A stretch of 64,000 bases of DNA from Leptolyngbya sp. PCC 6406 (lineage in GTDB: Bacteria; Cyanobacteriota; Cyanobacteriia; Phormidesmidales; Phormidesmidaceae). The position numbers were made by a program, and so were the translations under genes. Location of the stretch: assembly GCF_000332095.2 (NCBI RefSeq), contig NZ_KI913949.1, forward strand, positions 2,120,587 through 2,184,586, given 5' to 3'. The notes beneath the pieces are model-generated. The model was not told the origin of the DNA and searched no databases. It saw only the letters and a list, made by a program, of their open reading frames with translations. Of this stretch, positions 1 through 64,000 are shown in pieces. Numbering within the stretch: the stretch's first letter is position 1; each line of letters opens with the position of its first letter.

Positions 1-67
1 AGTACTGTTTTTCATTGAGATGGGTGAGAAGGGTAGTTTGGTAGAATGTAGGGAACATATTTGGTTG

Positions 68-97
68 GGGGAGCTGTACTGAGGCTCCCTTTTTTTT
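68..97 (+). terminator. Intrinsic terminator of an upstream gene outside the window
   Basis: A GGGAGC arm (69-74) pairs with GCTCCC (84-89) across a 9-nt loop and is followed directly by a run of eight T. The T run is on the + strand, so the terminator serves a rightward gene whose body lies left of the window. The kinase gene at 176 is leftward and also ends here. No gene was recognised in bases 1-67. Confidence 0.55.
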
Positions 98-175
98 GTC
101 CCCTCCATTATCTCAAAACCCTGTACCGTATGACGTTGAGTGCCCTTGTCACCCGTTAAGGTGTGAGGGTTGCTG

Positions 176-2119
176 CTAGTTCTCCTCCTCCTCTGGCGGG
201 GGAGTGGGGCTAGCGGAGACATTATCAACCGCCACGTCTAGGGCGTAGTCAAAGGCATTACTCCCTGCAGAAACCACAACAATCTCGTAGTAGCCAGACT
301 GGGTTAATTGCCCCGACCAGCTCGTCTCCGGAGCTGCCGTCAGCAGATAGGGCTGCTCAGCGGTGGGGCTGGGCAGGTAGAGAGAAAGGCGAGTAGCCCC
401 AGCAGGGGCTTGGAGATTGAGGCGCATGAATTGACCTTCTCGTAAGTTCAGCAGATAGACTCGCCCCGATCCCGGCTCTAGGCGATCGCGCACCGATTGG
501 CGATAGGTTCCCTCCGCAAAACGAATTTCCTCTAGGCGATCGCCCGACTGCAAAGCTCTGAAGCGATCATCGGCAAGGCCATACCAAATTTGGCCTATGG
601 GTTGCTCCAGGACCTCTCCCCCAGCCCAGTTAGGAAATAGATCGGCAAATTTAGCCCTGCTCAAATCCACCAAGGCTGCCCGCCCCACGTTGCGCTCTAG
701 GAGGCTCTGGGTCCAACGGTCTAGGTCGCCACCGCTATACTGCCCCAGGGAGGCACGGGCCGCAGCACTCAAGTCCCGCTCCAGAATGTCTAAAACTTCC
801 CCGGCAATACCGTCCCACTGGGCGCGCAGATCGGCATCTTCAGCGCGATCGCTGAGGGCCTGACCCTGCATCTGGGGATAGCGGTCGTAGAAAATCTGAT
901 CGGTTATGCCCACCAGAATGCTACCCTCTACGCCCAGATTCTCTCGCCGCTGTTGCAGGGCTGCCTTACGGGCCTGTTCAGCGCTAGAAAAGGCGGCATT
1001 TTCTTGCGAACTATTCCCCGCACTATTATCGGCATTGGGGGTCAAACTGCCCCCAGTAGGATCCCAACGCCCCGCCACCCACCAAACCAGCCCCACGGCC
1101 CCCAGCAGGAGCAGCAACCCTAGTAATGCGGACCAACAGCCATGGGTCGGCCCGCGCTTTTTACGGACGGGGGGGCCGCCAGCAACGGGCAATATCGTGG
1201 CGTCATACCCTCGCCCTGGCGCGACGGCGAGAGTCGGGCTAGGGGACGGGGTGCTGTAGGGCTGGGGCGTCTGGAGCACCTCCATAACGGCAGCGGCGGA
1301 ACTGTAGCGATCCCCTGGCCGGGTCGCTAACATCTGCCGGAGCACCGCTTCAAATCGAGGATTCAGGGTAACGCGCTCCTGCCAGTGCCAGGTTTGATGG
1401 TGGGCGTCGTAGAGATTCTGGGGGGCTTCCCCCGTCAACAGCACTAGGGCTGTCACCGCTAGGGCATAGAGGTCGGCACTGGGAGTCACCTGCCCCAATT
1501 CCATCTGCTCTTCGGGAGCATACCCCTCTTTTCCCAGCCGGGTGGGGTTGACCGGGGGACCGATCTGCTGCTGCACCAGGGTGGCCACGCGCTTGACTCC
1601 CCCAAAGTCGATCAGCACGGGGAGCCCGTCTGCATTGCGCAAAATGAGGTTGTCGGGGGCAATATCCCGGTGGATTACCCCTACACCATGGAGATAGTCC
1701 AGAACCGGGAGAATCTGCATCAGCAGTTGAATCACCTCGGCCTCGGAGAAGGTATTACCACTACGCAGCCGGGTCTCTAGCAGGTCTTGGAAGGTGGGGC
1801 CTTCTACGTAGTCCTGCACTAGAAACAGTCGCCCCCCCTCGGGCATCTGTACCCGCAGTAGTTCGCGAAACCGAGGAATCTGAGGGTGGTTGAGCTGGGC
1901 CAAAACCCCGGCTTCTCGCTCAAAGAGTTGCTTGGCCTTCAGCAAAAAGGCCGGATCCTTTACCTGGGGCAGAAATTCCTTCAGGACGCAGAGTTCATTG
2001 AAGCGGTTGGTGTCTTCTGCTAGATAGGTTTGGCCAAAGCTGCCCCGTCCCAAGTCGCGCAGCAGGCGATAACGTCCTCCCAGCAACTCTGTTAGACTCC
2101 CCATTGGCCTGCCGGTCAT
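176..2119 (-). CDS. Membrane-anchored serine/threonine protein kinase
   Basis: This is a 647-aa kinase of the bacterial Hanks type, expected to phosphorylate Ser/Thr from the cytoplasmic side. The glycine loop GRGSFG is at about residues 24-29, the ATP-binding Lys at 47, the catalytic loop HRDIAPDN at 150-157 and DFG at 171-173. A proline-rich linker and one membrane helix (about 329-350) follow, then a roughly 295-residue outer domain of unknown fold that could be a sensor. In the catalytic loop the usual Lys after HRD-x is Ala154. The start at 2119 was chosen because its ATG overlaps the TGA of the upstream CPBP protease gene in an ATGA junction. The frame stays open upstream to 2266, but that part only shadows the protease gene. 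The pair is very likely co-transcribed and translationally coupled. The kinase assignment is firm; the substrate is unknown. Confidence 0.9.
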   Translation of the reverse strand: MTGRPMGSLTELLGGRYRLLRDLGRGSFGQTYLAEDTNRFNELCVLKEFLPQVKDPAFLLKAKQLFEREAGVLAQLNHPQIPRFRELLRVQMPEGGRLFLVQDYVEGPTFQDLLETRLRSGNTFSEAEVIQLLMQILPVLDYLHGVGVIHRDIAPDNLILRNADGLPVLIDFGGVKRVATLVQQQIGPPVNPTRLGKEGYAPEEQMELGQVTPSADLYALAVTALVLLTGEAPQNLYDAHHQTWHWQERVTLNPRFEAVLRQMLATRPGDRYSSAAAVMEVLQTPQPYSTPSPSPTLAVAPGRGYDATILPVAGGPPVRKKRGPTHGCWSALLGLLLLLGAVGLVWWVAGRWDPTGGSLTPNADNSAGNSSQENAAFSSAEQARKAALQQRRENLGVEGSILVGITDQIFYDRYPQMQGQALSDRAEDADLRAQWDGIAGEVLDILERDLSAAARASLGQYSGGDLDRWTQSLLERNVGRAALVDLSRAKFADLFPNWAGGEVLEQPIGQIWYGLADDRFRALQSGDRLEEIRFAEGTYRQSVRDRLEPGSGRVYLLNLREGQFMRLNLQAPAGATRLSLYLPSPTAEQPYLLTAAPETSWSGQLTQSGYYEIVVVSAGSNAFDYALDVAVDNVSASPTPPPEEEEN

Positions 2120-3042
2120 CTCAATGCCTCCTGATTCCCATCCTGATTTTCCCCATCCTGATTGACAAAGTAGGGCAGGGGTTGGGCTGTTAGATGCCAC
2201 TGGCGGCGAATAAATTGCGCCAAAACGGGGGTGGCCACCACCATCAGCAGCAGTCCAACCCACCAACCTTGTTGAAACTCTGCCAGGGTCAAGGTTGCCT
2301 CTGGAGCCATCCAGGCTGTAATGCGCTCTAGGATGGCCGCGATCGCATTATTAATGGCATGGATACCGATCACCAGCCATAGGCTCCGGGTTTGCAAGTA
2401 CAGTAGCGCCATCACCAGCCCAAAGCAGGTCAACCCCAGAAGATTGGCATGGAGCAGGCCAAAGATTAAGGAAGATAGGATCACGGCGGCAGCGCCATTC
2501 CAGCGACTTCCCCAGCGATGGATGAGGGCTCCTCGAAACAGGAACTCCTCTAGCACAGGGGCCGCAATCACCAATAGCCCCAGCATCAACGTATTGTAGA
2601 GTCCCGGCAGAATGGTCTCGCCCTGGCCAAGGAAGATCGATTGCCCTAGGGTGGCCTCGACATAGCTGGGCACCAGTAGGGATAACAGGACGTAGGAAAC
2701 CTGAAATGCCCCGAGGGAGAAAATAAACACGGTGAACCACAGGGCTAGGGCCACTCCCCATACGGCGGGGGCAGGAATGGGGCCTAACAGCGATCGCACA
2801 TCGACTCCCCGCTGGCGATAGTTTCCCAGAAGCCACAGACTGCCGCCACCAAACAGGAGCAAATACACCACGGGGATCAAAATCGGATCCTCTAAAACTG
2901 GGTTCTCTGCGGAAATGACCACCCCACCTACGGCAATGAGGACAGCCAACAGCATCGTAGTCACCAGCCAGATCAGAACTAATACCCCCAGCAGCCAGCG
3001 AATTTGGGGTTTGCTAAAGGGATTAGGGCTAGACATGGGCAT
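2116..3042 (-). CDS. CPBP-family intramembrane glutamic endopeptidase
   Basis: This is a 308-aa polytopic membrane protein with the three signatures of the CPBP (Abi/CAAX-type) protease family: EEFLFRG (E165, E166, R170), FGLLHAN (His198) and HAINN (His228, Asn232). In this family these residues form the active site inside the membrane. There are about seven or eight hydrophobic segments. Substrates of cyanobacterial members are mostly unknown. It is the first gene of a two-gene leftward unit with the Ser/Thr kinase, sharing 4 bp with it. A second ATG two codons downstream is an equally possible start. The coupling suggests that protease and kinase act in one membrane signalling or maturation step, which is inference. 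Confidence 0.88.
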   Translation of the reverse strand: MPMSSPNPFSKPQIRWLLGVLVLIWLVTTMLLAVLIAVGGVVISAENPVLEDPILIPVVYLLLFGGGSLWLLGNYRQRGVDVRSLLGPIPAPAVWGVALALWFTVFIFSLGAFQVSYVLLSLLVPSYVEATLGQSIFLGQGETILPGLYNTLMLGLLVIAAPVLEEFLFRGALIHRWGSRWNGAAAVILSSLIFGLLHANLLGLTCFGLVMALLYLQTRSLWLVIGIHAINNAIAAILERITAWMAPEATLTLAEFQQGWWVGLLLMVVATPVLAQFIRRQWHLTAQPLPYFVNQDGENQDGNQEALR

Positions 3043-3412
3043 TACCTAAGGTCTCGATCATCTCTATCTGGTCATTGTCGATTAACTCTGGTAGCTGGAA
3101 GCGATACCAAGTCCAGCTCGAAACCTGAGGTTTCCCCACCGGGAAAACGCCACTTCTGGACTTGGGCAAGGTTTATTTACCAAACTCAGCGTGTTCCAAC
3201 CCTTTCTCAAGAACTTTAGCAAAGCCCTGTAGGGTCGGCAGCGCCAGCCCTATATACCCTATATAAGGTAAAGCCCGTTGATCCGGTGATTGGCTGAATT
3301 GGCCGGAAAAGGGGAGCTAGATTCAAGGTCTCTCTCTCTGGCCTACCGTGTATACCCATCTTCGATACTCCCAGACAAGATGGGTGTGCACAGTAGCCTA
3401 TAAACCGAGAGC
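3043..3412. other. 370-bp intergenic region
   Basis: This is the upstream region of the CPBP-kinase unit and the downstream region of the HerA-like gene. No gene is visible. A perfect 15-bp tandem duplication (3395-3409 and 3410-3424) overlaps the stop codon of the ATPase gene. There is also a doubled CCTATATA motif near 3250-3268. Confidence 0.6.
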
Positions 3413-5182
3413 CTATAAACCGAGTTCTGCTTTGGCCGCTTCGGCAGCCTTAAAAAGGGGAGCATCGGCCATATCTTCCCAAGCAGTGGCTCCGATATCG
3501 CTATAGAACTGAGCATCGTAGGCACGGGTGCGGACCACCACCGGCATGGGTGTGGCGTGACCCAGGATGAGAGCTTGTTGTTTTGAGTCCAGCTTGGCCA
3601 AGACCGAGCGTAGCCCCTGGGCTCCTGAAACCCCGGTGAAAATGGCGTCAATGTCCTTCTCGTCATTCAGCAGCGCCGTGATCCGGGTGCCGATCTGGGA
3701 CATGACTTCGTTGTCGATGCCGGAGGGGCGTTGATCTACCACCAGCAGGGTGACGAAGTATTTCCGCATCTCGCGGGCGATGGTGCCAAAGATGGTCTGG
3801 CGCGCAGTGGCGGGGTCTAGAAAGCGGTGGGCCTCCTCGATGGTGATCATCAGTTGGCGGGGGCGATCGCAGGGATTCTTGGTCTGCAAAAAGCGATCCG
3901 CCTTCCGCACATAGCTGGCATGGATGCGGCGAGCGATCACGTTCGTCGCCAACATATAGGAGAGCATATTGGACTGGGAGCCAAACTCCACCACCACATG
4001 CTGGCCCCCATCTAGAGCCTCCAGGATTTGGGTGACGTAGTTGTGGGGGCAGGCGGCGCGGATGTACTTCAAGTCCGCCAGTCGGGTGAGTTTTCGTTGC
4101 AGCGCCATGATCGAGGATTTGCTGCCCAGCTTGGTTTCGCAGAACTCTTGAATCTCTTCATTGCTCATGGTCAAAAGGCGGCTGATCCAGCCCTTGCCAA
4201 ACTCGTTGCGGAGAATAATGGCGTTTTCTAAGCTGGCCTCCGACAGGTTCAACTCTCCCCGGACTAGGGTCAGATCTTCCACATCGATCTGGTCGAAGCT
4301 GATGTAGAGATCCTGGGCATCCCGCACGCCCCGGCGCTTGGTCGCTTCGGGGTCTAGGGTGAAAATCTGCACCTGACCGGGAAAGAGCTGGCGCAATCCC
4401 TTAACTGTGCTGAAGTGTTTGCCTTCGTTGACGGCTTCCCAGCCATATTCCGAGTGCATGTCAAAGATGAGGTTCACTGCGGCCTGCCGCTGAATCGTGC
4501 CGCAGAGGAGGACGCGGGTGAGGAAGGATTTGCCTGTGCCGGATTTACCAAAAATGCCGTTGCTGCGTTCGACAAAGCGATCCAAATCCAGGCAAATAGG
4601 GACAGCCATATCGATGGGCTGGCCAATGACGAAATTGCGGCGGTGGGGGTCATCTTCCCAGCCGAAGACAATGCGAAAGTCTCTCTCGGCGGCGTCATAC
4701 ACCTGGCTGAAGTGGCCAGGGATGGTCTTGACGGGCAGCAGTTCTACTTCGGCGCTGCTCTGAACTTGGTAAGACGCTGACGATAGTTTTGAGTTTTGTT
4801 CGCGAAGCGTCTCCGGAGGAGAAATTTTGAGTTTTGAGTTTTCACCTCGTTTTCCATCTCCCCTGCTTGCCCATTCCTCTACGGCTTTAGGGGTAAACAT
4901 CAACATGGGGGTTAGGTTCAGGGTGCCGTAGGTGCCGGTTCCCGATAGCACCTCTTGCAGAAACATGTTGGAGGGTTCGGGGGGGTTGGCTAGTATGCGG
5001 GCGCTGGCGGTGCCTAGGGCAACGTCGGTGAGCATACAAAAAAAGCGCGATCGCAATCCTTGCACGACGACAAATTTTCCCACCCGCATATCTTCTACCG
5101 ACACATTGGGGTGGAGACGCACCTCTAGCCCCTGACTCAGGGAGCCCTCAATGACTGAACCCAGGGGGGCGGCTGGTTCCAT
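3413..5182 (-). CDS. HerA-type (DUF87) ATPase
   Basis: This is a 589-aa P-loop ATPase of the HerA/FtsK superfamily. The N-terminus (about 8-60) looks like the HAS-barrel that precedes the ATPase core in HerA proteins. Walker A GKSGTGKS is at 212-219, and a Walker B-like strand ending TIEEAHRFLD lies near residue 445, followed by the VDQRPSGID segment typical of the family. HerA proteins form hexameric rings that move along DNA, usually with the nuclease NurA. No NurA-like gene is next to it, so it is either a stand-alone cyanobacterial DUF87 ATPase or has a distant partner. Residues about 113-134 are low-complexity and come from an inserted repeat (see 4786-4850). It is monocistronic and faces the vapBC genes. 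The role is unknown; DNA processing or defence is possible. Confidence 0.82.
   Translation of the reverse strand: MEPAAPLGSVIEGSLSQGLEVRLHPNVSVEDMRVGKFVVVQGLRSRFFCMLTDVALGTASARILANPPEPSNMFLQEVLSGTGTYGTLNLTPMLMFTPKAVEEWASRGDGKRGENSKLKISPPETLREQNSKLSSASYQVQSSAEVELLPVKTIPGHFSQVYDAAERDFRIVFGWEDDPHRRNFVIGQPIDMAVPICLDLDRFVERSNGIFGKSGTGKSFLTRVLLCGTIQRQAAVNLIFDMHSEYGWEAVNEGKHFSTVKGLRQLFPGQVQIFTLDPEATKRRGVRDAQDLYISFDQIDVEDLTLVRGELNLSEASLENAIILRNEFGKGWISRLLTMSNEEIQEFCETKLGSKSSIMALQRKLTRLADLKYIRAACPHNYVTQILEALDGGQHVVVEFGSQSNMLSYMLATNVIARRIHASYVRKADRFLQTKNPCDRPRQLMITIEEAHRFLDPATARQTIFGTIAREMRKYFVTLLVVDQRPSGIDNEVMSQIGTRITALLNDEKDIDAIFTGVSGAQGLRSVLAKLDSKQQALILGHATPMPVVVRTRAYDAQFYSDIGATAWEDMADAPLFKAAEAAKAELGL
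4786..4850. repeat. In-frame heptamer/palindrome repeat inside the HerA-like gene
   Basis: Copies of the heptamer AAAACTC (minus strand) flank the semi-palindromic stretch CGGAGACGCTTCGCGAAC. Both resemble short repeat families known from cyanobacterial genomes (heptanucleotide STRRs and GCTTCGCGA-type dispersed repeats). The insert keeps the frame and adds the doubled NSKL motif to the protein between the N-terminal barrel and the ATPase core. Confidence 0.6.
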
Positions 5183-5267
5183 GGCGCTGCTACCTGCACG
5201 ACTTGACTGCCATGGTAGCCCCGATCAGGGACTTTTCAGTACATTTGTCCGAAAGATCATTTGCACT

Positions 5268-5405
5268 TCGGGCGATCGGGCCTGTTTGGCTTTGGGTTTG
5301 CAAACCCAGTGCTTAGTGGTAACCGCAGATAAAGTATGGGCTAAGGCCGATCTTGGGGTTGAGGTTCAGGTCATTCGATGGGGTGGGGCAGCCTCGCTTG
5401 AATGA
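5268..5405 (+). pseudogene. 3' remnant of a VapC-type PIN-domain toxin gene
   Basis: The 45 codons before the TGA at 5403 read as the C-terminal end of a PIN-domain toxin. The pattern GDRACLALGL is followed by a VTADKVWAK segment and LGVEVQVIR, which fits the GDRaCLALg...vlTAD.aWa.l.lgv.v.lIR ending of many VapC proteins. The Asp in TAD would be one of the conserved acidic residues. The N-terminal two-thirds with the first catalytic Asp is absent: upstream sequence runs straight into the start region of the HerA-like gene. It lies 190 bp before an intact vapBC pair of a different sequence type, so it is the relic of a second toxin system. The call rests on motif recognition only. Confidence 0.6.
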
Positions 5406-5551
5406 GGTTTATACCCGCGCCCGGTTTGACCTAGCGATTGATGACCACCAACCACTCAAACCTCACCTTTCCCCCTCTGAGGACAGCATTCAGTAGCAGC
5501 AGGCAATCGCGCAACCAGAACGCGATCGCACTGAATACCCCATAAAAACAT

Positions 5552-5569
5552 GTATATACTTGTAGATAC
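5552..5569. promoter_or_regulatory. Candidate VapB operator
   Basis: An imperfect inverted repeat, GTATATACT-TGTAGATAC (7 of 9 positions pair), lies 24 bp before the vapB start. AbrB-like antitoxins usually bind such AT-rich dyads at their own promoter, so this is a plausible autoregulatory site. No footprint-level evidence can be drawn from sequence alone. Confidence 0.35.
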
Positions 5570-5592
5570 GTCCGCTGTTTAGGACAATATCC

Positions 5593-5826
5593 ATGCGTAC
5601 CCGTGTTTTTCAAAGCGGCAATTCCCAGGCGGTTCGCATCCCCAAAGAGATGCAGTTTGAGCGCTTGGATGTGGAATATGAGATCGAGCGCCAGGGGGAT
5701 GTGCTGATTATCCGCCCGGTGGGTGCCCCGCTGGTGAACGTACTAGAACGATTTGCTGCCTTTTCGGCTGATTTTATGGCTGAAGGACGCCCCGACCCAG
5801 GAATGCAGGACCGGGAAAGCCTATGA
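5593..5826 (+). CDS. vapB: VapB antitoxin, AbrB/MazE-like
   Basis: This is a 77-aa protein with the swapped-hairpin AbrB DNA-binding signature at its start (VFQSGNSQAVRIPKEMQF), as in VapB antitoxins. The C-terminal part (about 45-77) should be the toxin-neutralising tail that occupies the VapC active site. Its stop overlaps the vapC start by 4 bp (ATGA), the normal antitoxin-first order. It probably represses its own promoter together with VapC. The role as cognate antitoxin is near certain from position and motif. Confidence 0.9.
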   Translation: MRTRVFQSGNSQAVRIPKEMQFERLDVEYEIERQGDVLIIRPVGAPLVNVLERFAAFSADFMAEGRPDPGMQDRESL

Positions 5827-6233
5827 AGAAATATATGCTTGACACCAACATCTGCATTTACCTGATGAAGCATCAGCCCCCCTCTGTGGCAAAAAGATTT
5901 GCTGAATGCCGTCAGGGGGATGTGGTGATATCGGCGATTACCCTGGCTGAGCTGGAATATGGCGTTCGGGCCAGTCGTGAAGACAGTCGCCAGCAGAATC
6001 GTCAGGCGCTAGATGCTTTGGTGGAGATGATTCCGGCGGTGGCATTTGGTCGCCCTGCTGCAACTGTTTATGCAGAAGTACGGGCAGCTGCGCCAGAACG
6101 CCGCCGCGATGCCTTAGACAAGCTCATTGCCAGTCATGCCAGGAGCTTAGATCTTGTTCTTGTGACGAACAACCTGGATGATTTTCGGATTTATCCAGAT
6201 GTCGCTTTGGAGAATTGGGTGGAGAACCCTTAG
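5823..6233 (+). CDS. vapC: VapC ribonuclease toxin, PIN domain
   Basis: This is a 136-aa PIN-domain protein. It begins with MLDTNICIYLMK, which contains the first catalytic Asp. The conserved Glu is in LAELEYGV, and the later acidic residues are in RRRDALDKLIASHA and VTNNLDDF. VapC toxins cleave RNA, often initiator tRNA or rRNA, when released from VapB. The full PIN length is present with no obvious lesion. The ATG overlaps the last 4 bp of vapB, so translation is coupled. The target RNA cannot be read from the sequence. Confidence 0.92.
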   Translation: MKKYMLDTNICIYLMKHQPPSVAKRFAECRQGDVVISAITLAELEYGVRASREDSRQQNRQALDALVEMIPAVAFGRPAATVYAEVRAAAPERRRDALDKLIASHARSLDLVLVTNNLDDFRIYPDVALENWVENP

Positions 6234-6304
6234 ATCCATTGCCTTAGGAACGTACCCTACGCTTACTGCGGCTAGAATGCAGCTAAGTTCCATCGGATGC
6301 GGTT

Positions 6305-6880
6305 ATGACGCAATCCATTCTCCGGATGCCCGCTACAGCGCCCCTCACCTCTGACCAGTTTTATGATCTGTGTCGGGCCAATCCAGACTGGAAATTGGAA
6401 AGAACCGCGTCAGGGGATTTAGTGGTCATGGCACCGACCGGAGGCGAAACCGGCGCTCGCAACGCCAATCTCCTGATTCGAGTCGGTCTGTGGAATGAAC
6501 AAGCCCAACTCGGTGTCGTGTTTGACTCCTCCACCGGGTTTCACTTGCCCGATGGCAGCGATCGCTCCCCTGATGTGGCCTGGGTCAGGCAAGCCCGTTG
6601 GGATGCCCTGACGCCCCAGCAACGGGAAAAATTTCCGCCCTTGGCCCCTGACTTTGTTCTGGAACTCATGTCACCCACCGACAATCTGGTCGAAGCCCAG
6701 GCCAAAATGCGGGCCTACCTCGACAACGGTGTGCAACTGGCGTGGCTATTTAACCGCAAAGGCAAACAGGTCGAGATCTACTCAGCGGAGCAAGCTAGGC
6801 AAGTGGTGGCCCAGCCTGAGCAGTTGACTGGTGAGCCCCTATTGCCGGGATTCGTTCTGAAGCTGCATGACTTTTGGTAG
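6305..6880 (+). CDS. Uma2-family (DUF820) putative endonuclease
   Basis: This 191-aa protein belongs to the Uma2/DUF820 family, which is hugely expanded in cyanobacteria. The family is predicted to have a PD-(D/E)XK nuclease fold. Visible signatures are the SDRSPDVAWV segment, FVLELMSPTD (the Glu of the predicted catalytic strand) and the AYLDNGVQLAWLFN helix-strand. It is a separate transcription unit 72 bp after vapC. The biological role of the family is not established; links to mobile DNA or genome conflict are often suggested. Confidence 0.85.
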   Translation: MTQSILRMPATAPLTSDQFYDLCRANPDWKLERTASGDLVVMAPTGGETGARNANLLIRVGLWNEQAQLGVVFDSSTGFHLPDGSDRSPDVAWVRQARWDALTPQQREKFPPLAPDFVLELMSPTDNLVEAQAKMRAYLDNGVQLAWLFNRKGKQVEIYSAEQARQVVAQPEQLTGEPLLPGFVLKLHDFW

Positions 6881-7503
6881 GTTTCCGGCCCTACCGCCGC
6901 TCAGCCGATACTTGGCCCCTTGCCAGTAAACGTCACACGTTGCCAGAGCCACGAATTAGGAGACTGGCAACCCACTACTCCAGTTCTATAAGCTGTGCGA
7001 TGCGATCGCATGGATTGGGGGCTATCACACCTACGTTGATTCTGAGTCAGGTCGCAAGGGCAAGCAGGGACACTGGACTATTAAAGGGTGATGGAGCCTG
7101 AAAAGCCTTAGCCGGCAAGGCACTTATAGGATTTCCCTGAAAATGGCTCAAAGCATTTGAAATGGAGGCTTCCGGCCATTCATCACTCCTTTGGAGATCA
7201 GAAGATAGTTGAGGGTTAGTGGTGGGCACTGCCCACCCTACCTGGCTGTTGATGGCCGCTTGATTCGGATCGTTAGGATTGACAGATGGTGGCGTGGTTG
7301 AACATTTGGGTGTTGGGTTTTCTGACGGCAATCTAACCTACTGGCGTGGTAAGCCTAAAATATTGGGTAAAGCGATCGCTCGAATGCCGATTTAGCGTGG
7401 ACAGTGCCCACTTCACTCAACAAATTAGACTGGACACACGACTACAACGAGGGGCGATCGCACTTTGGTGGAGGGTGCGATCGCCGTGGGTGTATTGTGT
7501 GGC
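6881..7503. other. 623-bp region without a convincing gene
   Basis: The stretch lies between two Uma2 genes. It holds a GTGGGCACTGCCCAC palindrome (about 7220-7237) and several HIP1 sites. Around 6990-7095 a short open stretch reads like a protein tail (motifs GGYHTYVDSE and KGKQGHWTIKG), but it has no start and no recognised family. It is probably decayed coding DNA. Longer frames on either strand run through the palindrome and look spurious. Confidence 0.5.
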
Positions 7504-8241
7504 TTAGAGCGTATCGGGATCCACACCCATTTCTCTCAGACGGTTTGCTAATCTTTGGGCTTGCTGCTGAGCCTGCTGAGCTTGCTGCTGAGCCTGCTGA
7601 GCTTGCTGCTGAGCCCGCTGAGCTTGCTCTTCTGCAGAGAGGTAGCGCTGTCCTTGCGGGTTAAACCAAGAGAGAACTTCGCGGTCGATGCCCCCTACCT
7701 TGCCCTGGCTGCGGCCAATGGCTAGACCAATCTCTGGCATCCAGTAGGGCTCGCCCAGTTGTAACTGGTAGTGACCGTCAATAAGTTTATACACCTCGAA
7801 AGGTTGATGCCGATCCCTTTGCCAGTACTCGGGGTTGTAAATGACGTAGTAGAGAACCCCTAGCTTTTGATAAATCTCTAGCTTGTTGTCGTACTCATTA
7901 CCTGGTGTCCAAGAGACCATTTCCAGTACCCAGATCGGTACCGTATTGTCTTCTTCCCACACCACATAACTTTTGCGGGATTTATTGCCGGGTTTGCGAC
8001 GGGGGACGCCGAGACTGAGAAAGCCATCGGGAACCACGGGCACTTTAGGGGTGACACCAGTGGTGTGGTAAATGCCCATATCCACACCAAAGTACCAATC
8101 GTTACGCTGTTGCCAGATCAACTCAAGTAGGAAGAGCAGGTAGTTGGGCAGGAAATTCTGATCCTCATTATCCACGGGTGTATCGTCGCAACAGGGCAGT
8201 TCGTCACTGTTGGGTAGGATGTGGCGATCAACGTAAACCAT
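7504..8241 (-). CDS. Uma2-family (DUF820) protein with a C-terminal Gln/Ala coiled coil
   Basis: This 245-aa protein has the Uma2 core in residues about 20-190: VPVVPDGFLSLG, the strand IWVLEMVSWTPGNEYD with the predicted catalytic Glu, and LEIYQKLGVLYYVIYNPEY. It continues into a tail of about 35 residues made of AQQAQQQ heptads that should form a coiled coil, then a short conserved end, LREMGVDPDTL. The heptads come from a 21-24-nt tandem DNA repeat (about 7563-7625) that could expand or contract. It differs in subtype from the Uma2 protein at 6305, so the two are not a recent duplication. Function is unproven. Confidence 0.82.
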   Translation of the reverse strand: MVYVDRHILPNSDELPCCDDTPVDNEDQNFLPNYLLFLLELIWQQRNDWYFGVDMGIYHTTGVTPKVPVVPDGFLSLGVPRRKPGNKSRKSYVVWEEDNTVPIWVLEMVSWTPGNEYDNKLEIYQKLGVLYYVIYNPEYWQRDRHQPFEVYKLIDGHYQLQLGEPYWMPEIGLAIGRSQGKVGGIDREVLSWFNPQGQRYLSAEEQAQRAQQQAQQAQQQAQQAQQQAQRLANRLREMGVDPDTL

Positions 8242-8271
8242 GGCGTTTAACCCAGTGTGAGCGTGGCTTGA

Positions 8272-8568
8272 TCATAGTGCAGAACAATATCTGCGCCTAC
8301 TGCTAAGGAAGGTATCCCAACAGGTCCTCACCCATACAATCCCCGCCGCTGGGGCAAAATACCGAGCGCGGTAGTACAGCAGTCCTGTCTCCGCATCCAG
8401 CTCCCGGCCCGTATAGCCAAAGCTGTCGTAGACCAGGTGATTCAGCACCGCACCGCTGTCATCAATCACATCCCGCACCGAACCCTGATGGTCCGTGAGC
8501 ATACGGTGGGTGTCTCAGGCGGCGGTTTCTGTCGCTAGGACCTGGTCGATTTGTGGTCCGTGGAGATA
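8272..8568 (-). pseudogene. RHS-repeat core fragment, broken
   Basis: Read leftward, the sequence gives YLHGPQIDQVLATET, then an in-frame TGA (8515-8517), then the RHS-core pattern LTDHQGSVRDVIDD, LVYDSFGY and GRELDAETGLLYYRARYF. After this the frame shifts, with a GEDLLGY-like continuation in another frame. RHS proteins make large shells that carry polymorphic toxins, and this is the hallmark core region just before the toxin tip. Only about 95 codons remain, with at least one nonsense and one frameshift change, and no toxin domain. The right edge falls inside a large palindrome (8562-8610), which may mark the deletion or insertion joint. Confidence 0.75.
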
Positions 8569-8610
8569 GAGCTGGGTGGTGGGCATTGCCCACCACCCAG
8601 CTCTATCTCC
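8562..8610. repeat. 49-bp perfect palindrome with 24-bp arms
   Basis: Arms 8562-8585 and 8587-8610 are exact reverse complements around a single T. The core GTGGGCA-T-TGCCCAC is shared with shorter palindromes near 7225 and 35485, so this is an extended member of a dispersed family. The left arm includes the last bases of the RHS fragment. It has no T run and is not an ordinary terminator. Confidence 0.8.
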
Positions 8611-8726
8611 CCCACATCTACCCTTCCCCACACAATCTGCCTCCCCATACAGTCCCGCCCCCGCAAACTGCCGAAAACTCCCACCGATGGGGGCACCCCT
8701 GTCACCCCTTCAAGGATTTTCCTAGG

Positions 8727-9940
8727 ATGGGGGAAACGACTGGGGCAGGTGACAAGGTGATGGTGGAATCATTTGTGGGCATCGCCTGGGCGGTGCGATC
8801 GCTGTGGGCGCTGTACCTGCTGACCCAGCCCATCAACTATGGCAACATCGCCTACGAGTACGAAAAAAATTCCTACCCCCTGGCTCTGGCGGATGTGTGG
8901 GCCGACACCCCCGACGCTGAACAGGCGATCGCTTTTCTCCAGCAGCCCGACCCCGAGGCCACCGAGACCCTGGAAATCGACCTGTATTCCAGCTTTGTCC
9001 TCAAGGGGCAAATGCGGAAATATTTTGCCTTTGGGGAGGCGTTGGCTCCGGCCTATCGCGATCGCATGTATGCTGCCATGGATCTACTCACCCGCACCGA
9101 TCCCCTAGCCACCGAAGCTGAAGAACCCCGCAAATTCTGGGAAAACTCCCGCGACGATTGCACCACCCGCATCGATTGTCGCAACACCGACAACCTGCGG
9201 GCCATGCGGGAAACCGCCGTCTATCTGATGGCCGAAACACGGGTAGTGACTACCGCCCGCCAGCGGCGATCGTAGCCCTGGCCCAGCGCCGATTTCCCCG
9301 CCCCGCCGAAATTCGCCGCACCCATCCCCACTACGAAAACTGGCTCCCCGACCAGTATGGCCCCGCCTTTTGGGAAACCCTGTACTTCGGCCACACCTTT
9401 CAGTTGGGCACCTTAGCACGGGGCACAGGGGGCGACTGGGAAGGCTTCCATCTGGCCATGGCCACCGATGCAGGTGTGGCGACGGTGACGGTGACTACCG
9501 ATGGCCCCCACGCGATCGCACAATTTCGCAACCTTGTGCTCTGGCAGGGGCAAGCCGCCCCCACCCTAAATCTGCCCCCAGGGGAACGGGTTGAGCGGCA
9601 GGGGATCACATTCCTCGCGGTCGGTAACACCTGGCTGGCAATTCATCCCTTGGCCGATGGGTTTGCCCTGGAGGTGGGGGAACCGCAAAGCCACGGCAGT
9701 TTTGCTGCTTTTCAAACCGCTGTGGTGGATCGCGCCGCCCTCAGCCTGAGCGGGACACGGCTCACCTATCGCGACTCCCAGGGCCATGAAATCGCCCTAA
9801 ATCGGCATCTCCAGAATGGCTTGCCCCAGGTGTGGCGCGACGGTAGCCGCCATGATTGGCACCATCACTGGCAGACCCCCGATTGGTTCGCGATCGCAGG
9901 TCTCTCGCCACCCGCCGAGATCCCCCGATTGGTGGATTAG
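8727..9940 (+). pseudogene. Conserved hypothetical gene split by a frameshift
   Basis: Two overlapping frames look like one gene. The first (from ATG 8727 or 8760, the latter with AAGGTG just upstream) ends at a TAG at 9273. The second frame carries the rest to 9940. Near 9237-9242 the sequence GAAACACGGG contains a doubled AC. Removing two bases there joins ...YLMAET to GSDYRPPAAIVALAQ... and gives a continuous protein of about 400 aa. The first part is rich in Trp/Tyr and acidic residues; the second has a β-rich look (YFGHTFQLG, GDWEGFHLA, TVTVTTDGPHA). I do not recognise the family. A sequencing error rather than a true mutation is possible. The N-terminus may be truncated, because the region before 8727 is repeat DNA. 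Confidence 0.5.
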
Positions 9941-10017
9941 AGCCTTGGCAACTTGCAGTTGAGGGGCGGTTGGCAGCGCCGATTGTGGGAGCACCCAATT
10001 CGTAGTAAGGCCGACTT

Positions 10018-10123
10018 TATAGCGGTTCTCCCTCGGGTTAAGTACAGGCAAGGGGCTTAAGCCCCTTGTTCGCCGAAGTGTCATTCAGTTGAGGTATACC
10101 CCATACATGAGGGAGCCGCTATA
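10018..10123. mobile_element. MITE-like element with TATAGCGG ends
   Basis: About 106 bp are bounded by inverted ends: TATAGCGGTTCTCCCTC on the left pairs with GAGGGAGCCGCTATA on the right (one mismatch and one bulge). A perfect inner palindrome, AAGGGGCTTAAGCCCCTT, is at 10050-10068. The TA at the tips and the absence of a coding sequence fit a non-autonomous element moved by an IS630/Tc1-like transposase that targets TA. No such transposase is in the window. Confidence 0.6.
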
Positions 10124-10232
10124 GCCCGCATGTGGGTGTTGGATTCCACTGCGTTCTACCCAAACCGCCAAATAATCAAATATTTTTGATTTCATTGCCG
10201 AAGCTTAGAACACCCCATAACTCTGTTGTCTG

Positions 10233-10553
10233 TCAACGCTTAGGGCGGGAGGGGTGATTCCGGGGGGGGGATTGAGTCCGGGACGTGGATGTTGGTTTAG
10301 AAGGGGAAGCTTGAGAGCGAGAGGAGGTCGTGGATTGAGGGCGGGAGGCTTGAGGGCATTTGGGCGGTTGTCCCGGCACATTGATGGGGGGTGGGCACTT
10401 GTCCTGATTCTCCTCCAGGGTTGGGAGGGGAGCAGCTTGGACCGGGAGCCAAGTAGGCGCGATCAGGCTACCACCCAATAGCATCAGGGTAATGGGTGCA
10501 GTCGCCCAGGGACGGAGTTTCATCTTGATGATCTTCATAGTCGAGGGTTGCAT
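10233..10553 (-). CDS. Small secreted Pro/Ser-rich protein
   Basis: This 106-aa protein has a clear Sec signal. A basic start (MKIIKMKLRPW) is followed by a hydrophobic stretch and a likely cleavage after VQAA (about residue 41). The mature part has two Cys (CPPP and CPQA) in a short Pro-rich patch and then a Ser/Pro/Thr/Arg tail of low complexity. Earlier Mets at 1, 6 and 11 make the exact start uncertain. No family was recognised. It lies just beyond the five-repeat secreted protein in the same direction, but the 44-bp gap and different style do not prove an operon. It should act in the periplasm or outside. Confidence 0.6.
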   Translation of the reverse strand: MQPSTMKIIKMKLRPWATAPITLMLLGGSLIAPTWLPVQAAPLPTLEENQDKCPPPINVPGQPPKCPQASRPQSTTSSRSQASPSKPTSTSRTQSPPRNHPSRPKR

Positions 10554-10597
10554 AACTGAGGCAGCTCCGAGGAATATATCTGAGAAAGAGATCTGAA

Positions 10598-12250
10598 TTA
10601 ATTCGTAATTTCTATGTTCAATCCATCAGGATTTGCGAAGTTCAGGATAGCGTCGTCGGTATGGCACCAGTTAATTCCCCTGTCATCATAGGAGAGGGCT
10701 GAGGGAGAGTCGCTATCGGTATAGAAAATCCCTAGCACATCATAGGTCGCACAGTCGCCTGAGGCAGTGGCGCTAATCGGAATTAAAACAACAAAATCTT
10801 CACTAGGGCCAAGATCAAACATGAGCTGATCCAGCCCCCAAGTCTCTGATTCAGAGGGACTAATATACAACTCAGACAAAAACATATCTGTGGTGTTTTG
10901 TATCGTCACTCGTTGGGTCGGTCCGTTGCCAATGGGGATTTGTTCAGTATTGCAGAGATCTACTGTTGTCACTGTTCCTTGATAAACGTCCCTCTCGGTC
11001 AGTTCCCCACTAATATCCACCCCTTCTGCAAGAAAAAATCCGGTTATATCAAAATCACATTGACTCAGATCAGGGCTGACTAAAGATAGGGGAAACTGAA
11101 AATGCTCATAGGGGCCGAGATAGACTTGTCCCAGTAAATCAATCTGGTTCTCTACTGTTGTAGGCTCACCTGCCGGAGCCACTACTAATGCCAACACCGT
11201 AGAGTTGTTGGTGTTAATGACCCGAATGAAGCTGTCTTCTGGATGGTAGAGATCGTTAGGCAGAAAGACAATAGCGTCCTCTTCTGCCTCCAGAAGGCAT
11301 AGATCCATGAGCCAGAATGTCGCCTGTCTTGTTAGTGTCCCATCGTCACCGGCAGGAGCAAACAGCCCCGCGACATCATAGATACAGTCGTCCCCAGAGT
11401 AAGGAACCGCAACGTCAACTACTTCCTGATCAGGAATGGGTTGATAAAGGAAATCTTCTCCCCAGGTATCACTGGCGCTGGGGGAGATATACAGAGACAG
11501 CAAGTTTTGGCCGGAAAAGTTAAAGACGGGTACCTGATACGCGAAGGTCTCTTCTAAGGTGTCGAGAGTTTCGGACAGAAAGACAACTGCCTCCGCTTCT
11601 GCCTCCAGAAGGCATAGATCAATCGGCGACAAGATGGCCTGACTTGTCAGTGTCCCATCACCACCGGTAGGGGCAAACAGTCCCAAGACATCATAGTTAC
11701 AGTCGTCCGCAGAGAAAGGAACCGCAACGTCAACGACTTCCTGATCAGGAATGGCCTGATAGAGGAGATTTTCTCCCCAGGTATCGCTGGTGCTGGGGGC
11801 GATATACAGAAACTGCAAATCTTGGCCGGAAAAGTTAACGACGGGCACTTGATACGCGAAGGTCTCTTCGAAGGTGGCGAGAGTTTCGGGCAAAAAGACA
11901 ACCTCCGCTTCTGCCTCCAGAAGGCATAGATCAATCGGCGGCAAGATGGCCTGACTTGTCAGTGTCCCATCACCACCGGCGGGGGCAAACAGCCCCAAGA
12001 CATCGTAGAGACAATCCTCTCCATTGCGTGGGACTGCAACGAACATCTCTTCCTGATCGGGAATAACCTGATAGAGGAGATCTTCTCCCCAGGTATCACT
12101 GGTGCTGGGGGCGATATACAGGTACTGCAAGTCTTGGCCAGAGAGGTTGGAAACTGGCACTTGGTACTCGTCGGCTTGGGCAGCAAGGGCGAATCCCCCC
12201 CACATCAACCCGCCTAAAATCGCACCCTGGACATAACCATACTGAGTCAT
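10598..12250 (-). CDS. Secreted protein made of five tandem repeats
   Basis: This is a 550-aa protein. The start at 12250 was chosen because it gives a signal peptide (MTQYGYVQGAILGGLMWGG...AAQA); the frame is open further upstream but there overlaps the TIR gene. The mature part is five copies of a module of about 95 residues. Each carries NxSGQDLxxLYIAPS and DTWGEDLLYQ, then DCxYDVLGLFA and IDLC. Two Cys per module sit near DC.YD and DLC and could form a disulfide. Modules 1-3 are nearly identical in protein and DNA; modules 4 and 5 are diverged. The pattern resembles a widespread uncharacterised domain of secreted bacterial proteins. The gene begins 76 bp after the triple-TIR gene, so the two probably form one leftward unit. 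Function is unknown; binding or adhesion at the cell surface is a guess. Confidence 0.75.
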   Translation of the reverse strand: MTQYGYVQGAILGGLMWGGFALAAQADEYQVPVSNLSGQDLQYLYIAPSTSDTWGEDLLYQVIPDQEEMFVAVPRNGEDCLYDVLGLFAPAGGDGTLTSQAILPPIDLCLLEAEAEVVFLPETLATFEETFAYQVPVVNFSGQDLQFLYIAPSTSDTWGENLLYQAIPDQEVVDVAVPFSADDCNYDVLGLFAPTGGDGTLTSQAILSPIDLCLLEAEAEAVVFLSETLDTLEETFAYQVPVFNFSGQNLLSLYISPSASDTWGEDFLYQPIPDQEVVDVAVPYSGDDCIYDVAGLFAPAGDDGTLTRQATFWLMDLCLLEAEEDAIVFLPNDLYHPEDSFIRVINTNNSTVLALVVAPAGEPTTVENQIDLLGQVYLGPYEHFQFPLSLVSPDLSQCDFDITGFFLAEGVDISGELTERDVYQGTVTTVDLCNTEQIPIGNGPTQRVTIQNTTDMFLSELYISPSESETWGLDQLMFDLGPSEDFVVLIPISATASGDCATYDVLGIFYTDSDSPSALSYDDRGINWCHTDDAILNFANPDGLNIEITN

Positions 12251-12326
12251 CGGTAAACCTAAACCTTTATAAGAATCAAGAACGTGAAGCTGATCTTCAG
12301 CCGCTTGCCACCTTGGGGGGTGTGGT

Positions 12327-15300
12327 CTAGCTGGATTCAGCCGGTTGGGAGGGGCGGATTTTGCGATCGCAACGACGGCGATCGCCCTGAGTAATCTTGG
12401 GACTCTGGCGCAAATAGGGCTGAATCCGCTCACAAGCTCGGGTCAGCACCGTATCCAGGGAATCAATCGGCCAGTGACGGGCGGTGCCATTGTCTGCAAT
12501 CGTGGTCAGGACTTGACCATCGGCACTCACCTTGGCCGAGATAATGGCGGCATTATAGAGCTGATACTGACTCAGCTCCTGCCCCTTCAGGTTCCACAGA
12601 CGCGCTGAACCATCCCGAGAAGTGGTGACCAAACGGTCTGTCCCACTGACAAAAACCACACTGGTCACATCCCCCCGATGCCCTTCCAGTTCCCCCATTT
12701 GCTTACCAGTGCTCACATCCCAGATTTTCACCGTGCGATCCTTAGAGGCCGTTGCCAACAGCGCCCCATCATGACTAAAGGCTGAGGCTTCGACCCAATC
12801 CAGATGGCCCTTGAGCACCTGCTGAAGGCGGCCATCTCTGGACCAAACCCTGACCGTCTGGTCTGTGGAACTGGTGGCCAGGGTTTGGCCATCGGGACTA
12901 AAGCTGATATGGCCCACCCAACCGGAATGCCCCTCAAAGCTGGCTAGAGCCTTACCCTGCAATGTCCAGAGCTTGGCTGTCCCATCCGCAGCACTAGTCG
13001 CCAGTTCAGCGCCATCGGGGCTAAATTGCAAGGCGGCAAGGTAATTGCCGCCATGGGCTTGAAACTGCTCCACCAACTGCCCCTGCAAATTCCACAGGGA
13101 TACCGTGCCATCCCAAGTGCCCGTAGCCAGGAGATCCGTTGTCGGGCTCAATACCGCTCCCCTCGCCCCAGCTTCAGACGGCAAGGTCGCTATTAATTGA
13201 GCCTCCCGATCCCACAGCTTGACACTGCCATCGCCGTGCTCAGCCAGAACGTAGCCCGCCTCCCCCTGCAAGCGCATATCCCGAATCTGGGCATCCTCAG
13301 GTATCTCTAGCGTCGCCCGGGTTTCCCGAGACAGATCCCAAAGCCGTACTGTGCGATCGTCAGAACCGCTGATCAGGCGCTCCTCGTCAGCACTCATCCG
13401 CACCCGATACACCTGAGCCTGGTGGCCAATCAACGCCAGGGGTTCAGACTCGTCTAAGTTCCAGGCCACCACTCGGCCATCATCGTAGGCAATGGCCATG
13501 GTCTGCCCCGTAGCCGCTAGATCAATATCCATTACATAGCCATCTAGAGGCCATTGCCGTAATTCGTTGCCCTGCAAGTCCCATTCCCGTAGCGTCTGGT
13601 CCCAGGCAGCCGTAAATACAGAGGTCGCATCGGGGCTAAAATGGGCCGCCAATACTTCTCCTTCCCCATGGGGCAATTGGCGGTAGCGTTGCTCCTGCAA
13701 ATTCCAGAGATGGGCCAGACCATCGTCGCCATAATCTGTTGCAATCACATGCTGTCCATCGGCACTGATCTGGACATCATTGATTACCCCGCCCTGGGTG
13801 GATAGGGTTTGCAGTCGCTCACCCTCCGTTGACCACAGGTAGACGTTGCCCGTTCCAGAAGCCGTCACGATGTGCTGTCCACCCGAACTCACCCCCACCC
13901 GAACCATCCACTCCCCAGGGATGTCAAAATCCGCGATTCCCTCGCCCGCCAAGGTCCAAGCCTGAACGGGCTGGCCCTCGGCTGCGGTGAGAAGAGTCTG
14001 ACCATCGGCACTGAACTGGACTTGAAAAACCTGCTCCTCAGAGATGGAAAACGTCCTGATCCGGCTCTGAGAGACCATATCCCAAACCTCGACAGTACCG
14101 TTCCGGTTCCCGATGGCCAGATAGCGTTCATCGGGGCTCAGATCGATGGCATAGATAGGAGCCTCCCCTTCGATGCGATTGTGTTCCTGAACCTCTTGCT
14201 CCGCCTGTCGCAACACCCCAGAGATCTGACTCTGCAAATATTGGGGAGGAAAAAGCCACATCTGCTGAAGTTTGAGCCCCGCCAAGGAGCTGGCCACCAG
14301 TGCCTCAAAAGGCTGGTTATCCCGCAAATTAGCTTCGGCCTCAATGGCCAAGGACTGAATCGCATGGACCTGGGTAGCCCGCCACTCAATTCCGGCCACC
14401 AATACCAGTACCGAGATCAGCGGTGCCCCAATCGCTGTCATCAAGGTCAGGCGCTGGGAAACACGGCGGGCCTTGGCTTCTTGCTCCGCCCGTTGCTCCG
14501 CCTGCCGACGGGCCTCCGCCTCCGCCTGTCGCTGGGCTTCGGCGGCCTCAGCCAACTGCTGGGCCTGCTCTAGTTCCCGTTGGCGACGGGCTTCCGCCTC
14601 CTGTTGCAGGCGATCGCTGAGGGCTTGACTGGTGGTGATAAACGCCTTTTGCAGCGCCGTGGGTGCAGGTTGCTTAGCCCGCTCCTCGGCCATCTGGAAC
14701 CAGTCTTGGGCAATCACCAACTCCGTTCCCCGCAGAAGCAGATCCTCAGTTTGTGCTTGGGCCTGCCATTCCAGCGATCGCTGGGACCACTTGGTGTGAC
14801 CATGGACATGGTCGCGATCGGTGTCCAGTGTCCGGATCAACTCACTGAAGGTACTCAGGAACTCAGTACTATCCGGTCGGAAATCAATCCAGGGCACCTG
14901 GGCCAATTCTGGGGGGAGGGCTGCCCCATCGATCCCCTGCCACAGCACCGTCACCACCCGCTTGTTGAGCTGGGCCGCATAGTCCACCTGATCCAGACAA
15001 CCGTTAGCCTGCACCGCCCGAGGCGATAGGACAACCACAATGTTGTCCGACATCTCAATGCCGCGATCAATCTCCGGCTGCAAGTCCTCACTGGCCGTAA
15101 TGCTCTCCTGATCAAACCAGGTTGTCTTGCCCTGGGTTTGCAAGGCATCATTAAGCTGACGGGCAAAGTCTACATCCGTCGGCGAGTAGGCAATAAAGAC
15201 ATCCAGCGACGTTGCCGGGGGCTGACGCAGGCTTTCTGCAATGTACGCTTCAGTCAGGGGGGTAGGCAGATTCTGGGTTCGTTGCCTCGCCACCTTCAGC

Positions 15301-16517
15301 CAAGCCTCCGCCCTGCGCAGGTCGTATCCCCGTAGCAGCAGACTGGCATTATCGTTCTGCTGTTGCCATTTCAGGGCTCGGATCAACAACCCCTTATGCT
15401 GGCTGTAGTAGTCAGCATCCTGACGCAGAATTTTGACCAACTGACTTTCATCCAGCCAATAGTCCTGCTCCTCTACATTGTCCGTCAGGTCAATGTAGTG
15501 CAGCTCCCGCAAAACCGTCGGCACCACCTCGGGATCCGTGGCCGTCACCAATACTGGAATCACCCGCTTATTGAGAGACAGGGCATAGTTAAGCTCCTGC
15601 TGGCAAAAGGAAGACTGCAAAGAGTCCGGAGACAGCAGATACACCAGATTATCCGCCTGCTCAATCCCCCGCAGAATCGCTTTCTCAAAGGCTTCACCCG
15701 TTTGGATATCGGTGGTATTGGTCCAAACGGTAAACCCCTCCCGCCTGAGGCTATTGCGGATTTTCTGCATCACCGCCTGATTCTCTTGGGCATAGGACAG
15801 GAATACCTGAGTCATCAGGCTGTTGGCCTGTTTGATGCTTTCCGTGATGTACTCACAGTGCAAATCCGTCGGAAAACAGGGGGGTTGTTCCTCCTGAAAT
15901 CGAGTCGTGAGCCAAGCTTCTCCCTGTTGCCGCTCCTCACCGATGAGCAGATAGCGCGACTGTTTTTGACCCCGCTTCCAGGTCAGCGCCCGATCTAGCA
16001 AATAGGTGTGCTGATGCACATAGGCATGATGGCGCTCCATCAACCCCAGCAAACCCGTCAGCGCCTGATCAAAATCGTCCATCCCCTCCCGGAAATAGAC
16101 CCAGTTGATCTTGCCAATCTCCGGGTGCATATTCGCAAAGCTAGAATGCAACCCCTTGGCTGTATAGGCGTCCCAATCCCCATCGCTCCCGTGGGGATTG
16201 CGCTGCTGCCAGATCTCGCGGCTAATCTGCTCAACATGGAGTAGAGGAATGATGCGCTTGCGGCATTTCAGGGCCAGCTCCACCTCCTTGCCACAGTAGG
16301 GAGAGTTCACAGAGTGGGGAGCAATAATAAAAAGGAAGTTATCCGATGCTTCGATCCCCGCATCAATTTGATTTTGAAAATCCACCCCCAGGGGAATATC
16401 TTCAAAGTCAAACCAGACCTTGCGATCGCGCTCAATTAAATGCTGATAGAGTTTAGCGGCAAAAGCCTTGCTATCGGCCCGCCCATAGGAAATGAATGCA
16501 TCCTGAAATACCGCCAT
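12327..16517 (-). CDS. Triple-TIR, transmembrane, 14-WD40 repeat protein
   Basis: This is a 1396-aa protein. TIR domains begin at about residues 5, 236 and 438. Each is followed by a recurring linker with ALxW, LLxG and AWL motifs. The αC motif carrying the NADase Glu reads C-G-K-E (C75, E78) in TIR1, C-Q-Q-E (C305, E308) in TIR2 and C-L-D-Q (C507, Q510) in TIR3, so TIR3 has lost the Glu. A charged Ala/Glu/Arg coiled coil (635-685), one membrane helix (about 690-710) and 14 WD40 repeats (about 765-1350, enough for two seven-blade propellers) follow. The tail resembles other cyanobacterial WD40 signalling proteins. No NACHT or other NTPase domain is visible. TIR domains act as NAD-consuming enzymes or scaffolds in bacterial immunity. 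The TIR part should be cytoplasmic if the propellers are outside, or the reverse. Neighbours are a SLATT-lysozyme fusion upstream and a secreted repeat protein downstream. Confidence 0.88.
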   Translation of the reverse strand: MAVFQDAFISYGRADSKAFAAKLYQHLIERDRKVWFDFEDIPLGVDFQNQIDAGIEASDNFLFIIAPHSVNSPYCGKEVELALKCRKRIIPLLHVEQISREIWQQRNPHGSDGDWDAYTAKGLHSSFANMHPEIGKINWVYFREGMDDFDQALTGLLGLMERHHAYVHQHTYLLDRALTWKRGQKQSRYLLIGEERQQGEAWLTTRFQEEQPPCFPTDLHCEYITESIKQANSLMTQVFLSYAQENQAVMQKIRNSLRREGFTVWTNTTDIQTGEAFEKAILRGIEQADNLVYLLSPDSLQSSFCQQELNYALSLNKRVIPVLVTATDPEVVPTVLRELHYIDLTDNVEEQDYWLDESQLVKILRQDADYYSQHKGLLIRALKWQQQNDNASLLLRGYDLRRAEAWLKVARQRTQNLPTPLTEAYIAESLRQPPATSLDVFIAYSPTDVDFARQLNDALQTQGKTTWFDQESITASEDLQPEIDRGIEMSDNIVVVLSPRAVQANGCLDQVDYAAQLNKRVVTVLWQGIDGAALPPELAQVPWIDFRPDSTEFLSTFSELIRTLDTDRDHVHGHTKWSQRSLEWQAQAQTEDLLLRGTELVIAQDWFQMAEERAKQPAPTALQKAFITTSQALSDRLQQEAEARRQRELEQAQQLAEAAEAQRQAEAEARRQAEQRAEQEAKARRVSQRLTLMTAIGAPLISVLVLVAGIEWRATQVHAIQSLAIEAEANLRDNQPFEALVASSLAGLKLQQMWLFPPQYLQSQISGVLRQAEQEVQEHNRIEGEAPIYAIDLSPDERYLAIGNRNGTVEVWDMVSQSRIRTFSISEEQVFQVQFSADGQTLLTAAEGQPVQAWTLAGEGIADFDIPGEWMVRVGVSSGGQHIVTASGTGNVYLWSTEGERLQTLSTQGGVINDVQISADGQHVIATDYGDDGLAHLWNLQEQRYRQLPHGEGEVLAAHFSPDATSVFTAAWDQTLREWDLQGNELRQWPLDGYVMDIDLAATGQTMAIAYDDGRVVAWNLDESEPLALIGHQAQVYRVRMSADEERLISGSDDRTVRLWDLSRETRATLEIPEDAQIRDMRLQGEAGYVLAEHGDGSVKLWDREAQLIATLPSEAGARGAVLSPTTDLLATGTWDGTVSLWNLQGQLVEQFQAHGGNYLAALQFSPDGAELATSAADGTAKLWTLQGKALASFEGHSGWVGHISFSPDGQTLATSSTDQTVRVWSRDGRLQQVLKGHLDWVEASAFSHDGALLATASKDRTVKIWDVSTGKQMGELEGHRGDVTSVVFVSGTDRLVTTSRDGSARLWNLKGQELSQYQLYNAAIISAKVSADGQVLTTIADNGTARHWPIDSLDTVLTRACERIQPYLRQSPKITQGDRRRCDRKIRPSQPAESS

Positions 16518-16555
16518 GACACCCCTACTTGGTTAACTGACAAAACATCAGTATC

Positions 16556-16659
16556 TGTAGGATGCGTATAGCCTACGGCATAGCTACGCTAAAGCGTCAG
16601 CGAACGCATCAAATCCTCGTGGAATGATGCGTTACGGCTCCGCCTAACAGCATCCTACA
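16556..16659. repeat. 104-bp GTAGGATGCG inverted-repeat element
   Basis: Ends TGTAGGATG and CATCCTACA are exact inverted repeats. The inside has further GATGCGT/ACGCATC dyads and GCGTTACG-type motifs. It fills most of the gap between the small coiled-coil gene and the TIR gene. Elements of this look are dispersed in cyanobacterial genomes, and a partial relative is near 34315-34350. It could form a strong hairpin in the transcript. Confidence 0.65.
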
Positions 16660-16677
16660 ACCTGGTACACCATTCCC

Positions 16678-16959
16678 TTACTGGCTAAAGGAATTGCTAT
16701 TGGTGGGGGCTGCCATGCCCACGGTGGCAAGGCGCTGAATCAACAAATGCTGCTGCTCAATAATGGATGTGTGTTGCTGGGATAGGGCAATCATGGAGGT
16801 AATTGAATCCTGTTGTCGTTCGGCAAAGAGACGCAGTTCTCTGACCTCTGACCTCAGCGCCGTCAATTCTTGAACGAGGGGGTCAGGGGTAGGCGCGAGT
16901 TGGGGCTCGGGGGCCACGTCTATCGTTGATTCAATGCCAGTGTCAATTGCGGTTTCCAT
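16678..16959 (-). CDS. Small coiled-coil protein
   Basis: This is a 93-aa acidic protein. Residues about 25-80 form a coiled coil (VQELTALRSEVRELRLFAE and a following Gln/His-rich segment). There are no membrane helices. Its ATG shares a base with the TGA of the SLATT-lysozyme gene (TGATG junction), so the two are translationally coupled and very likely partners. I do not recognise a family. By analogy with small genes downstream of lysis genes it could modulate the large protein, but this is inference only. Confidence 0.65.
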   Translation of the reverse strand: METAIDTGIESTIDVAPEPQLAPTPDPLVQELTALRSEVRELRLFAERQQDSITSMIALSQQHTSIIEQQHLLIQRLATVGMAAPTNSNSFSQ

Positions 16960-18527
16960 CAGACCATCCTCTTTTTTGCACGCTGAACATACTTGTCAAA
17001 CACATCCCAGCCGTGATAACCGCCATTGACGAGCTTGCGGACCCGTCGCCAGTCGCCAGAACGGGCCGCTGTGGACACCCCCCGCTCTTTGAAATAGCAG
17101 GCTAAAACCAAGGCAGAAACGTTGGGATCCATGGCTAAATCGGGGTTGTTTTCCAAATCCACCCCCAACTTTTGGCCATAGGTTTTGTAATTGGCCCGAC
17201 CGGTTAATTGCACATAGCCCCGCCCATGGTATTTCACCCCGTCGCCGGGATGAACATTGCCCAGATCCTTGCGGCCTTCGTAGCGCTTCCAGTAACTTGC
17301 GCCCCCCCATTCATGGACTGGCTTGAAGCCGCCGGTTTCCACTCGCACGGTGGCCAATAAGCCCACCAGGGTTTGCTTGTCTAGAATGTCGTACTTGTGC
17401 ATGGCGGCCAGAATACCCGGTAGGTAGGTCTGGCAATCCCCTAGGGGACATTCCAGGATGTGGGCTACGTCCTCCGGTTGAATCAGTTGGGGAACGGGAC
17501 CAGAGGGCGCAGTACTGGCTCCATTACCCACGGAGGGGCTGCTGCTTTTTGTGGCGGTGATTTGGCTGGCCAAAATGGCCTTGAGAGCCTCAATATCAAC
17601 GGTTTCTTCCCAGTCCAAGGCTGCTGCCCCCAGGGGGGGCAAATCTGCCGCTGCTACCGCTAGGGTGGCGGTAGCAGTTGCAGGTGGGGCGGATTGGACT
17701 AGGGCGGTAGTGGCCTCCTGACCATCAGCATGGGTGGTGACTGGGAAACTGGTTTCCCCCTCAGGGGGGAACGAAGTTCCGCCATTTGCTGAGACCAGGG
17801 CTTGGACTGGAGTTGCGGCCAGTGTCTGGGCCACTACCGCCTCTGTGGCCATCTCTGCCGCCGCCTGCTGTTTGGCGGCGGATTCTTCGGCCAGCCGCTT
17901 TTCAATGGCCTCTAATCGCTGCGCCCGCAACTCCAGCTCTTGATTGAGGCGAGATAGCGCTTTCTCGGTATTCTCAACCGCTGTTTGGGCGTCCTTTTTG
18001 CCATCGTCCTGCTTCTTCTCTAACCGCTCTACAAAGCTTTCCAGATCCTGTTGAATAAAGTATTCCACCCGCTCCGCAAAAATTGGGTAGGCATCTTCAG
18101 CGGTGGGATATTCACGGTAGGGACCGGTGAGCTGCATGTACTGCCATCCCTCAATCTTGAGCGCTTCAGCCGTATTACGATAGTGGCGATACTTTTCCCC
18201 GTGACTAAAAAATTCCTCCACCGCTGCCGAAATCGCGACCGTCTGACTGACTCCGAAGGCGACCCAAGTGATGGCTTCTTGGAACCTGGGACGATCGGGA
18301 CTGCGGAATCCTACCATGGCAGGGACTAAGACTCCCCCAATAATGGTCACCATCCGTAGAAAGTAGTGCTGATTGCGCTCCTTTGTAGCTCGACCTTCGA
18401 GCCATAGAACCTGGTCTAGCCAGCGATTCTTAATGAAATCCTTGTGCAACTCCGACAATGTCAACCGATCGACAAGTCCCCCCAAGGTTTGCTTGAGGTA
18501 TTGCGCATAGCTATTCTTCTTTGCCAT
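16959..18527 (-). CDS. SLATT (DUF4231) membrane domain fused to a GH19 lysozyme/chitinase domain
   Basis: This is a 522-aa fusion. Residues about 30-160 match the DUF4231/SLATT pattern: RWLDQVLWLEG, RNQHYFLRM, helix 1 (58-74), helix 2 (86-104), then EKYRHYRNTAEALKIEGWQY. A coiled coil (155-225) and an Ala/Thr/Pro-rich linker (225-350) lead to a GH19 domain (365-522) with ATVRVETGGF (candidate catalytic Glu397), KYHGRGYVQLTGRANY and NGGYHGWD. GH19 phage-type enzymes cleave peptidoglycan. SLATT domains are predicted pore-formers linked to bacterial conflict systems. There is no signal peptide, and two helices leave the lysozyme domain on the same side as the N-terminus. ATG 18527 was chosen over an upstream TTG at 18584. 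It is coupled to the 93-aa gene and sits upstream of the triple-TIR gene. The fusion resembles a holin-endolysin in one chain, which is inference. Confidence 0.82.
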   Translation of the reverse strand: MAKKNSYAQYLKQTLGGLVDRLTLSELHKDFIKNRWLDQVLWLEGRATKERNQHYFLRMVTIIGGVLVPAMVGFRSPDRPRFQEAITWVAFGVSQTVAISAAVEEFFSHGEKYRHYRNTAEALKIEGWQYMQLTGPYREYPTAEDAYPIFAERVEYFIQQDLESFVERLEKKQDDGKKDAQTAVENTEKALSRLNQELELRAQRLEAIEKRLAEESAAKQQAAAEMATEAVVAQTLAATPVQALVSANGGTSFPPEGETSFPVTTHADGQEATTALVQSAPPATATATLAVAAADLPPLGAAALDWEETVDIEALKAILASQITATKSSSPSVGNGASTAPSGPVPQLIQPEDVAHILECPLGDCQTYLPGILAAMHKYDILDKQTLVGLLATVRVETGGFKPVHEWGGASYWKRYEGRKDLGNVHPGDGVKYHGRGYVQLTGRANYKTYGQKLGVDLENNPDLAMDPNVSALVLACYFKERGVSTAARSGDWRRVRKLVNGGYHGWDVFDKYVQRAKKRMV

Positions 18528-18931
18528 CTGAAACTGCCTGTCACCCTGATTGTGTGGTAGCAAAAACTCTTGTGTGCGCTCCAACTTGAAACCTGTGAGC
18601 TTTCCCTGACAGGATTCCTAGACTTGCACCGAACACAAGGTTTAAATGCCTTAAAAATGGCATGGTTTCTGCATTAAAAAGCGCCGGCACCTAAGGCAAC
18701 CAGCTCCTTAAGCATGTATATTTATTTTGAACTCATATCAGTGTATATCCTTAAAGATGGTATTTTGGCAATAGGGGGAAGCATAAATTTTTTGTTGGAT
18801 TGTCGTTGCCTCCAAAGCTTGTTTTCTTGATTTGAGAAGGCAACGATTTTAATTGCTTTGGCCAAAATGGCCAAAGCAATGGTTTTGTTTAATCCCGCCT
18901 GATTCAGTTTCTTCTTGCCGGACTTAATCCT
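18528..18931. other. Divergent intergenic region with two nested-style hairpins
   Basis: This roughly 400-bp AT-rich region separates two divergently transcribed muralytic genes and must carry both promoters. Two inverted repeats stand out. CGTTGCCT (18804-18811) pairs with AGGCAACG (18838-18845). A perfect 13-bp stem ATTGCTTTGGCCA (18852-18864) / TGGCCAAAGCAAT (18868-18880) has a 3-nt loop and is followed by GGTTTTGTTT. The pair could be operators, an attenuator before the rightward gene, or the end of a small RNA. Confidence 0.5.
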
Positions 18932-20122
18932 ATGGACTTGACCCTTAAAACCCTTCAGTCAGAGTACGCCAAGACCTTTGAGACCTGTACCATTCGTCAG
19001 GAAGTCGAGACATTGGTGAAGGAGGTGGCCGATCGCTTAGTGGCTTTGCGATCGCACTACGAAGCCGTAGAGCAAGCCACTGGCATTCCCTGGTGGTTTG
19101 CAGGCATTCTCCACTACCGAGAGTGGAACTTTCAGGAGCCCGCCCTATTTGAGCGCCAGGTGATCGAGGTGCTGATGGCTAAGAAGTATCACCAGGCCAA
19201 AACCCGGACCCTAGGAGCCTATCTGTGGGGATTTGACCTGTGGAATGGCTTTCGGGATGGTGCTGGCAGCGCCTCCCGGTGGGTTTGGGGCGGTTCCAAC
19301 GTCCTAGAGCAGGCTACGGAGCAACTCGGGGCGGCCACCCTCCTCGTTCACCTACAAAACCAAAATGTTGTTGATATTGCCCCTAAAAAAGCCATTGATC
19401 TGTTGGTCCTGACCGACACCCTATTCAAGATCAAGCCTGATCAGAGTTTCCGCTTGCCGGAGAGCGACAAACTGTTGGTGGCGGCGGGTACCCGGCTCCA
19501 GGTACTTCAGGACGCTCCCGCCGAGAGTGGCCATGTTAAATTCCGAATTCCCGATGGGGTATTGATGGGGCAACAGAACCGCTATGAGTGGTACGTGTTT
19601 AGGGAGCACATTCAGCTAGAGGGGACGACTCCCGACAACAAGCCCCAGGATCCCCCCGTTGAACCAGAAACTAAAATTGCCCAACCTGATCGCGGTCGCC
19701 CCATTACCGTGCCCAAGTTGGGAACCGTCTACTTAGGGGAGCCCATCCTCCCCAACGGCCACTTTAGTTGGGCCGAGGCGACGAAAAACGGCAGCCGCAT
19801 CCCAGTGGATGAGAAGGTGGTCAATGGCATTCTCAAAATTGCGGAAGTCATGGAGGAGGTACGGGACTTCCTCGGCGGGCGTCCAATCACCATCAATTCC
19901 TGGTATCGGGATCCAGCCAGCAACCGCAAAGTGGGTGGAGCCAAGGACTCTCGCCACATGTATGGCGATGCAGTGGACTTTGTCGTCCAAGGAATTGCCC
20001 CCCCAGAGGTGAACCGCCGCCTAGAGTCCTGGTGGAGCAATCGGGGTGGACTGGCTAGTGCCAGTAGCTTTACCCACATTGACGCACGCGGGTACCGGGC
20101 GCGCTGGCGCTACGGCTTCTAA
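18932..20122 (+). CDS. Lysozyme-like domain fused to an M15 D-Ala-D-Ala carboxypeptidase-type domain
   Basis: This is a 396-aa protein with three parts. Residues about 20-125 resemble the bacterial lysozyme-family domain with the pattern GIPWWFAGILHYRE, Glu64 being the candidate catalytic acid. The segment after it differs from typical members, which carry an HNGDPL motif there. Residues about 165-230 look like an SH3b-type wall-binding module. Residues 290-396 form a Peptidase_M15 domain with zinc-ligand pattern SRHMYGDAVD (His342, Asp349) and THID (His382). Such M15 enzymes cut peptide cross-links. No signal peptide is visible, as in phage endolysins. It is divergent from the SLATT-GH19 gene across a 400-bp control region. 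The domain calls are solid for M15 and good for the lysozyme part. Confidence 0.78.
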   Translation: MDLTLKTLQSEYAKTFETCTIRQEVETLVKEVADRLVALRSHYEAVEQATGIPWWFAGILHYREWNFQEPALFERQVIEVLMAKKYHQAKTRTLGAYLWGFDLWNGFRDGAGSASRWVWGGSNVLEQATEQLGAATLLVHLQNQNVVDIAPKKAIDLLVLTDTLFKIKPDQSFRLPESDKLLVAAGTRLQVLQDAPAESGHVKFRIPDGVLMGQQNRYEWYVFREHIQLEGTTPDNKPQDPPVEPETKIAQPDRGRPITVPKLGTVYLGEPILPNGHFSWAEATKNGSRIPVDEKVVNGILKIAEVMEEVRDFLGGRPITINSWYRDPASNRKVGGAKDSRHMYGDAVDFVVQGIAPPEVNRRLESWWSNRGGLASASSFTHIDARGYRARWRYGF

Positions 20123-20325
20123 AAAACAGCGGGTAAGCGAGGGTTGGAGTGGTCAGTAAAAACGGTACTGTGGTCGGGCACCAGCAGGGAAATACGCATT
20201 AACTGAAACAAAGATTCGACCAATTCTGCGCTTGACGTCCGCCCAGATAGAAAAGGCTCGTGAGGGTCGCTCTACTTGGCGGCAGTCCCCTTGCTGGCTG
20301 CCCGGATCTGCAAAATCAACCATGC

Positions 20326-21546
20326 CTAGCGTGCGGCAGATGTCTTTGCCCCGACTAGATGGTAGATGGGCATATAGCCCTTACCCTTCACCAACAGTTC
20401 TCCCCAGGGCTCAAAATCAAAATCCTCCTTCAGCCGTTCATAGGTGGCCCCCGTCACCTGAATCTTGCCTGGAGTACCCTGAGCCTCCATACGACTGGCC
20501 ACATTCACCGTGTCCCCCCAGAGGTCATAGCTGAACTTCTTGATACCGATCACCCCCGCCACCACATCACCGGTATTGATGCCGATACGCAGTTGCAAGG
20601 GCTGACCATCATGGCGAGAAAACTGCTGAATTACCATCTGCATTTCCAGGGCCATCTGCACCACGGCTTGGGCATGGTCAGGCTGGGGTAGGGGTAATCC
20701 TCCAACTACCATGTAGGCGTCACCAATGGTCTTGATCTTTTCCAGGCCATATTTTTCCGCCAGAAGATCAAAGGCAGAAAAGATTTGATTCAGCAAGTTC
20801 ACCAATTCCAACGGGCTCACCGCCGCCGCCAGGGGGGTAAAGTTGACAATGTCAGCAAATAGCACCGTAGCCTCCTCAAATCGCTCCGCCAGAGATCCTT
20901 GAAACTGCTTGAGCTGATCCACAATGGCACGCGGCAGGATATTGAGTAGCAGTTGCTCCGACTTTTGCTGTTCCAAACGCAAAGCCTTTTCCATCTGCTG
21001 CCGTTCCCAGACTTCGGCCTGGAGTTTCTGGTTTTGGTCCTGGAGCTTCTGGGCCTGCTGGTGAAGCGTGCGCTGCAAGCTAGCGAGCAGAGGAATCTGG
21101 CCCCCAGCGGACAAGGCGCGCTGGGTCTGATACTGAAAACGATGGTGGAGGCGCGCAGTGGTTAAATGACTCTGGATGCGGGCCACCATTTCCTCTACCA
21201 AGAAGGGGTGGGCGACAAAATCAACACCACCTACGGCAAAGGCTCGGAGGCGGTCTGCGCTGCAATCACCTGCTCCGGTAAATAACACAGGTATCCGACT
21301 CAGGTGGCTCAGCTTTCTGATTTGTAGGCACAGGTCAAAGCCACTCATACCTGGTAGCTGAGTTGCTAGCACCACCACATCGGGTTTAAAACTGGACAGC
21401 AGGGCTAGGGCCTCCTGTCCGGATTTTACCTGCTGCACCTGGTGGCCGATAGCGGCTAACTGGGGCAGTAAAACGGCATATGTCTCCTGATGGGCATCAA
21501 TGATGAGCAAAGTACCCGTCGGACCATCGACGGTGGAACAAGACAT
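20326..21546 (-). CDS. Class III adenylate cyclase with a degenerate receiver domain
   Basis: This 406-aa protein makes cAMP. The N-terminal part (about 12-130) has a receiver fold but has lost its key residues. The acidic pocket reads IIDAH instead of the usual pair of Asp, the phospho-acceptor position reads VVLATQLPG (Ala for Asp), and the conserved Lys before PF is His (AHPF). A coiled coil (about 145-215) precedes the cyclase domain. There FADIVNFT and GDAYM carry the metal-binding Asp residues, the Lys in EKIKTIGD and the Asp in SYDLWGDTVN indicate ATP rather than GTP, and NVASR supplies the transition-state Asn and Arg. Alternative starts at 21693 (ATG) and 21843 (GTG) extend the frame, but the residues are not receiver-like. 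The input is unlikely to be phosphorylation. Confidence 0.85.
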   Translation of the reverse strand: MSCSTVDGPTGTLLIIDAHQETYAVLLPQLAAIGHQVQQVKSGQEALALLSSFKPDVVVLATQLPGMSGFDLCLQIRKLSHLSRIPVLFTGAGDCSADRLRAFAVGGVDFVAHPFLVEEMVARIQSHLTTARLHHRFQYQTQRALSAGGQIPLLASLQRTLHQQAQKLQDQNQKLQAEVWERQQMEKALRLEQQKSEQLLLNILPRAIVDQLKQFQGSLAERFEEATVLFADIVNFTPLAAAVSPLELVNLLNQIFSAFDLLAEKYGLEKIKTIGDAYMVVGGLPLPQPDHAQAVVQMALEMQMVIQQFSRHDGQPLQLRIGINTGDVVAGVIGIKKFSYDLWGDTVNVASRMEAQGTPGKIQVTGATYERLKEDFDFEPWGELLVKGKGYMPIYHLVGAKTSAAR

Positions 21547-21902
21547 AGAAGTTGTAGCGCTAGAGGCGAAGGCTGTCACGCCCCGATCCTTCTCTCGCGA
21601 GAAGGTCAGGCAGCGAGGATCTGCTGTCCCGTCGGCTTGCTCCAGAGACCGCTGAAAATTGACAGTCGGTAGATGCGTCCCAAAATGTGCCATGGTTTCA
21701 TGCCCCCCAAGTATGCCCAGGGTTGATCGGTAACGGGAAATAATAGTTAGGTCCGTTACATTGACCGCACTGGAAAATATGCTCTCAATTCCAGTGGGCA
21801 AGGGCGATCTCCCTGATCTGCTGTCAAACCTTACGACAATCACGACGACTTATCCGGACAGCCGTCATTCTGAGTTAGGGCAGAGGGTTATCTAGGAATG
21901 CT

Positions 21903-23993
21903 CTAGGTCCGCAGCGCCTCCAGGTTGGGCCGGACCTTAAGGCGGACGATTACCGTCGTAATGTTATCGTGGCCATTGTGCTCGTTGGCAAGATCAATGA
22001 GTTGGGAAACCCCTTCTTCTAGGTCATGGCGCGATCGCAGTAGGGGCTCCACATGGGTATTGACATGGTGCTCTAGGAGATCATTGTCGCTAAGACCATC
22101 GGAGCAGAGGATTAGCAGCATATCCTCCATGACCTCTAGGGTAGTGATGCTAGGAACCACATCCCGACTGTCTCGGGGACCCAGAGCCTGGGTTAGCTGG
22201 TAGGCATCGGGGCGGGCATAGGCAATGGCGGGTTCCACCCCCCGCTGGATTTCTCGCTGACCTACCTCATGATCTACCGTAACCTGCTGGAGGCCCTGGC
22301 GGCGGGTCCAGCGATAGAGGCGGCTATCGCCAACATGGGCAATAGAGACTCGGTTGTCCTGAAGCAACACCAGCACCAAGGTAGTACCCATGCGGCCACT
22401 GCCGACTTTTCCCTCCAATTCGTTCTTGTCAAAAATAACCTGATTAGCCTGAGCGATTGCATCCCGCAGGGCTGACTCCGCAGGCAGAGTCTCCTGCCAA
22501 TGCTGGTTAAAGTAGGCTTCTAGGGTGGAAACGGCTAGGGCGCTGGCCACCTCGCCCCCAGCGTGGCCCCCCATGCCATCGCATAGGATGTAGAGCCCCC
22601 GTGCCTTGAGGGTAGGGCCTGTAGGTAGGTTGGTTTTTTCCAACCAGGTTTGGGCAAAGAAGGTATCTTCGTTGTGATCTCGCTGGCGACCCACATGGGT
22701 CCGACCGGCCTCATCTAGCTTAAAGAGCTTCATGGGCAGAGCCATGGTGGGTAGATCGGCGAAGCCCGCGTCTTCCCCTTGGGTGGTGTCGTCAACGTCT
22801 TCGCCGGAGACATTGGTATCGGGAAAGTTTGCCATCAGATCTTCGTCGGAGATCATGTCGGCAGAGAACATCCCATCTGCGTCGGAGTCTAGATCCGCTA
22901 GATCCAGATCCCCCGGATCCAGATCTAGCGGATCTAGATCATCCTCTGGTGGTTCCTGGGTTTCTAGGTCACCACTGTCCAAGTTTGGCAGGTCTGGTAG
23001 GTCTGGCTGATCCACAGCCTCGACCATGCCATAGGGAGGGTCCGTCTGCGGATAGTCATTGGGATTGACAATCTCAGGGGAAAGCCCTTCCCCGGACTGG
23101 AGTTGATCGGCGATCTCTGCTAGGGCCTCCTGCACCCGCTTAATTTGGCTCAGGTTGCCACTGGCCAGATCCGCAGCCACCACCAACACTGGGGCCAAGG
23201 CATCGGCGGCGGCGTGGGTTGTTGTGGACAATAGGGTTTGCCAACAGTGGCCCAGGGCCTCTAGGGTAGGGGCGGCATTTTCCGGCGTATAGGAGATCCG
23301 CTGCAAACAGAGAATCTGGTCGTCATCAATGCACAGGTTTTCAGGCTGGAGGAGGCTGACTTGTCCACCCCAGGGCGTTAGGGCCTGCCACAGCTCTGTC
23401 ATCTCATAGAGCCAGTGCACCACCTCTAGGGGTTCCAGCTCGTCCCCATCCCATGGATCGGCCAGGGAGCGCCAGGTGGAGCGATCTTCTAAAATCAGAA
23501 TGGTATGGTTGTCCTGCTGCCAAGCGGCGTGGAGGTCTGGAATTGCTGAGAACAGGCGGCTTTGCAGTTCTAGATAGGGTGCGGCTAGGGGGGGCAAATC
23601 CCTTAAGAGGGCGGCAGTAGCAGCGGGGAAATCGGTATCCTCCAACGCCGCTTGGGCCTGGGCCAAGGGTGATGCCATCCCCGGTTGACAGTCAATCACC
23701 CCCACAACGATTTCTTGGTCGAGGATCTGATGGGCATCGACCGAGCGTTGGAGTTGGTAGCGATGGTCAATGTCTAGGTAGCGATCACCCGTGAGCCAGT
23801 CCTTGAGTTGTAAGGACTGGACGGCCACCTTTTGACCCAAGCCTTCAGCAGCGCCTTCTCCCTCGTCAACGGTATGGGGATGCGAAGGTACTGGAATCAG
23901 GACCGCTTGGAGAGGTTTGAGAGGACTGCCACAGCTTTGGCAAAATCGATTGGAGGAGGGGTTCTCAAACTGACACTGGGGACAGACGAGCAT
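21903..23993 (-). CDS. PP2C-type Ser/Thr phosphatase with an N-terminal zinc ribbon
   Basis: This is a 696-aa protein. A zinc ribbon is at the start (CPQCQFENPSSNRFCQSCG, four Cys). A region of about 300 residues of unclear fold follows, then an Asp/Leu-rich linker (motifs LDPLDLDPGDLD and DLADLDSDAD), then a PP2C domain (about 430-690). The PP2C metal-site motifs are all present: GRQRDHNEDTFF, ILCDGMGGHAGGEVAS, AHVGDSRLYR, CSDGLSDND and EHNGHDNITTVIVRL. It should dephosphorylate Ser/Thr residues and could oppose kinases of the type at 176-2119. The middle region (STWRSLADPWDGDELEPLEVVHWLYEM-like spacing) may be a kinase-like or scaffold domain. It is leftward, as is the cyclase gene 357 bp downstream. 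Confidence 0.88.
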   Translation of the reverse strand: MLVCPQCQFENPSSNRFCQSCGSPLKPLQAVLIPVPSHPHTVDEGEGAAEGLGQKVAVQSLQLKDWLTGDRYLDIDHRYQLQRSVDAHQILDQEIVVGVIDCQPGMASPLAQAQAALEDTDFPAATAALLRDLPPLAAPYLELQSRLFSAIPDLHAAWQQDNHTILILEDRSTWRSLADPWDGDELEPLEVVHWLYEMTELWQALTPWGGQVSLLQPENLCIDDDQILCLQRISYTPENAAPTLEALGHCWQTLLSTTTHAAADALAPVLVVAADLASGNLSQIKRVQEALAEIADQLQSGEGLSPEIVNPNDYPQTDPPYGMVEAVDQPDLPDLPNLDSGDLETQEPPEDDLDPLDLDPGDLDLADLDSDADGMFSADMISDEDLMANFPDTNVSGEDVDDTTQGEDAGFADLPTMALPMKLFKLDEAGRTHVGRQRDHNEDTFFAQTWLEKTNLPTGPTLKARGLYILCDGMGGHAGGEVASALAVSTLEAYFNQHWQETLPAESALRDAIAQANQVIFDKNELEGKVGSGRMGTTLVLVLLQDNRVSIAHVGDSRLYRWTRRQGLQQVTVDHEVGQREIQRGVEPAIAYARPDAYQLTQALGPRDSRDVVPSITTLEVMEDMLLILCSDGLSDNDLLEHHVNTHVEPLLRSRHDLEEGVSQLIDLANEHNGHDNITTVIVRLKVRPNLEALRT
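22888..22938. repeat. Near-perfect palindrome inside the phosphatase gene
   Basis: Arms of 24 nt (22888-22911 and 22915-22938, two mismatches) are built from GATC/CTAG words and encode the Asp-Leu-rich linker of the phosphatase. The transcript could fold into a long hairpin, and the palindrome may expand or contract. Confidence 0.65.
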
Positions 23994-24264
23994 AACCAGA
24001 GACCTAGAGACATTGAATCTAGGCAGTCATTTTCAGCGGTGCCATTACCTTATCGCACCCGAGAAAGCAGAAACTAGAAATGGGACAATAACTGAAATCT
24101 ATGGCCCCACAGGTTTCAACAATTCAATAAAGATATATCGAAATTCTAAGGACTGCCCAATCCTGCTTAATTTCTAGGGCAGTATCAGATCAAAGGTTTC
24201 AGGAAATCCCAGGGAATTTCGCACAAACTTTACAAACCTTGCGATCGCGGTTGTTCCCAGGGCA

Positions 24265-24456
24265 TTAGGGCCTGTGGACACTTAATGGGGCAATCCTGGC
24301 GGGGTAGGCATTACCACGACTACCCTACTGAAGCAAACTAACACTCTGCTAGGGGACTGGTGCGACAGGATGGTAAGCCTATTTTAGCCTAGGTGTACTA
24401 GGGGCTGTAACCACTCCATTGCAAGGAATCTAGCTTTGATTGTCCACAGCCCCTAG
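24265..24456. mobile_element. CTAGGGGCTG-family MITE, copy A (with internal insertion)
   Basis: The left end TTAGGGCCTGTGGACACTTAATG and the right end TTGTCCACAGCCCCTAG are inverted versions of each other. The inside shows the family motifs GCGGGGTAGGCATTACCACG and CTAGGGGCTGTAACC. This copy is about 60 bp longer than the others because of extra DNA between about 24340 and 24400. The right end overlaps the 3' end of the pseudouridine synthase gene and supplies its stop codon. Confidence 0.75.
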
Positions 24457-25140
24457 TGAATGGCGCTCCTCTGGCGTTAGGAACCGCCATTCGCCGGGGG
24501 CCAGCTCGGCCAACCGTAGAGATCCGATAGCGACTCGTACCAAGCGCAGCGTAGGGTAGCCAACAGCAGCGGTCATGCGACGGACTTGTCGATTGCGGCC
24601 CTCCCGCAGAGTCAGCTCTAGCCAATAGGTGGGGATGCTCTGGCGATACCGGATCGGTGGATGGCGAGGGGGGAGATCGGGGGGAATGGTAAGCCGTTGC
24701 ACTTGGGCAGGGCGGGTACGCTGTCCCTGAACCACCACCCCTTGGGTGAGGTGACTGAGGGCATCATCGGTGGGGATACCCTCCACCTGGACCCAATAGG
24801 TGCGGGGGTGGCCGTAGGCAGGGTCACTGAGGCGGTGTTGCAGACGGCCATGGTTGGTGAGCAGCAGTAGCCCTTCACTGTCGCGATCTAAACGACCAAC
24901 GGGATAGATTCCTGGCAGGGGGATGTAGTCCTTAAGAGTGGCGCGATGGCCCTCTGGGCCGGTCTTTAGACCATGGCCTTGACGATCGGTGAACTGGCTA
25001 AGAACATCGTAGGGCTTGTGGAAAATTAGATACTGATAGGCACTGGGAACCGGAGGCCGGGGGCCAGATCGGGATGCCCGCTGTGGCTCTCGACAGCGGT
25101 GGGGATGACGGGATCTGGAGGGGGCATGATCACCAACCAC
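24430..25140 (-). CDS. rluE: RluE/RsuA-family rRNA pseudouridine synthase
   Basis: This 236-aa enzyme isomerises a uridine in ribosomal RNA. The signature is [20 protein letters not shown] with the catalytic Asp in [24 protein letters not shown] is typical of the RluE branch, as is the [11 protein letters not shown] motif near the end. There is no N-terminal S4 domain; instead there is a basic leader of about 30 residues. The start is a GTG at 25140, with no in-frame ATG before the conserved core. The last eight residues (SLGAVDNQS region) and the TAG come from the MITE end at 24430-24456, so the native C-terminus has been replaced. The family is certain; the RluE subtype is likely. Confidence 0.85.
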
Positions 25141-25416
25141 AGGGGGCCTTGGGCAAAATTTTCAGCGAAAATTGAGGGGCAAATCTGGGACCGGATGAGG
25201 CAGGAAGATGAGGCTACCGATAAGGAATGTAACTATTTACTGCAACCTCTTTAAACTCTAGTGGCTAAAGCCTGCGACGGTAGACTAGCTCGATATGCTG
25301 ATGACTATAGTTTGGTCCTAACCTAAATAGATCATCCTCTTGGAAACTATCCAACTGGATAAGGTCGCCCAACGGGATCGATCACCAACTGGCCATCATT
25401 ACTCAGGATTTCTCCT

Positions 25417-25734
25417 ATGGATAAGCTACAACGGTATCGTTTTGTTTGCACCTTGACCTTCGGCGACGTGTACGGCCAAATTATTGCGTGGCTGGTCGTC
25501 CTGTTCTTGAGTCTGGCAGCGGCTATGGGCTTGATGGGGGCGCGTCAGCCACTCTATGCTCTCGTTTCTGTCGGGTTGGTGCTGGTGCTGTCTTTGCCCT
25601 TTTTGCTGTTTGCCTTTGTAACCACCTTGGTAAATCACATTGAGTTTCAAACCATAGATCCTCAGGCTGAGAATCCCCTCGTCCCCTCTAATTCTGCCAC
25701 CGTGGGTCAGCAGCCCGCCCAAGCTGCTGGATAG
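25417..25734 (+). CDS. Small two-helix membrane protein
   Basis: This 105-aa protein has two hydrophobic segments (about 22-42 and 48-72), separated by a short turn (GARQPLY), and a polar tail of about 35 residues. The ATG at 25417 sits at the start of a coherent membrane protein. I recognise the style of conserved cyanobacterial small membrane proteins but no named family. It is a single gene, followed by a MITE copy 150 bp downstream. Confidence 0.65.
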   Translation: MDKLQRYRFVCTLTFGDVYGQIIAWLVVLFLSLAAAMGLMGARQPLYALVSVGLVLVLSLPFLLFAFVTTLVNHIEFQTIDPQAENPLVPSNSATVGQQPAQAAG

Positions 25735-25887
25735 ACAACCTGTCTGGGCTGGAATAAATTTGATCTAGGCCGTTTCAGAGCAGGTCATGTCTGGGGCGGC
25801 CTAGGTTGTGTTGAGCCCCGCTCAGCCTATTCCCACTGAAATGTCCTCCGACTCGGGGATAAAGGGTTTGTCCCGGCAACTGCATGG

Positions 25888-26019
25888 CTAGGGGCTGTGG
25901 ACAATCAAAGCCAGATTCCTTGCAATAGGGCGGTTACAGACCCTAGCTTGCTTCAGGAGGGCGGTCGTGGTGATGCCTACCCCGCAAGAGTTTCCCCGTT
26001 AATTGTCCCCAGGCCCTAG
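25888..26019. mobile_element. CTAGGGGCTG-family MITE, copy B (inverted)
   Basis: This is 132 bp, reading CTAGGGGCTGTGGACAATCA at its left and TTAATTGTCCCCAGGCCCTAG at its right. It is in the opposite orientation to copies A, D and E and includes the GGTGATGCCTACCCCGC motif reversed. It occupies most of the 400-bp gap (25735-26135) before the GH24 lysozyme gene. The rest of that gap shows nothing else. Confidence 0.75.
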
Positions 26020-26135
26020 GTCTAGGCTCGGATCTGGAATGGGAATTTTACAGGCATAGGCTTAGAATCGTTGCGCTGCCGATAGGATTGGGTATTCAAT
26101 AAAGCATTTCCGGTCATCTTTCAGGGAGAGTCACC

Positions 26136-26891
26136 ATGGGGACTTGGATCAAGGAAACGGACACAGCCATCTACCTGATGCAGGGCGGGTACTGGATCTC
26201 ACGGATTACGAAGTATCCCTCCAAGACCAACCCCAAGGAGAAGGTGGTGAATATCTCCGGGATGAAAGCCTGGTTTACCCGCTCCGATGCCCCCCAAGCG
26301 ATGACGGTTGCCTATGACAACGGACCAGAACCCCCGGCCCTGCCGCCCCCACCCCCGGCACCCCCAACCCCTGTGCAATCCATGCCTAATACGACCCTGC
26401 CCACCCCATCCACGGAGACCAGTGCCACAGGAGCAATTAATGCGGCAGGGCTAAAATTGATCAAAACCTTTGAGGGCAGAGAGTTGCGGGCCTATCAAGA
26501 TTCCGTCAAGGTGTGGACCATTGGCTATGGCCATACCTCCATGGCGGGTCCACCAGAGGTCACGCCTAATATGACCATCACGGCTGAGCAAGCGGAGGAG
26601 ATTCTGAAGCAGGATCTGAGAAAGTTTGAGCAGGGTATCCGCGATCGCGTTAGCGTCACCCTCGACAGCAACCAATTTTCGGCCCTCGTCTCCTTTGCCT
26701 TCAATGTGGGTCTGGGAGCCTTTCAAAACTCCACCATGCGCCGTCTGCTCAATAGCAGGGACTACAATGGGGCAGCCAATGAGTTTCCCCGGTGGGTCAA
26801 GGCCGGAGGCCAAACACTCCAGGGCTTAGTGCGCCGCCGCAATGCGGAACGCGCCCTATTTCTGGGTCAGAACTACAGCCAGTTTCTCTAG
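26136..26891 (+). CDS. GH24 (T4-type) lysozyme with an N-terminal module
   Basis: This is a 251-aa protein. Residues about 1-70 form a small domain of unknown type (GGYWISRITKYPS). A Pro-rich linker (about 68-92) leads to a T4-type lysozyme domain (about 100-250). The catalytic pattern is clear: FEGRELRAYQD with Glu and Asp, VWTIGYGHT with the Thr, then DSNQFSALVSFAFNVG and RRRNAERALF. Such endolysins hydrolyse the glycan backbone of peptidoglycan. No signal peptide is present, so export would need a holin-like pore or cell lysis. It is monocistronic and the third wall hydrolase in 10 kb, with no phage structural gene nearby. Confidence 0.85.
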   Translation: MGTWIKETDTAIYLMQGGYWISRITKYPSKTNPKEKVVNISGMKAWFTRSDAPQAMTVAYDNGPEPPALPPPPPAPPTPVQSMPNTTLPTPSTETSATGAINAAGLKLIKTFEGRELRAYQDSVKVWTIGYGHTSMAGPPEVTPNMTITAEQAEEILKQDLRKFEQGIRDRVSVTLDSNQFSALVSFAFNVGLGAFQNSTMRRLLNSRDYNGAANEFPRWVKAGGQTLQGLVRRRNAERALFLGQNYSQFL

Positions 26892-27043
26892 AATCGCGTT
26901 CTAGGCAGAGTCGTCGCCGTCCGTTCCCAGTGGAAGTCTGGGAACATCGCCCTCCCGCTGACCTAGGATTCGGGCTGGATTTGGGGCAAAACGCGAGAAT
27001 AATCTAAGCTAAGTCATAACATTTGTAACCAAGGACATTGGGA

Positions 27044-27697
27044 ATGCCCCACTTACCCCCGTCCACTCCCTTGGCCCCTGAGGCGACCTCTACGACCATC
27101 CTAGATCGCCCGGTGAATTCTGGACCGGGGCGGCTAGTCGTGCTGACGGGACCAAGTGGGGTGGGCAAGGGTACTCTATTGCACCGTCTACGGGCCAAGT
27201 ATCCCGATCTCTATGTGTCCACTTCGGCCACCACCCGATCGCCCCGCCCCGGCGAAGTGCACGCCAAGGACTATTACTTCCTAGATCACCCCACCTTTGA
27301 AGGTCTCATTGCCGAGGGGCAGTTGCTGGAATGGGCGGAGTTTGCAGGCAATTATTACGGTACTCCCCGTCAGCCCGTGGAGGAACAGATTCGCCAGGGC
27401 CAGCAGGTAATCCTGGAAATTGAACTGGAGGGAGCCCGTCAGGTGGCGAAAACCTGTCCCGATGCACTGCGAATTTTTATCGCGCCCCCCAGTACGGCAG
27501 AACTAGAGCGGCGGATTCGGGGCCGGGGTCAAGATACCGATGCCGCGATCGCACGTCGCCTTGCCCGCGCCCCGGTAGAAATTGCTGCTGCTTCTGAGTT
27601 TGATGTGCAAATCGTCAATGACGACTGCGATCGCGCTGTTGCGACCCTAGAAGCGATCCTATTTCCCTCGCCCCAGGGCAGTACTTTACCCCGCTAG
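27044..27697 (+). CDS. gmk: Guanylate kinase
   Basis: Guanylate kinase converts GMP and ATP to GDP and ADP in the cytoplasm. The P-loop LTGPSGVGKGTLLHRL, the GMP-binding stretch TSATTRSPRPGEVHAKDYYF, GNYYGTPRQPV and the lid region RGRGQDTDAAIARRL are all present. The frame also allows a TTG two codons earlier (27038). ATG 27044 is more likely, and about 25 residues precede the core, slightly longer than usual. It is a single gene with HIP1 sites inside. Identification is certain. Confidence 0.95.
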   Translation: MPHLPPSTPLAPEATSTTILDRPVNSGPGRLVVLTGPSGVGKGTLLHRLRAKYPDLYVSTSATTRSPRPGEVHAKDYYFLDHPTFEGLIAEGQLLEWAEFAGNYYGTPRQPVEEQIRQGQQVILEIELEGARQVAKTCPDALRIFIAPPSTAELERRIRGRGQDTDAAIARRLARAPVEIAAASEFDVQIVNDDCDRAVATLEAILFPSPQGSTLPR

Positions 27698-27837
27698 TGT
27701 TCCGTCAGGAAAATTTTGACGGGTCGAAGACCCTCAAAATTTAACCCCAACTAAACGCCAGGGTTTCGGTCACCCGTCAATCATTAATTGACTGAGCACT
27801 AGTAATGAATGACCAGTTAGTAATAAAGATTGGACCC

Positions 27838-28893
27838 ATGACTACCGTTAATCGTCGTCGCTTCATTCAGTACGGGGCTTTGTCCTTAGGGGCAGGAGCC
27901 TTGGCAGCTTGTGGTGGGGGTACATCGTCTACGGAGGAGGGCACCACTAGCCCATCTGCCCGCGATGAACTGACCGCTATCACCTTTGGTACCAACTGGT
28001 ATGCCCAAGCCGAACACGGGGGCTTTTACCAAGCAGTGGCCACAGGTATTTATGAAGAATATGGGCTGGAGGTCACGATCCAAATGGGCGGCCCCCAGGT
28101 CAACGGCACCCAACTGCTGATGGGGGGAGCGGTGGATTTTTTCATGGGCTACGGCTCCGATGCCATCAAGGCCGTAGAGGAGTCTATTCCCAAGGTCACC
28201 GTGGCCTCTATCTTCCAGAAGGATCCCCAAATTCTAGCCGCCCACCCCGATCAGGGCATTGAAACCCTAGAGGATTTGCAGGGCAAACCCATTTATATTT
28301 CCGCTGCCGCCAACGTCACCTATTGGCCCTTCCTCACCGCTAAGTATGGCTTTACCGAGGATATGAAACGGCCCTACAACTTCAACCCTGGACCCTTTTT
28401 GGCGGATAAAACTTCGGCTCAGCAGGGATACCTCAGCTCTGAACCATTGGCCATTGCCAAGGAAGGAGGATTTGAGCCCGTTGTCTTCTTGCTGGCGGAC
28501 TATGGCTACGATCCCTACTCCACCACTATTGAGACGAGAGTAGAGTTGGTGGAGCGCGATCCCGATCTGGTGCAGCGATTTGTAGATGCTTCGATCAAGG
28601 GCTGGTACAGCTACCTAGAGGGGGATCCGAGTCCCGCCAATGCTTTAATCAAGGCGGCCAACCCGGAGATGAACGATGACCAAATTGCCTATGGGATTGA
28701 AAAGATGAAGGAGTACGGCATTGTGATGTCGGGGGATGCAGAAACCCTGGGCATTGGAGCCATGACCGCAGAGCGCTGGCAGTCCTTCTTCAATACCATG
28801 GCAGCGGCGGGGATCTTTAGCGCCGATACGGACTATACCCAAGCGTTTACCCTGGATTTTGTGAACAAGGGCGCTGACTACTATCAGGGCTAA
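27838..28893 (+). CDS. ABC transporter substrate-binding lipoprotein (NMT1/SsuA-like)
   Basis: This 351-aa periplasmic binding protein is related to the nitrate/sulfonate/taurine/thiamine-precursor family. ATG 27838 was chosen because it begins MTTVNRRRFIQYGALSLG, a twin-arginine-like signal ending in the lipobox LAAC. The mature protein would be lipid-anchored at its Cys. The NMT1-like core follows: FGTNWYAQAEHGGFYQAVATG, LLMGGAVDFFMGYGSD and the DLQGKPIYI motif. The ligand cannot be read; pyrimidine-type or sulfonate-type nutrients are usual. The ATPase partner is 361 bp downstream. A permease gene, normally part of such operons, is missing. Confidence 0.85.
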   Translation: MTTVNRRRFIQYGALSLGAGALAACGGGTSSTEEGTTSPSARDELTAITFGTNWYAQAEHGGFYQAVATGIYEEYGLEVTIQMGGPQVNGTQLLMGGAVDFFMGYGSDAIKAVEESIPKVTVASIFQKDPQILAAHPDQGIETLEDLQGKPIYISAAANVTYWPFLTAKYGFTEDMKRPYNFNPGPFLADKTSAQQGYLSSEPLAIAKEGGFEPVVFLLADYGYDPYSTTIETRVELVERDPDLVQRFVDASIKGWYSYLEGDPSPANALIKAANPEMNDDQIAYGIEKMKEYGIVMSGDAETLGIGAMTAERWQSFFNTMAAAGIFSADTDYTQAFTLDFVNKGADYYQG

Positions 28894-29254
28894 CCCCACG
28901 CCCGTGTGTTGCTGATTAGATGATTAGATGAACTATCCTTAACACTCCCCCCGTAACACTCCCCTATGTTGCCGTCTCCCGCGATCGCCTACTGTGTAAA
29001 CACATCTTGGCCCTCACCGCCAAGCCCTATCGGGCAGGCTAAGCCTTTCTCGAATGCCCTTAGGCTATACAGTCCCTCACCCAAAAATGGGGGAGGGGGA
29101 GGCCGAATAAAACTTTCCGGTCCCCCTTCTCCCTCCCTGAGACCGTAGGACGTGCGTAGCAGGGGCATAGCCTGACGGCATCAAGAAAGGGGAATGTAGA
29201 GCTTGCTCGTTCCGCAGGGTGGGGCAAGCCCTGTCCACAAGGGTTTCAGGACTT
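28894..29254. other. 361-bp gap between ABC transporter genes
   Basis: No permease coding remains are visible in six frames. The stretch holds a CCCTCACCC...GGGGGAGGG hairpin-type repeat near 29071-29100 and other repeat-like DNA. Insertion of repeats or loss of the permease gene could both explain it. Confidence 0.5.
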
Positions 29255-30064
29255 ATGTATACACGGCAGCCCGCGATCGCACTTCATCAGGTCCATAAGG
29301 TCTATAACAACGGCACTGTAGCCCTAGAGGGGATAGATCTGGCCGTGCAGCCGGGGGATTTTATCAGCTTAGTGGGGCCATCGGGCTGTGGCAAAAGTAC
29401 GGTACTGCGACTGATTGCCGGATTGGGGGAACCCTCCCAGGGCAGTTTGCAATGGGGATTGACAGACAGTGATGGTCAGGGGGAAGCCCAGAAAGGCCAG
29501 CGCCGACTGGCCTTTGTGTTTCAAGATGCAGCTCTGATGCCCTGGGCCACCGTGGTAGACAATATCCATCTCCCGTTGAAGTTGAAGGGTAAGGCTCTGC
29601 GGACCTGTCGCAGTGAGATTCAACAGGTGATTCAGCTCGTCGGCCTCCAGGGCACCGAAGGCAGCTATCCCCGCCAGCTTTCGGGCGGCATGAAAATGCG
29701 GGTCTCCATAGCCCGCGCCTTGGTAATCCAGCCCCATCTACTCCTTATGGACGAACCCTTTGGGGCGCTGGATGAAATGACCCGCAGCCGCCTCAATGCC
29801 GATATCCTGCACCTCTGGGAACAGTATCAGTGGACCGTAGTCTTCGTCACCCACAACATCTATGAGGCGGTGTACCTCTCCAATCGGGTGGTAGTAATGG
29901 CGGCCAATCCAGGGCAGATTGTGGCGGAGGTCGCCATTGAGGAACCCCACCCTCGCAATGAAGACTTCCGGACCTCCCCCCGGTTTAACGAGTATTGTCG
30001 GGAGATTTTAGCTCATCTCACCGCCGCCGAAGTAGAGACTCATCCTTCTGCCTTGCTGTACTAG
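29255..30064 (+). CDS. ABC transporter ATP-binding protein (SsuB/TauB-like)
   Basis: This 269-aa ATPase has Walker A GPSGCGKST, the Q-loop FVFQDAALMPW, the signature RQLSGGMKMRVSIARAL, Walker B LLMDEPFGALDE and the H-loop VFVTHNIYEAVYLS. The pattern is that of the nitrate/sulfonate/taurine importer family. ATG 29255 was chosen over an in-frame GTG at 29219 because homologous sequence begins after it. It should energise uptake with the binding protein at 27838. The needed permease must be encoded elsewhere, since none is adjacent. Confidence 0.9.
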   Translation: MYTRQPAIALHQVHKVYNNGTVALEGIDLAVQPGDFISLVGPSGCGKSTVLRLIAGLGEPSQGSLQWGLTDSDGQGEAQKGQRRLAFVFQDAALMPWATVVDNIHLPLKLKGKALRTCRSEIQQVIQLVGLQGTEGSYPRQLSGGMKMRVSIARALVIQPHLLLMDEPFGALDEMTRSRLNADILHLWEQYQWTVVFVTHNIYEAVYLSNRVVVMAANPGQIVAEVAIEEPHPRNEDFRTSPRFNEYCREILAHLTAAEVETHPSALLY

Positions 30065-30074
30065 TGCTCGACAG

Positions 30075-30108
30075 CATAAATAGCTCACCTACATAAATAG
30101 CTCACCTA
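30075..30108. repeat. 17-bp perfect tandem duplication
   Basis: CATAAATAGCTCACCTA occurs twice in a row (30075-30091 and 30092-30108), just after the stop of the ABC ATPase gene. No function is evident. Confidence 0.85.
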
Positions 30109-30198
30109 TTTGATAGGGCAGAAGCCCTCGTCTCACGAGGAATTCCTTTTGACCCTTCTGCCTGCTACGCACGGGCAAAGCCCTACATCCTTCTGCCT

Positions 30199-31428
30199 TC
30201 ATCCTTCTGCCAGCCCCAGCACTTGGCCACAGTCTTGGGCAATGGCCCATTCCTCTTGGGTGTGGATTACTAAGACCCGTACCGGGGAGTTGGCGGTGGC
30301 AATATCTTGGTCGATTTGCGATCGCGCTAGCTTCTCCTGCGCCAAACGCACCCCCAGAAATCCCAACCCCTCACAGGTAGCCTGCCATATCTGGGGACTA
30401 TTTTCCCCAATACCTGCCGTGAACACTAGGGCATCGAGTCCCCCTAGACTAGCCATCATCGCCCCAACATGGCGGCGCAGGCTGTGGATAAAGACCTCAG
30501 TGGCCAACTGGGCCTGGGCGTTGCCCGCCGCTGCCGCCGCCAGCACCTCCCGCTGATCATTGGAAACCCCTGAAATACCCTTGAGGCCAGATTCATGATT
30601 GAGCAGGTGATCCAAGTCATCCACCGTAGTCCCCTGGCGCAGCAGGTAGATCAGCAAACCGGGATCCACCGATCCCGATCGACTGCCCATCATTAGTCCC
30701 TCTAGGGGGGTAAAGCCCATAGTGGTATCTACGCTAATGCCCCCCCGCACCGCCGCTAGGGAGCAGCCGTTGCCCAGGTGGCAGGTGACGAGACGCAGGT
30801 CAGCTAAGTCTCGCCCTAACATCGCCGCCGCTCGTTGGGCCACATAGCGGTGACTAATGCCGTGGAAGCCGTAGCGGCGAATTCCCTGATCTCGCCATCG
30901 GTAGGGGCCGGGGTAGGTGGCGGCAGCGGCGGGCATTTGGGCATGGAAGGCAGTATCGAACACGGCCACTTGGGGACAGTGGGGCAGCACTGTCCCCAGC
31001 ACCTCGATTCCCTCTAGATTGGCGGGGTTATGGACCGGAGCCAAGGGAATCAGGTCACGGATTGCAGCGATGACCGTGGGGGTAATCTGCACACTCTGCT
31101 GGTAACGATCGCCCCCATGCACCACCCGGTGCCCTACGGCTTGAATATCCTGGGCATCACTCAAAACGGCACAGGGGCCAGTCCAGAGATGGTTGAGCAG
31201 GTGTTGTAATCCCGTAGCGCGATGGTCTAAAGACCGGCCCAGAGGGCCATTGCATCCCGCCAGGATTTCCCGGTGCTGCCCTGAGGCAAGGGTCACCGTC
31301 AAGGCCACTTGCTCCCCAGGCGCAGTCCAGTCTAACTGCCCCCGCCAAAGGGGTTGGGCTCCCTGGGCTAGGTCAAATAAAGCGACCTTGTGGCTACTTG
31401 ACCCAGCATTGATAACTAGAATGGCCAT
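30199..31428 (-). CDS. ackA: Acetate kinase
   Basis: This 409-aa enzyme interconverts acetate plus ATP and acetyl phosphate. The start MAILVINAGSSSHK at 31428 matches the conserved N-terminal phosphate-binding motif; the frame upstream only shadows the next gene. Other signatures are VGHRVVHGGDRY, AVFDTAFHAQMP, the active-site GFHGISHRYVAQ, HLGNGCSLAAVRGG and SVDTTMGFTPLEGLMMGSRSG. The length is normal. No phosphotransacetylase is adjacent. It is leftward and follows the TauE-like gene by 38 bp, so the two may share a transcript. Confidence 0.95.
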   Translation of the reverse strand: MAILVINAGSSSHKVALFDLAQGAQPLWRGQLDWTAPGEQVALTVTLASGQHREILAGCNGPLGRSLDHRATGLQHLLNHLWTGPCAVLSDAQDIQAVGHRVVHGGDRYQQSVQITPTVIAAIRDLIPLAPVHNPANLEGIEVLGTVLPHCPQVAVFDTAFHAQMPAAAATYPGPYRWRDQGIRRYGFHGISHRYVAQRAAAMLGRDLADLRLVTCHLGNGCSLAAVRGGISVDTTMGFTPLEGLMMGSRSGSVDPGLLIYLLRQGTTVDDLDHLLNHESGLKGISGVSNDQREVLAAAAAGNAQAQLATEVFIHSLRRHVGAMMASLGGLDALVFTAGIGENSPQIWQATCEGLGFLGVRLAQEKLARSQIDQDIATANSPVRVLVIHTQEEWAIAQDCGQVLGLAEG

Positions 31429-31466
31429 GGGATTTGGGGGGGTGCGCTCATTGTTTCGCTCCGATC

Positions 31467-32261
31467 CTACCGTTGCCATGCCTGCCAAAGAACATAGACG
31501 ACCAGGACCATGAGCAGGGATCGAAACAGTAACGTCACGACTGGGTCCGGCAGCTTGGGAAGGGTGCGGGTGCTGAGTTGGGCGCTGATGAGGCCCCCCA
31601 GACCTAGGACAATTCCCGCCGGCCACACCACATTGCCTCGTAGGGCATGACCTGTGGTGGCCGCGATCGCAGTTATGACAATCACCCCCAAACTGGTCTG
31701 AATTGCCCGCTTGATGGGTTCCCCCAGCAGCAGCATTTGCAGAGGAACCATAATCACCCCACCGCCAATACCAAATATCCCCGCCAGTAGACCCGCCGTG
31801 CCCCCTGTCAGCAGCCCCGCCACCGTGGGATTCATCTTGACGGGATTCATTGGGGCCGAGGGCTCTGCCGCCGTCGCCGTCAAGGCTTGGAGAGCGAGGC
31901 GCTTGCGTACCCCCACCAAGTAAATATTTAGCAGCAGCAGTAGGGCAAAAGCCACCAGCAGCCAGCGGGCAGGAAGATAATCGGCAATCAGCACACCGAA
32001 TTGGGCCGTGACGATGGCGGGTAAGCCCAGCAGCGCAACTTGCTGGAAGTTCAGATAACCCATGCGCCAGTTTTGGAAACTGCCGGAGGCGGAGGTAATG
32101 ATAATGGCCAAGCTGCTAGTGGCCACGGCCTGAATCGGTTCATAGCCCAGGGTGACCAGGATCGGCACCAGCACTGTGCCGCCGCCAATCCCCAGGAGTC
32201 CTGCCAACACCCCCGCCAATAGCCCTGAGACCAGAAGATACCCTAAGCCCATGACGGTCAT
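31467..32261 (-). CDS. TauE/SafE-family membrane exporter
   Basis: This 264-aa protein has about eight membrane helices and the twofold family motif. GLLAGVLAGLLGIGGGTVLVP near the start and GLLAGIFGIGGGVIMVP in the middle mark the two TauE/SafE halves. Members move sulfite, sulfoacetate or other organic anions across the inner membrane. It lies just upstream of ackA in the same direction. An acetate- or sulfonate-related role is possible from context but unproven. A second ATG three codons in is also a possible start. Confidence 0.85.
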   Translation of the reverse strand: MTVMGLGYLLVSGLLAGVLAGLLGIGGGTVLVPILVTLGYEPIQAVATSSLAIIITSASGSFQNWRMGYLNFQQVALLGLPAIVTAQFGVLIADYLPARWLLVAFALLLLLNIYLVGVRKRLALQALTATAAEPSAPMNPVKMNPTVAGLLTGGTAGLLAGIFGIGGGVIMVPLQMLLLGEPIKRAIQTSLGVIVITAIAATTGHALRGNVVWPAGIVLGLGGLISAQLSTRTLPKLPDPVVTLLFRSLLMVLVVYVLWQAWQR

Positions 32262-32385
32262 CTTGGTTTTCCTACATCAGGCGATTATTTACTGTGAAAC
32301 CATACCGCAATTACAACCGTAATTAGAGTCAACTGTAGGTCACACTCAAAACGAGCACTGTTCCTATCCCTAAAGGTTTTTTGCT

Positions 32386-33537
32386 ATGGCCGGTCCAAAA
32401 GCGGATCAAAAAAAGTCGGTGTTGGAAGAGTCTCTGACCTTTAACTATTCCCTACCGGGAAGCCCCATCGGCACCCTCAATATTCCAGCAGATGCTCTAC
32501 CGACGGAAGTGGTTTTGATCGAATATGACCCCCAGCAAGCGAGTTGCCATCTCCTAGCAACCCCCGCTGAGGCGCTGCCCTATTTAGAGCCTGAGGGGGT
32601 GGCCTGGGTCGATGTGCGGGGGCTGGGCACCGAATCAACCCTGCGTCAGTTGGCCCAGGTGTTTAATCTGCATCCCCTAGTGCTGGAGGATGTGGTGAAT
32701 GTCCCCCATCGCCCCAAGGTGGAGTTTTACGACGATCAACTATTGCTGATTTTGCACATGGCCCGCCCTGCGGACCAAGGCTATCACTTTTTGACAGAGC
32801 AGGTCAGTTTTGTCCTCCGTCCCCAGGTTCTGCTGACGTTTCAGGAGGAAAGTTTGTGGGATTGCTTTGATCCAATCCGCGATCGCATTCGCCGTGATCT
32901 TGGAGATATGCGGAAGCAAGGGGTAGCCTTTCTGGCCTACACCCTAATTGACAACATTGTGGACGGCTTTTTCCCAATTCTAGAAGCCTACGGAGAATAT
33001 ATTGCCCTGTTAGAAGATGAGGTCGTAACCGCTCCCACCCATCACACCCTGACCAAAATTCACGAGCTACGGCGAGGGCTTCTGGTGTTGCGGCGTTCAA
33101 TCTGGCCCCAACGGGCGGTGATTAACACCCTGATTCGAGATGGGGGAGATTGGATTCCCCCAGAAGTGCGGATTTATCTGCAAGATTGCTACGACCATAT
33201 GGTACAAATACTCGACATTTTGGAAACCTACCGCGAGATTTCCTCTAGCCTGACGGACGTATATCTCTCCTCCGTCAGTAATCGCATGAATGAAGTAATG
33301 AAACTGTTGACGGTGATTTCCACGATTTTCATCCCCCTGACCTTCATCGCCGGGGTGTACGGCATGAACTTCAATCCCGAATCTTCCCCGTTGAATATGC
33401 CGGAACTGAACTGGGCCTGGGGCTATCCCTTCTGTCTGGGAGGTATGGCCGCGATCGCGATCGTCCTAGTGATCTTTTTCTGGCGACAGGGATGGTTCCA
33501 GAACTTCGCTGCCCCATCCTCAACCTTGAAGCCCTAA
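32386..33537 (+). CDS. corA: CorA-type magnesium/cobalt transporter
   Basis: This 383-aa member of the CorA family has a large cytoplasmic funnel (about 1-320) and two C-terminal helices. The selectivity motif YGMNF closes the first helix (FIPLTFIAGVYGMNF). Family motifs WVDVRGLG, HPLVLEDVVNVPHRPKVEFYDD and RRSIWPQR also fit. It should carry Mg2+ or Co2+ inward as a pentamer. It is a single gene, divergent from the TauE-like gene with a 124-bp shared upstream region. No Mg-sensing riboswitch was recognised there. Confidence 0.93.
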   Translation: MAGPKADQKKSVLEESLTFNYSLPGSPIGTLNIPADALPTEVVLIEYDPQQASCHLLATPAEALPYLEPEGVAWVDVRGLGTESTLRQLAQVFNLHPLVLEDVVNVPHRPKVEFYDDQLLLILHMARPADQGYHFLTEQVSFVLRPQVLLTFQEESLWDCFDPIRDRIRRDLGDMRKQGVAFLAYTLIDNIVDGFFPILEAYGEYIALLEDEVVTAPTHHTLTKIHELRRGLLVLRRSIWPQRAVINTLIRDGGDWIPPEVRIYLQDCYDHMVQILDILETYREISSSLTDVYLSSVSNRMNEVMKLLTVISTIFIPLTFIAGVYGMNFNPESSPLNMPELNWAWGYPFCLGGMAAIAIVLVIFFWRQGWFQNFAAPSSTLKP

Positions 33538-33637
33538 CTTGAAACCCTAAGAGAATGCCCAGGACCAGTGGTCCCCGTCTCTCGCTTGCAAGTCTCTGGT
33601 AGGATATCGGTGATTTTTCGCCATCGCTTCCTATCCC

Positions 33638-34150
33638 ATGGACATCAAACGTCTGATCCGCGATATCCCTGACTTTCCCAAGCCGGGGATTTTATTTCGC
33701 GACATTACCCCACTGCTGGCGGATAGTGAAGCGCTACGCCACACCATCGATCTATTAGCGGCCCAATGTGCTGAATTTGAAGCCAACTACATCGTCGGCA
33801 TTGAATCACGGGGATTTATGTTTGGCGTCCCCCTCGCCTGCCAAATGAAGGTGGGATTTGCACCCGTGCGAAAACCAGGGAAACTGCCCGCCGCCATCTA
33901 CAGCGCCGAGTATGCCTTAGAGTACGGCAGCGATCGCGTAGAACTACACCAGGATGCCTTCCCCACTGGCAGTCGGGTGCTGATTATCGACGACCTGATT
34001 GCCACCGGGGGCACCGCTGCCGCCACCGCCGCCCTAATTACCCAAGCGGGCGGCACCGTAGCGGGATATGGGTTCGTCATTGAACTTCTGGCTCTAGAGG
34101 GACGGAAAAAACTCCCAGAGGCTCCCATCGTCAGCTTGGTGCAGTATTAA
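33638..34150 (+). CDS. apt: Adenine phosphoribosyltransferase
   Basis: This 170-aa purine salvage enzyme makes AMP from adenine and PRPP. The PRPP-binding loop reads [16 protein letters not shown]. The N-terminal [18 protein letters not shown] and the [12 protein letters not shown] motif are typical, as is the final SLVQY-like tail. The length is exactly that of the family. It is preceded by corA, 100 bp away, without sign of an operon. Confidence 0.95.
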
Positions 34151-34190
34151 TAAAGGGGTATCAACTCAAAGCGGGACAAATCTCCTGGGG

Positions 34191-34286
34191 AGGAGTCAGA
34201 ATTCAGTACTCTCCTGGATTCTGGCTCCTAACTCCTGAATTCCTCGGAGCCAATATTATCTCGGCTTACTTATATCTCGGCTTACA
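34191..34286. repeat. Cluster of short repeats
   Basis: AGGAGTCAGAATTCAG at 34191 is echoed in inverse near 34221-34241 (CTGGCTCCTAACTCCTGAATT), a repeat style common in cyanobacteria. ATCTCGGCTTAC then occurs twice within 34257-34285. It occupies the gap between apt and the ABC permease gene. No gene is visible in that 262-bp gap. Confidence 0.5.
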
Positions 34287-34412
34287 TTGATACCCTAATA
34301 ACGCAACCGTAGAGTGCTGTTAGCGAAGCATAACGCACCAATAACGTACCAGCACAGATGATTTCCGCCTTAACATAGTCACAAGCCTGCCGGTAAAGAT
34401 GCAACCCCCAGC

Positions 34413-35474
34413 ATGACCCCAACCCCCACGACCCGACCCACGCGATCGCCCGTTGAAGTCTGGCAATTGGCCCAGGCGGTGCTCACGAGTGAAACCAGCC
34501 TCTACATCGTGAAGCGGGTCATGCAGGCATTGTTGACCCTCTTGCTGGCCTCAGCCTTTAGTTTTTTTATTATTCAGCTCTCACCGGGAGACTTTTTAGA
34601 CCTGTATCGTCAAAATCCTCAGGTTTCCCCAGAAACCATTGAGCAACTAGAGCAGCAGTTTGGCCTAGATCGTCCCCTCTGGGTGCAATACACCCGCTGG
34701 CTGGAGCAAATCGTGCTCCATCTCAACTTTGGTCAAAGCTTTGCCTACCAGCGCCCCGTGGCAGAGGTGCTGGCAGAGCGCATTCCCAATACCCTACTGC
34801 TGTCCTTTTCCTCCATTGTGCTCACCTGGGCCATCGCCATGCCTCTGGGCATCATTGGCGCAGTGCGTCAAAATCAACTGCTAGACCGAGTACTACGGGT
34901 TTTCAGCTACATCGGCCAGGGCATTCCCACCATCATCACTGGACTGCTGCTGCTGTTCTTTGCCCAGAGCACCGCACCCCTGTTCCCTGTTGGGGGACGC
35001 ACCAGTATTAACCACGATGACCTCACCTGGTTTGGCCAGATTTTGGATATTGGCTGGCACCTGATTTTGCCGACCCTAGCCCTCAGTGTCACCAGCTATG
35101 CCGGTCTCCAGCGGATTATGCGGGGGCAACTCCTGGATGTCCTGCGGCAGGACTATATTCAAACCGCCCGCGCCAAGGGTCTGCCAGAAAATCGGGTGAT
35201 TTATGTCCATGCCCTACGCAATGCCATCAACCCCATGATTACCCTGCTGGGGTTTGAGTTTGCCAGCCTATTGGGGGGGGCGTTTATTACCGAAAACTAC
35301 TTCAACTGGCCGGGACTGGGGCGGTTGATTTTGCAGGCGGTGCAGGCCCAAGATCTGTACCTGGTCATGGCTAGTCTGATGATGGGGGCAACCATGTTGA
35401 TTATTGGCAACCTGCTGGCGGATATTGCCCTGACCGTAGTGGATCCCCGGATTCAGCTTTCGGAGATGAATTAA
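34413..35474 (+). CDS. DppB-type ABC transporter permease
   Basis: This 353-aa inner-membrane permease belongs to the dipeptide/oligopeptide/nickel family. The N-terminal helix follows YIVKRVMQALLTLLLAS, a typical start. About six helices are seen. The cytoplasmic EAA-type loop reads YIQTARAKGLPENRVIYVHAL, the ATPase contact. It is a single gene, and the second permease, binding protein and ATPases are not in the window. Cyanobacteria often scatter these components. The substrate is not readable. Confidence 0.9.
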   Translation: MTPTPTTRPTRSPVEVWQLAQAVLTSETSLYIVKRVMQALLTLLLASAFSFFIIQLSPGDFLDLYRQNPQVSPETIEQLEQQFGLDRPLWVQYTRWLEQIVLHLNFGQSFAYQRPVAEVLAERIPNTLLLSFSSIVLTWAIAMPLGIIGAVRQNQLLDRVLRVFSYIGQGIPTIITGLLLLFFAQSTAPLFPVGGRTSINHDDLTWFGQILDIGWHLILPTLALSVTSYAGLQRIMRGQLLDVLRQDYIQTARAKGLPENRVIYVHALRNAINPMITLLGFEFASLLGGAFITENYFNWPGLGRLILQAVQAQDLYLVMASLMMGATMLIIGNLLADIALTVVDPRIQLSEMN

Positions 35475-35574
35475 TCCATGTAGGGTGGGCACTGCCCACC
35501 ATTGCCAAGGGGTTCTGAACAAAAGACGTTTTCCAGAGATCCCCTTAATCCCTGTCACCGAGTCCAGTTCTGCT

Positions 35575-35877
35575 ATGTATTCCCAGGTCTATTACCTCCT
35601 CCGGTCCAAGCAGGATGGTCGCCATCTAGCGGCTCGTACTGGAGAGGAGGGGGCGGCTCAAACCTTTTTGCTCCTGTTTGGGGCAGACCATGAGGCGTTG
35701 ACCTACCTCAGCACCCATGCCCCTGAGGCTCGCGATCGCTTTGCCCTGGAATCGGTTTCGGCCTACCAGCTCAAGGATTTACTCAAGCGCTGGGGGTTTA
35801 GGGGAGTGGGCCTGGTACGCGACCCCGTGACCCCCATGGTCGATTTCCTAGAGCAGGGTCAGGCCCTATTTCTCTAG
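35575..35877 (+). CDS. Conserved hypothetical protein
   Basis: This is a 100-aa soluble protein, start MYSQVYYLLRSKQDG. The frame is open 90 bp further upstream, but that includes a GTGGGCACTGCCCAC palindrome (35482-35497) and is unlikely to be coding. Motifs are FLLLFGADHEALTYL and FRGVGLVRDPVTPMVDFL, the style of a small cyanobacterial protein of unknown role. Its end overlaps the end of the opposite-strand gene at 35866 by 12 bp. Confidence 0.65.
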   Translation: MYSQVYYLLRSKQDGRHLAARTGEEGAAQTFLLLFGADHEALTYLSTHAPEARDRFALESVSAYQLKDLLKRWGFRGVGLVRDPVTPMVDFLEQGQALFL

Positions 35878-36099
35878 CTGGTCCTCTAACTGGTCGTGAT
35901 AGAGACTGTGGACCAGATTTTCCAATTTTTCTTCTGAGAGACAATCCGATAGCGCTGCCATCACATCCACCAAGCGGGCTGCCGACTCCCCTAGGGTGGG
36001 GCTCAGACCCCAAACATCCTGCACCCACTCTTCCGCTGAACCATCGGGGAAGATCATGCGGGCCAGGAGTTGTTGGGATTCGCTGTGGGAAAGGGCCAT
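35866..36099 (-). CDS. Small acidic hypothetical protein
   Basis: This 77-aa, helix-rich, Glu/Leu-rich protein has the motifs HSESQQLLARMIFPDG, WVQDVWGLSP and LVHSLYHDQLEDQLEK. There is no signal or membrane helix. Its tail overlaps the convergent gene by 12 bp. It follows the next leftward-strand gene (36139-36600) by 39 bp in gene order and may share its transcript. The family was not recognised. Confidence 0.6.
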   Translation of the reverse strand: MALSHSESQQLLARMIFPDGSAEEWVQDVWGLSPTLGESAARLVDVMAALSDCLSEEKLENLVHSLYHDQLEDQLEK

Positions 36100-36138
36100 G
36101 GGCAGAGGGATTGTCTTAATGACTTAGGGTCTTAATCC

Positions 36139-36600
36139 TTAATTGTCGGGATGGGACGCTGGTCCCTCGGTAGCGCGGGGGACCAGGGGATCGACGAGCA
36201 CAATCGGAATGCTGCGACCTAATCTTTGGCCATCCTGGGCCTGCATCATGCGGCTGGCTTGGGCTGGGTCAAAGTAGCGGTCAAATTCCGCCTGGAGTTG
36301 GGCCGTTGTTCCTTCCGATTCAGCCACTGCTGCCTGCACTTTTTGGAGGGTTTGGCGCTGGACTTGGTGGTAGGGCACTAACCGAACTAGGGTAGACAAG
36401 GCCACTAAGCTAATGCCCAAATTCACCGTCAAGCGGATAGTCATTTCCCAGGCCAAGGCTCGGTGGGCTTGGGCTGCGGAGCGCGAGGGTCTGCGACCGG
36501 CCAAAGGCAATCGCGCCTTCACTCGGGGCTGGGCAGGCCGGGGCCGCCGCTGGGGGGACTGGACAGGTACCAAGTCTGGGAGGGGCTGGGGTAAGCTCAT
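36139..36600 (-). CDS. Single-helix membrane protein with FtsL-like layout
   Basis: This is a 153-aa protein. It has a basic Pro/Arg-rich cytoplasmic tail (about 1-50), one membrane helix (about 53-75, LTVNLGISLVALSTLVRLV), a coiled coil (about 78-110, QVQRQTLQKVQAAVAES) and a C-terminal segment with FDRYFDPAQASRMMQAQ. This layout is that of FtsL/DivIC division proteins, but the family is not proven. The start at ATG 36600 was preferred to a GTG two codons earlier. It is followed by the 77-aa gene. It likely sits in the plasma membrane. Confidence 0.6.
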   Translation of the reverse strand: MSLPQPLPDLVPVQSPQRRPRPAQPRVKARLPLAGRRPSRSAAQAHRALAWEMTIRLTVNLGISLVALSTLVRLVPYHQVQRQTLQKVQAAVAESEGTTAQLQAEFDRYFDPAQASRMMQAQDGQRLGRSIPIVLVDPLVPRATEGPASHPDN

Positions 36601-36756
36601 GGGCACCTCTAGATGGAAAACTCACCCCTCGACATTGGGCGAGCCTGCCATAGAATAGCCTCAATTATGGGATAAAACCACAAGAATTGAGAAAAAAAGC
36701 GATGGATTTGCATCCCACCTCCGATCCCCACCATGCTCCCGATAAAAATCTCCCGA

Positions 36757-36791
36757 TAAAAAGCCGCCCCGAGGAAACCCCTGGGGCGGCA
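36757..36791 (-). terminator. Rho-independent terminator of psaM
   Basis: On the minus strand GCCGCCCC pairs with GGGGCGGC around an AGGGGTTTCCTC loop, followed by a run of T (AAAAA on the + strand at 36758-36762). It lies about 75 bp after the psaM stop and is a textbook terminator for that gene. Confidence 0.85.
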
Positions 36792-36863
36792 CTGAACTTG
36801 AATTGAGATCGAATGTACTGTCGAACGCCACAGAGGGACGCCCGACTGGCCCCGGTTGGTCCC

Positions 36864-36959
36864 CTACTTGTAAAGCTCAGTGGACAGTCGGAATGCCAAT
36901 ACGCCGGGAATTAGCGCGATCGCAAGGGCAATGAAAATCTGAGTATCGGATAACGCCAT
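36864..36959 (-). CDS. psaM: Photosystem I reaction centre subunit XII (PsaM)
   Basis: This 31-aa single-helix thylakoid protein was found by reading the minus strand between 36959 (ATG) and 36864 (TAG). It reads [20 protein letters not shown] and then [11 protein letters not shown]. The start MAL-DTQ, the hydrophobic middle and the [11 protein letters not shown] end are the fixed features of cyanobacterial PsaM. The subunit helps stabilise the PSI trimer interface. It is monocistronic with its own terminator. Its presence fixes the window as cyanobacterial. Confidence 0.97.
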
Positions 36960-37318
36960 AGTTATCAATCCTTTCTATTGAGCGACTGATCGACATTGAA
37001 GGCTTCCCTGGGGAAGCTGAGTCCAATTTTTCCCTATCTCCCGACCTTTCAGCCCTATCTCTAGGGCAACTGTTACACAGCGTAACTTTGCCCAGGGAGA
37101 AAGAGGGCAGGCCAAAATAGGGGGAGCCTGCTGTTATTGTTCCTGGTTTTTCTTAAACTTCAAAATGTCATCTTCGTCACTATTGCCGGGGCTAGCATGG
37201 AGTAAACCTGCAATACAGCGCTTTGATGGCATTCCCTGACATTTGCCATGCCTCGGCCATTGCTCCCTAGTCCCTGATCTGACTGAATCATGTTCTTCCC
37301 CTAAGTTCCTCCCCTAAA
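36960..37318. other. 359-bp divergent region between psaM and phoU
   Basis: This region should hold the promoters of psaM (leftward) and phoU (rightward). No further gene was found. No Pho-box could be assigned with confidence; several CTTAAAC- and CCTAAAT-like words occur near 37150 and 37310 but without the expected tandem spacing. Confidence 0.5.
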
Positions 37319-38005
37319 TTGAACCTGCGTGGCCCTGTGATCGATTCCTCTCTGTCTGAAAGCCCCCAAGTTGCCCCCTTTGATCGTCAACTCAAGCGGC
37401 TCCAACGCGATGTCCTGCGGATGGGTGCGCTAGTTGAAAATTCCTGTCTCCTAGCCCGCAGTGCCCTCTGCGATCGCAACCTCGAAGCCGCCCAACAGCT
37501 CAAGGTTCACGATAAGCGCATCGACCAGTTCTACCGTCAGATCGAACTCGACTGCGTCAACCTGTTAACCGAGCCCCGACCCGCCACCCAAGGGCTGCGC
37601 CACATCAGCGCCTTCATGCAGTTGATTCGCGATCTAGAACGCATCGGCGACTATGCCAAGGACATCGGCGAAGTCGCGATTAAACTCTTTCCCTACCCCG
37701 TCCATCCCTGTATGCAGCCGATCCAAGTGATGCTTGACCGCTGCCGCTCCATGGTAGCCCTCAGCCTCGTCGCCCTATCGGATCTAAATGCCGAAATTGG
37801 GTTGGATATTAAAGAAAAAGACGATGCGGTCGATGACGACTACGATGCCCTCTACGATCAACTGGTCCATCCCGACAACCCGATTGAGAATGTAGAAACC
37901 GTTGTATTACTAGTACTCGTCATCCGCTACTTAGAGCGGGTGGCAGACCACGCCACCAACATTGGTCGTCGCATCGCCTATGTTGTAACGGGCGAGCGCA
38001 CCTAG
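37319..38005 (+). CDS. phoU: PhoU phosphate-signalling regulator
   Basis: This 228-aa protein has two PhoU three-helix repeats. The first is FDRQLKRLQRDVLRMGALVENS, the second is CRSMVALSLVALSDLNAEIG. The acidic metal-binding motifs KEKDDAVDDDYD and RYLERVADHATNIGR are present. PhoU links the PstSCAB phosphate importer to the two-component sensor and keeps the Pho regulon off when phosphate is ample. No pst or kinase gene is adjacent. The start is unclear: TTG at 37319 or GTG at 37337; no ATG precedes the core. Confidence 0.9.
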   Translation: MNLRGPVIDSSLSESPQVAPFDRQLKRLQRDVLRMGALVENSCLLARSALCDRNLEAAQQLKVHDKRIDQFYRQIELDCVNLLTEPRPATQGLRHISAFMQLIRDLERIGDYAKDIGEVAIKLFPYPVHPCMQPIQVMLDRCRSMVALSLVALSDLNAEIGLDIKEKDDAVDDDYDALYDQLVHPDNPIENVETVVLLVLVIRYLERVADHATNIGRRIAYVVTGERT

Positions 38006-38220
38006 AGTAGGGTATATTTGGTATCGGCCTCCGGCTTCCCAGCCTGCTGATTCATGCTGGGTTGTTATCTGGATGTGGGCTGCTACCCGTGGCACGTGAG
38101 CGGAATCATAGAACTGGCCTACCCTTAGGTTAAAGATCTGCAAGCTTAAAGATCTGCCTGTTCACTACCCCCTGCCCCGTCAATTCGCCCCAATTTGCAC
38201 CGATAAGGATCACTCGCTAC

Positions 38221-40614
38221 ATGAACTTTTCGATTGCTGCCCTGCTGGCTAATTTCACCGAAGACAAAAGCGTTACCCTCAAGACCCTCCAAAAAAAGCT
38301 CCACTGTGAGGATGAAACCAGTATTCGAGAGCTACAGATTGCCGTAGACGCCCTAGAACGTATCGGGGTTTTGGCAAAGGAGCGGGGTAAATACCAGCGA
38401 GTGACGGAGGATGGGGTTGTAGAAGGTAAGCTCCGCTGCTCTAGCAAAGGGTTTTGCTTTGCCATCCAAGATGATGAAGCCGCCGACGATATCTACGTCC
38501 GTGAGAGCCAGTTGAATACGGCTTGGAACGGCGATCGCGTTTTGGTGAGGGTGACCAAGGAAGGGAGTCGTCGCCGTAGTCCCGAAGGAGAGGTCCATCT
38601 GATTCTAGAGCGGGCCAACGCCTCGGTGCTGGCGCGGGTTAAGACCGAGAAAGATACCTTCCAAGCCGTCCCCCTAGACGACCGCCTCCTCTTTGAGCTG
38701 GCCCTAGAGGGGGAACCAGCGTTGCTCAAGGAAGCCGTTGATCAACTGGCCCATGTCGAGGTCGTGCGTTATCCCCTCGGCCAACATCCCCCCCAGGGTA
38801 GAGTGGCCCAGATTCTCGGCAGCGACGCCGAAGCCTCCTCCGATCGCGATATTGTTTACTGCAAACATGACCTGCCCCGCAGTTTTACCGAGGCTGTGCT
38901 CGCGGAGGCTGCGACCCTCTCCGATCAGGTTGGCAAAGCCGCGAAGGATCGCATGGACCTGCGCGATCGCCTCACCCTCACCATCGACGGTCCCGATGCC
39001 CGAGTCATTGATGATGCTCTCACCCTAGGCAAGGACGACGACGGCAACTGGCAACTCGGCGTCCATATTTCCGATGTCAGCCACTATGTCCCCCTCCATT
39101 CCCAGATTGACCAAGAAGCCTTCAAGCGAGGCACCTCCGTCTACCTGGGGGATGAAGTCATTCCGATGCTGCCCGACCCCCTCTCGGGAGCCCTCTGCTC
39201 CCTACTGCCGGGGGAAGATCGCCTTACCCTATCGGTTTTGGTCACCCTGAATCCCGATGGTGAGGTGCTGTTCTTCGAGATTCAGCCCACCGTACTGCGG
39301 GTAGACCATCACCTCAACTACAACCAAGCTCAAGGCATTCTCGCCCGCGAATTCCCCGAGGAGTTAGAAAAACTTGGGGTCACCCCAGCGGAATTGGAAC
39401 CTTTTCAGCCCATCCATGACCTCTTGGAGGATCTCTTCACCCTCAGTCAAGCAGCACGCTACCAACGCATGTCCCGAGGATCCTTTGAGCTGAACCTGCC
39501 GGAACACGAGTTCCCCGATGATGCAGAAGAAGCCCTAGCCTCCTACGCTTCTCCTAAATTCCAGTACGACGACGAGGGACTGTTGGGAGTAATGGTGGTG
39601 TCTTCCCTCCTGCCCGCTCGCATGGTAGTGACGGAATTCACCCTCTTAGCCAATCAGCTTGTCGCTTCCCATCTTCAGTCGTTGGGGGTACCCGCCATCT
39701 ATCGCCTCCATCGTCCCCCCAATGTGGCGGATGTGCAGGAGCTGATCAAGCTGGCGGAAAATATGGACATCCAGCTCGAATTGGCGGATCCCGAAACCAT
39801 CACCCCCGCTGACTACCAACGCTTCACTCAGCAGTTCGCTGCTTCCCAGTCGGAAAAGATCCTCACCTATCTGTTGTTGTCTACCTTTAAGCCCGCCTTC
39901 TACGCCGCCCAAGCTGGGGGACATTTTGGCTTGGCCCTGGAGGATGGCTATGCCCATTTCTCTTCGCCGACACGGCGCTACCCTGACCTCATGGTGCATC
40001 GGGTACTCCATGCTGTGTTTGAAAAGGGGCGCGATCGCAGATCCACCCGCTCCAAAGACGGGGTCAACCTGCGCCACAGCAGTTGCCATGGTCAGATCAA
40101 CTGGAATGTTCTCCCCCCCGATCTCCACCACGAGCTAGAAGACTACATCCAGCGCATCACAGGGCCGCTGACAGAGCGAGAACGTCTTGCCCAGGATGCA
40201 GAGTCAGATCTAGAGGGGCTAAAGAAAGCCGCCTTCATGCGAGACCATACCGGTTCCGTCTTCCACGGTCTGATCACCGGGGTCCAGTCCTACGGCTTCT
40301 TTGTGGAGATTGAAGAATTATTAGTAGAAGGGTTAGTGCATGTCAGCTCCCTCAAAGACGACTGGTATGAGTACCGTTCCCGTCAGCAAAAGCTGGTAGG
40401 CCGCAAGAATCGTCGCCAGTTCCGCCTGGGGGATCGGGTTGAGGTCCAAGTCAAGAACGTAGACTACTACCGCCAGCAGATTGACCTAGTTGCTGTCGGT
40501 GGGGGCAGTGAAGCCGACGAGGATGACGATGAGGGCGATGAGGACTTCAACGGCAATGGCCATCCTGGGGATGACTACGAGCCCGATGTAGACAGCCAGG
40601 ATGAATCGGAATAA
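38221..40614 (+). CDS. rnr: RNase II/RNase R-family exoribonuclease
   Basis: This is a 797-aa 3'-5' exoribonuclease. It has an N-terminal helix-turn-helix-like region (about 10-65), cold-shock-type RNA-binding domains (about 70-230), the RNB catalytic domain (about 240-600) and a C-terminal S1 domain (about 675-755, GLITGVQSYGFFVEI), ending in an acidic tail. The active-site loop reads TIDGPDARVIDDAL, where E. coli RNase R has DARDFDD, so one of the four metal-binding Asp positions is Val. The HFGLALEDGYAHFSSPTRRYPD motif is intact. It probably degrades structured RNA. Its last 14 bp overlap the start of ubiX, which implies coupled translation. Confidence 0.9.
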   Translation: MNFSIAALLANFTEDKSVTLKTLQKKLHCEDETSIRELQIAVDALERIGVLAKERGKYQRVTEDGVVEGKLRCSSKGFCFAIQDDEAADDIYVRESQLNTAWNGDRVLVRVTKEGSRRRSPEGEVHLILERANASVLARVKTEKDTFQAVPLDDRLLFELALEGEPALLKEAVDQLAHVEVVRYPLGQHPPQGRVAQILGSDAEASSDRDIVYCKHDLPRSFTEAVLAEAATLSDQVGKAAKDRMDLRDRLTLTIDGPDARVIDDALTLGKDDDGNWQLGVHISDVSHYVPLHSQIDQEAFKRGTSVYLGDEVIPMLPDPLSGALCSLLPGEDRLTLSVLVTLNPDGEVLFFEIQPTVLRVDHHLNYNQAQGILAREFPEELEKLGVTPAELEPFQPIHDLLEDLFTLSQAARYQRMSRGSFELNLPEHEFPDDAEEALASYASPKFQYDDEGLLGVMVVSSLLPARMVVTEFTLLANQLVASHLQSLGVPAIYRLHRPPNVADVQELIKLAENMDIQLELADPETITPADYQRFTQQFAASQSEKILTYLLLSTFKPAFYAAQAGGHFGLALEDGYAHFSSPTRRYPDLMVHRVLHAVFEKGRDRRSTRSKDGVNLRHSSCHGQINWNVLPPDLHHELEDYIQRITGPLTERERLAQDAESDLEGLKKAAFMRDHTGSVFHGLITGVQSYGFFVEIEELLVEGLVHVSSLKDDWYEYRSRQQKLVGRKNRRQFRLGDRVEVQVKNVDYYRQQIDLVAVGGGSEADEDDDEGDEDFNGNGHPGDDYEPDVDSQDESE

Positions 40615-41260
40615 GCCTGTTCCCGCTAAAGCCCTGCCCCTCACCCTGGGGGTGACTGGGGCTTCCGGCCTGATCTATGCGGTGCGCGCCCTCAAATTCC
40701 TCCTAGAGGCCCAGATTCCGGTGGAGTTGGTGGCATCTCGGGCGACCTACCAAGTCTGGAAAGCGGAGCAAAATCTCCAGATGCCGGGGGAACCCGATGC
40801 CCAGGCGGAGTTTTGGCGGGCTCAGGCAGGGGTACCCCAACAGGGCTCTCTCCGCTGCCATCCCTGGGGGGATGTCGGAGCCACAATTGCCAGCGGCTCC
40901 TTTCGCACCCTGGGCATGGTGATTTTGCCATGCAGCATGAGCACCGTGGGCAAGCTGGCAGCGGGCCTTAGTTCAGACCTGTTGGAACGGGCGGCAGATG
41001 TGCAACTCAAGGAGCGCCAACCGCTGGTGCTGGTCCCCCGCGAAACCCCCTTCAGCTTGATTCACCTGCGGAATCTCACCACCCTGGCGGAGGCCGGAGC
41101 CCACATTGTTCCCGCCATCCCCGCCTGGTACCACCAGCCTGAGACGATTCTGGACTTGGTGGACTTTGTCGTAGCCCGCGCCCTAGATTACTTTCACCTG
41201 GACTGTGTGCCCCTGCGCCGCTGGCAGGGTTCCAACCCCGAAGATGACCTTCCAGGATGA
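40601..41260 (+). CDS. ubiX: UbiX-type flavin prenyltransferase
   Basis: This 219-aa enzyme joins dimethylallyl phosphate to FMN and makes the prenylated cofactor for UbiD decarboxylases, a step in quinone synthesis. The motif GVTGASGLIYAVRAL at the start binds FMN. Others are VILPCSMSTVGKLAAGLSSD, RAADVQLKERQPLVLVPRETP and HLRNLTTLAEAGAHIVPAIPAWY. The length is normal. It overlaps the nuclease gene by 14 bp. No ubiD is present in the window. Confidence 0.93.
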   Translation: MNRNKPVPAKALPLTLGVTGASGLIYAVRALKFLLEAQIPVELVASRATYQVWKAEQNLQMPGEPDAQAEFWRAQAGVPQQGSLRCHPWGDVGATIASGSFRTLGMVILPCSMSTVGKLAAGLSSDLLERAADVQLKERQPLVLVPRETPFSLIHLRNLTTLAEAGAHIVPAIPAWYHQPETILDLVDFVVARALDYFHLDCVPLRRWQGSNPEDDLPG

Positions 41261-41698
41261 CCTCCCCTGGTACCGCAAGGCATAAGGATGCAAGGGGATT
41301 CCAGGGAACACAAGGGTTCCACTGGGCATAGATACTGTGTTAGCGCCTCAGCAGGCTTGGCCCTGAGGCGCTAACACAGTATCTACGCAGACTCACAAAG
41401 GTAAAGACTCTTTATCCGGCAAGGGTTTGAGGGTTGGGCGAAGTCGTATGTCTTTCAGACAGGCTGCGCCAACATGCAATGGCTCCCCCAGGGAGCAAGC
41501 GCGATCAGCGGAGCGGGTACGTTATTTTCCTGCGAGTCCCTTAGGGCCTGTGGACAATTAACTCAGAGGGCCGTATCGTGGCCTTGCCCACGGTGCCCTT
41601 CAGGGAGAGTTGGACTGTAAAGAACCCCTGCCCCTATTCCCTTTGACAAGCTCAGGGAAAGGGGACAGAGACAGGGGTTTTTATACCTGGGAATAGGT
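41261..41698. other. 438-bp convergent intergenic region rich in repeats
   Basis: This region lies between ubiX and rlpA, whose ends face each other. It contains a 23-bp perfect stem hairpin (41329-41385), a partial MITE end at about 41541-41560 (TTAGGGCCTGTGGACAATTAA) with decayed family sequence after it, and an imperfect hairpin AACCCCTG...CAGGGGTT followed by TTTTT at about 41619-41684, which could end transcripts from the left. No gene is visible. Confidence 0.6.
41329..41385. repeat. Hairpin with a 23-bp perfect stem
   Basis: Arms 41329-41351 and 41363-41385 are exact reverse complements around an 11-nt loop. The core is GATACTGTGTTAGCGCCTCAG. There is no T run, and no second copy was seen in the window. 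It may act as a bidirectional terminator or RNA-processing site after ubiX and rlpA, or be a structured mobile palindrome. Confidence 0.85.
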
Positions 41699-42742
41699 TT
41701 AGGGCGTGGAGAGAACCTCTATACGAACAGGGCCGACACCAGCTCGATCTAGGCCAATTTCCCGCGCAGCACCAGCGGAGAGATCGAGAATACGTCCGCC
41801 ACTAAAGGGGCCGCGATCATTGATGCGGACTACCACTTGACGGTTGTTGTTGACGTTGGTGACTCGAACCACAGTGCCAAAGGGCAGCGTGCGGTGGGCA
41901 GCAGTGAGGGCGTTTTGGTTAAAGACCTCACCGTTGGCAGTGCGGCGACCATGGAAACCGGGTCCATACCAGGAGGCCCGTCCAGTGACCACGGAGACCA
42001 CATTCCAGTTAGAGGTGGAATCTGTAGCGGTAGGTTGGCCTTCGACGGATTGAAGGGGATCTGCGCCCCCCAAGAGGCGGCGGAGGCGGTTGGTGGCTTG
42101 GAGCGCATCCATGCCCTCGTTATTCGTGGTGTCTGGCAGCATCACTGTCTCGTCCACGGTGACGAGGTCATCATCAGCTAGGGCGATGACGTAGGTTTCT
42201 TGGTCTGCATCCCAGCGGACGGAGATGGCGGTGGCATCTCCCTCGGCTTGGTGAAAGGCTTCAATCAGAGCTGCGATCGCGGTGGCTTGCACAACTGGAT
42301 CGGCATCGACAGTAGCGGTGTCTGTGGCTAAATCTGGGGCTGCGGTGGCCTTGGTATCGCTGAGGGTGGCTAGCTCGGAGCCAATGAAGGTCAGGACCGG
42401 AATGTTCTGAACGTAAAGAGTCGCGGCCTGACGATCGTCGAGGGGGTGGGAAATGACAATAACAAGGTCAGCGGAACGACGGGACAGAGTCCGAATTTCA
42501 GGGTTTGCAGCGGTCTCGGATGGGAGCGTTTCAGCCCCTGCGTTCTCGGACAAATTCTCTAGAGACAGATCGGAAAGAGCACTATCGGGTGAGGCAGTGT
42601 CAGGGAACACATCGGCGGTGTCAGGGTTGAGGTGGAGCAGTTCTTCAAGTCTGTCAACTTGCTGAGCATGGCTGGGCAAGGCAGCGCCGACGGCAGATAC
42701 AAACACCGCAGCGGTCAGACTGTGAAACAAGCGTTGATGCAT
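41699..42742 (-). CDS. rlpA: RlpA-like septal ring lytic transglycosylase
   Basis: This is a 347-aa exported protein. The start MHQRLFHSLTAAVFVSAVGA at 42742 gives a signal peptide with cleavage near SHA-QQ; a GTG/ATG frame seven codons upstream is less likely. The middle is acidic and poorly conserved. The C-terminal double-psi β-barrel (about 255-345) has the RlpA pattern: GRASWYGPGFHGRRTANGE, AAHRTLPFGTVVRVTN, VVVRINDRGPFSGGRILDLS and A..IGL. RlpA enzymes cleave denuded glycan strands at the division septum. It is a single leftward gene. No SPOR domain is seen. Confidence 0.88.
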   Translation of the reverse strand: MHQRLFHSLTAAVFVSAVGAALPSHAQQVDRLEELLHLNPDTADVFPDTASPDSALSDLSLENLSENAGAETLPSETAANPEIRTLSRRSADLVIVISHPLDDRQAATLYVQNIPVLTFIGSELATLSDTKATAAPDLATDTATVDADPVVQATAIAALIEAFHQAEGDATAISVRWDADQETYVIALADDDLVTVDETVMLPDTTNNEGMDALQATNRLRRLLGGADPLQSVEGQPTATDSTSNWNVVSVVTGRASWYGPGFHGRRTANGEVFNQNALTAAHRTLPFGTVVRVTNVNNNRQVVVRINDRGPFSGGRILDLSAGAAREIGLDRAGVGPVRIEVLSTP

Positions 42743-43383
42743 AGGGGTAACCAAATTCAACAATCCGGGCTGAGAGGGTGGGGGCCGTCCCCGATTCGGT
42801 CTGGCAAGTCATTAACAATTGCCATCTCATACCTGCCCTCTCATACCCGCTTTAACTTCACTCTGTGCAATGTTTTTTGAACGACTAGAACCCTACCACG
42901 AAGGTTCTGGGTTGGGGATCCGGGCAACAGGTGAGGCGGGGATCGAAAAACAGGGATTTAAGTTCCCTTTACAAATCTCAAAATCCCACGGGGTAAGCAT
43001 CCTCGATTTTTTATTCGGGACCATAAGAGAGAAAATATGTTTTGAGATTGTTATCTGTTTTGTGTTTGACTTTCGTAAAAGTAATCATTCAGGTCAGGAT
43101 CTCGGGGTCTTTTTTCATCAAAACCTGACTGGACTATGCAACTTCACCCATAGTCACTGGAGACGAGAAAACGCCACGATACCCGGTCTAGGATCGAAAT
43201 TCTGGAGCAGTTGGGCTGCTACTACAGCAGCAGCCAATATCGTTAAGCCTGGAACGAACAAGGGGCTTAAGCCCCTTGTCCTAACCTGGATGGCCACTGC
43301 CATACCTAAACTTCTCCTCAAATCCCCATACAAAAATTCTCCATATATATAGACAATGGGGAACGCACTGATGAGGTAGGGCG
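42743..43383. other. 641-bp gap without a recognised gene
   Basis: This region contains the divergent promoters of rlpA and purM. Its middle (42950-43150) is more AT-rich than the flanks. There are hairpins GAACC/GGTTC near 42886 and GTCAGG/CCTGAC across 43092-43124, and an AAGGGGCTTAAGCCCCTT palindrome at about 43259-43277 like the one in the MITE at 10018. Open frames here lack codon character. A non-coding RNA is possible but none was identified. Confidence 0.5.
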
Positions 43384-44490
43384 ATGGATTACCGGGATGC
43401 GGGGGTAGATGTAGTGGCGGGACGGGCCTTTGTGGACCGAATTCGAGACATGGTGGCCAGTACCTACCGCCCCGGTGTGCTGGGGGGATTGGGGGGCTTC
43501 GGCGGCTGTTTTCAGCTCCCCACGGGGTATCAGGAACCCGTGCTGGTTTCTGGCACCGATGGGGTCGGGACCAAGCTCAAGGTGGCCCAGGCCCTCAATC
43601 GCCACGACACCATCGGCATTGATCTGGTCGCTATGTGTGTCAATGATGTCCTTACCAGCGGGGCCGAACCCCTCTATTTTTTGGATTACTTGGCCACCGG
43701 AAAACTGGCCCCGGACCAACTGGCGGGGGTGGTGGCGGGGGTGGCGGCGGGCTGTCGGCAGGCGGGCTGTGCCCTGCTGGGGGGCGAAACGGCGGAGATG
43801 CCCGGTTTCTATGGTCCAGGGGAATATGATTTGGCGGGATTCTGTGTTGGCATTGCGGAAAAAACTGCTCTGCGGGATGGTTCTCAGGTAGCCCTTGGGG
43901 ATGTTGCGATCGCACTACCCAGTACCGGCATCCACAGCAATGGCTATAGCCTTGTCCGCAAGATTATGGCGGAGGCCCCCCGCGATGGAGCCAGTTCCGG
44001 CTATGACTGGGCAGACTGTCCGCCACTGCTCCATGGGGTTTCCCTGGGGGATGCCCTGCTGACGCCAACCCAGATCTACGTTCAACCCGTCCTCGCGGCC
44101 CTCAAAGCCCAGCTTCCCCTCCACGCGATGGCCCATATCACCGGGGGCGGCCTGCCGGAAAATCTCCCTCGCTGTCTCGGCCCCGGCCAGTCCATCGCCC
44201 TACAGCCAGGAAGCTGGCCCATTCTGCCCATTTTTGACTGGCTGGCAGCGGCGGGGCCGGTCGCCCCCGAAGCCCTGTACGACACCTTCAACATGGGGGT
44301 GGGCTTTGTGTTGCTGGTGCCGCCAGAAAGTTGCGATCGCGTTATTGCCTTCTTTGCTGACCAGGGCACAGCCGCCTACGCCATTGGCGAAGTCATCTCC
44401 GGCGATGGGCAAGTGCAGGGCATCCCCTTGAGCAAAGATTACGTCTCTGGAGACTCTGACCCCATGCCCCTAGGGCGTGGGGACCATTAA
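43384..44490 (+). CDS. purM: Phosphoribosylformylglycinamidine cyclo-ligase
   Basis: This 368-aa enzyme closes the imidazole ring in purine synthesis (AIR synthetase). Motifs are [83 protein letters not shown] and [13 protein letters not shown]. All substrate-binding regions are intact. The final residues PLGRGDH and the TAA lie inside the first copy of a MITE array, so the original C-terminus was cut or extended by the element. Activity should survive, because the tail is not part of the core. Confidence 0.94.
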
Positions 44491-44857
44491 CGAGGACATC
44501 CTTGCGGGGTAGGCATGAACACGCCCGCCCTACTGAATCAAGCTAGGGGCTGCAACCACCCGATAACAAGCAATCTGGCTTTGATTATCCACAGCCCCTA
44601 GGGCGTGGGGACCATTAACGAGGACATCCTTGCGGGGTAGGCATGAACACGCCCGCCCTACTGAATCAAGCTAGGGGCTGCAACCACCCGATAACAAGCA
44701 ATCTGGCTTTGATTATCCACAGCCCCTAGGGCGTGGGGACCATTAACGAGGACATCCTTGCGGGGTAGGCATGAACACGCCCGCCCTACTGAATCAAGCT
44801 AGGGGCTGCAACCACCCGATAACAAGCAATCTGGCTTTGATTATCCACAGCCCCTAG
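44471..44857. mobile_element. Three identical head-to-tail copies of the CTAGGGGCTG-family MITE (copies D1-D3)
   Basis: The sequence starting GGGCGTGGGGACCATTAACG recurs at 44473, 44601 and 44729, a period of exactly 128 bp. All three copies look identical. Neighbouring copies share the CTAG at their junction. Each ends TTATCCACAGCCCCTAG, the inverse of the start, and has an inner CTAGGGGCTGCAACC motif. The left edge is fused to the last codons of purM and the right edge is 43 bp before the prohibitin-like gene, so transcription or translation of that gene may be affected. Confidence 0.88.
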
Positions 44858-44899
44858 AATAGGGGCGACCCCCTAGACCCCAAACAGGAGAAATTTCCC

Positions 44900-45739
44900 T
44901 TGAAATCCCAAGTCCCCAGTTGGCAGCCGATTGTCCTAGCCTTTTTCGCACTCATCGTGCTGGCAGTCGGCTCCAGTAGCTTTGTCATCGTCAATCCCGG
45001 ACAGGCCGGCGTCCTCAGCATCCTCGGCAAAGCCCAGGACGGCCCCCTAATGGAAGGCGTCCACTTTAAGCCCCCCATCATCTCCAATGTGGATGTGTAT
45101 GACGTGACGGTACAAAAATTCGAGGTTCCGGCCCAAAGCTCCACGAAGGATCTTCAGGATCTCACCGCCAGCTTTGCCATCAACTTCCGCCTAGACCCCA
45201 GCGAAGTGGTCACCATTCGTCGGACCCAAGGCACCCTAGCCAATATTGTCTCCAAGGTAATCGCCCCCCAAACCCAAGAATCCTTCAAAATCGCAGCGGC
45301 ACGGCGCACGGTAGAAGAAGCCATCACCCAACGCACCGCCCTCAAGGAAGACTTTGATACTGCCCTGGGTTCTCGCCTAGAGAAGTACGGCATCATTGTC
45401 CTCGATACCAGCGTGGTGGATCTGAAATTCTCGAAGGAATTTGCCAAGTCAGTAGAAGACAAGCAAATCGCCGAGCAGCGGGCTCGCCGCGCCGTTTATG
45501 TGGCCCAAGAGGCAGAGCAGGAAGCCCTGGCAGAAATCAACCGAGCCAAGGGTCGGGCCGAAGCCCAGCGCCTGATCGCCGAAACCCTCAAGGCCCAAGG
45601 CGGTAAACTCGTCCTACAAAAGGAAGCCATCGAAGCTTGGCGAGAAGGAGGTGCCCAGATGCCCAGGGTGCTGGTCACCGGCAGCGATTCCGGCAGTGTT
45701 CCCTTCCTCTTTAACATTGCCGATTCTGATAAGAATTAG
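44900..45739 (+). CDS. Prohibitin/HflC-like SPFH-domain membrane protein
   Basis: This 279-aa protein has one N-terminal membrane helix (about 9-30) followed by an SPFH domain (about 30-190) and a helical tail rich in Ala/Glu/Arg (about 190-255). Motifs are VNPGQAGVLSILGKAQDGPLMEG, FEVPAQSSTKDLQDLTASFA and a coiled-coil segment with QEALAEINRAKGRAEAQRLI. These are typical of cyanobacterial prohibitin-like proteins, which form ring scaffolds at plasma or thylakoid membranes. The start is TTG 44900, supported by AGGAG 10 bp upstream (44886-44890). The triple MITE array lies directly upstream. Its 3' end overlaps the convergent desaturase gene by 29 bp. Confidence 0.9.
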   Translation: MKSQVPSWQPIVLAFFALIVLAVGSSSFVIVNPGQAGVLSILGKAQDGPLMEGVHFKPPIISNVDVYDVTVQKFEVPAQSSTKDLQDLTASFAINFRLDPSEVVTIRRTQGTLANIVSKVIAPQTQESFKIAAARRTVEEAITQRTALKEDFDTALGSRLEKYGIIVLDTSVVDLKFSKEFAKSVEDKQIAEQRARRAVYVAQEAEQEALAEINRAKGRAEAQRLIAETLKAQGGKLVLQKEAIEAWREGGAQMPRVLVTGSDSGSVPFLFNIADSDKN

Positions 45740-46640
45740 CCATCTCCCGCCTGTCGAAACGCGCTTTACTCTGCCATTGAGCGAGGGACGGCAGGCGGAT
45801 ATCGGAGGCTAACCCCACCTGAGCCAGGGCTTGAATTAACCAAAATGTGGGATCAGGTCGCAAGCTCACCCGATAGCCGTCATGGCTAAAGCCATGGCGG
45901 GCGGAGTGGGAAAAGGTGTGGTGGGGGTTGTGAAACCCTTCTCCCAGAGTCAGCAGGGCAATCCAAGGATTAGAGCGACTATTGTCGCGGCTGTCGAAGG
46001 GCTGGGTGCCAAAACAGTGACACACCGAATTAACACATTGCACCGCATGGAAAAGAATGACTAGGGAAATCAAATATGCGATCGCATATTCCGGCCCTAG
46101 GGCCACCGAAGCCAGCAGAATCAACAGTGTCGGCACAAAATAGAGCCGATCCCACAGCCGCAAAATCCTCTGGCGTTCAATATCCAGCGGTAAGCGTTGG
46201 GGCTGGGTCGTGAATAACCAAATCATGTGAGACCACCAAAACCCCCGACTAGGACTGTGGAGATCCGGAGGCTGATCAGAATATTGATGATGGTGCCGAT
46301 GGTGACTCACCCACCAACTCGGTCCCATCATGGCGGCACTTGCAGCCAGAAACGCCCAGGGCCACTGCATCAACCGAGGCATCTTGAAGGATCCGTGGGC
46401 TAGATACCGATGGTAAAAGAGGGTGGTCGCGAACATCCCCAGGATGTACCAAACCACACCGTAGGCGACCGCCGAGGATAGCAGCCCTGGCGTTATTCCG
46501 CGCCAGCCGCCCATCCAGACATAGCTGCCCAAACTAAGAATCGCTAGGAGATGAATCGAGATTTGCATGATCGGCCCGCCCCGGTAAAGGATACGCAGAG
46601 TCGGGCTGGGGGTTTTCTGTACAGAAAAAAGCTTGGTCAA
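45711..46640 (-). CDS. Membrane acyl-lipid desaturase (DesC-like, delta-9 type)
   Basis: This 309-aa fatty acid desaturase has all three histidine boxes: HRYLAHGSF, HRHHHQYSD and GFHNPHHTFSHSARHG. Four membrane helices are placed as in DesC enzymes. It introduces a double bond into lipid-bound acyl chains at a di-iron centre, taking electrons from ferredoxin. The first possible start is a TTG at 46640. ATG 46568 (MQISIHLLAILS) would begin inside the first helix, so the longer form is used, with doubt. Its end overlaps the prohibitin-like gene by 29 bp tail to tail. The gene at 46658-47128 ends just upstream in the same direction. Confidence 0.87.
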   Translation of the reverse strand: MTKLFSVQKTPSPTLRILYRGGPIMQISIHLLAILSLGSYVWMGGWRGITPGLLSSAVAYGVVWYILGMFATTLFYHRYLAHGSFKMPRLMQWPWAFLAASAAMMGPSWWVSHHRHHHQYSDQPPDLHSPSRGFWWSHMIWLFTTQPQRLPLDIERQRILRLWDRLYFVPTLLILLASVALGPEYAIAYLISLVILFHAVQCVNSVCHCFGTQPFDSRDNSRSNPWIALLTLGEGFHNPHHTFSHSARHGFSHDGYRVSLRPDPTFWLIQALAQVGLASDIRLPSLAQWQSKARFDRREMANSYQNRQC

Positions 46641-46657
46641 AAGATGCCTTAGATGTA

Positions 46658-47128
46658 CTAAAAGTTTTCTAGGATCCGCTGGACAATCTGGGTGCCGGTC
46701 ACAGCTTGCCAGCCAAATAGACCCACCAACACAATATTCAACGTGATGTGGGTATAGCGAGCGGTATCATTGCCCTTTTGCATAAAGGGGACGAGGGCAG
46801 CGGAGGTAGCAATCAACCCAGTCATCGTCAGACCCACGATCAGGTGTGGCCCCAAAAAGAGCTTGCCATTGTTAATGTAGGTGACCGCCATGCCACCAAT
46901 GGTCCCCAACACCATCAAGGCTAGAAGGGCAGACCCGATTTGATGGTGGCGGATGTTGAACTTGCCCTTGATCAGGGCCTTTTTCTCATCTCCCTCTGCG
47001 GACCGAGTGCGGCGAACTTTTGTCCCCAGATAGAGGGAATAGAGGGTCAACCCCAAGAGTCCCCACATCATCAGGGGATGAAGGAAGTTGAGCCAGGGTT
47101 TGATCGGGTCTAGTGGGCCGAGATCCAT
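46658..47128 (-). CDS. DUF4079 membrane protein
   Basis: This 156-aa protein has four membrane helices in the DUF4079 pattern, a family of cyanobacteria and plastids. Motifs are NFLHPLMMWGLLGLTLYSLYLG, NIRHHQIGSALLALMVLGT, LGPHLIVGLTMTGL and YTHITLNIVLVGLFGWQAVTG. The paired His residues suggest haem or metal binding, like cytochrome b561-type bundles; this is inference. ATG 47128 was preferred to a GTG 11 codons upstream. It is followed by the desaturase gene after only 17 bp (46641-46657), so the two are probably co-transcribed. Confidence 0.85.
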   Translation of the reverse strand: MDLGPLDPIKPWLNFLHPLMMWGLLGLTLYSLYLGTKVRRTRSAEGDEKKALIKGKFNIRHHQIGSALLALMVLGTIGGMAVTYINNGKLFLGPHLIVGLTMTGLIATSAALVPFMQKGNDTARYTHITLNIVLVGLFGWQAVTGTQIVQRILENF

Positions 47129-47392
47129 GATGTTTTGAGGGCTTGCAGTGAGTGTCTTCACAAAAATTATAGGTTCACTGTGCCCCCCAGGGTAGGGCGA
47201 TGGCGCTAAAGGCTAATCCCAAACTACCCCATTGAGGATGCGTCCTAGCCTATAGGAGATGTCTCCTAAGGATTCAAGCTAAGGAGTCAAACTTGGAATT
47301 GCACGACCAGAAAATGAATGATGAGACTGGGACAGTCGCGCTTGACAGGGGGATAATCCTCTACTGATAATGGTAATTTGTGTGAATAATAG

Positions 47393-48742
<1,350 letters not shown>

Positions 48743-48865
48743 GGCAGCTTCCGTTTCCCTGCCTCAGCGGGTATAGGTCTCTCGGAGTCTCGACTCTGGA
48801 GTCTAATGCCCCTGTCCCTGTTCTGTTTTCTCTTTAAGATCCTCTAGCAACACTGGTTAAGTCCC

Positions 48866-49480
48866 ATGGAATTGACGATTGAATGTAGCAAACGTACCCC
48901 TGACCAAAAGCCTAAGGCGCTACGCCGAGCTGGTCTGATGCCCGCCGTGCTCTACGGCCATAATGGGGCGGATTCGGTGGATCTGACCCTCAATACCAAG
49001 GAAGCAGAAACCTTGGTGAAGAAAGCATCCATCAACAACACCTTGATTAACCTGAGCATCCCCGATTTGCCCTGGACCGGTAAGGCACTGTTGCGGGAGG
49101 TTCAGGCCCATCCCTGGAAAAAGCTGGTATACCACATTAGTTTTTTCTCCATTGCGGCCCAGGATTCTGTAGAAGTCGTGGTTCCTGTTCACTACGTCGG
49201 TATCCCCTATGGGGTGAGCCAAGATGGCGGCGTCCTAGATACGGTGCTGAATGACCTGGCAATCCGTTGCGCCCCCAATGCCATTCCCGAGACCCTGGAT
49301 GTGGATGTGTCGGCCCTAAATGTGGGGGATAGCCTCCACATCTCTGACCTGGTTCTGCCCCCTGGGGTGTTGGCGGTGGCGGAGACCAACCAGCTTGTGG
49401 CAAGTGTGCTAGGCCGAGCCAAGGCTGAGAGCGGTGATGAACCCGCCGCCGAAGCCGCCCCAGCGGTCGGTGTCGTTTAA
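48866..49480 (+). CDS. rplY: Ribosomal protein L25 (CTC/TL5 long form)
   Basis: This 204-aa protein binds 5S rRNA in the large ribosomal subunit. The N-terminal domain (about 1-95) has the L25 fold with LRRAGLMPAVLYG, and the second domain (about 96-185) is the TL5/CTC β-domain with VPVHYVGIPYGVSQDGGVLD and LVLPPGVLAVAETNQLVASV. An Ala/Glu-rich tail ends the protein. It follows purA by about 120 bp and ends in a terminator, so it is probably a separate or bicistronic unit. Confidence 0.93.
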   Translation: MELTIECSKRTPDQKPKALRRAGLMPAVLYGHNGADSVDLTLNTKEAETLVKKASINNTLINLSIPDLPWTGKALLREVQAHPWKKLVYHISFFSIAAQDSVEVVVPVHYVGIPYGVSQDGGVLDTVLNDLAIRCAPNAIPETLDVDVSALNVGDSLHISDLVLPPGVLAVAETNQLVASVLGRAKAESGDEPAAEAAPAVGVV

Positions 49481-49517
49481 GCCGGAAACGCCTGAAGGGG
49501 TTCCTGGCCCTTTTTTT
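49481..49517 (+). terminator. Terminator of rplY
   Basis: Directly after the TAA, GCCGGAA pairs with TTCC-T-GGC (one bulge) and is followed by CCTTTTTTT. The position and the T run fit an intrinsic terminator. Confidence 0.65.
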
Positions 49518-49608
49518 CCCAGTGTCTGAATCGGGGCACAGCCGTGCTGTGCCCTCTGTTTTTGTCTGAATCCTTTTCGTCTGCTCTGTGTCGGTGACTT
49601 GGTGTACT

Positions 49609-51150
49609 ATGGCTGATCCTTCCCTGCCCCCCCTAATTGAGCAGATGCTGGAGCCGGGATTCTATCCCCATCCTGTTGCCGCTCCCCTGCGCCTGATTCA
49701 GACCCATGTGTCCTACGTGGTGCTGACGGGGGACTACGCCTACAAGGTCAAGAAACCTGTGAATTTTGGCTTCTTGGACTATTCCACTCTGGATCTGCGA
49801 TCGCACTTTTGCCAAGAAGAACTGCGCCTCAACCAGCGCACGGCAGCGGACCTATATCTGGCGGTACTACCCATCACCCAAACAGGGGATCGCTACCAGC
49901 TCAAGGGCGACGGCGACCCCGTGGAATATGCGGTACAGATGCGCCAGTTCCCCCAAACCGCCCTCCTCAGCCAAATGTTTGAGCAGGGAGACCTAGGGGA
50001 AGACTTGGTGCGACAACTCGCCACCACCATCGCCAACTTCCACCAAGCCGCCGAAACGGACGACGAGATTCGCAGCTACGGCACCGTGGCCCAGGTGCGC
50101 CAATCCATTGACGAAAACTACGAGCAAACCCTCGGGTTTATCGGCGGTCCCCAGACCCAAGCCCAGTTTGACGCCACCCAAGCCTACACAGACCACTTCT
50201 TCACCGAGCAGGCTGATCTCTTGCAGCAGCGGATAGCAGGGGACTGGATTCGCGCCTGCCACGGTGATCTACACCTGAACAACATTTGCTACTGGCAGAA
50301 TCGCCTGTGGCTCTTTGACTGCATCGAGTTCAACAAGCCCTTCCGGTTTGTAGATGTGATGTTCGACATTGCCTATCTGGTCATGGACTTTACGGCTCAG
50401 GACCGCCCCGATCTCGTATCCGCCTTTGTCAGCGAATATGTGGAACGCACCGGAGATTGGGAGGGGCTGCAAGTTCTACCCCTGTACGTCAGTCGTCAGT
50501 CCTATGTAAGGGCTAAGGTAACCTCCTTTTTACTGGGGGATGCCGCTATTCCCGAAGCAGAAAAGCAGGCCGCCGCCGCCAAAGCCGCCCGCTACTACAC
50601 CCTGGCCCATGACTATGTCCAACCCCGCCAGGGCCGCTTGTTCCTAATGGCGGGGCTTTCGGGAGCCGGCAAAAGCACCGTAGCCCGTGCCCTCAGCAGC
50701 GAGGTAGGGGCCATCCACATCCGCTCCGATGCAGTGCGCAAGCACCTTGGGGGTGTGCCCCTACACCAACAGGGACCCGAGGGCCTCTATACTCCGGCCA
50801 TGACCCAGCGGACCTACGATCGCCTGCTGCACCTGGGAATCACCCTGGCCCGCCAGGGCTACACCGTGGTTTTGGATGCGAAATACGACCGCGCCCAGCC
50901 TCGGGATGCCGCCATTGCCCAGGCCCAAGCCCACGATCTGCCCCTAGACATCGTCTATTGCACAGCCCCCCAATCGGTCCTTCGCCAGCGGGTGCAGGCC
51001 CGCACCGGGGACATCGCTGATGCCACGGTGGCAGTACTGGCACGGCAAGCCTTAGAGCCCTTTGGCCCTGAGGTGGAGCCCTATGTCACTACGGTAGACA
51101 CCACCCAATCCCTAAAACCCCAGTTAATCAGTATGATTGGGGGTAACTAG
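49609..51150 (+). CDS. Two-domain kinase: aminoglycoside-phosphotransferase-like plus AAA/P-loop kinase
   Basis: This 513-aa protein combines two modules. The first (about 1-330) is a phosphotransferase-like domain with DYAYKVKKPVNFGFLDYS and CHGDLHLNNICYW (the HGDxHxxN catalytic loop), then LFDCIEFNKPFRFVDVMFD. The second (about 335-510) is a P-loop kinase with MAGLSGAGKSTVARAL and a Lys/Arg lid region. Together they match the COG2187 plus COG0645 fusion common in bacteria; the substrate is not known. Start ATG 49609 (MADPSLPP) was chosen over a GTG seven codons earlier. Confidence 0.85.
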   Translation: MADPSLPPLIEQMLEPGFYPHPVAAPLRLIQTHVSYVVLTGDYAYKVKKPVNFGFLDYSTLDLRSHFCQEELRLNQRTAADLYLAVLPITQTGDRYQLKGDGDPVEYAVQMRQFPQTALLSQMFEQGDLGEDLVRQLATTIANFHQAAETDDEIRSYGTVAQVRQSIDENYEQTLGFIGGPQTQAQFDATQAYTDHFFTEQADLLQQRIAGDWIRACHGDLHLNNICYWQNRLWLFDCIEFNKPFRFVDVMFDIAYLVMDFTAQDRPDLVSAFVSEYVERTGDWEGLQVLPLYVSRQSYVRAKVTSFLLGDAAIPEAEKQAAAAKAARYYTLAHDYVQPRQGRLFLMAGLSGAGKSTVARALSSEVGAIHIRSDAVRKHLGGVPLHQQGPEGLYTPAMTQRTYDRLLHLGITLARQGYTVVLDAKYDRAQPRDAAIAQAQAHDLPLDIVYCTAPQSVLRQRVQARTGDIADATVAVLARQALEPFGPEVEPYVTTVDTTQSLKPQLISMIGGN

Positions 51151-51180
51151 TACCGCAGGGCGTAAATCAGCCCACTATTG

Positions 51181-51269
51181 TCGCACCAGCCCAACATTTT
51201 CCAGTCCCCTTTCCCCTTGGGAGAGGGCTAGGGCTTCGGCGTGAGCTCAGCCGAACGGTGAGGGGCCGA
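51181..51269. repeat. 89-bp dispersed hairpin repeat, copy 1
   Basis: This is 86 of 89 identical to 55233-55321. It contains CCCCTTGGGAGAGGG and CTTCGGCGTGAGCTCAGCCGAA dyads. A partial MITE end (ACTAGGGGCTGTGGATATG, from 51281) follows 11 bp later. At the second locus a full MITE also sits beside this repeat. Confidence 0.85.
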
Positions 51270-51327
51270 ATTGACTAAGCACTAGGGGCTGTGGATATGT
51301 TTTCCGCTGCGATTCGAGGCTGATTCC

Positions 51328-51642
51328 ATGCCTGATAAAATTATTCCCGTCGCTCTGCGGCTGTGGCTTCTGTTTCTCTTTACCTTTCTGCTGTTGGGTT
51401 ATGAGGTGGTGCCCAGTATTGTGTTTGGGGCCATTGGCGGGTTTGCAGGGGGCACCGTCAACGCTTGGTGGCAGACCCCCGGTGGCGAACCCCAGGAAAC
51501 CGAAGCCCAAGGGACTCTCATCGATCCCCTGCGTAAGTGGGGCGACCGCTTCAAATCATCGGGACAGATTGGCAATCGCCTACCCTTTCTTAAACTGTTT
51601 ACCCGTCGAGATAAACGCCTAAGCCGCTCCCGCCGACCTTAA
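51328..51642 (+). CDS. Small hydrophobic-N-terminus protein
   Basis: This 104-aa protein has a hydrophobic N-terminal half (about 6-45) that could form two short helices (ALRLWLLFLFTFLLLGY and VFGAIGGFAGG), then a basic tail ending RRDKRLSRSRRP. The start ATG is 12 codons after a repeat. No family was recognised. It is followed by a GNAT gene at a 25-bp distance, so it may share a transcript with it and the YdcF-like gene. Confidence 0.6.
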   Translation: MPDKIIPVALRLWLLFLFTFLLLGYEVVPSIVFGAIGGFAGGTVNAWWQTPGGEPQETEAQGTLIDPLRKWGDRFKSSGQIGNRLPFLKLFTRRDKRLSRSRRP

Positions 51643-51667
51643 TGTCTTTTTACTTGTGATCTCGTCG

Positions 51668-52186
51668 ATGATGACCTGTCAGATCCGGGAAATTCAGGCC
51701 GCCGACAATGGTGCGATCGCAGCTATTATTCGCCAAGTACTCACGGAATTTGGGGCCAACTGTGGAGGATTTGCCTGGTCCGATCCGGAGTTAGAGGATC
51801 TGGCTAGAGCCTATGCAAAACCAGGGTATGCCTATTTTGTGGCCATCGCCGGAGATCAGGTCGTGGGTGGAGCGGGGATAGCGCCCTTTCCCTGTGAGTA
51901 TCCCGATCTTTGTGAGCTACAGAAAATGTATCTGCTGCCGGAATGGCGGGGTCAAGGACTGGGGCGGGCGCTGATGGATCAGGTGGTGGCGATTGCTCGG
52001 GACTATGGCTATCACGGCTGCTATCTAGAAACCTTTCGCACCATGACCGGAGCCATGGCCTTTTACGAACGGTCGGGCTTTCGTCCCCAGGCGCAACCCT
52101 TAGGCAACTCGGGACACCACGCCTGCGATCGCTTTTATCTGCGTTGGTTTGATAATGGCCTGAAGGGGAATAACCTCACCGCCTAG
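51668..52186 (+). CDS. GNAT-family N-acetyltransferase
   Basis: This is a 172-aa protein. The acetyl-CoA loop is seen in MYLLPEWRGQGLGRALMDQVV (the Q/RxxGxG/A motif), followed by YGYHGCYLETFRTMTGAMAFYERSGF, the usual C-terminal half. The start is ATG 51668 or 51671; a GTG at 51656 also opens the frame. The substrate is unknown: amines of small molecules or proteins are acetylated by this family. The YdcF-like gene begins 12 bp downstream, so the pair is likely co-transcribed. Confidence 0.88.
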   Translation: MMTCQIREIQAADNGAIAAIIRQVLTEFGANCGGFAWSDPELEDLARAYAKPGYAYFVAIAGDQVVGGAGIAPFPCEYPDLCELQKMYLLPEWRGQGLGRALMDQVVAIARDYGYHGCYLETFRTMTGAMAFYERSGFRPQAQPLGNSGHHACDRFYLRWFDNGLKGNNLTA

Positions 52187-52197
52187 GGCACCTCTCC

Positions 52198-52995
52198 ATG
52201 TTTCTTTTTTTATCCAAACTCTTGCCCCTGCTGATTTACCCCCTGGGGTTCAGTTGCGTCCTGATAGTGGTGACTATTGCCTTAGCGATATGGGGGCGGC
52301 GGCGCTGGTGGGCGGCGACGACCGGGGCGCTGGCGCTGGGGGTGCTCCTCATCGGCAGCAATGCCTGGGTGGCAACACGGCTCATGCAGTCTCTAGAATG
52401 GCGATATCTGCCCCCTGAGCCGATGCCCCAGGCAGAAGCGATCGTTGTGTTGGGGGGCGGTACCCGTTCAGCCCTGCATCCCCGACCCTGGGTAGACCTG
52501 AGTGAGGCGGGGGACCGGGTACTCCATGGCATTCGCCTTTACCAGGCAGAGCGGGCTCCAATGCTGATTTTCAGTGGGGGCCGGGTGCCATGGCGAGGGG
52601 GTGGGCAGGCAGAGTCTACGGACATGGCGACAATTGCCACCGCCTTTGGGGTGCCTCGCTCTGCCATTGTGGAAGAACCCCGGTCTTTGAATACCTATGA
52701 GAATGCGATGAATGTGAAGGCAATTCTGGAGCGGCGCGGGATTGACTCGATTTTGCTGGTTACATCGGCGAGCCACATGCCGCGATCGCTGGCAATTTTT
52801 CGGAAATTGGGGATAACTGCGATCGCGGCTCCGACAGATTTCTGGGTCTCGGAACAGTCCATCTGGGAAGTCAGTAGTAGTCTCCGCGCCGTGATCTTGA
52901 GCCTGCTGCCGGATGCCGACAACCTCAACCAAGTCAGCCGCGCTCTGAAGGAATACCTGGGGCTCTGGATTTACCGCCTGCGGGGTTGGGCCTAA
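52198..52995 (+). CDS. YdcF/ElyC-family (DUF218) membrane protein
   Basis: This 265-aa protein has two N-terminal membrane helices (about 5-28 and 34-57) and a DUF218 domain (about 80-250). Motifs are EAIVVLGGGTRS, RLYQAERAPMLIFSGG, ESTDMATIATAFGVPRSAIVEEPRSLNTYENA and LLVTSASHMPRSLAIFRKLG. ElyC and SanA relatives affect envelope integrity and lipid-carrier metabolism. It is 12 bp after the GNAT gene. The domain should face the periplasm. Confidence 0.87.
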   Translation: MFLFLSKLLPLLIYPLGFSCVLIVVTIALAIWGRRRWWAATTGALALGVLLIGSNAWVATRLMQSLEWRYLPPEPMPQAEAIVVLGGGTRSALHPRPWVDLSEAGDRVLHGIRLYQAERAPMLIFSGGRVPWRGGGQAESTDMATIATAFGVPRSAIVEEPRSLNTYENAMNVKAILERRGIDSILLVTSASHMPRSLAIFRKLGITAIAAPTDFWVSEQSIWEVSSSLRAVILSLLPDADNLNQVSRALKEYLGLWIYRLRGWA

Positions 52996-53285
52996 TATCG
53001 ATCGTAAGGTAAGGGGGGGTGTGAAGGGTTACGCGATCGCGGCTAAAACCATCCTCACCAAAGCTCGATATCGAGTTCCGTACTCCATCATGAATCCCGT
53101 CTTGACTAAATTACGCTCCCAGAGATCCCTGTTCTGGAGCGGAGCAGAACCCCAAATGTTAATCCGTCACAGCCATTTCTGTGGTCCAACCCAGGAATAA
53201 TTTTTGGCGTGGAATGCTTTTAGCGCCCCTAAGTTCCCTAGGATAACTAAGTACTGAGTCACCCGCCTTTGGGGGCAGAGAGCTT

Positions 53286-53882
53286 ATGGAAGCAATGGAT
53301 TTCTTTCGGATGAGTGAAGGCCGCTGGTATTCTCAGCGCACCACCCATCACCTCGCCATGCGGCGCACAGAGCTGGGCAACCTGGAAATTACCGCTTCGG
53401 TGCTGGCTGCCGATGCCCCCCAGGTGGTAAACATCTGTCAGATGCATGATGTAGACCCTGCCGCCGCTGTCGGTGGAGCAGCGGTCAACTGGCAGGGCTC
53501 TATGGCCTGGGATCAGGAGGGAGCAGGTCAGGAAGGGGCTACGGTGCTGGTGATTGTGCCCGATGCAGATAACCCCCGCCAAGGTCGTCTGCTGCGGGAA
53601 AAGGGCTACGCTGAAACCAGTCCCGTGGTTGGACGCTATCTGGTGGATGATCAGGATGGTCTGGTGTTGACCACGGAATACGCCACCATGAGTTCGGTGG
53701 AGCGGTTCTGGTTTCCCAATCCCAATCTGCGTCTCCGCACTAGTACCGTGATTGGGCTTTCCAATACCGCCTCTTTTTGTGCCGAAACCCGCCTTCAGGA
53801 GCCAGGGGATAGGCCCAGTAACACTGCGCCCCCTGTGGCAGACGAGGGGCCGGTTCTCTGCTACTCCGTCCTAGGGTGGTGA
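53286..53882 (+). CDS. cpcS: CpcS/CpeS-type phycobiliprotein bilin lyase
   Basis: This 198-aa protein of the S-type lyase family attaches phycocyanobilin to Cys-84-like sites of phycobiliproteins. The N-terminal MDFFRMSEGRWYSQRTTHHL is the family signature, and the β-barrel body ends with MSSVERFWFPNPNLRLRTSTV. The usual Cys/Glu/Arg features of the bilin pocket appear conserved. The start is ATG 53286 or, three codons in, 53295. The rod-core linker gene follows 246 bp downstream on the same strand, a photosynthetic antenna pairing. Confidence 0.9.
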   Translation: MEAMDFFRMSEGRWYSQRTTHHLAMRRTELGNLEITASVLAADAPQVVNICQMHDVDPAAAVGGAAVNWQGSMAWDQEGAGQEGATVLVIVPDADNPRQGRLLREKGYAETSPVVGRYLVDDQDGLVLTTEYATMSSVERFWFPNPNLRLRTSTVIGLSNTASFCAETRLQEPGDRPSNTAPPVADEGPVLCYSVLGW

Positions 53883-54128
53883 GCTACCGTAGGATCTAAC
53901 TATCTCGTTTTGTAACGATAGGCCAGTTTGGGTAATGCTGTGCCCTAGGATGCTCAGAATTGCCCAGGTTAAGGGGCGGGTAAAATCCTGGAAAGTGGCT
54001 CCCTGTAAAGCCCCTAGCAAATGTTAAGCTCTGTGAGGATTTACTCAGAATTGCCCGGAATCATCGGGCGATTCCCCTATGATTACCCTTAACGATTGTA
54101 TAAATCCTGAGATTCTGGAGATTCAAAC

Positions 54129-54884
54129 GTGGCTCTTCCTTTGTTGAGTTATTCACCTGCCAGCCAAAATGTTCGTGTGGCTGCGTATGACGTGCCGGGG
54201 GATGAGCAGCCTCGGGTCTTTAGCACCGACAATCTGCTTGATGCTTCTGATACGGACGCCCTAATCGAGGCAGCTTACCGTCAAATCTTTTTCCATGCTT
54301 TTAAGTGGGATCGTGAGCCCTTCCTAGAGTCCCAACTACGCAACGCCCAAATCACGGTGCGTGATTTCATTCGGGGGCTACTGCTTTCCGAAACCTACTA
54401 CACCAGCTTTTACGAAAAGAACAGCAATTATCGTTTTGTAGAGCATTCTGTTGAGCGGGTCTTGGGGCGTTCTGTCTACAGCGAGCGGGAAAAAATTGCC
54501 TGGTCCATTGTGGTAGCCACGAAGGGAATCCAGGGCTTTGTAGACGCTTTGTTGGACAGCGAGGAGTACGTGGGAGTCTTCGGATACAACACGGTTCCCT
54601 ATCAGCGCCGTCGGGTGTTGCCCAGCCGGGATGGCGGAGAAATGCCGACAAATCTACGTCTGCCCCGCTACGACGAATACTATCGTTCTGTTCTGGGCTT
54701 CCCCCAGATTGTTTGGCAGAACCAAGTGCGTCGTTTTATTCCTCAAGAGCAGAAAGCTACTGCTGGCAATCCTTCCCAGTTCTTGGGTATGGCTCGCAGC
54801 ATCCGTCCGGCAAGTGCAGCTCCGGCGCGGGTCACCACCGCTGACATCAACATTGCCACTAAGGTTCCGTACCGCCAACTGTAG
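54129..54884 (+). CDS. cpcG: Phycobilisome rod-core linker CpcG
   Basis: This 251-aa linker connects phycocyanin rods to the allophycocyanin core. The start is GTG 54129 ([17 protein letters not shown]). The Pfam PBS linker domain (about 20-180) has [39 protein letters not shown] and [19 protein letters not shown]. The C-terminal part (about 190-251) is basic and lacks the hydrophobic end of CpcL-type linkers, so it is a CpcG1-like protein of the hemidiscoidal phycobilisome. It has its own terminator. Confidence 0.95.
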
Positions 54885-54937
54885 GCAGTAGGCAATCTGT
54901 AGGGGTTGATGTCGAGATTACTTCAAGGGAATTAATG

Positions 54938-54965
54938 GGGGATGTCTTCGGACATCCCCTTTTTT
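54938..54965 (+). terminator. Terminator of cpcG
   Basis: A perfect 9-bp stem GGGGATGTC/GACATCCCC with a UUCG-type tetraloop is followed by six T. It is a strong intrinsic terminator 53 bp after the cpcG stop. Confidence 0.92.
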
Positions 54966-55070
54966 ATGCGCTTTACAGGTTTATGCACTTTACAGGATGG
55001 CATCCAGACTCGCATCCATACTATATATAGTCAGGGGTATATGGTCAGGGGCGAGAGTCCCGCGCTGCCC

Positions 55071-55200
55071 TAGGGCGTGTGGACAATTAATGAGGAAACC
55101 GTTGGGGGTAGGCATGACCACGCCCGCCCTACGGAATCAAGCGAGGGGCTGTAACCGCCCCATAATCAGGAATCTGGGTTTGATTGTCCACAGCCCCTAG
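55071..55200. mobile_element. CTAGGGGCTG-family MITE, copy E
   Basis: This is 130 bp, starting TAGGGCGTGTGGACAATTAA and ending TTGATTGTCCACAGCCCCTAG. It is the cleanest full copy, with ends that are near-perfect inverted repeats. It includes GGGGTAGGCATGACCACG and GAGGGGCTGTAACC. The 513-bp gap (54885-55397) in which it sits also has the cpcG terminator, an ACTATATATAGT dyad (about 55018) and the repeat at 55233; no gene was found. Confidence 0.85.
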
Positions 55201-55232
55201 TACCCCTAGGCTGAAATAGGCTTGCTATTCTG

Positions 55233-55321
55233 TCGCACCAGCCCAACATTTTCCGGTCCCCTCTCCCCGTGGGAGAGGGCTAGGGCTTCGGCGTGAGCTC
55301 AGCCGAACGGTGAGGGGCCGA
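55233..55321. repeat. 89-bp dispersed hairpin repeat, copy 2
   Basis: This is a near-identical partner of 51181-51269 with three differences. It contains the CCCCGTGGGAGAGGG and TTCGGCGTGAGCTCAGCCGAA dyads and lies 32 bp after MITE copy E. Confidence 0.85.
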
Positions 55322-55397
55322 GGTGTACCCCGATAGAACGGTCAGAGTATTTACGCCGCAGAGTACTAGTCTTTCAATTCCTTTGAGTCTTTTTGCC

Positions 55398-55973
55398 ATG
55401 GAAATCCCCTTGAATTCCGGTCTATCCTTACGTCGGCCTTGGAAAAGCTGGTGGGCGGATCTAGTGTTAATAGCCCTCGTTAGTGGTCCCTTGGCGGCCC
55501 CGTTTCTGGCGGCGTCGGAGCTGCCAATTCTGGAGCAAATTGCTGACATTATCTATTGGCTGGGGATCCAGGTGTGTCCCCAGCCCGATCTGGGACCAGT
55601 CCTCGCTCCCCCTCACATCATGGCGGTGTGTATGCGCTGCTATGGCACGCTGATGGGGCTGGTGGTGATGCGGGTGCTCTATAGCCGCGATGGTCAGGGA
55701 TCGACCCGAAGGGGCCATCGCGGACGGGCAGCAGCGGGCTATTCTGACCAGCCGCCTTACTGGCTTGATCAGTATGGGCTGTGGGGATTTGCGATCGCAT
55801 TTGCCCTGTGTATGGTGTATCCAGCAGAATTAGCCCTCCAGGGCTTTGACTGGTGGCCCATCGACAATATCCGGATGACCCTGTTTGGTTGGATAGCGGG
55901 TCTGGGGTTGGGGGCCTATTTGATGCCTATTCTTCATGGGACAGAGGACAGTTTTGGGGAGCTAGACGCATAG
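55398..55973 (+). CDS. DUF2085 membrane protein
   Basis: This 191-aa protein has three or four membrane helices. ATG 55398 (MEIPLNSGLSLRRPWKSWW) was chosen because the frame upstream to 55323 includes repeat DNA. The family features are the PQPDLGPVLAPPHIMAVCMRCYGTLMG segment (a CxRCxG-type motif) and a C-terminal WWPIDNIRMTLFGWIAGLGLGAYLMPIL. Its function is not known. The comB gene starts 74 bp after its stop, so the two may share a transcript. Confidence 0.82.
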   Translation: MEIPLNSGLSLRRPWKSWWADLVLIALVSGPLAAPFLAASELPILEQIADIIYWLGIQVCPQPDLGPVLAPPHIMAVCMRCYGTLMGLVVMRVLYSRDGQGSTRRGHRGRAAAGYSDQPPYWLDQYGLWGFAIAFALCMVYPAELALQGFDWWPIDNIRMTLFGWIAGLGLGAYLMPILHGTEDSFGELDA

Positions 55974-56047
55974 AATGGGAAATCGTTGATCCTTATGATC
56001 GGCCTTCCTCTTTCGCCCGTAATCTCGGACCTAGTCCCCAAGAGCCT

Positions 56048-56779
56048 GTGAAACTTTCTGTTTATCACACCCCAGAAGAAGTGCCCGATGGGGCCATGCC
56101 TGACTGTGCGATCGCAATTGATGTGCTAAGAGCCACCTCGACTATGGCGGCAGCATTAGACGCTGGCGCTGCGGCGATCCATGTGTTTAGTGACCTAGAT
56201 ACCCTGCGAGCCGCCAGTGAACAATATTCCCCAGAAACCCGACTTCTAGCCGGAGAACGGGGGGGAGGCAAGGTAGCCGGGTTCGACTTGGGCAATTCTC
56301 CCCTAGACCATACCGCCGCCCTGTCGGCCCACCGCACCCTGTTTATGAGCACCACCAACGGTACCCGCTGTCTCCAGCGGATCCAGGATGCTCCCATTGT
56401 GATCACAGCAGCCCTGACCACCCGACAAGCGGTGGTAGATTTTCTCATCCGCCAAGGACCGAAAACAGTCTGGCTGGTAGGATCCGGCTGGGAGGGTAGC
56501 TATTCTCTGGAGGATACGGTCTGCGCAGGAGCCATTTTGCATCGTCTGACAGACCAGCAGGGGTCAGATCTGAAGGATTTGGTGGGGAATGACGCTGCGA
56601 TCGCCGCCGTCAGTCTCTATCTCCAGTGGCGCGATCGTCTCCTGGATTTGCTGCACCACGCCACCCACGGTCAGCGGCTGCTGCGGCTCAAGCAAGAGGC
56701 AGATCTGGGCTACTGCGCCCAACTTGATGTGCTGGATATAGTCCCAATTCAAAAGCACCCCGGCGTGTTGGTGCGATGA
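56048..56779 (+). CDS. comB: 2-phosphosulfolactate phosphatase family (ComB)
   Basis: This 243-aa protein of the ComB family hydrolyses phosphosulfolactate in coenzyme M synthesis in methanogens; in cyanobacteria the role is unproven. The start is GTG 56048, where homologous sequence begins (KLSVYHTPEEVPDGAMPDCAI). Motifs are IDVLRATSTMAAALDAGA, LAGERGGGKVAGFDLGNSPL and FMSTTNGTRCLQ. The frame is open upstream to 55853, but that part overlaps the DUF2085 gene and is not conserved in style. It is the second gene of a likely two-gene unit. Confidence 0.88.
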   Translation: MKLSVYHTPEEVPDGAMPDCAIAIDVLRATSTMAAALDAGAAAIHVFSDLDTLRAASEQYSPETRLLAGERGGGKVAGFDLGNSPLDHTAALSAHRTLFMSTTNGTRCLQRIQDAPIVITAALTTRQAVVDFLIRQGPKTVWLVGSGWEGSYSLEDTVCAGAILHRLTDQQGSDLKDLVGNDAAIAAVSLYLQWRDRLLDLLHHATHGQRLLRLKQEADLGYCAQLDVLDIVPIQKHPGVLVR

Positions 56780-56886
56780 TTATTCACCACACCCTTTGAC
56801 ACCACTCATCCCCTACTCAGACAAGCGATTTATGCTTGCAAGCAGAGTCGGTAGGCCGTAATTAACGTATTACTGGGGGGGAAATC

Positions 56887-58320
56887 ATGGCGGTTGACTA
56901 CGATCTGGTGGTGATTGGTGGCGGTTCTGCTGGCTTAGTGGCCGCTAGTGCCAGTGCCCAACTTAAGGCTAAGGTGGCCCTGATTGAAAAGGAACCTCGC
57001 TTAGGGGGAGATTGCCTCCACTACGGCTGTGTTCCGAGTAAATCCCTGATCCACGCGGGTCGGGTCGCCCACACCGTTCAACATGCCGCCCCCTACGGCG
57101 TCAATGCCACCCTGCACAATGTCCGCATTCGGGAGGCTCTGGGCCATGTGCATCGGGTTATCGACACCATCCAGGAACACGACTCAACAGAGCGCTTTGA
57201 GGCTCTAGGCGTGGAGGTCATCTACGGAGAGGGCCAGTTTGTCGATAACCGGACCTTTGCGGTGAATGGTCGCCAACTCAAGGCCCGAGCCTTTCTAATC
57301 GCGACGGGGGGTCGCCCCGGCCTGCCCCCTATCCCCGGCCTTCGGGAGGCGGGGTATCTGACCAATATGACGGTATTCTCCCTTCAAGAGCAGCCTGCGG
57401 CTCTCGCGGTGATTGGGGCTGGCCCCATTGGCTGTGAACTGGGGCAAGCCTTTGCTCGTCTGGGCAGCGAAGTCACGATTCTCGCCAGTCGCGATCGCAT
57501 CATGCCCAAGGAGGAACCCGAAGCCGCCCAAGTGGTACAGGACTATATGGCAGCCGAAGGGGTACGCATCCTCACCAACACTCGTGCCCAGGAAGTCTTT
57601 CTTCGGGATGGGAAAAAGGTGATTCTTACTGCCCAAGGCGAAGTGGTGGTGGATGAAATCCTCGTCGCCGCTGGTCGTGTGCCCAATGTGGAAAGTCTGA
57701 ACTTACAAGCAGCGGGGGTCGCCGTGGGCAAAGAAGGCATCACCGTCAATGCCAAACTGCAAACCACCAATTCTCGCATCTACGCCGCTGGGGATGTAAT
57801 TGGGGGCTACCAGTTCACCCATGTCGCCGGTTACGAAGCTACCGTCGTCATTCAAAACGCCCTGTTCTTGCCCACCAAAGCCGCCGACTACCGGGTGATT
57901 CCCTGGGCCACCTTCACGGAGCCGGAACTTGCGCGCGTCGGACTAACGGAAGATCAAGCCCGCAAACGCTACGGAGACGATATCCGGGTACTGCGCCACG
58001 ACTTTGACCATGTGGATCGGGCGCTAGCGGAAGGGGCAGGCATCGGTTTTGCCAAGTTCATCACCCGCAAAAATGGCGAAATCCTCGGAGCCCACATCGT
58101 CGGTCCTGCGGCGGGGGAACTGATCCACGAGGTCGTGTTGGCCATGGGCCACAAGCTCAAGATTGGAGCCCTGACGGCCATCATCCACGTCTATCCCACC
58201 CTTTCGGAAATCAACAGCAAAACCGCTCTGCAACTGACGAAGCAAAGCTACGGGGCCAACTCCCGCCTCCAAAATATTCTGCGGGGATTTTTCAACTTTC
58301 GTCGCTCCATTGGTCGCTAG
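56887..58320 (+). CDS. FAD-dependent disulfide oxidoreductase (mercuric reductase/dihydrolipoamide dehydrogenase type)
   Basis: This 477-aa flavoprotein has a GGGSAGLVAASASAQLKAKV nucleotide-binding start and the redox motif GGDCLHYGCVPSKSL with two Cys. A second Rossmann region (AVIGAGPIGCELGQAFARLG) binds NAD(P)H, and TNSRIYAAGDVIGGYQFTHVA is the second FAD motif. The C-terminal dimer domain has HVYPTLSEINSK, with the His/Glu-type catalytic pair reading HVYPTLSE. It lacks the CC tail of true MerA. Its likely role is a cyanobacterial disulfide reductase of unknown substrate. Confidence 0.88.
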   Translation: MAVDYDLVVIGGGSAGLVAASASAQLKAKVALIEKEPRLGGDCLHYGCVPSKSLIHAGRVAHTVQHAAPYGVNATLHNVRIREALGHVHRVIDTIQEHDSTERFEALGVEVIYGEGQFVDNRTFAVNGRQLKARAFLIATGGRPGLPPIPGLREAGYLTNMTVFSLQEQPAALAVIGAGPIGCELGQAFARLGSEVTILASRDRIMPKEEPEAAQVVQDYMAAEGVRILTNTRAQEVFLRDGKKVILTAQGEVVVDEILVAAGRVPNVESLNLQAAGVAVGKEGITVNAKLQTTNSRIYAAGDVIGGYQFTHVAGYEATVVIQNALFLPTKAADYRVIPWATFTEPELARVGLTEDQARKRYGDDIRVLRHDFDHVDRALAEGAGIGFAKFITRKNGEILGAHIVGPAAGELIHEVVLAMGHKLKIGALTAIIHVYPTLSEINSKTALQLTKQSYGANSRLQNILRGFFNFRRSIGR

Positions 58321-58520
58321 GGGCACCTAGGGGCAGATCTAGTCACCCACGCTATGAAGGTCTTCAAAAAGCAAATGGGGTTGCTATATATCCAGATCAA
58401 TATCTACCCCTTGCGAAAGATCACTTCGCTAGCGTAGACAATAACGGTGCCCATCACCCGCCGCAGATAGCTTCTGATACTCACAGATAACCTCTCAACG
58501 GTCGGTGTGCATGGGCGTTG

Positions 58521-59966
58521 TTAGGCATCTATTTGTTCGCGCCTTATAGCAATTTCTACTATTTTGTTTATTGTCTGTTGCTTTTCTTCAATCTGTCGAT
58601 CTATTTCTTTTTGTTCATCAAGCTTGATTTTTACGGCTTGAACTATCTCGATCTGTTTTTCAAATTCTGGAATTGGAAGTCTAAAATTTAAAAGTTCAGT
58701 TGATGATACTTTTACCATTGTTTGGTTCTTCCCTTTTGCAACATACTTAAAATACAATCTACCTATGACAGAATTAAAAATGCAACTTAAATATTGTTTT
58801 TCAATATAGGTTTCGTCTAATTTAACTCTTATATATAAGTCTGGGAATATTATATTTTCTTCTATATCATCGTTCACAATTGATGCAAGAGCTACTAAAT
58901 CAACAGTATTACCCCTGCTTACAAAAAAGTCACCCTTTTGAATAAAGAAGTCTTCGATATTGTTGCGAGTTTCTTCTGTAAATTTTGATGGTTCAATTCT
59001 AAGCACACCATCAAAACTAAAGTTTTCTTGACCTAGAACTGGAATACCATCACCGCCTTCAACCGATAATGGACTCCATCCATTTTTTGTAGATCTAATA
59101 AAACGACCGAGCGTTTGAATACAATCAATATCAGAATAAAGAATTGATTGAATGTATTGCAATTTGTTCCATCTCAGTCCACTTCTTAAGGATGGATTAT
59201 ATGAACCAACGTTGCTCAATGAAGTAGGCAAGATTTTAGTTTTTTCTAATTCATATACTTCATCAAGATCAATTTTGAAGTAGTCTCCAAAAACTTGATT
59301 AATAATGTTTAGGGTTCGTGGTTTTAAGTTTTTAAGTTCTAAAATTTCAGCTTCAAGTGGCTTTATTTCTTCTAATAGCTCGTTTTGCTTTGAAAATTCT
59401 ACTAAAGGTATTGGGATTGATAATATATCAGGTTGAGCTATATTCTTCTGAGTCTTTCCTACACCAAAGACACTAAAATATTTTTTGTAATAATCAGAGT
59501 TAAATAATAGCTTGATGAAATGTGGAACAATAGTTTTTGTATCAACTTTTACAATTATCAAATAGCCTGAAGGTATGGCCTTTACTTCTCTTTCAAAATA
59601 CAAATTAGCTTCTTTTTTATTCCAGACATAAGTTAATCCAACAGTTCCCGAGCGACTGATTATAATATCGCCATCCTCTAATTCTTTTGAAATTGAATAG
59701 GAGTCTCTTATAAACGTGACATCGCTAAACCTAATTTCACCACCTTTAAAGTTGTTTACTGTAGGATAGATTACATCTGATGAATTGAAGTCTTCATAAT
59801 TATCAGGCGATATATCCTTTCCATTACCTATCTCAGCAATAAATTTTGAAAAACGAATAATCTTAAAATCAACATCTTTCTGCACGTAATCATGAAATCT
59901 AAAGTCGCAACGAAAGCCAATATTTGATGCAACACTTGTTAATTTGGATTTAAAAACTACTCCCAT
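58521..59966 (-). CDS. hsdS: Type I-like restriction-modification specificity subunit (HsdS)
   Basis: This 481-aa protein has two target-recognition domains (about 20-195 and 260-440), each followed by a helical spacer (LLEEIKPLEAEILELKN and a C-terminal EIDRQIEEKQQTINKIVE helix). Signature stretches are DIIISRSGTVGL, the IPIPLVEFSKQNELL repeat and FRLPIPEFEKQIEIV. The DNA is AT-rich and unlike the GC-rich neighbours, indicating horizontal transfer. Its ATG overlaps the end of the nuclease-methylase gene by 10 bp. With that partner broken the subunit may be idle. The 200 bp between 58321 and 58520 show no gene and mark the edge of the island. Confidence 0.88.
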   Translation of the reverse strand: MGVVFKSKLTSVASNIGFRCDFRFHDYVQKDVDFKIIRFSKFIAEIGNGKDISPDNYEDFNSSDVIYPTVNNFKGGEIRFSDVTFIRDSYSISKELEDGDIIISRSGTVGLTYVWNKKEANLYFEREVKAIPSGYLIIVKVDTKTIVPHFIKLLFNSDYYKKYFSVFGVGKTQKNIAQPDILSIPIPLVEFSKQNELLEEIKPLEAEILELKNLKPRTLNIINQVFGDYFKIDLDEVYELEKTKILPTSLSNVGSYNPSLRSGLRWNKLQYIQSILYSDIDCIQTLGRFIRSTKNGWSPLSVEGGDGIPVLGQENFSFDGVLRIEPSKFTEETRNNIEDFFIQKGDFFVSRGNTVDLVALASIVNDDIEENIIFPDLYIRVKLDETYIEKQYLSCIFNSVIGRLYFKYVAKGKNQTMVKVSSTELLNFRLPIPEFEKQIEIVQAVKIKLDEQKEIDRQIEEKQQTINKIVEIAIRREQIDA

Positions 59967-60878
59967 ATCACCTCTTTTCTAAGGCTGTCTAATATGGTTA
60001 GCAAGTTAGTTGAGCGAAGCACAATGTCATCACTTTTATAGCGAGAAAGTACACCATTTTTGAAATGCTTAATAAGCTCAAGATCTATTCTTTCTATATA
60101 CTCAGCCTTTAAAGTATCATTTTCATAATACTTCTTGAAAATTTCAATTACCTGTGATTTTTCTGATTCTGCTTGTTCAATCTTTGCAATTTGTATTTCA
60201 ATGTCCGCATTGAGTTTTTCTGCTTTCTTTCTCAACGCTTCGGTTTCTTTATCTTCAATTTTCTGATTTGCAGCTTCTAATTCTTTTTTCAGTTCGTTGA
60301 GCTGCGCGTTCAAAATCTTGATGTCTTTATCATAGTTTTCAATAATTTCCTCTGTTTTGATCGTATTAGGTGCATACTCCAAATTGTAAAGGTCATTTGG
60401 CATTGGGTTCTCACCCCGTTTGGTTCGTTTGTAGCCGACATTTTCAGCTTCTGCCATAAAAATATCATAATTCATTTCTTTTGCTACTTCGCCAAATACC
60501 CACCAAGCATTGTAAAAGCCAAATACATCAGTTTCTTTTTCAAATTTTGATAGACTGTTTATTTCTTCACTATATTTAGTAAGTAACTTTTTTGGATCTA
60601 ATGTTTCATCTTCGGGGGTTATGTAGTCCTTCAAAAAACGTTTAATATTGGTTTTAATGTGTTCCAAATCTTCCTTATTAATGACCTCAATAGCTTCCTT
60701 ATCTTCATTCTCCAAAAGTTTATTCAGGTCAGTAGTGAGTTCTTTTGCCCACGCATACTTTTTACTTAGTTTGACTTCATTTACAAAGTAGTCATAATAG
60801 CGAACTACACGGGTTTTAAGTTTTGCCCATTCTTTTCCATGTTTATTCCAAAGCTCATTCCATTGCTCTACTTGTTTT
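59957..60878 (-). pseudogene. 3' part of the nuclease-methylase gene, cut by ISL3
   Basis: The frame begins inside the insertion sequence, but the real gene sequence starts at the duplicated CTTGTTTT target. The host part runs from about VEQWNELWNKHGKEWAKLK to the TAG at 59957. It is helix-rich with a long coiled coil (about KDIKILNAQLNELKKELEAA onward) and is the tail that docks with HsdS. Removing 1409 bp (element plus one target copy) restores the frame to the 5' part: ...KKTKKQ joins VEQWNELW. A few IS-derived codons now stand in front. Translation of this part alone would yield no catalytic domain. Confidence 0.85.
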
Positions 60879-62279
60879 GGCTCTTCCGGTCTGGCTATGG
60901 ACAAAGGGCTACTGAGCAGGGGAAATGGAGAGAGAAATAAACGCTAGAAAGGCGTGAAGTGTTTGATATACAAGGGATTGGCTAGAATTAAAGGGTGAGA
61001 GAAAGTCGCCATATATGGGTGAGCGCCATGATCACAGAATCTGACGCGAGGCAATTGACAGAGCTACTGGGTCTTCCTGAGACAAAAGTAGAGGATATGA
61101 CAATGATAGATGGGGTGGGGCTATTTTTTGTAATTAGCCCCACCCGCCGAGATGCAGAGTGTCCCCGGTGTGGGAAGCGAAGTCGTCATTTGCATGAGAA
61201 TCATCGGTATAACATTGAGGATTTGCCGTGGAATCAACAGCCCGTAGTGTTGCGAGTCAATCGCCGCCAGTTTTGGTGCCAGGAATGTGGACAAGTGTTT
61301 AGCGAAGAACTGGCCTTTGTTAAGAAAAGGCGGTTGTATACGCAGCGGCTAGCGAAGCAGATTGTCGGCCAAGTGTTAGGGAGTAGCATTCACAGTGTGG
61401 CGGCTCGGACAGGGCTGAGTGACGAGCAGATTGAGACGATGATAAAGGATGCCGGAAAGGCGTATTTACCCGAGAGCCCAGAACCGATTAGATATCTCGG
61501 GATAGACGAGATAGCGGTCGTCAAAGGTCAGGGTAACTATTATGGGGTGCTAGTGAACCTAGAGACGCACCAGCCGATCACCCTTCTACCCTCACGAACA
61601 CAAGAGGGATTGCGCCAAGTCCTTAGCCAATGGGGACCAGAGGTGCTTGAGGGGATTGAAGGGGTGAGCATAGACCTGTGGAAGCCCTACCAAAGTTTGG
61701 TAAAAGAGATGATGCCGAATGCGACCATTGTCGCGGATAGATTCCATGTCACCAAACTCGTCAATGAGGAGTTAGATAACGAACGGAAAGCGGAGAAGAG
61801 AGCGGCCAAGAAGATCGCAAAAAAGGCTGAGAGGGAGCGCGTCATAGAGGGTCTTAATGGCAGTAAGTATGCGTTACTAAAGAACGAAGGGAATTTGAAT
61901 GAGAAACAGAAGAAGAAGCTCATAGAAGTGAGCGAAGTATCCCCTAAATTAGCAACGATGCATCGATTGAAAGAAGAGTTCAGAGAAATCTTTGAATCCT
62001 TCGAGAATTGGGCAGAAGGGACGTTAAAGTTACTGGACTGGATGGCGGATTCATCGACATTTTTCAATCAGAGTTGTGGCACGATTAAACGATGGTTTGA
62101 TGAGGTGACATCATACTTTGAACTGAGAATAACTAATGGGGTTGTGGAGGGAATAAATAACAAGCTTAAGTTGATCAAGAGATTAGGTTATGGCTTTGGC
62201 AATTTTGACAATTTCAAGTTAAGAGCTTTGTTGCCGTGGGTATTTCCTTTTGAAACACCATAGCCAGACCGGAAGAGCC
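60879..62279. mobile_element. Complete ISL3-family insertion sequence (1401 bp)
   Basis: The element is bounded by perfect 22-bp inverted repeats starting GGCTCTTCCGGTCTGGCTAT. An exact 8-bp target duplication, CTTGTTTT, lies at 60871-60878 and 62280-62287. An 8-bp duplication and GGCT ends are typical of ISL3. It carries one transposase gene, and all parts are intact, so insertion was recent and the element may still be active. Confidence 0.96.
61028..62263 (+). CDS. ISL3-family transposase
   Basis: This 411-aa DDE transposase starts at ATG 61028; a GTG at 60995 extends it by 11 codons. The N-terminal zinc finger is CPRCGKRSRHLHENH plus FWCQECGQVF. A helix-turn-helix region follows (about 110-140). 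The DDE core includes LGIDEIAV (Asp), VSIDLWKPYQ (Asp), TIVADRFHVTKLVN, and the C-terminal NGVVEGINNKLKLIKRLGYG carrying the Glu. The complete length and intact motifs indicate a working enzyme. It is transcribed opposite to the host gene that it interrupts. Confidence 0.95.
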   Translation: MITESDARQLTELLGLPETKVEDMTMIDGVGLFFVISPTRRDAECPRCGKRSRHLHENHRYNIEDLPWNQQPVVLRVNRRQFWCQECGQVFSEELAFVKKRRLYTQRLAKQIVGQVLGSSIHSVAARTGLSDEQIETMIKDAGKAYLPESPEPIRYLGIDEIAVVKGQGNYYGVLVNLETHQPITLLPSRTQEGLRQVLSQWGPEVLEGIEGVSIDLWKPYQSLVKEMMPNATIVADRFHVTKLVNEELDNERKAEKRAAKKIAKKAERERVIEGLNGSKYALLKNEGNLNEKQKKKLIEVSEVSPKLATMHRLKEEFREIFESFENWAEGTLKLLDWMADSSTFFNQSCGTIKRWFDEVTSYFELRITNGVVEGINNKLKLIKRLGYGFGNFDNFKLRALLPWVFPFETP

Positions 62280-64000
62280 CTTGTTTTTTGGTTTTCTTTT
62301 GGGCAAACAAAAGACTTGTTTTGGTAGAAGTGTAAGGCTCAAAAGTAACTTGCGGTAAACTTACGATTGCTTTTATGTTGAAATATTTGAAAAGAAATAG
62401 ACGTATATACTTGTTTTCGGTAGTATCAAAAACGCTTTCAGGAAGCACAACGCCTAATCTACCGCCTTCCTTTAAAAGCTGGTAGTACCGCTCAATGAAT
62501 AAGTTTTCGGAATTCTTTTTGCCACCGAAGATAAAGGTATTTTTTACTTCTCTTTGAGTTTGTGTATCTAAATCAACACTAAAAGGAGGGTTGCTTATGG
62601 CAACATCAAATTTTGCGTTTACTTCTTTGTCGTTGTATAGCGTTTCAGGGTTTGCAGTTTCTAAATAATTGGGGGATGTTTCTTTTACATAGAAACGGAA
62701 AGGCAACAAACCATCTTTTACAAAAATGTTGGTTGAGCCGTCACCGTGTAAAATCATATTTACTTTGGAAGCTGTGCCCAAGTCAAAATTGATTTCAGAA
62801 CCATAGAGATATTCTTTTGCCCATTTGTTCTCGGCATAATCAGGCGTAAAAAGCTCCTCGTAACGCTGTTTTATTTGTCGGCTTGATTTGAGTTTTTCTT
62901 TCTGTTTGTATTTAACTTCTTTGGTTATCAATTTCATTGCTTCTACCAAAAATGTACCGCTACCTGCTGATGGGTCAATGATAAGCGGTAGTTCTCGGTC
63001 TTTGTTCAGTCGGTCAATTGCTAATTTGTCAATTTGTAAAGCGTAAAGCAAAAAGTTAACGATTGGGGTAGGGGTAAAAAATTGTCCCTTGTTTTGTTTG
63101 AAACCGTCTCTTGTAATACTTTCAAAGAAATCACCCAAAATGTCTTTTCCGTCCAAAGAACTACGACCTTCCAAAAATGAAAAGCTCTCTAGGGATTGAA
63201 CAGTATAAATGAGCTTATTCAACGAAAACTTATTTCGGTTGATGACATTATCATCATCTATTTTTTGTTGCTCTGAAACATTGAGTTGTTCTTTTAATGC
63301 TCGTTTATAAAGTTGGTTTATTCGGTCATAAACCTTTTCAGATCCTTCAACATGATTTCCGTATTGGTAAATTTGAAAATCATATTCTTGTCCGTCTTCC
63401 TTTTCATATTCGTCTTGAATTTTAGCAAGAATGATATTTACCAGTGAATAGAAAATTTCACTATCATTTGTTCCGCCGCCGCCCCAAAGAACATTATGAA
63501 GGTTTCTTCCCAGTCCTTCAATTTCTTCACGATTGATTTTAGTTCTTAAGTCGTGTTTTTCATCTCCTTTGATTAAAGGTTGTTTCTTAGGTTCGCCGTA
63601 ACCTGCTGTAATTTCTGTTCCAATAGAAATAAAGCCATCATTTTCCCAATCGGTGTAGTTTCGGTATTTCTCATAGTCAATAATAATTGCTTTGTCTAAA
63701 ATGCCTTCGTCTTGTAAATCGGCTGTGTAGTAAACTAAATATTTAACTTTGGTTTTAAAGTCTTTTTCTTCTGCTAATGCCAATGAGAAAAGTTGCCCTT
63801 CAATTTCTTCTTTGTCTTTTTCAAACTTGTCAGGTGCTTTGGTTTCAACGAAAAAGAATGGATTTCCTGTGTCGTCTTTAACGATGACGTCTATTCGGGG
63901 TGTTAATTTTCCGTGTCCTGCTTTTACGGAATATTCTTTTTCAATTTCAATGTTCTCAGGTTTATAGTCAAGTTCATTTACTAATCGGTCAATTAGAAAT
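62280..64000 (-). pseudogene. 5' part of a nuclease-methylase fusion gene (N6-adenine methylase), runs off the window
   Basis: The frame is open to the right edge of the window, so the start is not seen. Its visible beginning reads FLIDRLVNELDYKP, then TPRIDVIVKDD and FFFVETKAPDKFEKDK, a PD-(D/E)XK-type pattern (Asp in RIDV, ExK in ETK) like HsdR N-terminal domains. The N6-methylase domain follows: GQFFTPTPIVNFLLYAL, DPSAGSGTFLVEAM (motif I, AdoMet) and VAISNPPFSVD (motif IV). After LLFAQKKTKKQ the frame enters ISL3 and ends at 62188. The intact gene would have joined nuclease, methylase and an HsdS-docking tail in one chain. The sequence is AT-rich. The IS insertion should abolish a complete product. 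Confidence 0.85.

What the first reader, a model, noticed from the sequence alone, without database searches (positions are those of the whole stretch)
12327..16517. Triple-TIR protein with an altered third TIR active site and 14 WD40 repeats
Three TIR domains sit in one protein, each with its own copy of a linker motif. TIR1 and TIR2 keep the Cys-x-x-Glu motif (C75/E78, C305/E308), but TIR3 has C507/Q510. A membrane helix separates them from two probable seven-blade propellers. This suggests two catalytic TIRs and one structural TIR, or self-assembly within a single chain, with the propellers as sensor.
Basis: partly seen in the sequence, partly recalled or inferred. Interest (0 to 1): 0.7.

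Follow-up and report, generated by a model that had tools for sequence, protein, structure and literature searches.

The report
Three-TIR membrane sensor beside SLATT gene
A cyanobacterial protein with three TIR domains (the immune enzyme fold that destroys NAD) and two propeller domains belongs to a widespread family in which the first TIR is always kept intact and the last often decays, and the wider TIR-propeller family sits unusually often next to genes for predicted nucleotide sensors and membrane-pore proteins, suggesting a self-destruct or defence circuit.

Summary
In detail: one 1,396-aa ORF (12327-16517, minus strand) with three TIR domains, each followed by its own helical linker repeat, one membrane helix and 14 WD40 blades; C75/E78, C305/E308, C507/Q510 are as stated. 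In 97 relatives the TIR1 glutamate is never lost; TIR3 has it in 83 and lost it about 10 separate times, usually to Gln, always with the WxxxE aromatic also missing. So TIR3's change is a real, recurrent, derived decay, not a property of the architecture. TIR2 keeps Glu but lacks, nearly family-wide, the Asp that AbTir and TcpC need, so 'two catalytic TIRs' is doubtful; TIR1 is the only canonical one here. The same array is fused to WD40 propellers or a CHASE2 sensor. Beyond the finding: the upstream gene is a SLATT (2TM) protein fused to a GH19 lysin; both SLATT genes of this genome lie beside its two TIR-linker-WD40 genes, and in 59 related genomes SLATT and LSDAT (TRPM-type SLOG) genes lie next to TIR-linker genes far above chance. 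Best reading: a membrane-anchored TIR NADase wired to an ADP-ribose-type sensor/pore effector. Nothing was tested biochemically.

The parts
12327..16517 (-). whole gene: TIR1-K1-TIR2-K2-TIR3-K3-coiled coil/TM-14 WD40 blades, 1396 aa
16218..16508 (-). TIR1 (aa 4-100): S10, D37, Y74, C75, E78; canonical NADase residues, invariant or nearly so in 97 relatives
15825..16028 (-). linker repeat K1 (aa 164-231), three helices
15534..15818 (-). TIR2 (aa 234-328): F304, C305, E308 kept, but N267 in place of the AbTir D167 Asp
15219..15419 (-). linker repeat K2 (aa 367-433)
14928..15206 (-). TIR3 (aa 438-530): A443, G506, Q510 replace Ser, aromatic, Glu; R453 and D469 kept
14988..14990 (-). codon of Q510 (CAG)
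14616..14819 (-). linker repeat K3 (aa 567-634)
14322..14609 (-). long helix aa 637-732 holding the single membrane segment (aa 692-710 = 14388-14444); N-flank rich in K/R
12468..14186 (-). two WD40 propellers (aa 778-1350), about 14 blades
16959..18584 (-). upstream gene, same strand: SLATT/DUF4231 2TM domain fused to a GH19 (endolysin/chitinase-like) domain; proposed effector partner
   Evidence: SLATT_1 105 bits, cut-off 41; adjacency
16678..16959 (-). 93-aa ORF whose ATG overlaps the SLATT-GH19 stop (TGATG); no relatives found
16530..16665 (-). dispersed repeat (22 places in the genome) between the 93-aa ORF and the TIR gene

Best explanation
A single-pass membrane receptor. The TIR array lies in the cytoplasm and the two propellers, probably on the far side of the membrane, are the sensor. 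On sensing, the array becomes an active NADase; TIR1 supplies the indispensable active site, TIR2 is a divergent helper and TIR3, canonical in most relatives, has here decayed to a structural or neighbour-surface role. The NAD-derived product (ADP-ribose or a cyclic isomer) is the signal, and/or NAD loss is the injury. Its likely receiver is the SLATT 2TM protein, which in many relatives is encoded with an LSDAT (TRPM-type SLOG) sensor; the outcome would be membrane permeabilisation and, through the fused GH19 domain, wall damage: an abortive defence or programmed-death circuit. Shown: anatomy, conservation, recurrent TIR3 decay, sensor exchange, adjacency of TIR-linker genes with SLATT and LSDAT genes. 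Inferred: catalysis, signal identity, topology, pore formation, trigger.
For: TIR1 Glu kept in 97 of 97, AbTir S140 and D167 equivalents in 97 of 97, aromatic in 95. TIR3 Glu lost in 14 of 97, 9-11 changes on three trees; the aromatic is absent in all 14 (Fisher 3e-11, rows not independent); TIR3 alone drifts when its Glu is gone (match to consensus 0.65 v 0.80; TIR1 0.80 v 0.78). TIR folds match SARM1, SPARTA and AbTir TIRs at Z 17-20. Only two SLATT genes in this genome, each next to one of its two TIR-linker-WD40 genes. In 59 related genomes 12 of 52 SLATT and 16 of 34 LSDAT genes lie within 5 kb of a TIR-linker gene against about 0.4 and 0.25 expected by uniform placement; no listed caspase gene lies within 41 kb of one on a shared contig. 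LSDAT-SLATT-TIR-linker-WD40 occurs as a same-strand row (L124, L125). [quoted passage not shown] LSDAT is the class of SLOG in TRPM channels whose region binds ADP-ribose and opens TRPM2 (PMC13143021).
Against: No activity, signal or phenotype is shown. Many triple-TIR genes have no SLATT or LSDAT within reach: only 17 of 79 loci had either, and in the 59-genome set much of the adjacency comes from TIR-linker proteins with one TIR. The window has no LSDAT gene (the genome's one is about 3 Mb away). A dispersed repeat and 160 bp separate the 93-aa ORF from the TIR gene, so co-transcription is unproven. The genomes are related, so the Poisson values overstate the evidence. A two-TM SLATT would leave its GH19 domain on the same side as its N-terminus, so how it would reach the wall is open. 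The TIR aromatic is Tyr or Phe, not Trp, and TcpC does not need its Trp.
Confidence: 0.5

Rival explanations
1. The TIR array is a scaffold only, as in Toll-like receptor and MyD88 signalling: TIRs assemble and recruit a partner, without NAD cleavage.
For: TIR3 and sometimes TIR2 lose the Glu without loss of the fold; structural matches include MyD88 and MAL TIR filaments.
Against: TIR1 keeps Ser, Asp, aromatic and Glu in essentially all of 97 relatives, at 47-67% overall identity to the window, the signature of a kept active site.
Confidence: 0.15
2. The NADase itself kills or starves the cell by NAD depletion, and the SLATT neighbour is an independent defence gene that only shares a variable region.
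For: Most triple-TIR loci lack SLATT or LSDAT nearby, and the SLATT orientation varies (L018, L060, L086).
Against: Adjacency is far above chance and repeated in several genera, with both SLATT genes of this genome involved; caspase genes show no such clustering.
Confidence: 0.25
3. A signalling protein of normal physiology (envelope or osmotic stress, differentiation) rather than defence; propeller and CHASE2 are ordinary envelope sensors.
For: CHASE2 is an extracytoplasmic sensor domain of signal-transduction proteins (established knowledge); sensor exchange; no curated anti-phage model reaches its cut-off.
Against: TIR, SLOG and SLATT are predicted conflict-system parts (PMC7159879, PMC9503650).
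Confidence: 0.2
4. Q510 is a neutral one-off or an error and TIR3 is otherwise an active enzyme.
For: It is one transversion from a Glu codon (CAG).
Against: Ser, aromatic and Glu are all lost, TIR3 matches the family consensus less (0.63), and the same change recurs about 6-8 times in the family.
Confidence: 0.04

Closest known systems
SARM1 / AbTir-type TIR NADases
   Same: TIR fold (Z 17-20); Ser, Asp, aromatic and Glu of the active site conserved in TIR1
   Different: three or five covalently linked TIRs with their own linker repeats; Tyr in place of Trp in WxxxE; membrane anchored; no SAM or ARM domains
Thoeris (ThsB TIR + ThsA SLOG effector)
   Same: TIR coded near a SLOG-fold nucleotide sensor in many relatives; logic of TIR product to SLOG receiver
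   Different: SLOG is of the LSDAT class; effector is SLATT (2TM); ThsA was not searched for by model; below the cut-off of the Thoeris type III model (102.6 bits v 220)
TIR-SLATT pairs of Firmicute phages and SLATT of GAP1-N systems (PMC9503650, PMC7159879)
   Same: TIR and 2TM SLATT coded together
   Different: here chromosomal in cyanobacteria, TIR fused to linker-TM-WD40 or CHASE2, SLATT often fused to a cell-wall lysin (GH19, phage lysozyme)
Apaf-1 / STAND-WD40 receptors
   Same: two WD40 propellers as C-terminal sensor (Apaf-1 among the top fold matches)
   Different: no NTPase module between effector and propellers

Membership tests
TIR domain fold | match to Pfam TIR/TIR_2 above curated cut-off, and the fold | tested here: met
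   TIR_2 255.6 bits v 28, three stretches; TIR structures Z up to 20
[quoted passage not shown]
   met for TIR1 (Y74xxxE78) and TIR2 (F304xxxE308) with an aromatic other than Trp; not met for TIR3 (G506xxxQ510)
catalytic TIR NADase | other residues needed in AbTir (S140, R151, D167) | tested here: inconclusive
   TIR1 S10, D37 but no Arg; TIR2 S241, N267, no Arg; TIR3 A443, D469, R453 (PMC11374754)
catalytic TIR NADase | NAD cleavage by the purified protein | not testable with these tools
   needs an assay
Thoeris | TIR subunit scoring above the curated model | tested here: not met
   ThcB4 102.6 bits v cut-off 220
Thoeris | ThsA effector (SIR2-SLOG or TM-SLOG) next to it | not tested
   no ThsA model was run over the neighbours; LSDAT is absent from the window
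SLATT-associated nucleotide-signal conflict system | SLATT protein above curated cut-off coded next to a nucleotide-processing enzyme | tested here: met
   SLATT_1 105.3 bits v 41, gene 16959-18584 directly upstream; recurrent
SLATT-associated nucleotide-signal conflict system | SLOG or SMODS partner at the locus | tested here: not met
   no LSDAT in the window (other SLOG classes and SMODS were not searched for); LSDAT lies next to SLATT and TIR in other genomes
WD40 double propeller | 14 four-stranded blades | tested here: met
   model with 54 listed strands, pLDDT 87; 2ymu best match

The most novel reading that the evidence does not exclude
A bacterial counterpart of the NAD to ADP-ribose to TRPM2 route: a receptor with propellers outside the membrane carries a pre-linked TIR filament segment in one chain, in which TIR1 is the dedicated catalyst and later TIRs only complete its active site, and its product opens an LSDAT/SLATT pore fused to a cell-wall lysin.
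Probability: 0.25. Interest if true: 0.8.

Novelty: new variant of a known kind. Interest (0 to 1): 0.55.

Why it matters
TIR enzymes work only when several TIRs meet. A protein with three (in some relatives five) TIRs in one chain, whose first unit never loses its catalytic residues and whose last unit often does, is a natural experiment on which TIR in an assembly does the chemistry. If the recurring link to LSDAT and SLATT genes reflects function, it would give cyanobacteria a complete route from sensor to enzyme to nucleotide sensor to pore, resembling ADP-ribose gating of TRPM2 channels in animals, and would give a testable role to SLATT proteins, whose pore function is so far a prediction in the papers read here.

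Tried and rejected
Rejected: that TIR3's catalytic Glu lies elsewhere (alignment with AbTir puts Q510 on E208). Rejected: that altered TIR3 is typical of the architecture. Considered: that Glu loss goes with sensor type; Gln occurs in both WD40 and CHASE2 forms, not pursued. The 2015 survey that named SLOG/SLATT/LSDAT (NAR gkv1267) is not held, so whether TIR-LSDAT-SLATT neighbourhoods in cyanobacteria were already listed there is unknown. No held paper joins TIR domain, WD40, cyanobacteria and NADase. The conserved flanking genes near Nostocales CHASE2 forms (DUF928 and others) look like shared synteny and were not followed. Relatives of the 93-aa ORF: none. Model coordinates are not given by the tool, so contacts between the three TIRs could not be measured; absence of multi-TIR matches in the fold search says nothing on this.
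Full report
What is there. The ORF 12327-16517 on the minus strand codes for 1,396 residues and all named residues are right. Pfam gives three TIR_2 stretches and WD40. Models of the two halves are confident: residues 1-640, pLDDT 91.4 and pTM 0.84, three TIR folds each followed by a three-helix linker; residues 636-1396, pLDDT 87.1, one 96-residue helix holding the membrane segment and about 14 blades. The TIRs match SARM1, SPARTA and AbTir TIR structures at Z 17-20; the propeller half matches 2ymu and Apaf-1. The three linkers are homologous to each other.

Family. One scan of bacterial genomes found 190 relatives, of which 79 loci were kept, all cyanobacterial by record title. Of the ORFs in hand 113 have exactly the order T1-K1-T2-K2-T3-K3, each position recognisable by its own profile, and a few have five TIRs, T1-K1-T2-K3-T1-K1-T2-K2-T3-K3. 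The C-terminal sensor is either WD40 or, in the forms of about 1,050 aa scanned, CHASE2, with five changes of sensor on the tree; two Okeania proteins are 87% identical over the TIR part but have unrelated C-terminal halves (Pfam for L057). The TIR half of the window protein is 47-67% identical to relatives, the WD40 half 26-32%.

Active sites. The alignments put Q510 on the catalytic Glu of AbTir (E208) and E78 and E308 on that of SARM1 and of other bacterial TIRs. The motif is better read as aromatic-x-x-x-Glu (WxxxE; PMC11374754 reports that W204A and the E208 mutant lose AbTir activity, while the equivalent Trp is not needed in TcpC). In 97 relatives TIR1 has Glu 97 times and an aromatic 95 times; TIR2 has Glu 92 times; TIR3 has Glu 83 times, Gln 10, Ala 2, Leu 1, Ser 1. 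On trees built without the motif columns the TIR3 state changes 9-11 times, Gln about 6-8 times; TIR1 never changes. All 14 TIR3s without Glu also lack the aromatic, and TIR3, but not TIR1 or TIR2, drifts from the consensus in those proteins. Residues other than Glu change the picture for TIR2: the Asp that AbTir (D167) and TcpC (D203) need is invariant in TIR1 and nearly so in TIR3, but is Asn in 68 and Ser in 15 TIR2s. So in this protein TIR1 is canonical, TIR2 is divergent as in nearly the whole family, and TIR3 is decayed. Counts come from related sequences and a quick tree; the direction from Glu to other residues is inferred from the spread of Glu, not from a rooted tree.

Topology. K+R in the 15 residues before the membrane helix averages 4.7 against 2.6 after it, and is higher on the TIR side in 67 of 78 relatives. 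By the positive-inside rule the TIRs are cytoplasmic and the propellers outside. The CHASE2 forms, whose sensor is normally extracytoplasmic, fit this. It is a prediction.

Neighbours. The gene directly upstream on the same strand (16959-18584) is a SLATT/DUF4231 2TM domain fused to a GH19 domain. The genome has just two DUF4231 genes; the other lies 231 bp upstream of the genome's only other TIR-linker-WD40 gene, a single-TIR form. Among 79 triple-TIR loci 17 hold a SLATT or LSDAT gene, SLATT being fused to GH19, phage lysozyme or a C39 peptidase plus GH19 in several, and in one Moorena locus a SLATT-GH19 gene lies between two triple-TIR genes. In 59 related genomes, 12 of 52 SLATT and 16 of 34 LSDAT genes lie within 5 kb of a TIR-linker gene; uniform placement predicts 0.37 and 0.25 (the TIR list was cut by the tool, which can only lower the observed counts and the expectation together). 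Caspase genes, many more in number, show none within 41 kb on shared contigs, as far as they were listed. Sampled rows include LSDAT-SLATT-TIR-K-WD40 on one strand (L124, L125), LSDAT-TIR-K-WD40 (L126) and SLATT-GH19 with LSDAT beside a five-TIR gene (L128). The related genomes are not independent draws, so the exact Poisson values should not be taken literally.

Mechanism. [quoted passage not shown] LSDAT is the SLOG class found in TRPM channels, where that region binds ADP-ribose and opens TRPM2 (PMC13143021). The simplest circuit is sensor, TIR NADase, NAD-derived signal, SLATT (with or without LSDAT), membrane and wall damage. Every step after the sequence evidence is inferred. The window lacks LSDAT, and a dispersed repeat lies between the 93-aa ORF and the TIR gene, so the link is weaker here than in the single-TIR gene rows.

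Place among known things. It works like, but as tested is not a member of, Thoeris (below the curated model). TIR domains, WD40 receptors and SLATT systems are each known; the linked TIR array with swappable sensors and its tie to LSDAT/SLATT is a variant that I did not find described in the papers held, though the key 2015 survey could not be read.

Noticed in passing
10598-12433 (-): Protein with several copies of a repeat around 'YIAPSxSDTWGxxxL' and a signal-peptide-like start near residue 61; no Pfam family; the listed GTG start overlaps the TIR gene, so an inner ATG is likelier.
   Followed up: partly
16530-16665 (-): Dispersed repeat, 22 places in the genome at 77-100% identity, between the 93-aa ORF and the TIR gene.
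   Followed up: partly
L123 3945-8096 (own genome): SLATT gene followed 231 bp later by a single-TIR-linker-WD40 gene with an extra N-terminal region resembling a winged helix; its TIR has Glu but Val in place of the aromatic.
   Followed up: partly
L015 721-9847 and L018 4526-13062: Tandem triple-TIR-WD40 genes in which one copy keeps Glu in TIR3 and the neighbour has Gln.
   Followed up: partly
L104 199-4779, L105 157-4689: Five-TIR proteins with tails of CHASE2 length; the first and third TIR (T1 type) keep Glu while the fourth has Val or Gln.
   Followed up: partly
L027 8977-11305: Closest relative by identity (72%, Microseira) has its triple-TIR frame broken near residue 549, in a locus that also has LSDAT and SLATT genes.
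   Followed up: no
L043, L050, L055, L077: SLATT genes (in L043 fused to a phage-lysozyme domain) followed in Nostocales by a conserved small ORF of about 105-119 aa unlike the window's 93-aa ORF.
   Followed up: no
L046 and L057: Two Okeania proteins with 87% identical triple-TIR parts but WD40 in one and CHASE2 in the other.
   Followed up: yes

Follow-up and report, generated by a model that had tools for sequence, protein, structure and literature searches.

A DUF4231/SLATT membrane domain fused to a GH19 endolysin domain, a candidate self-lysis effector linked to TIR and LSDAT genes in cyanobacteria

SLATT proteins have been predicted to act as nucleotide-responsive pore effectors and are found together with TIR (PMC7159879). 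Predicted conflict systems of the SLOG-SLATT type go back to Burroughs et al. 2015 (cited by PMC7159879 and PMC13143021). In Thoeris, the TIR protein ThsB is combined with the SLOG-containing ThsA or with macro-domain effectors, and SLOG effectors are switched on by TIR products (PMC11204291). The MHR1/2 region of TRPM proteins, which corresponds to LSDAT, binds ADP-ribose in TRPM2 (PMC13143021). Both TIR/SLOG/SLATT predicted conflict modules and peptidoglycan-attacking effectors are already described (PMC7159879). We found no description of DUF4231/SLATT fused to peptidoglycan hydrolases, or of a SLATT fusion with interchangeable wall hydrolases, in a literature search that did not cover the founding 2015 paper, so the absence is unproven.

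Here we analyzed a window (the whole stretch of DNA under study) of 64,000 nucleotides from Leptolyngbya sp. PCC 6406. On its minus strand, a 522-codon reading frame (16959–18527, with the ATG at 18527, the TGA stop at 16961–16959 and 0 internal stops) encodes a DUF4231/SLATT-coiled coil-linker-GH19 protein of 522 aa, as given by Pfam, NCBIfam and PHROG matches and by AlphaFold2. The SLATT/DUF4231 region, defined by domain matches, hydrophobic segments and the model, comprises residues 1–176 (18000–18527). It is followed by a coiled coil (residues 177–237) and a linker of about 105 residues (238–342), predicted to be disordered and poorly conserved in the orthologue alignment, which together span 17502–17999, and by the GH19 endolysin domain (residues 345–522; 16962–17495), placed by Pfam, PHROG, fold and active-site residues. 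The original prediction, made from the letters alone and without a strand, had proposed these parts in this order within one chain, and our results bear out this layout, with no lesion between the domains. It left out the M15 companion gene, the LSDAT/SLOG partner, the exchange of GH19 for other wall hydrolases and the lack of signal peptides on both enzymes, all described below. The AlphaFold2 model has a mean pLDDT of 75, with confident SLATT helices (26–73, 80–107, 109–131 and 143–175), a long helix at 177–237, disorder at 238–342 and a GH19 fold that is confident except for residues 422–431. When compared to the orthologues, both domains are conserved (54–72% identity for SLATT and 58–80% for GH19), whereas the linker is not (15–33%).

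Regarding the N-terminal part, residues 38–143 match Pfam DUF4231 with 102 bits (cut-off 24.7, E 2.7e-29) and also Pfam SLATT_3 with 29.4 bits (cut-off 26.3), and residues 31–168 match NCBIfam SLATT_1 with 105 bits (cut-off 41). Besides these matches to curated models, the protein has the two TM helices and the helical extension of the SLATT family, with hydrophobic segments from residues 56 and 85 onward, and its loci show the linkage to SLOG or nucleotide-signal genes (LSDAT, TIR) that is also typical of the family. No signal peptide was seen before the TM hairpin. Lysine and arginine are more abundant in the flanks of the hairpin than in its loop in nearly all aligned rows (with no difference in the window protein), and from this bias we take, with moderate confidence, both the N- and the C-terminal ends to be cytosolic. 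The predicted role of the SLATT part is that of a pore-forming or other membrane effector, and the ‘holin-like’ character given to it in the original prediction is likewise putative. We also noted that PHROG 7395, a phage family of unknown function, matches residues 29–166 (18030–18443, minus strand; E 2.9e-16), which suggests that some phages carry SLATT-like proteins.

In the C-terminal part, residues 429–479 match Pfam Glyco_hydro_19 with 32.5 bits (cut-off 25.5) and residues 344–520 match PHROG 181 ‘endolysin’ (E 1.8e-44). The two motifs singled out in the prediction, VETGGF and GRGYVQLTGRANY, are both present, and the orthologues keep them save for a few conservative changes (V/I, F/L, L/I). 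The active-site residues E397, E406, Y433, Q440, T442 and N501 (roles from PMC12329726) are invariant across orthologues, and the spacing of E397 and E406 is nine residues, as in the catalytic pair E51/E60 of PaGH19Lys (PMC12329726). The best Foldseek match of the modelled domain is 9ms7 (TMt 0.84), followed by 4ok7, 8p8e and 9eoi (solved phage-type endolysins). The domain has both the catalytic Glu pair and the fold of the GH19 endolysin subfamily, and is a predicted muramidase.

The prediction would have been refuted by a fusion unique to this genome with a lesion separating the domains; the fusion was instead found in at least nine other cyanobacterial genomes. Orthologous fusions are present in Leptolyngbya Heron Island J, Adonisia turfae, Leptolyngbya PCC 7375, Leptothoe kymatousa, L. 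ectocarpi, a Cyanothece MAG and a Leptolyngbyaceae MAG, and other DUF4231-GH19 fusions in Coleofasciculus, Moorena and one further cyanobacterial MAG. Active sites are intact in the orthologues where checked. The hydrolase itself changes from lineage to lineage. In Nostocales (Anabaena, Nostoc, Calothrix, Sphaerospermopsis), the fusion partner of DUF4231 is a GH24 lysozyme; a GH24 profile drifted onto the DUF4231 coiled coil and gave way to single-sequence searches. Other lineages present C39-GH19, C39 or a CHAP-like domain; the last is so labelled for a Cys/His motif recognised by eye together with a weak match to a PHROG endolysin, and matches no Pfam model. In an even sample of 386 cyanobacterial genomes, which also underlies the LSDAT co-occurrence counts below, 26 have a strong DUF4231 gene, with 31 such genes in all, and eight of these 31 carry a fused wall hydrolase. 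The DUF4231 tree requires several gains or losses of the hydrolase, and the GH19 domains of the C39-GH19 fusions (few sequences) lie about 5 substitutions per site from the other GH19 domains, a distance that suggests a separate acquisition. At two loci (L138 and L151) the parts are found unfused, in the order DUF4231, C39-GH19, C39, TIR-WD40. In Moorena (L127 and L139), two DUF4231 genes, one with GH19 and one without, are interleaved with a pair of similar TIR-WD40 genes, a local duplication accompanied by gain or loss of the hydrolase.

None of 1244 phage records covered 80% of the fusion query, a scan of viral contigs matched only the GH19 piece and never the whole fusion, and no plasmid-borne copy covering 80% of the query was found. 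The window locus lies near housekeeping genes and not in an obvious island. A prophage origin or a phage lysis cassette was rejected on the basis of these neighbours and of the phage searches.

Downstream of the fusion lies a gene for a protein with three TIR domains, a coiled coil, one TM segment and WD40 repeats (12327–16517, minus strand). Between both genes there is an ORF of 93 aa (16678–16959, minus strand), whose ATG overlaps the fusion stop (TGATG) and for which we found neither a domain match nor a homologue in the other loci. A 611-aa repeat protein (10598–12433, minus strand) overlaps the end of the TIR-WD40 gene and is possibly part of the operon. Recurrence beside TIR or other defence genes, proposed originally as a check, was indeed observed: of 42 loci, 14 have TIR genes no more than 9 kb away, where 1.66 would be expected (P 1e-10, with domain counts serving as an upper bound for genes and phylogeny below genus level left uncorrected), and many loci are without a nearby TIR gene. 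Beside other fusions we found TIR-WD40 orthologues or TIR-CHASE2 forms, so that the sensor part of the TIR proteins is either WD40 or CHASE2. The TIR domains match ThsB models, and most of them retain the SxxCxxE glutamate, a position at which the third TIR domain of the window gene carries Q. The window genome also holds a second DUF4231 gene (L045 6945–11096; G000:C1, about 552 kb), which encodes 259 aa with no hydrolase and is 232 bases from a TIR-WD40 gene.

On the other side, and divergent from the fusion, domain matches identify a companion gene (18932–20122, plus strand) for a protein with a helical N-domain, an SH3-like middle and an M15 peptidase, on which we saw no signal peptide or TM segment. 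Most loci that have flank keep the M15 companion next to the fusion. Across loci, the companions share the helical N-domain, followed by M15 or another endolysin C-domain; a fold search with the companion model gave weak SH3 and M15 matches, and none for the N-domain. Endolysins of PHROG 28234 combine GH24 with M15, and those of PHROG 33083 combine GH24 with the other companion C-domain. According to these pairings, the fusion and its companion look like halves of a modular endolysin. Next to the companion are a response-regulator/guanylate-cyclase gene and a zinc-ribbon PP2C gene (20326–23993, minus strand), for which no conservation as neighbours was seen. A GH24 lysozyme gene without signal peptide (26136–26891, plus strand; 169 bits) lies 7.6 kb from the fusion, and a relative of it adjoins a DUF4231-C39 gene in locus L044. 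PADLOC has no model for the fusion.

Unbiased neighbour clustering ranked LSDAT_prok, a TRPM-type SLOG domain, first among the neighbours, with 44 of 76 loci (contig ends hide neighbours in several MAGs). LSDAT_prok is present in 25 of the 26 strong-DUF4231 genomes vs 4 of the 360 others (P 5e-34); at genus level, DUF4231 and LSDAT go together in 17 of 18 genera, with 1 and 2 exceptions (P 7e-19), phylogeny being handled in these P values at genus level only. Such near-obligate co-occurrence suggests that SLATT is regulated. A single LSDAT gene is present in the window genome, about 3 Mb from the fusion locus, and no other gene of the system was seen in its 19-kb stretch. In genomes G004, G017 and G032, LSDAT adjoins the TIR-WD40 gene instead. 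Three Microcystis/Xenococcaceae loci (L140, L142 and L145) have another protein between TIR-WD40 and DUF4231, where LSDAT would be; in L142 and L145 it contains ‘FLFSGHMID’ near its start, and it is possibly another ligand sensor.

With the architecture, its conservation, the intact catalytic residues, the hydrolase swaps and the TIR/LSDAT linkage observed, we give about an even chance to the fusion being a cyanobacterial self-lysis effector in a predicted nucleotide-signalling system of the conflict or immune type. In the scheme that we infer for TIR product, gating, pore, lysis and purpose, the TIR protein, anchored in the membrane and carrying WD40 or CHASE2 after its TM segment, would sense an insult and make an NAD-derived signal of the ADP-ribose type. 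The LSDAT/SLOG protein, encoded elsewhere in the window genome, would bind this signal, and the SLATT/DUF4231 part would oligomerise and breach the inner membrane. The tethered GH19 domain and the M15 companion could then reach the peptidoglycan, so that the cell would lyse and the infection or damage be contained. Given the predicted cytosolic ends and the lack of signal peptides, the enzyme would have no access to its substrate before a membrane breach, as in holin-endolysin lysis. The same location counts against self-lysis, since a hydrolase predicted to be cytosolic needs a large lesion to access the wall; so do the unlinked LSDAT of the window genome, the many loci with no TIR gene nearby, the many DUF4231 proteins without a hydrolase and the lack of a PADLOC model for the fusion.

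One could argue that the protein serves regulated wall remodelling or developmental cell death (necridium formation, filament breakage) instead of defence, using these parts and this lysis logic but with a developmental or envelope trigger acting through WD40/CHASE2. The position of these sensors behind a TM segment suggests envelope sensing, most hosts of the fusions are filamentous or colonial cyanobacteria, and the surroundings in the window are those of housekeeping genes. Even so, we find this explanation unlikely, as the patchy spread (26 of 386 genomes) and the shuffling of components look like conflict systems, and as Microcystis, unicellular or colonial, retains TIR-WD40 and DUF4231, though without the fused hydrolase. 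It is also rather improbable that SLATT is an anchor only, parking a domesticated phage endolysin at the inner membrane until a phage holin or damage opens it. The near-obligate partnership with LSDAT implies regulation of SLATT, and hydrolase-less DUF4231 proteins have the same partners; on the anchor's side, the GH19 domain is phage-like (PHROG 181, and a Synechococcus phage endolysin 46% identical to it), signal peptides are absent and the linker is long and flexible.

The Foldseek list for GH19 also holds the T6SS effector TseP (8xcl), with a GH19-like fold, as would fit an antibacterial effector that is secreted or delivered as cargo of a T6SS or contractile injection system, with SLATT helping it to cross. 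We regard this as very doubtful: next to the fusion we recognised neither an injection-system gene nor an immunity gene, and its conserved neighbours are TIR, LSDAT and M15. Finally, phage-like enzyme domains would also be expected of a chance fusion or a prophage lysis-cassette remnant without present function, a reading that is hardly credible for a fusion conserved in ten genomes, with the active sites, phage searches and neighbours described above. Returning to self-lysis, we propose more tentatively a whole class of one-chain cellular lysis effectors with a logic like that of ADP-ribose-gated TRPM2, in which a TIR signal would be read by an LSDAT sensor and a SLATT pore would carry the endolysin. 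If true, nucleotide-gated SLATT effectors and holin-endolysin lysis would be joined in one protein, and immune signalling would end in programmed lysis from within. With DUF4231 and LSDAT co-occurring as tightly as they unexpectedly do, the predicted gating of SLATT by ADP-ribose can be tested directly.

Compared with known systems, the locus resembles the SLOG-SLATT predicted conflict systems, where a 2TM SLATT has a SLOG partner and often a nucleotide enzyme such as TIR. It differs, as far as the citing papers portray those systems, in a SLATT to whose C-terminal side several lineages have added a peptidoglycan hydrolase, and in a separate companion hydrolase. With Thoeris it shares the signalling logic of TIR enzyme and SLOG ligand sensor (PMC11204291, PMC7272460). 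Unlike in Thoeris, the SLOG is a TRPM-type LSDAT in a separate gene, the effector is SLATT plus a wall hydrolase, and the TIR domain comes in several copies joined to WD40 or CHASE2; the domain search found no ThsA effector (Sir2-SLOG or macro) in the fusion, the companion or the TIR gene. The EAD1-linked lysozyme and papain-like peptidoglycan peptidase effectors of multicellular prokaryotes likewise attack peptidoglycan in conflict systems rich in cyanobacteria, but these are coupled through the adaptor domain EAD1 (PMC7159879), whereas here the fusion to the 2TM SLATT is direct. Phage lysis systems (holin-endolysin cassettes, PHROG 28234 and the GH19 endolysins SPN1S and PaGH19Lys) are alike in the membrane lesion, which here is a predicted one, the signal-less wall hydrolases, the GH19 active site and the pairing of glycosidase with peptidase; in contrast to them, the fusion sits on the chromosome and not in a phage, holds its parts in a single chain and is linked to a predicted TIR/SLOG signal.
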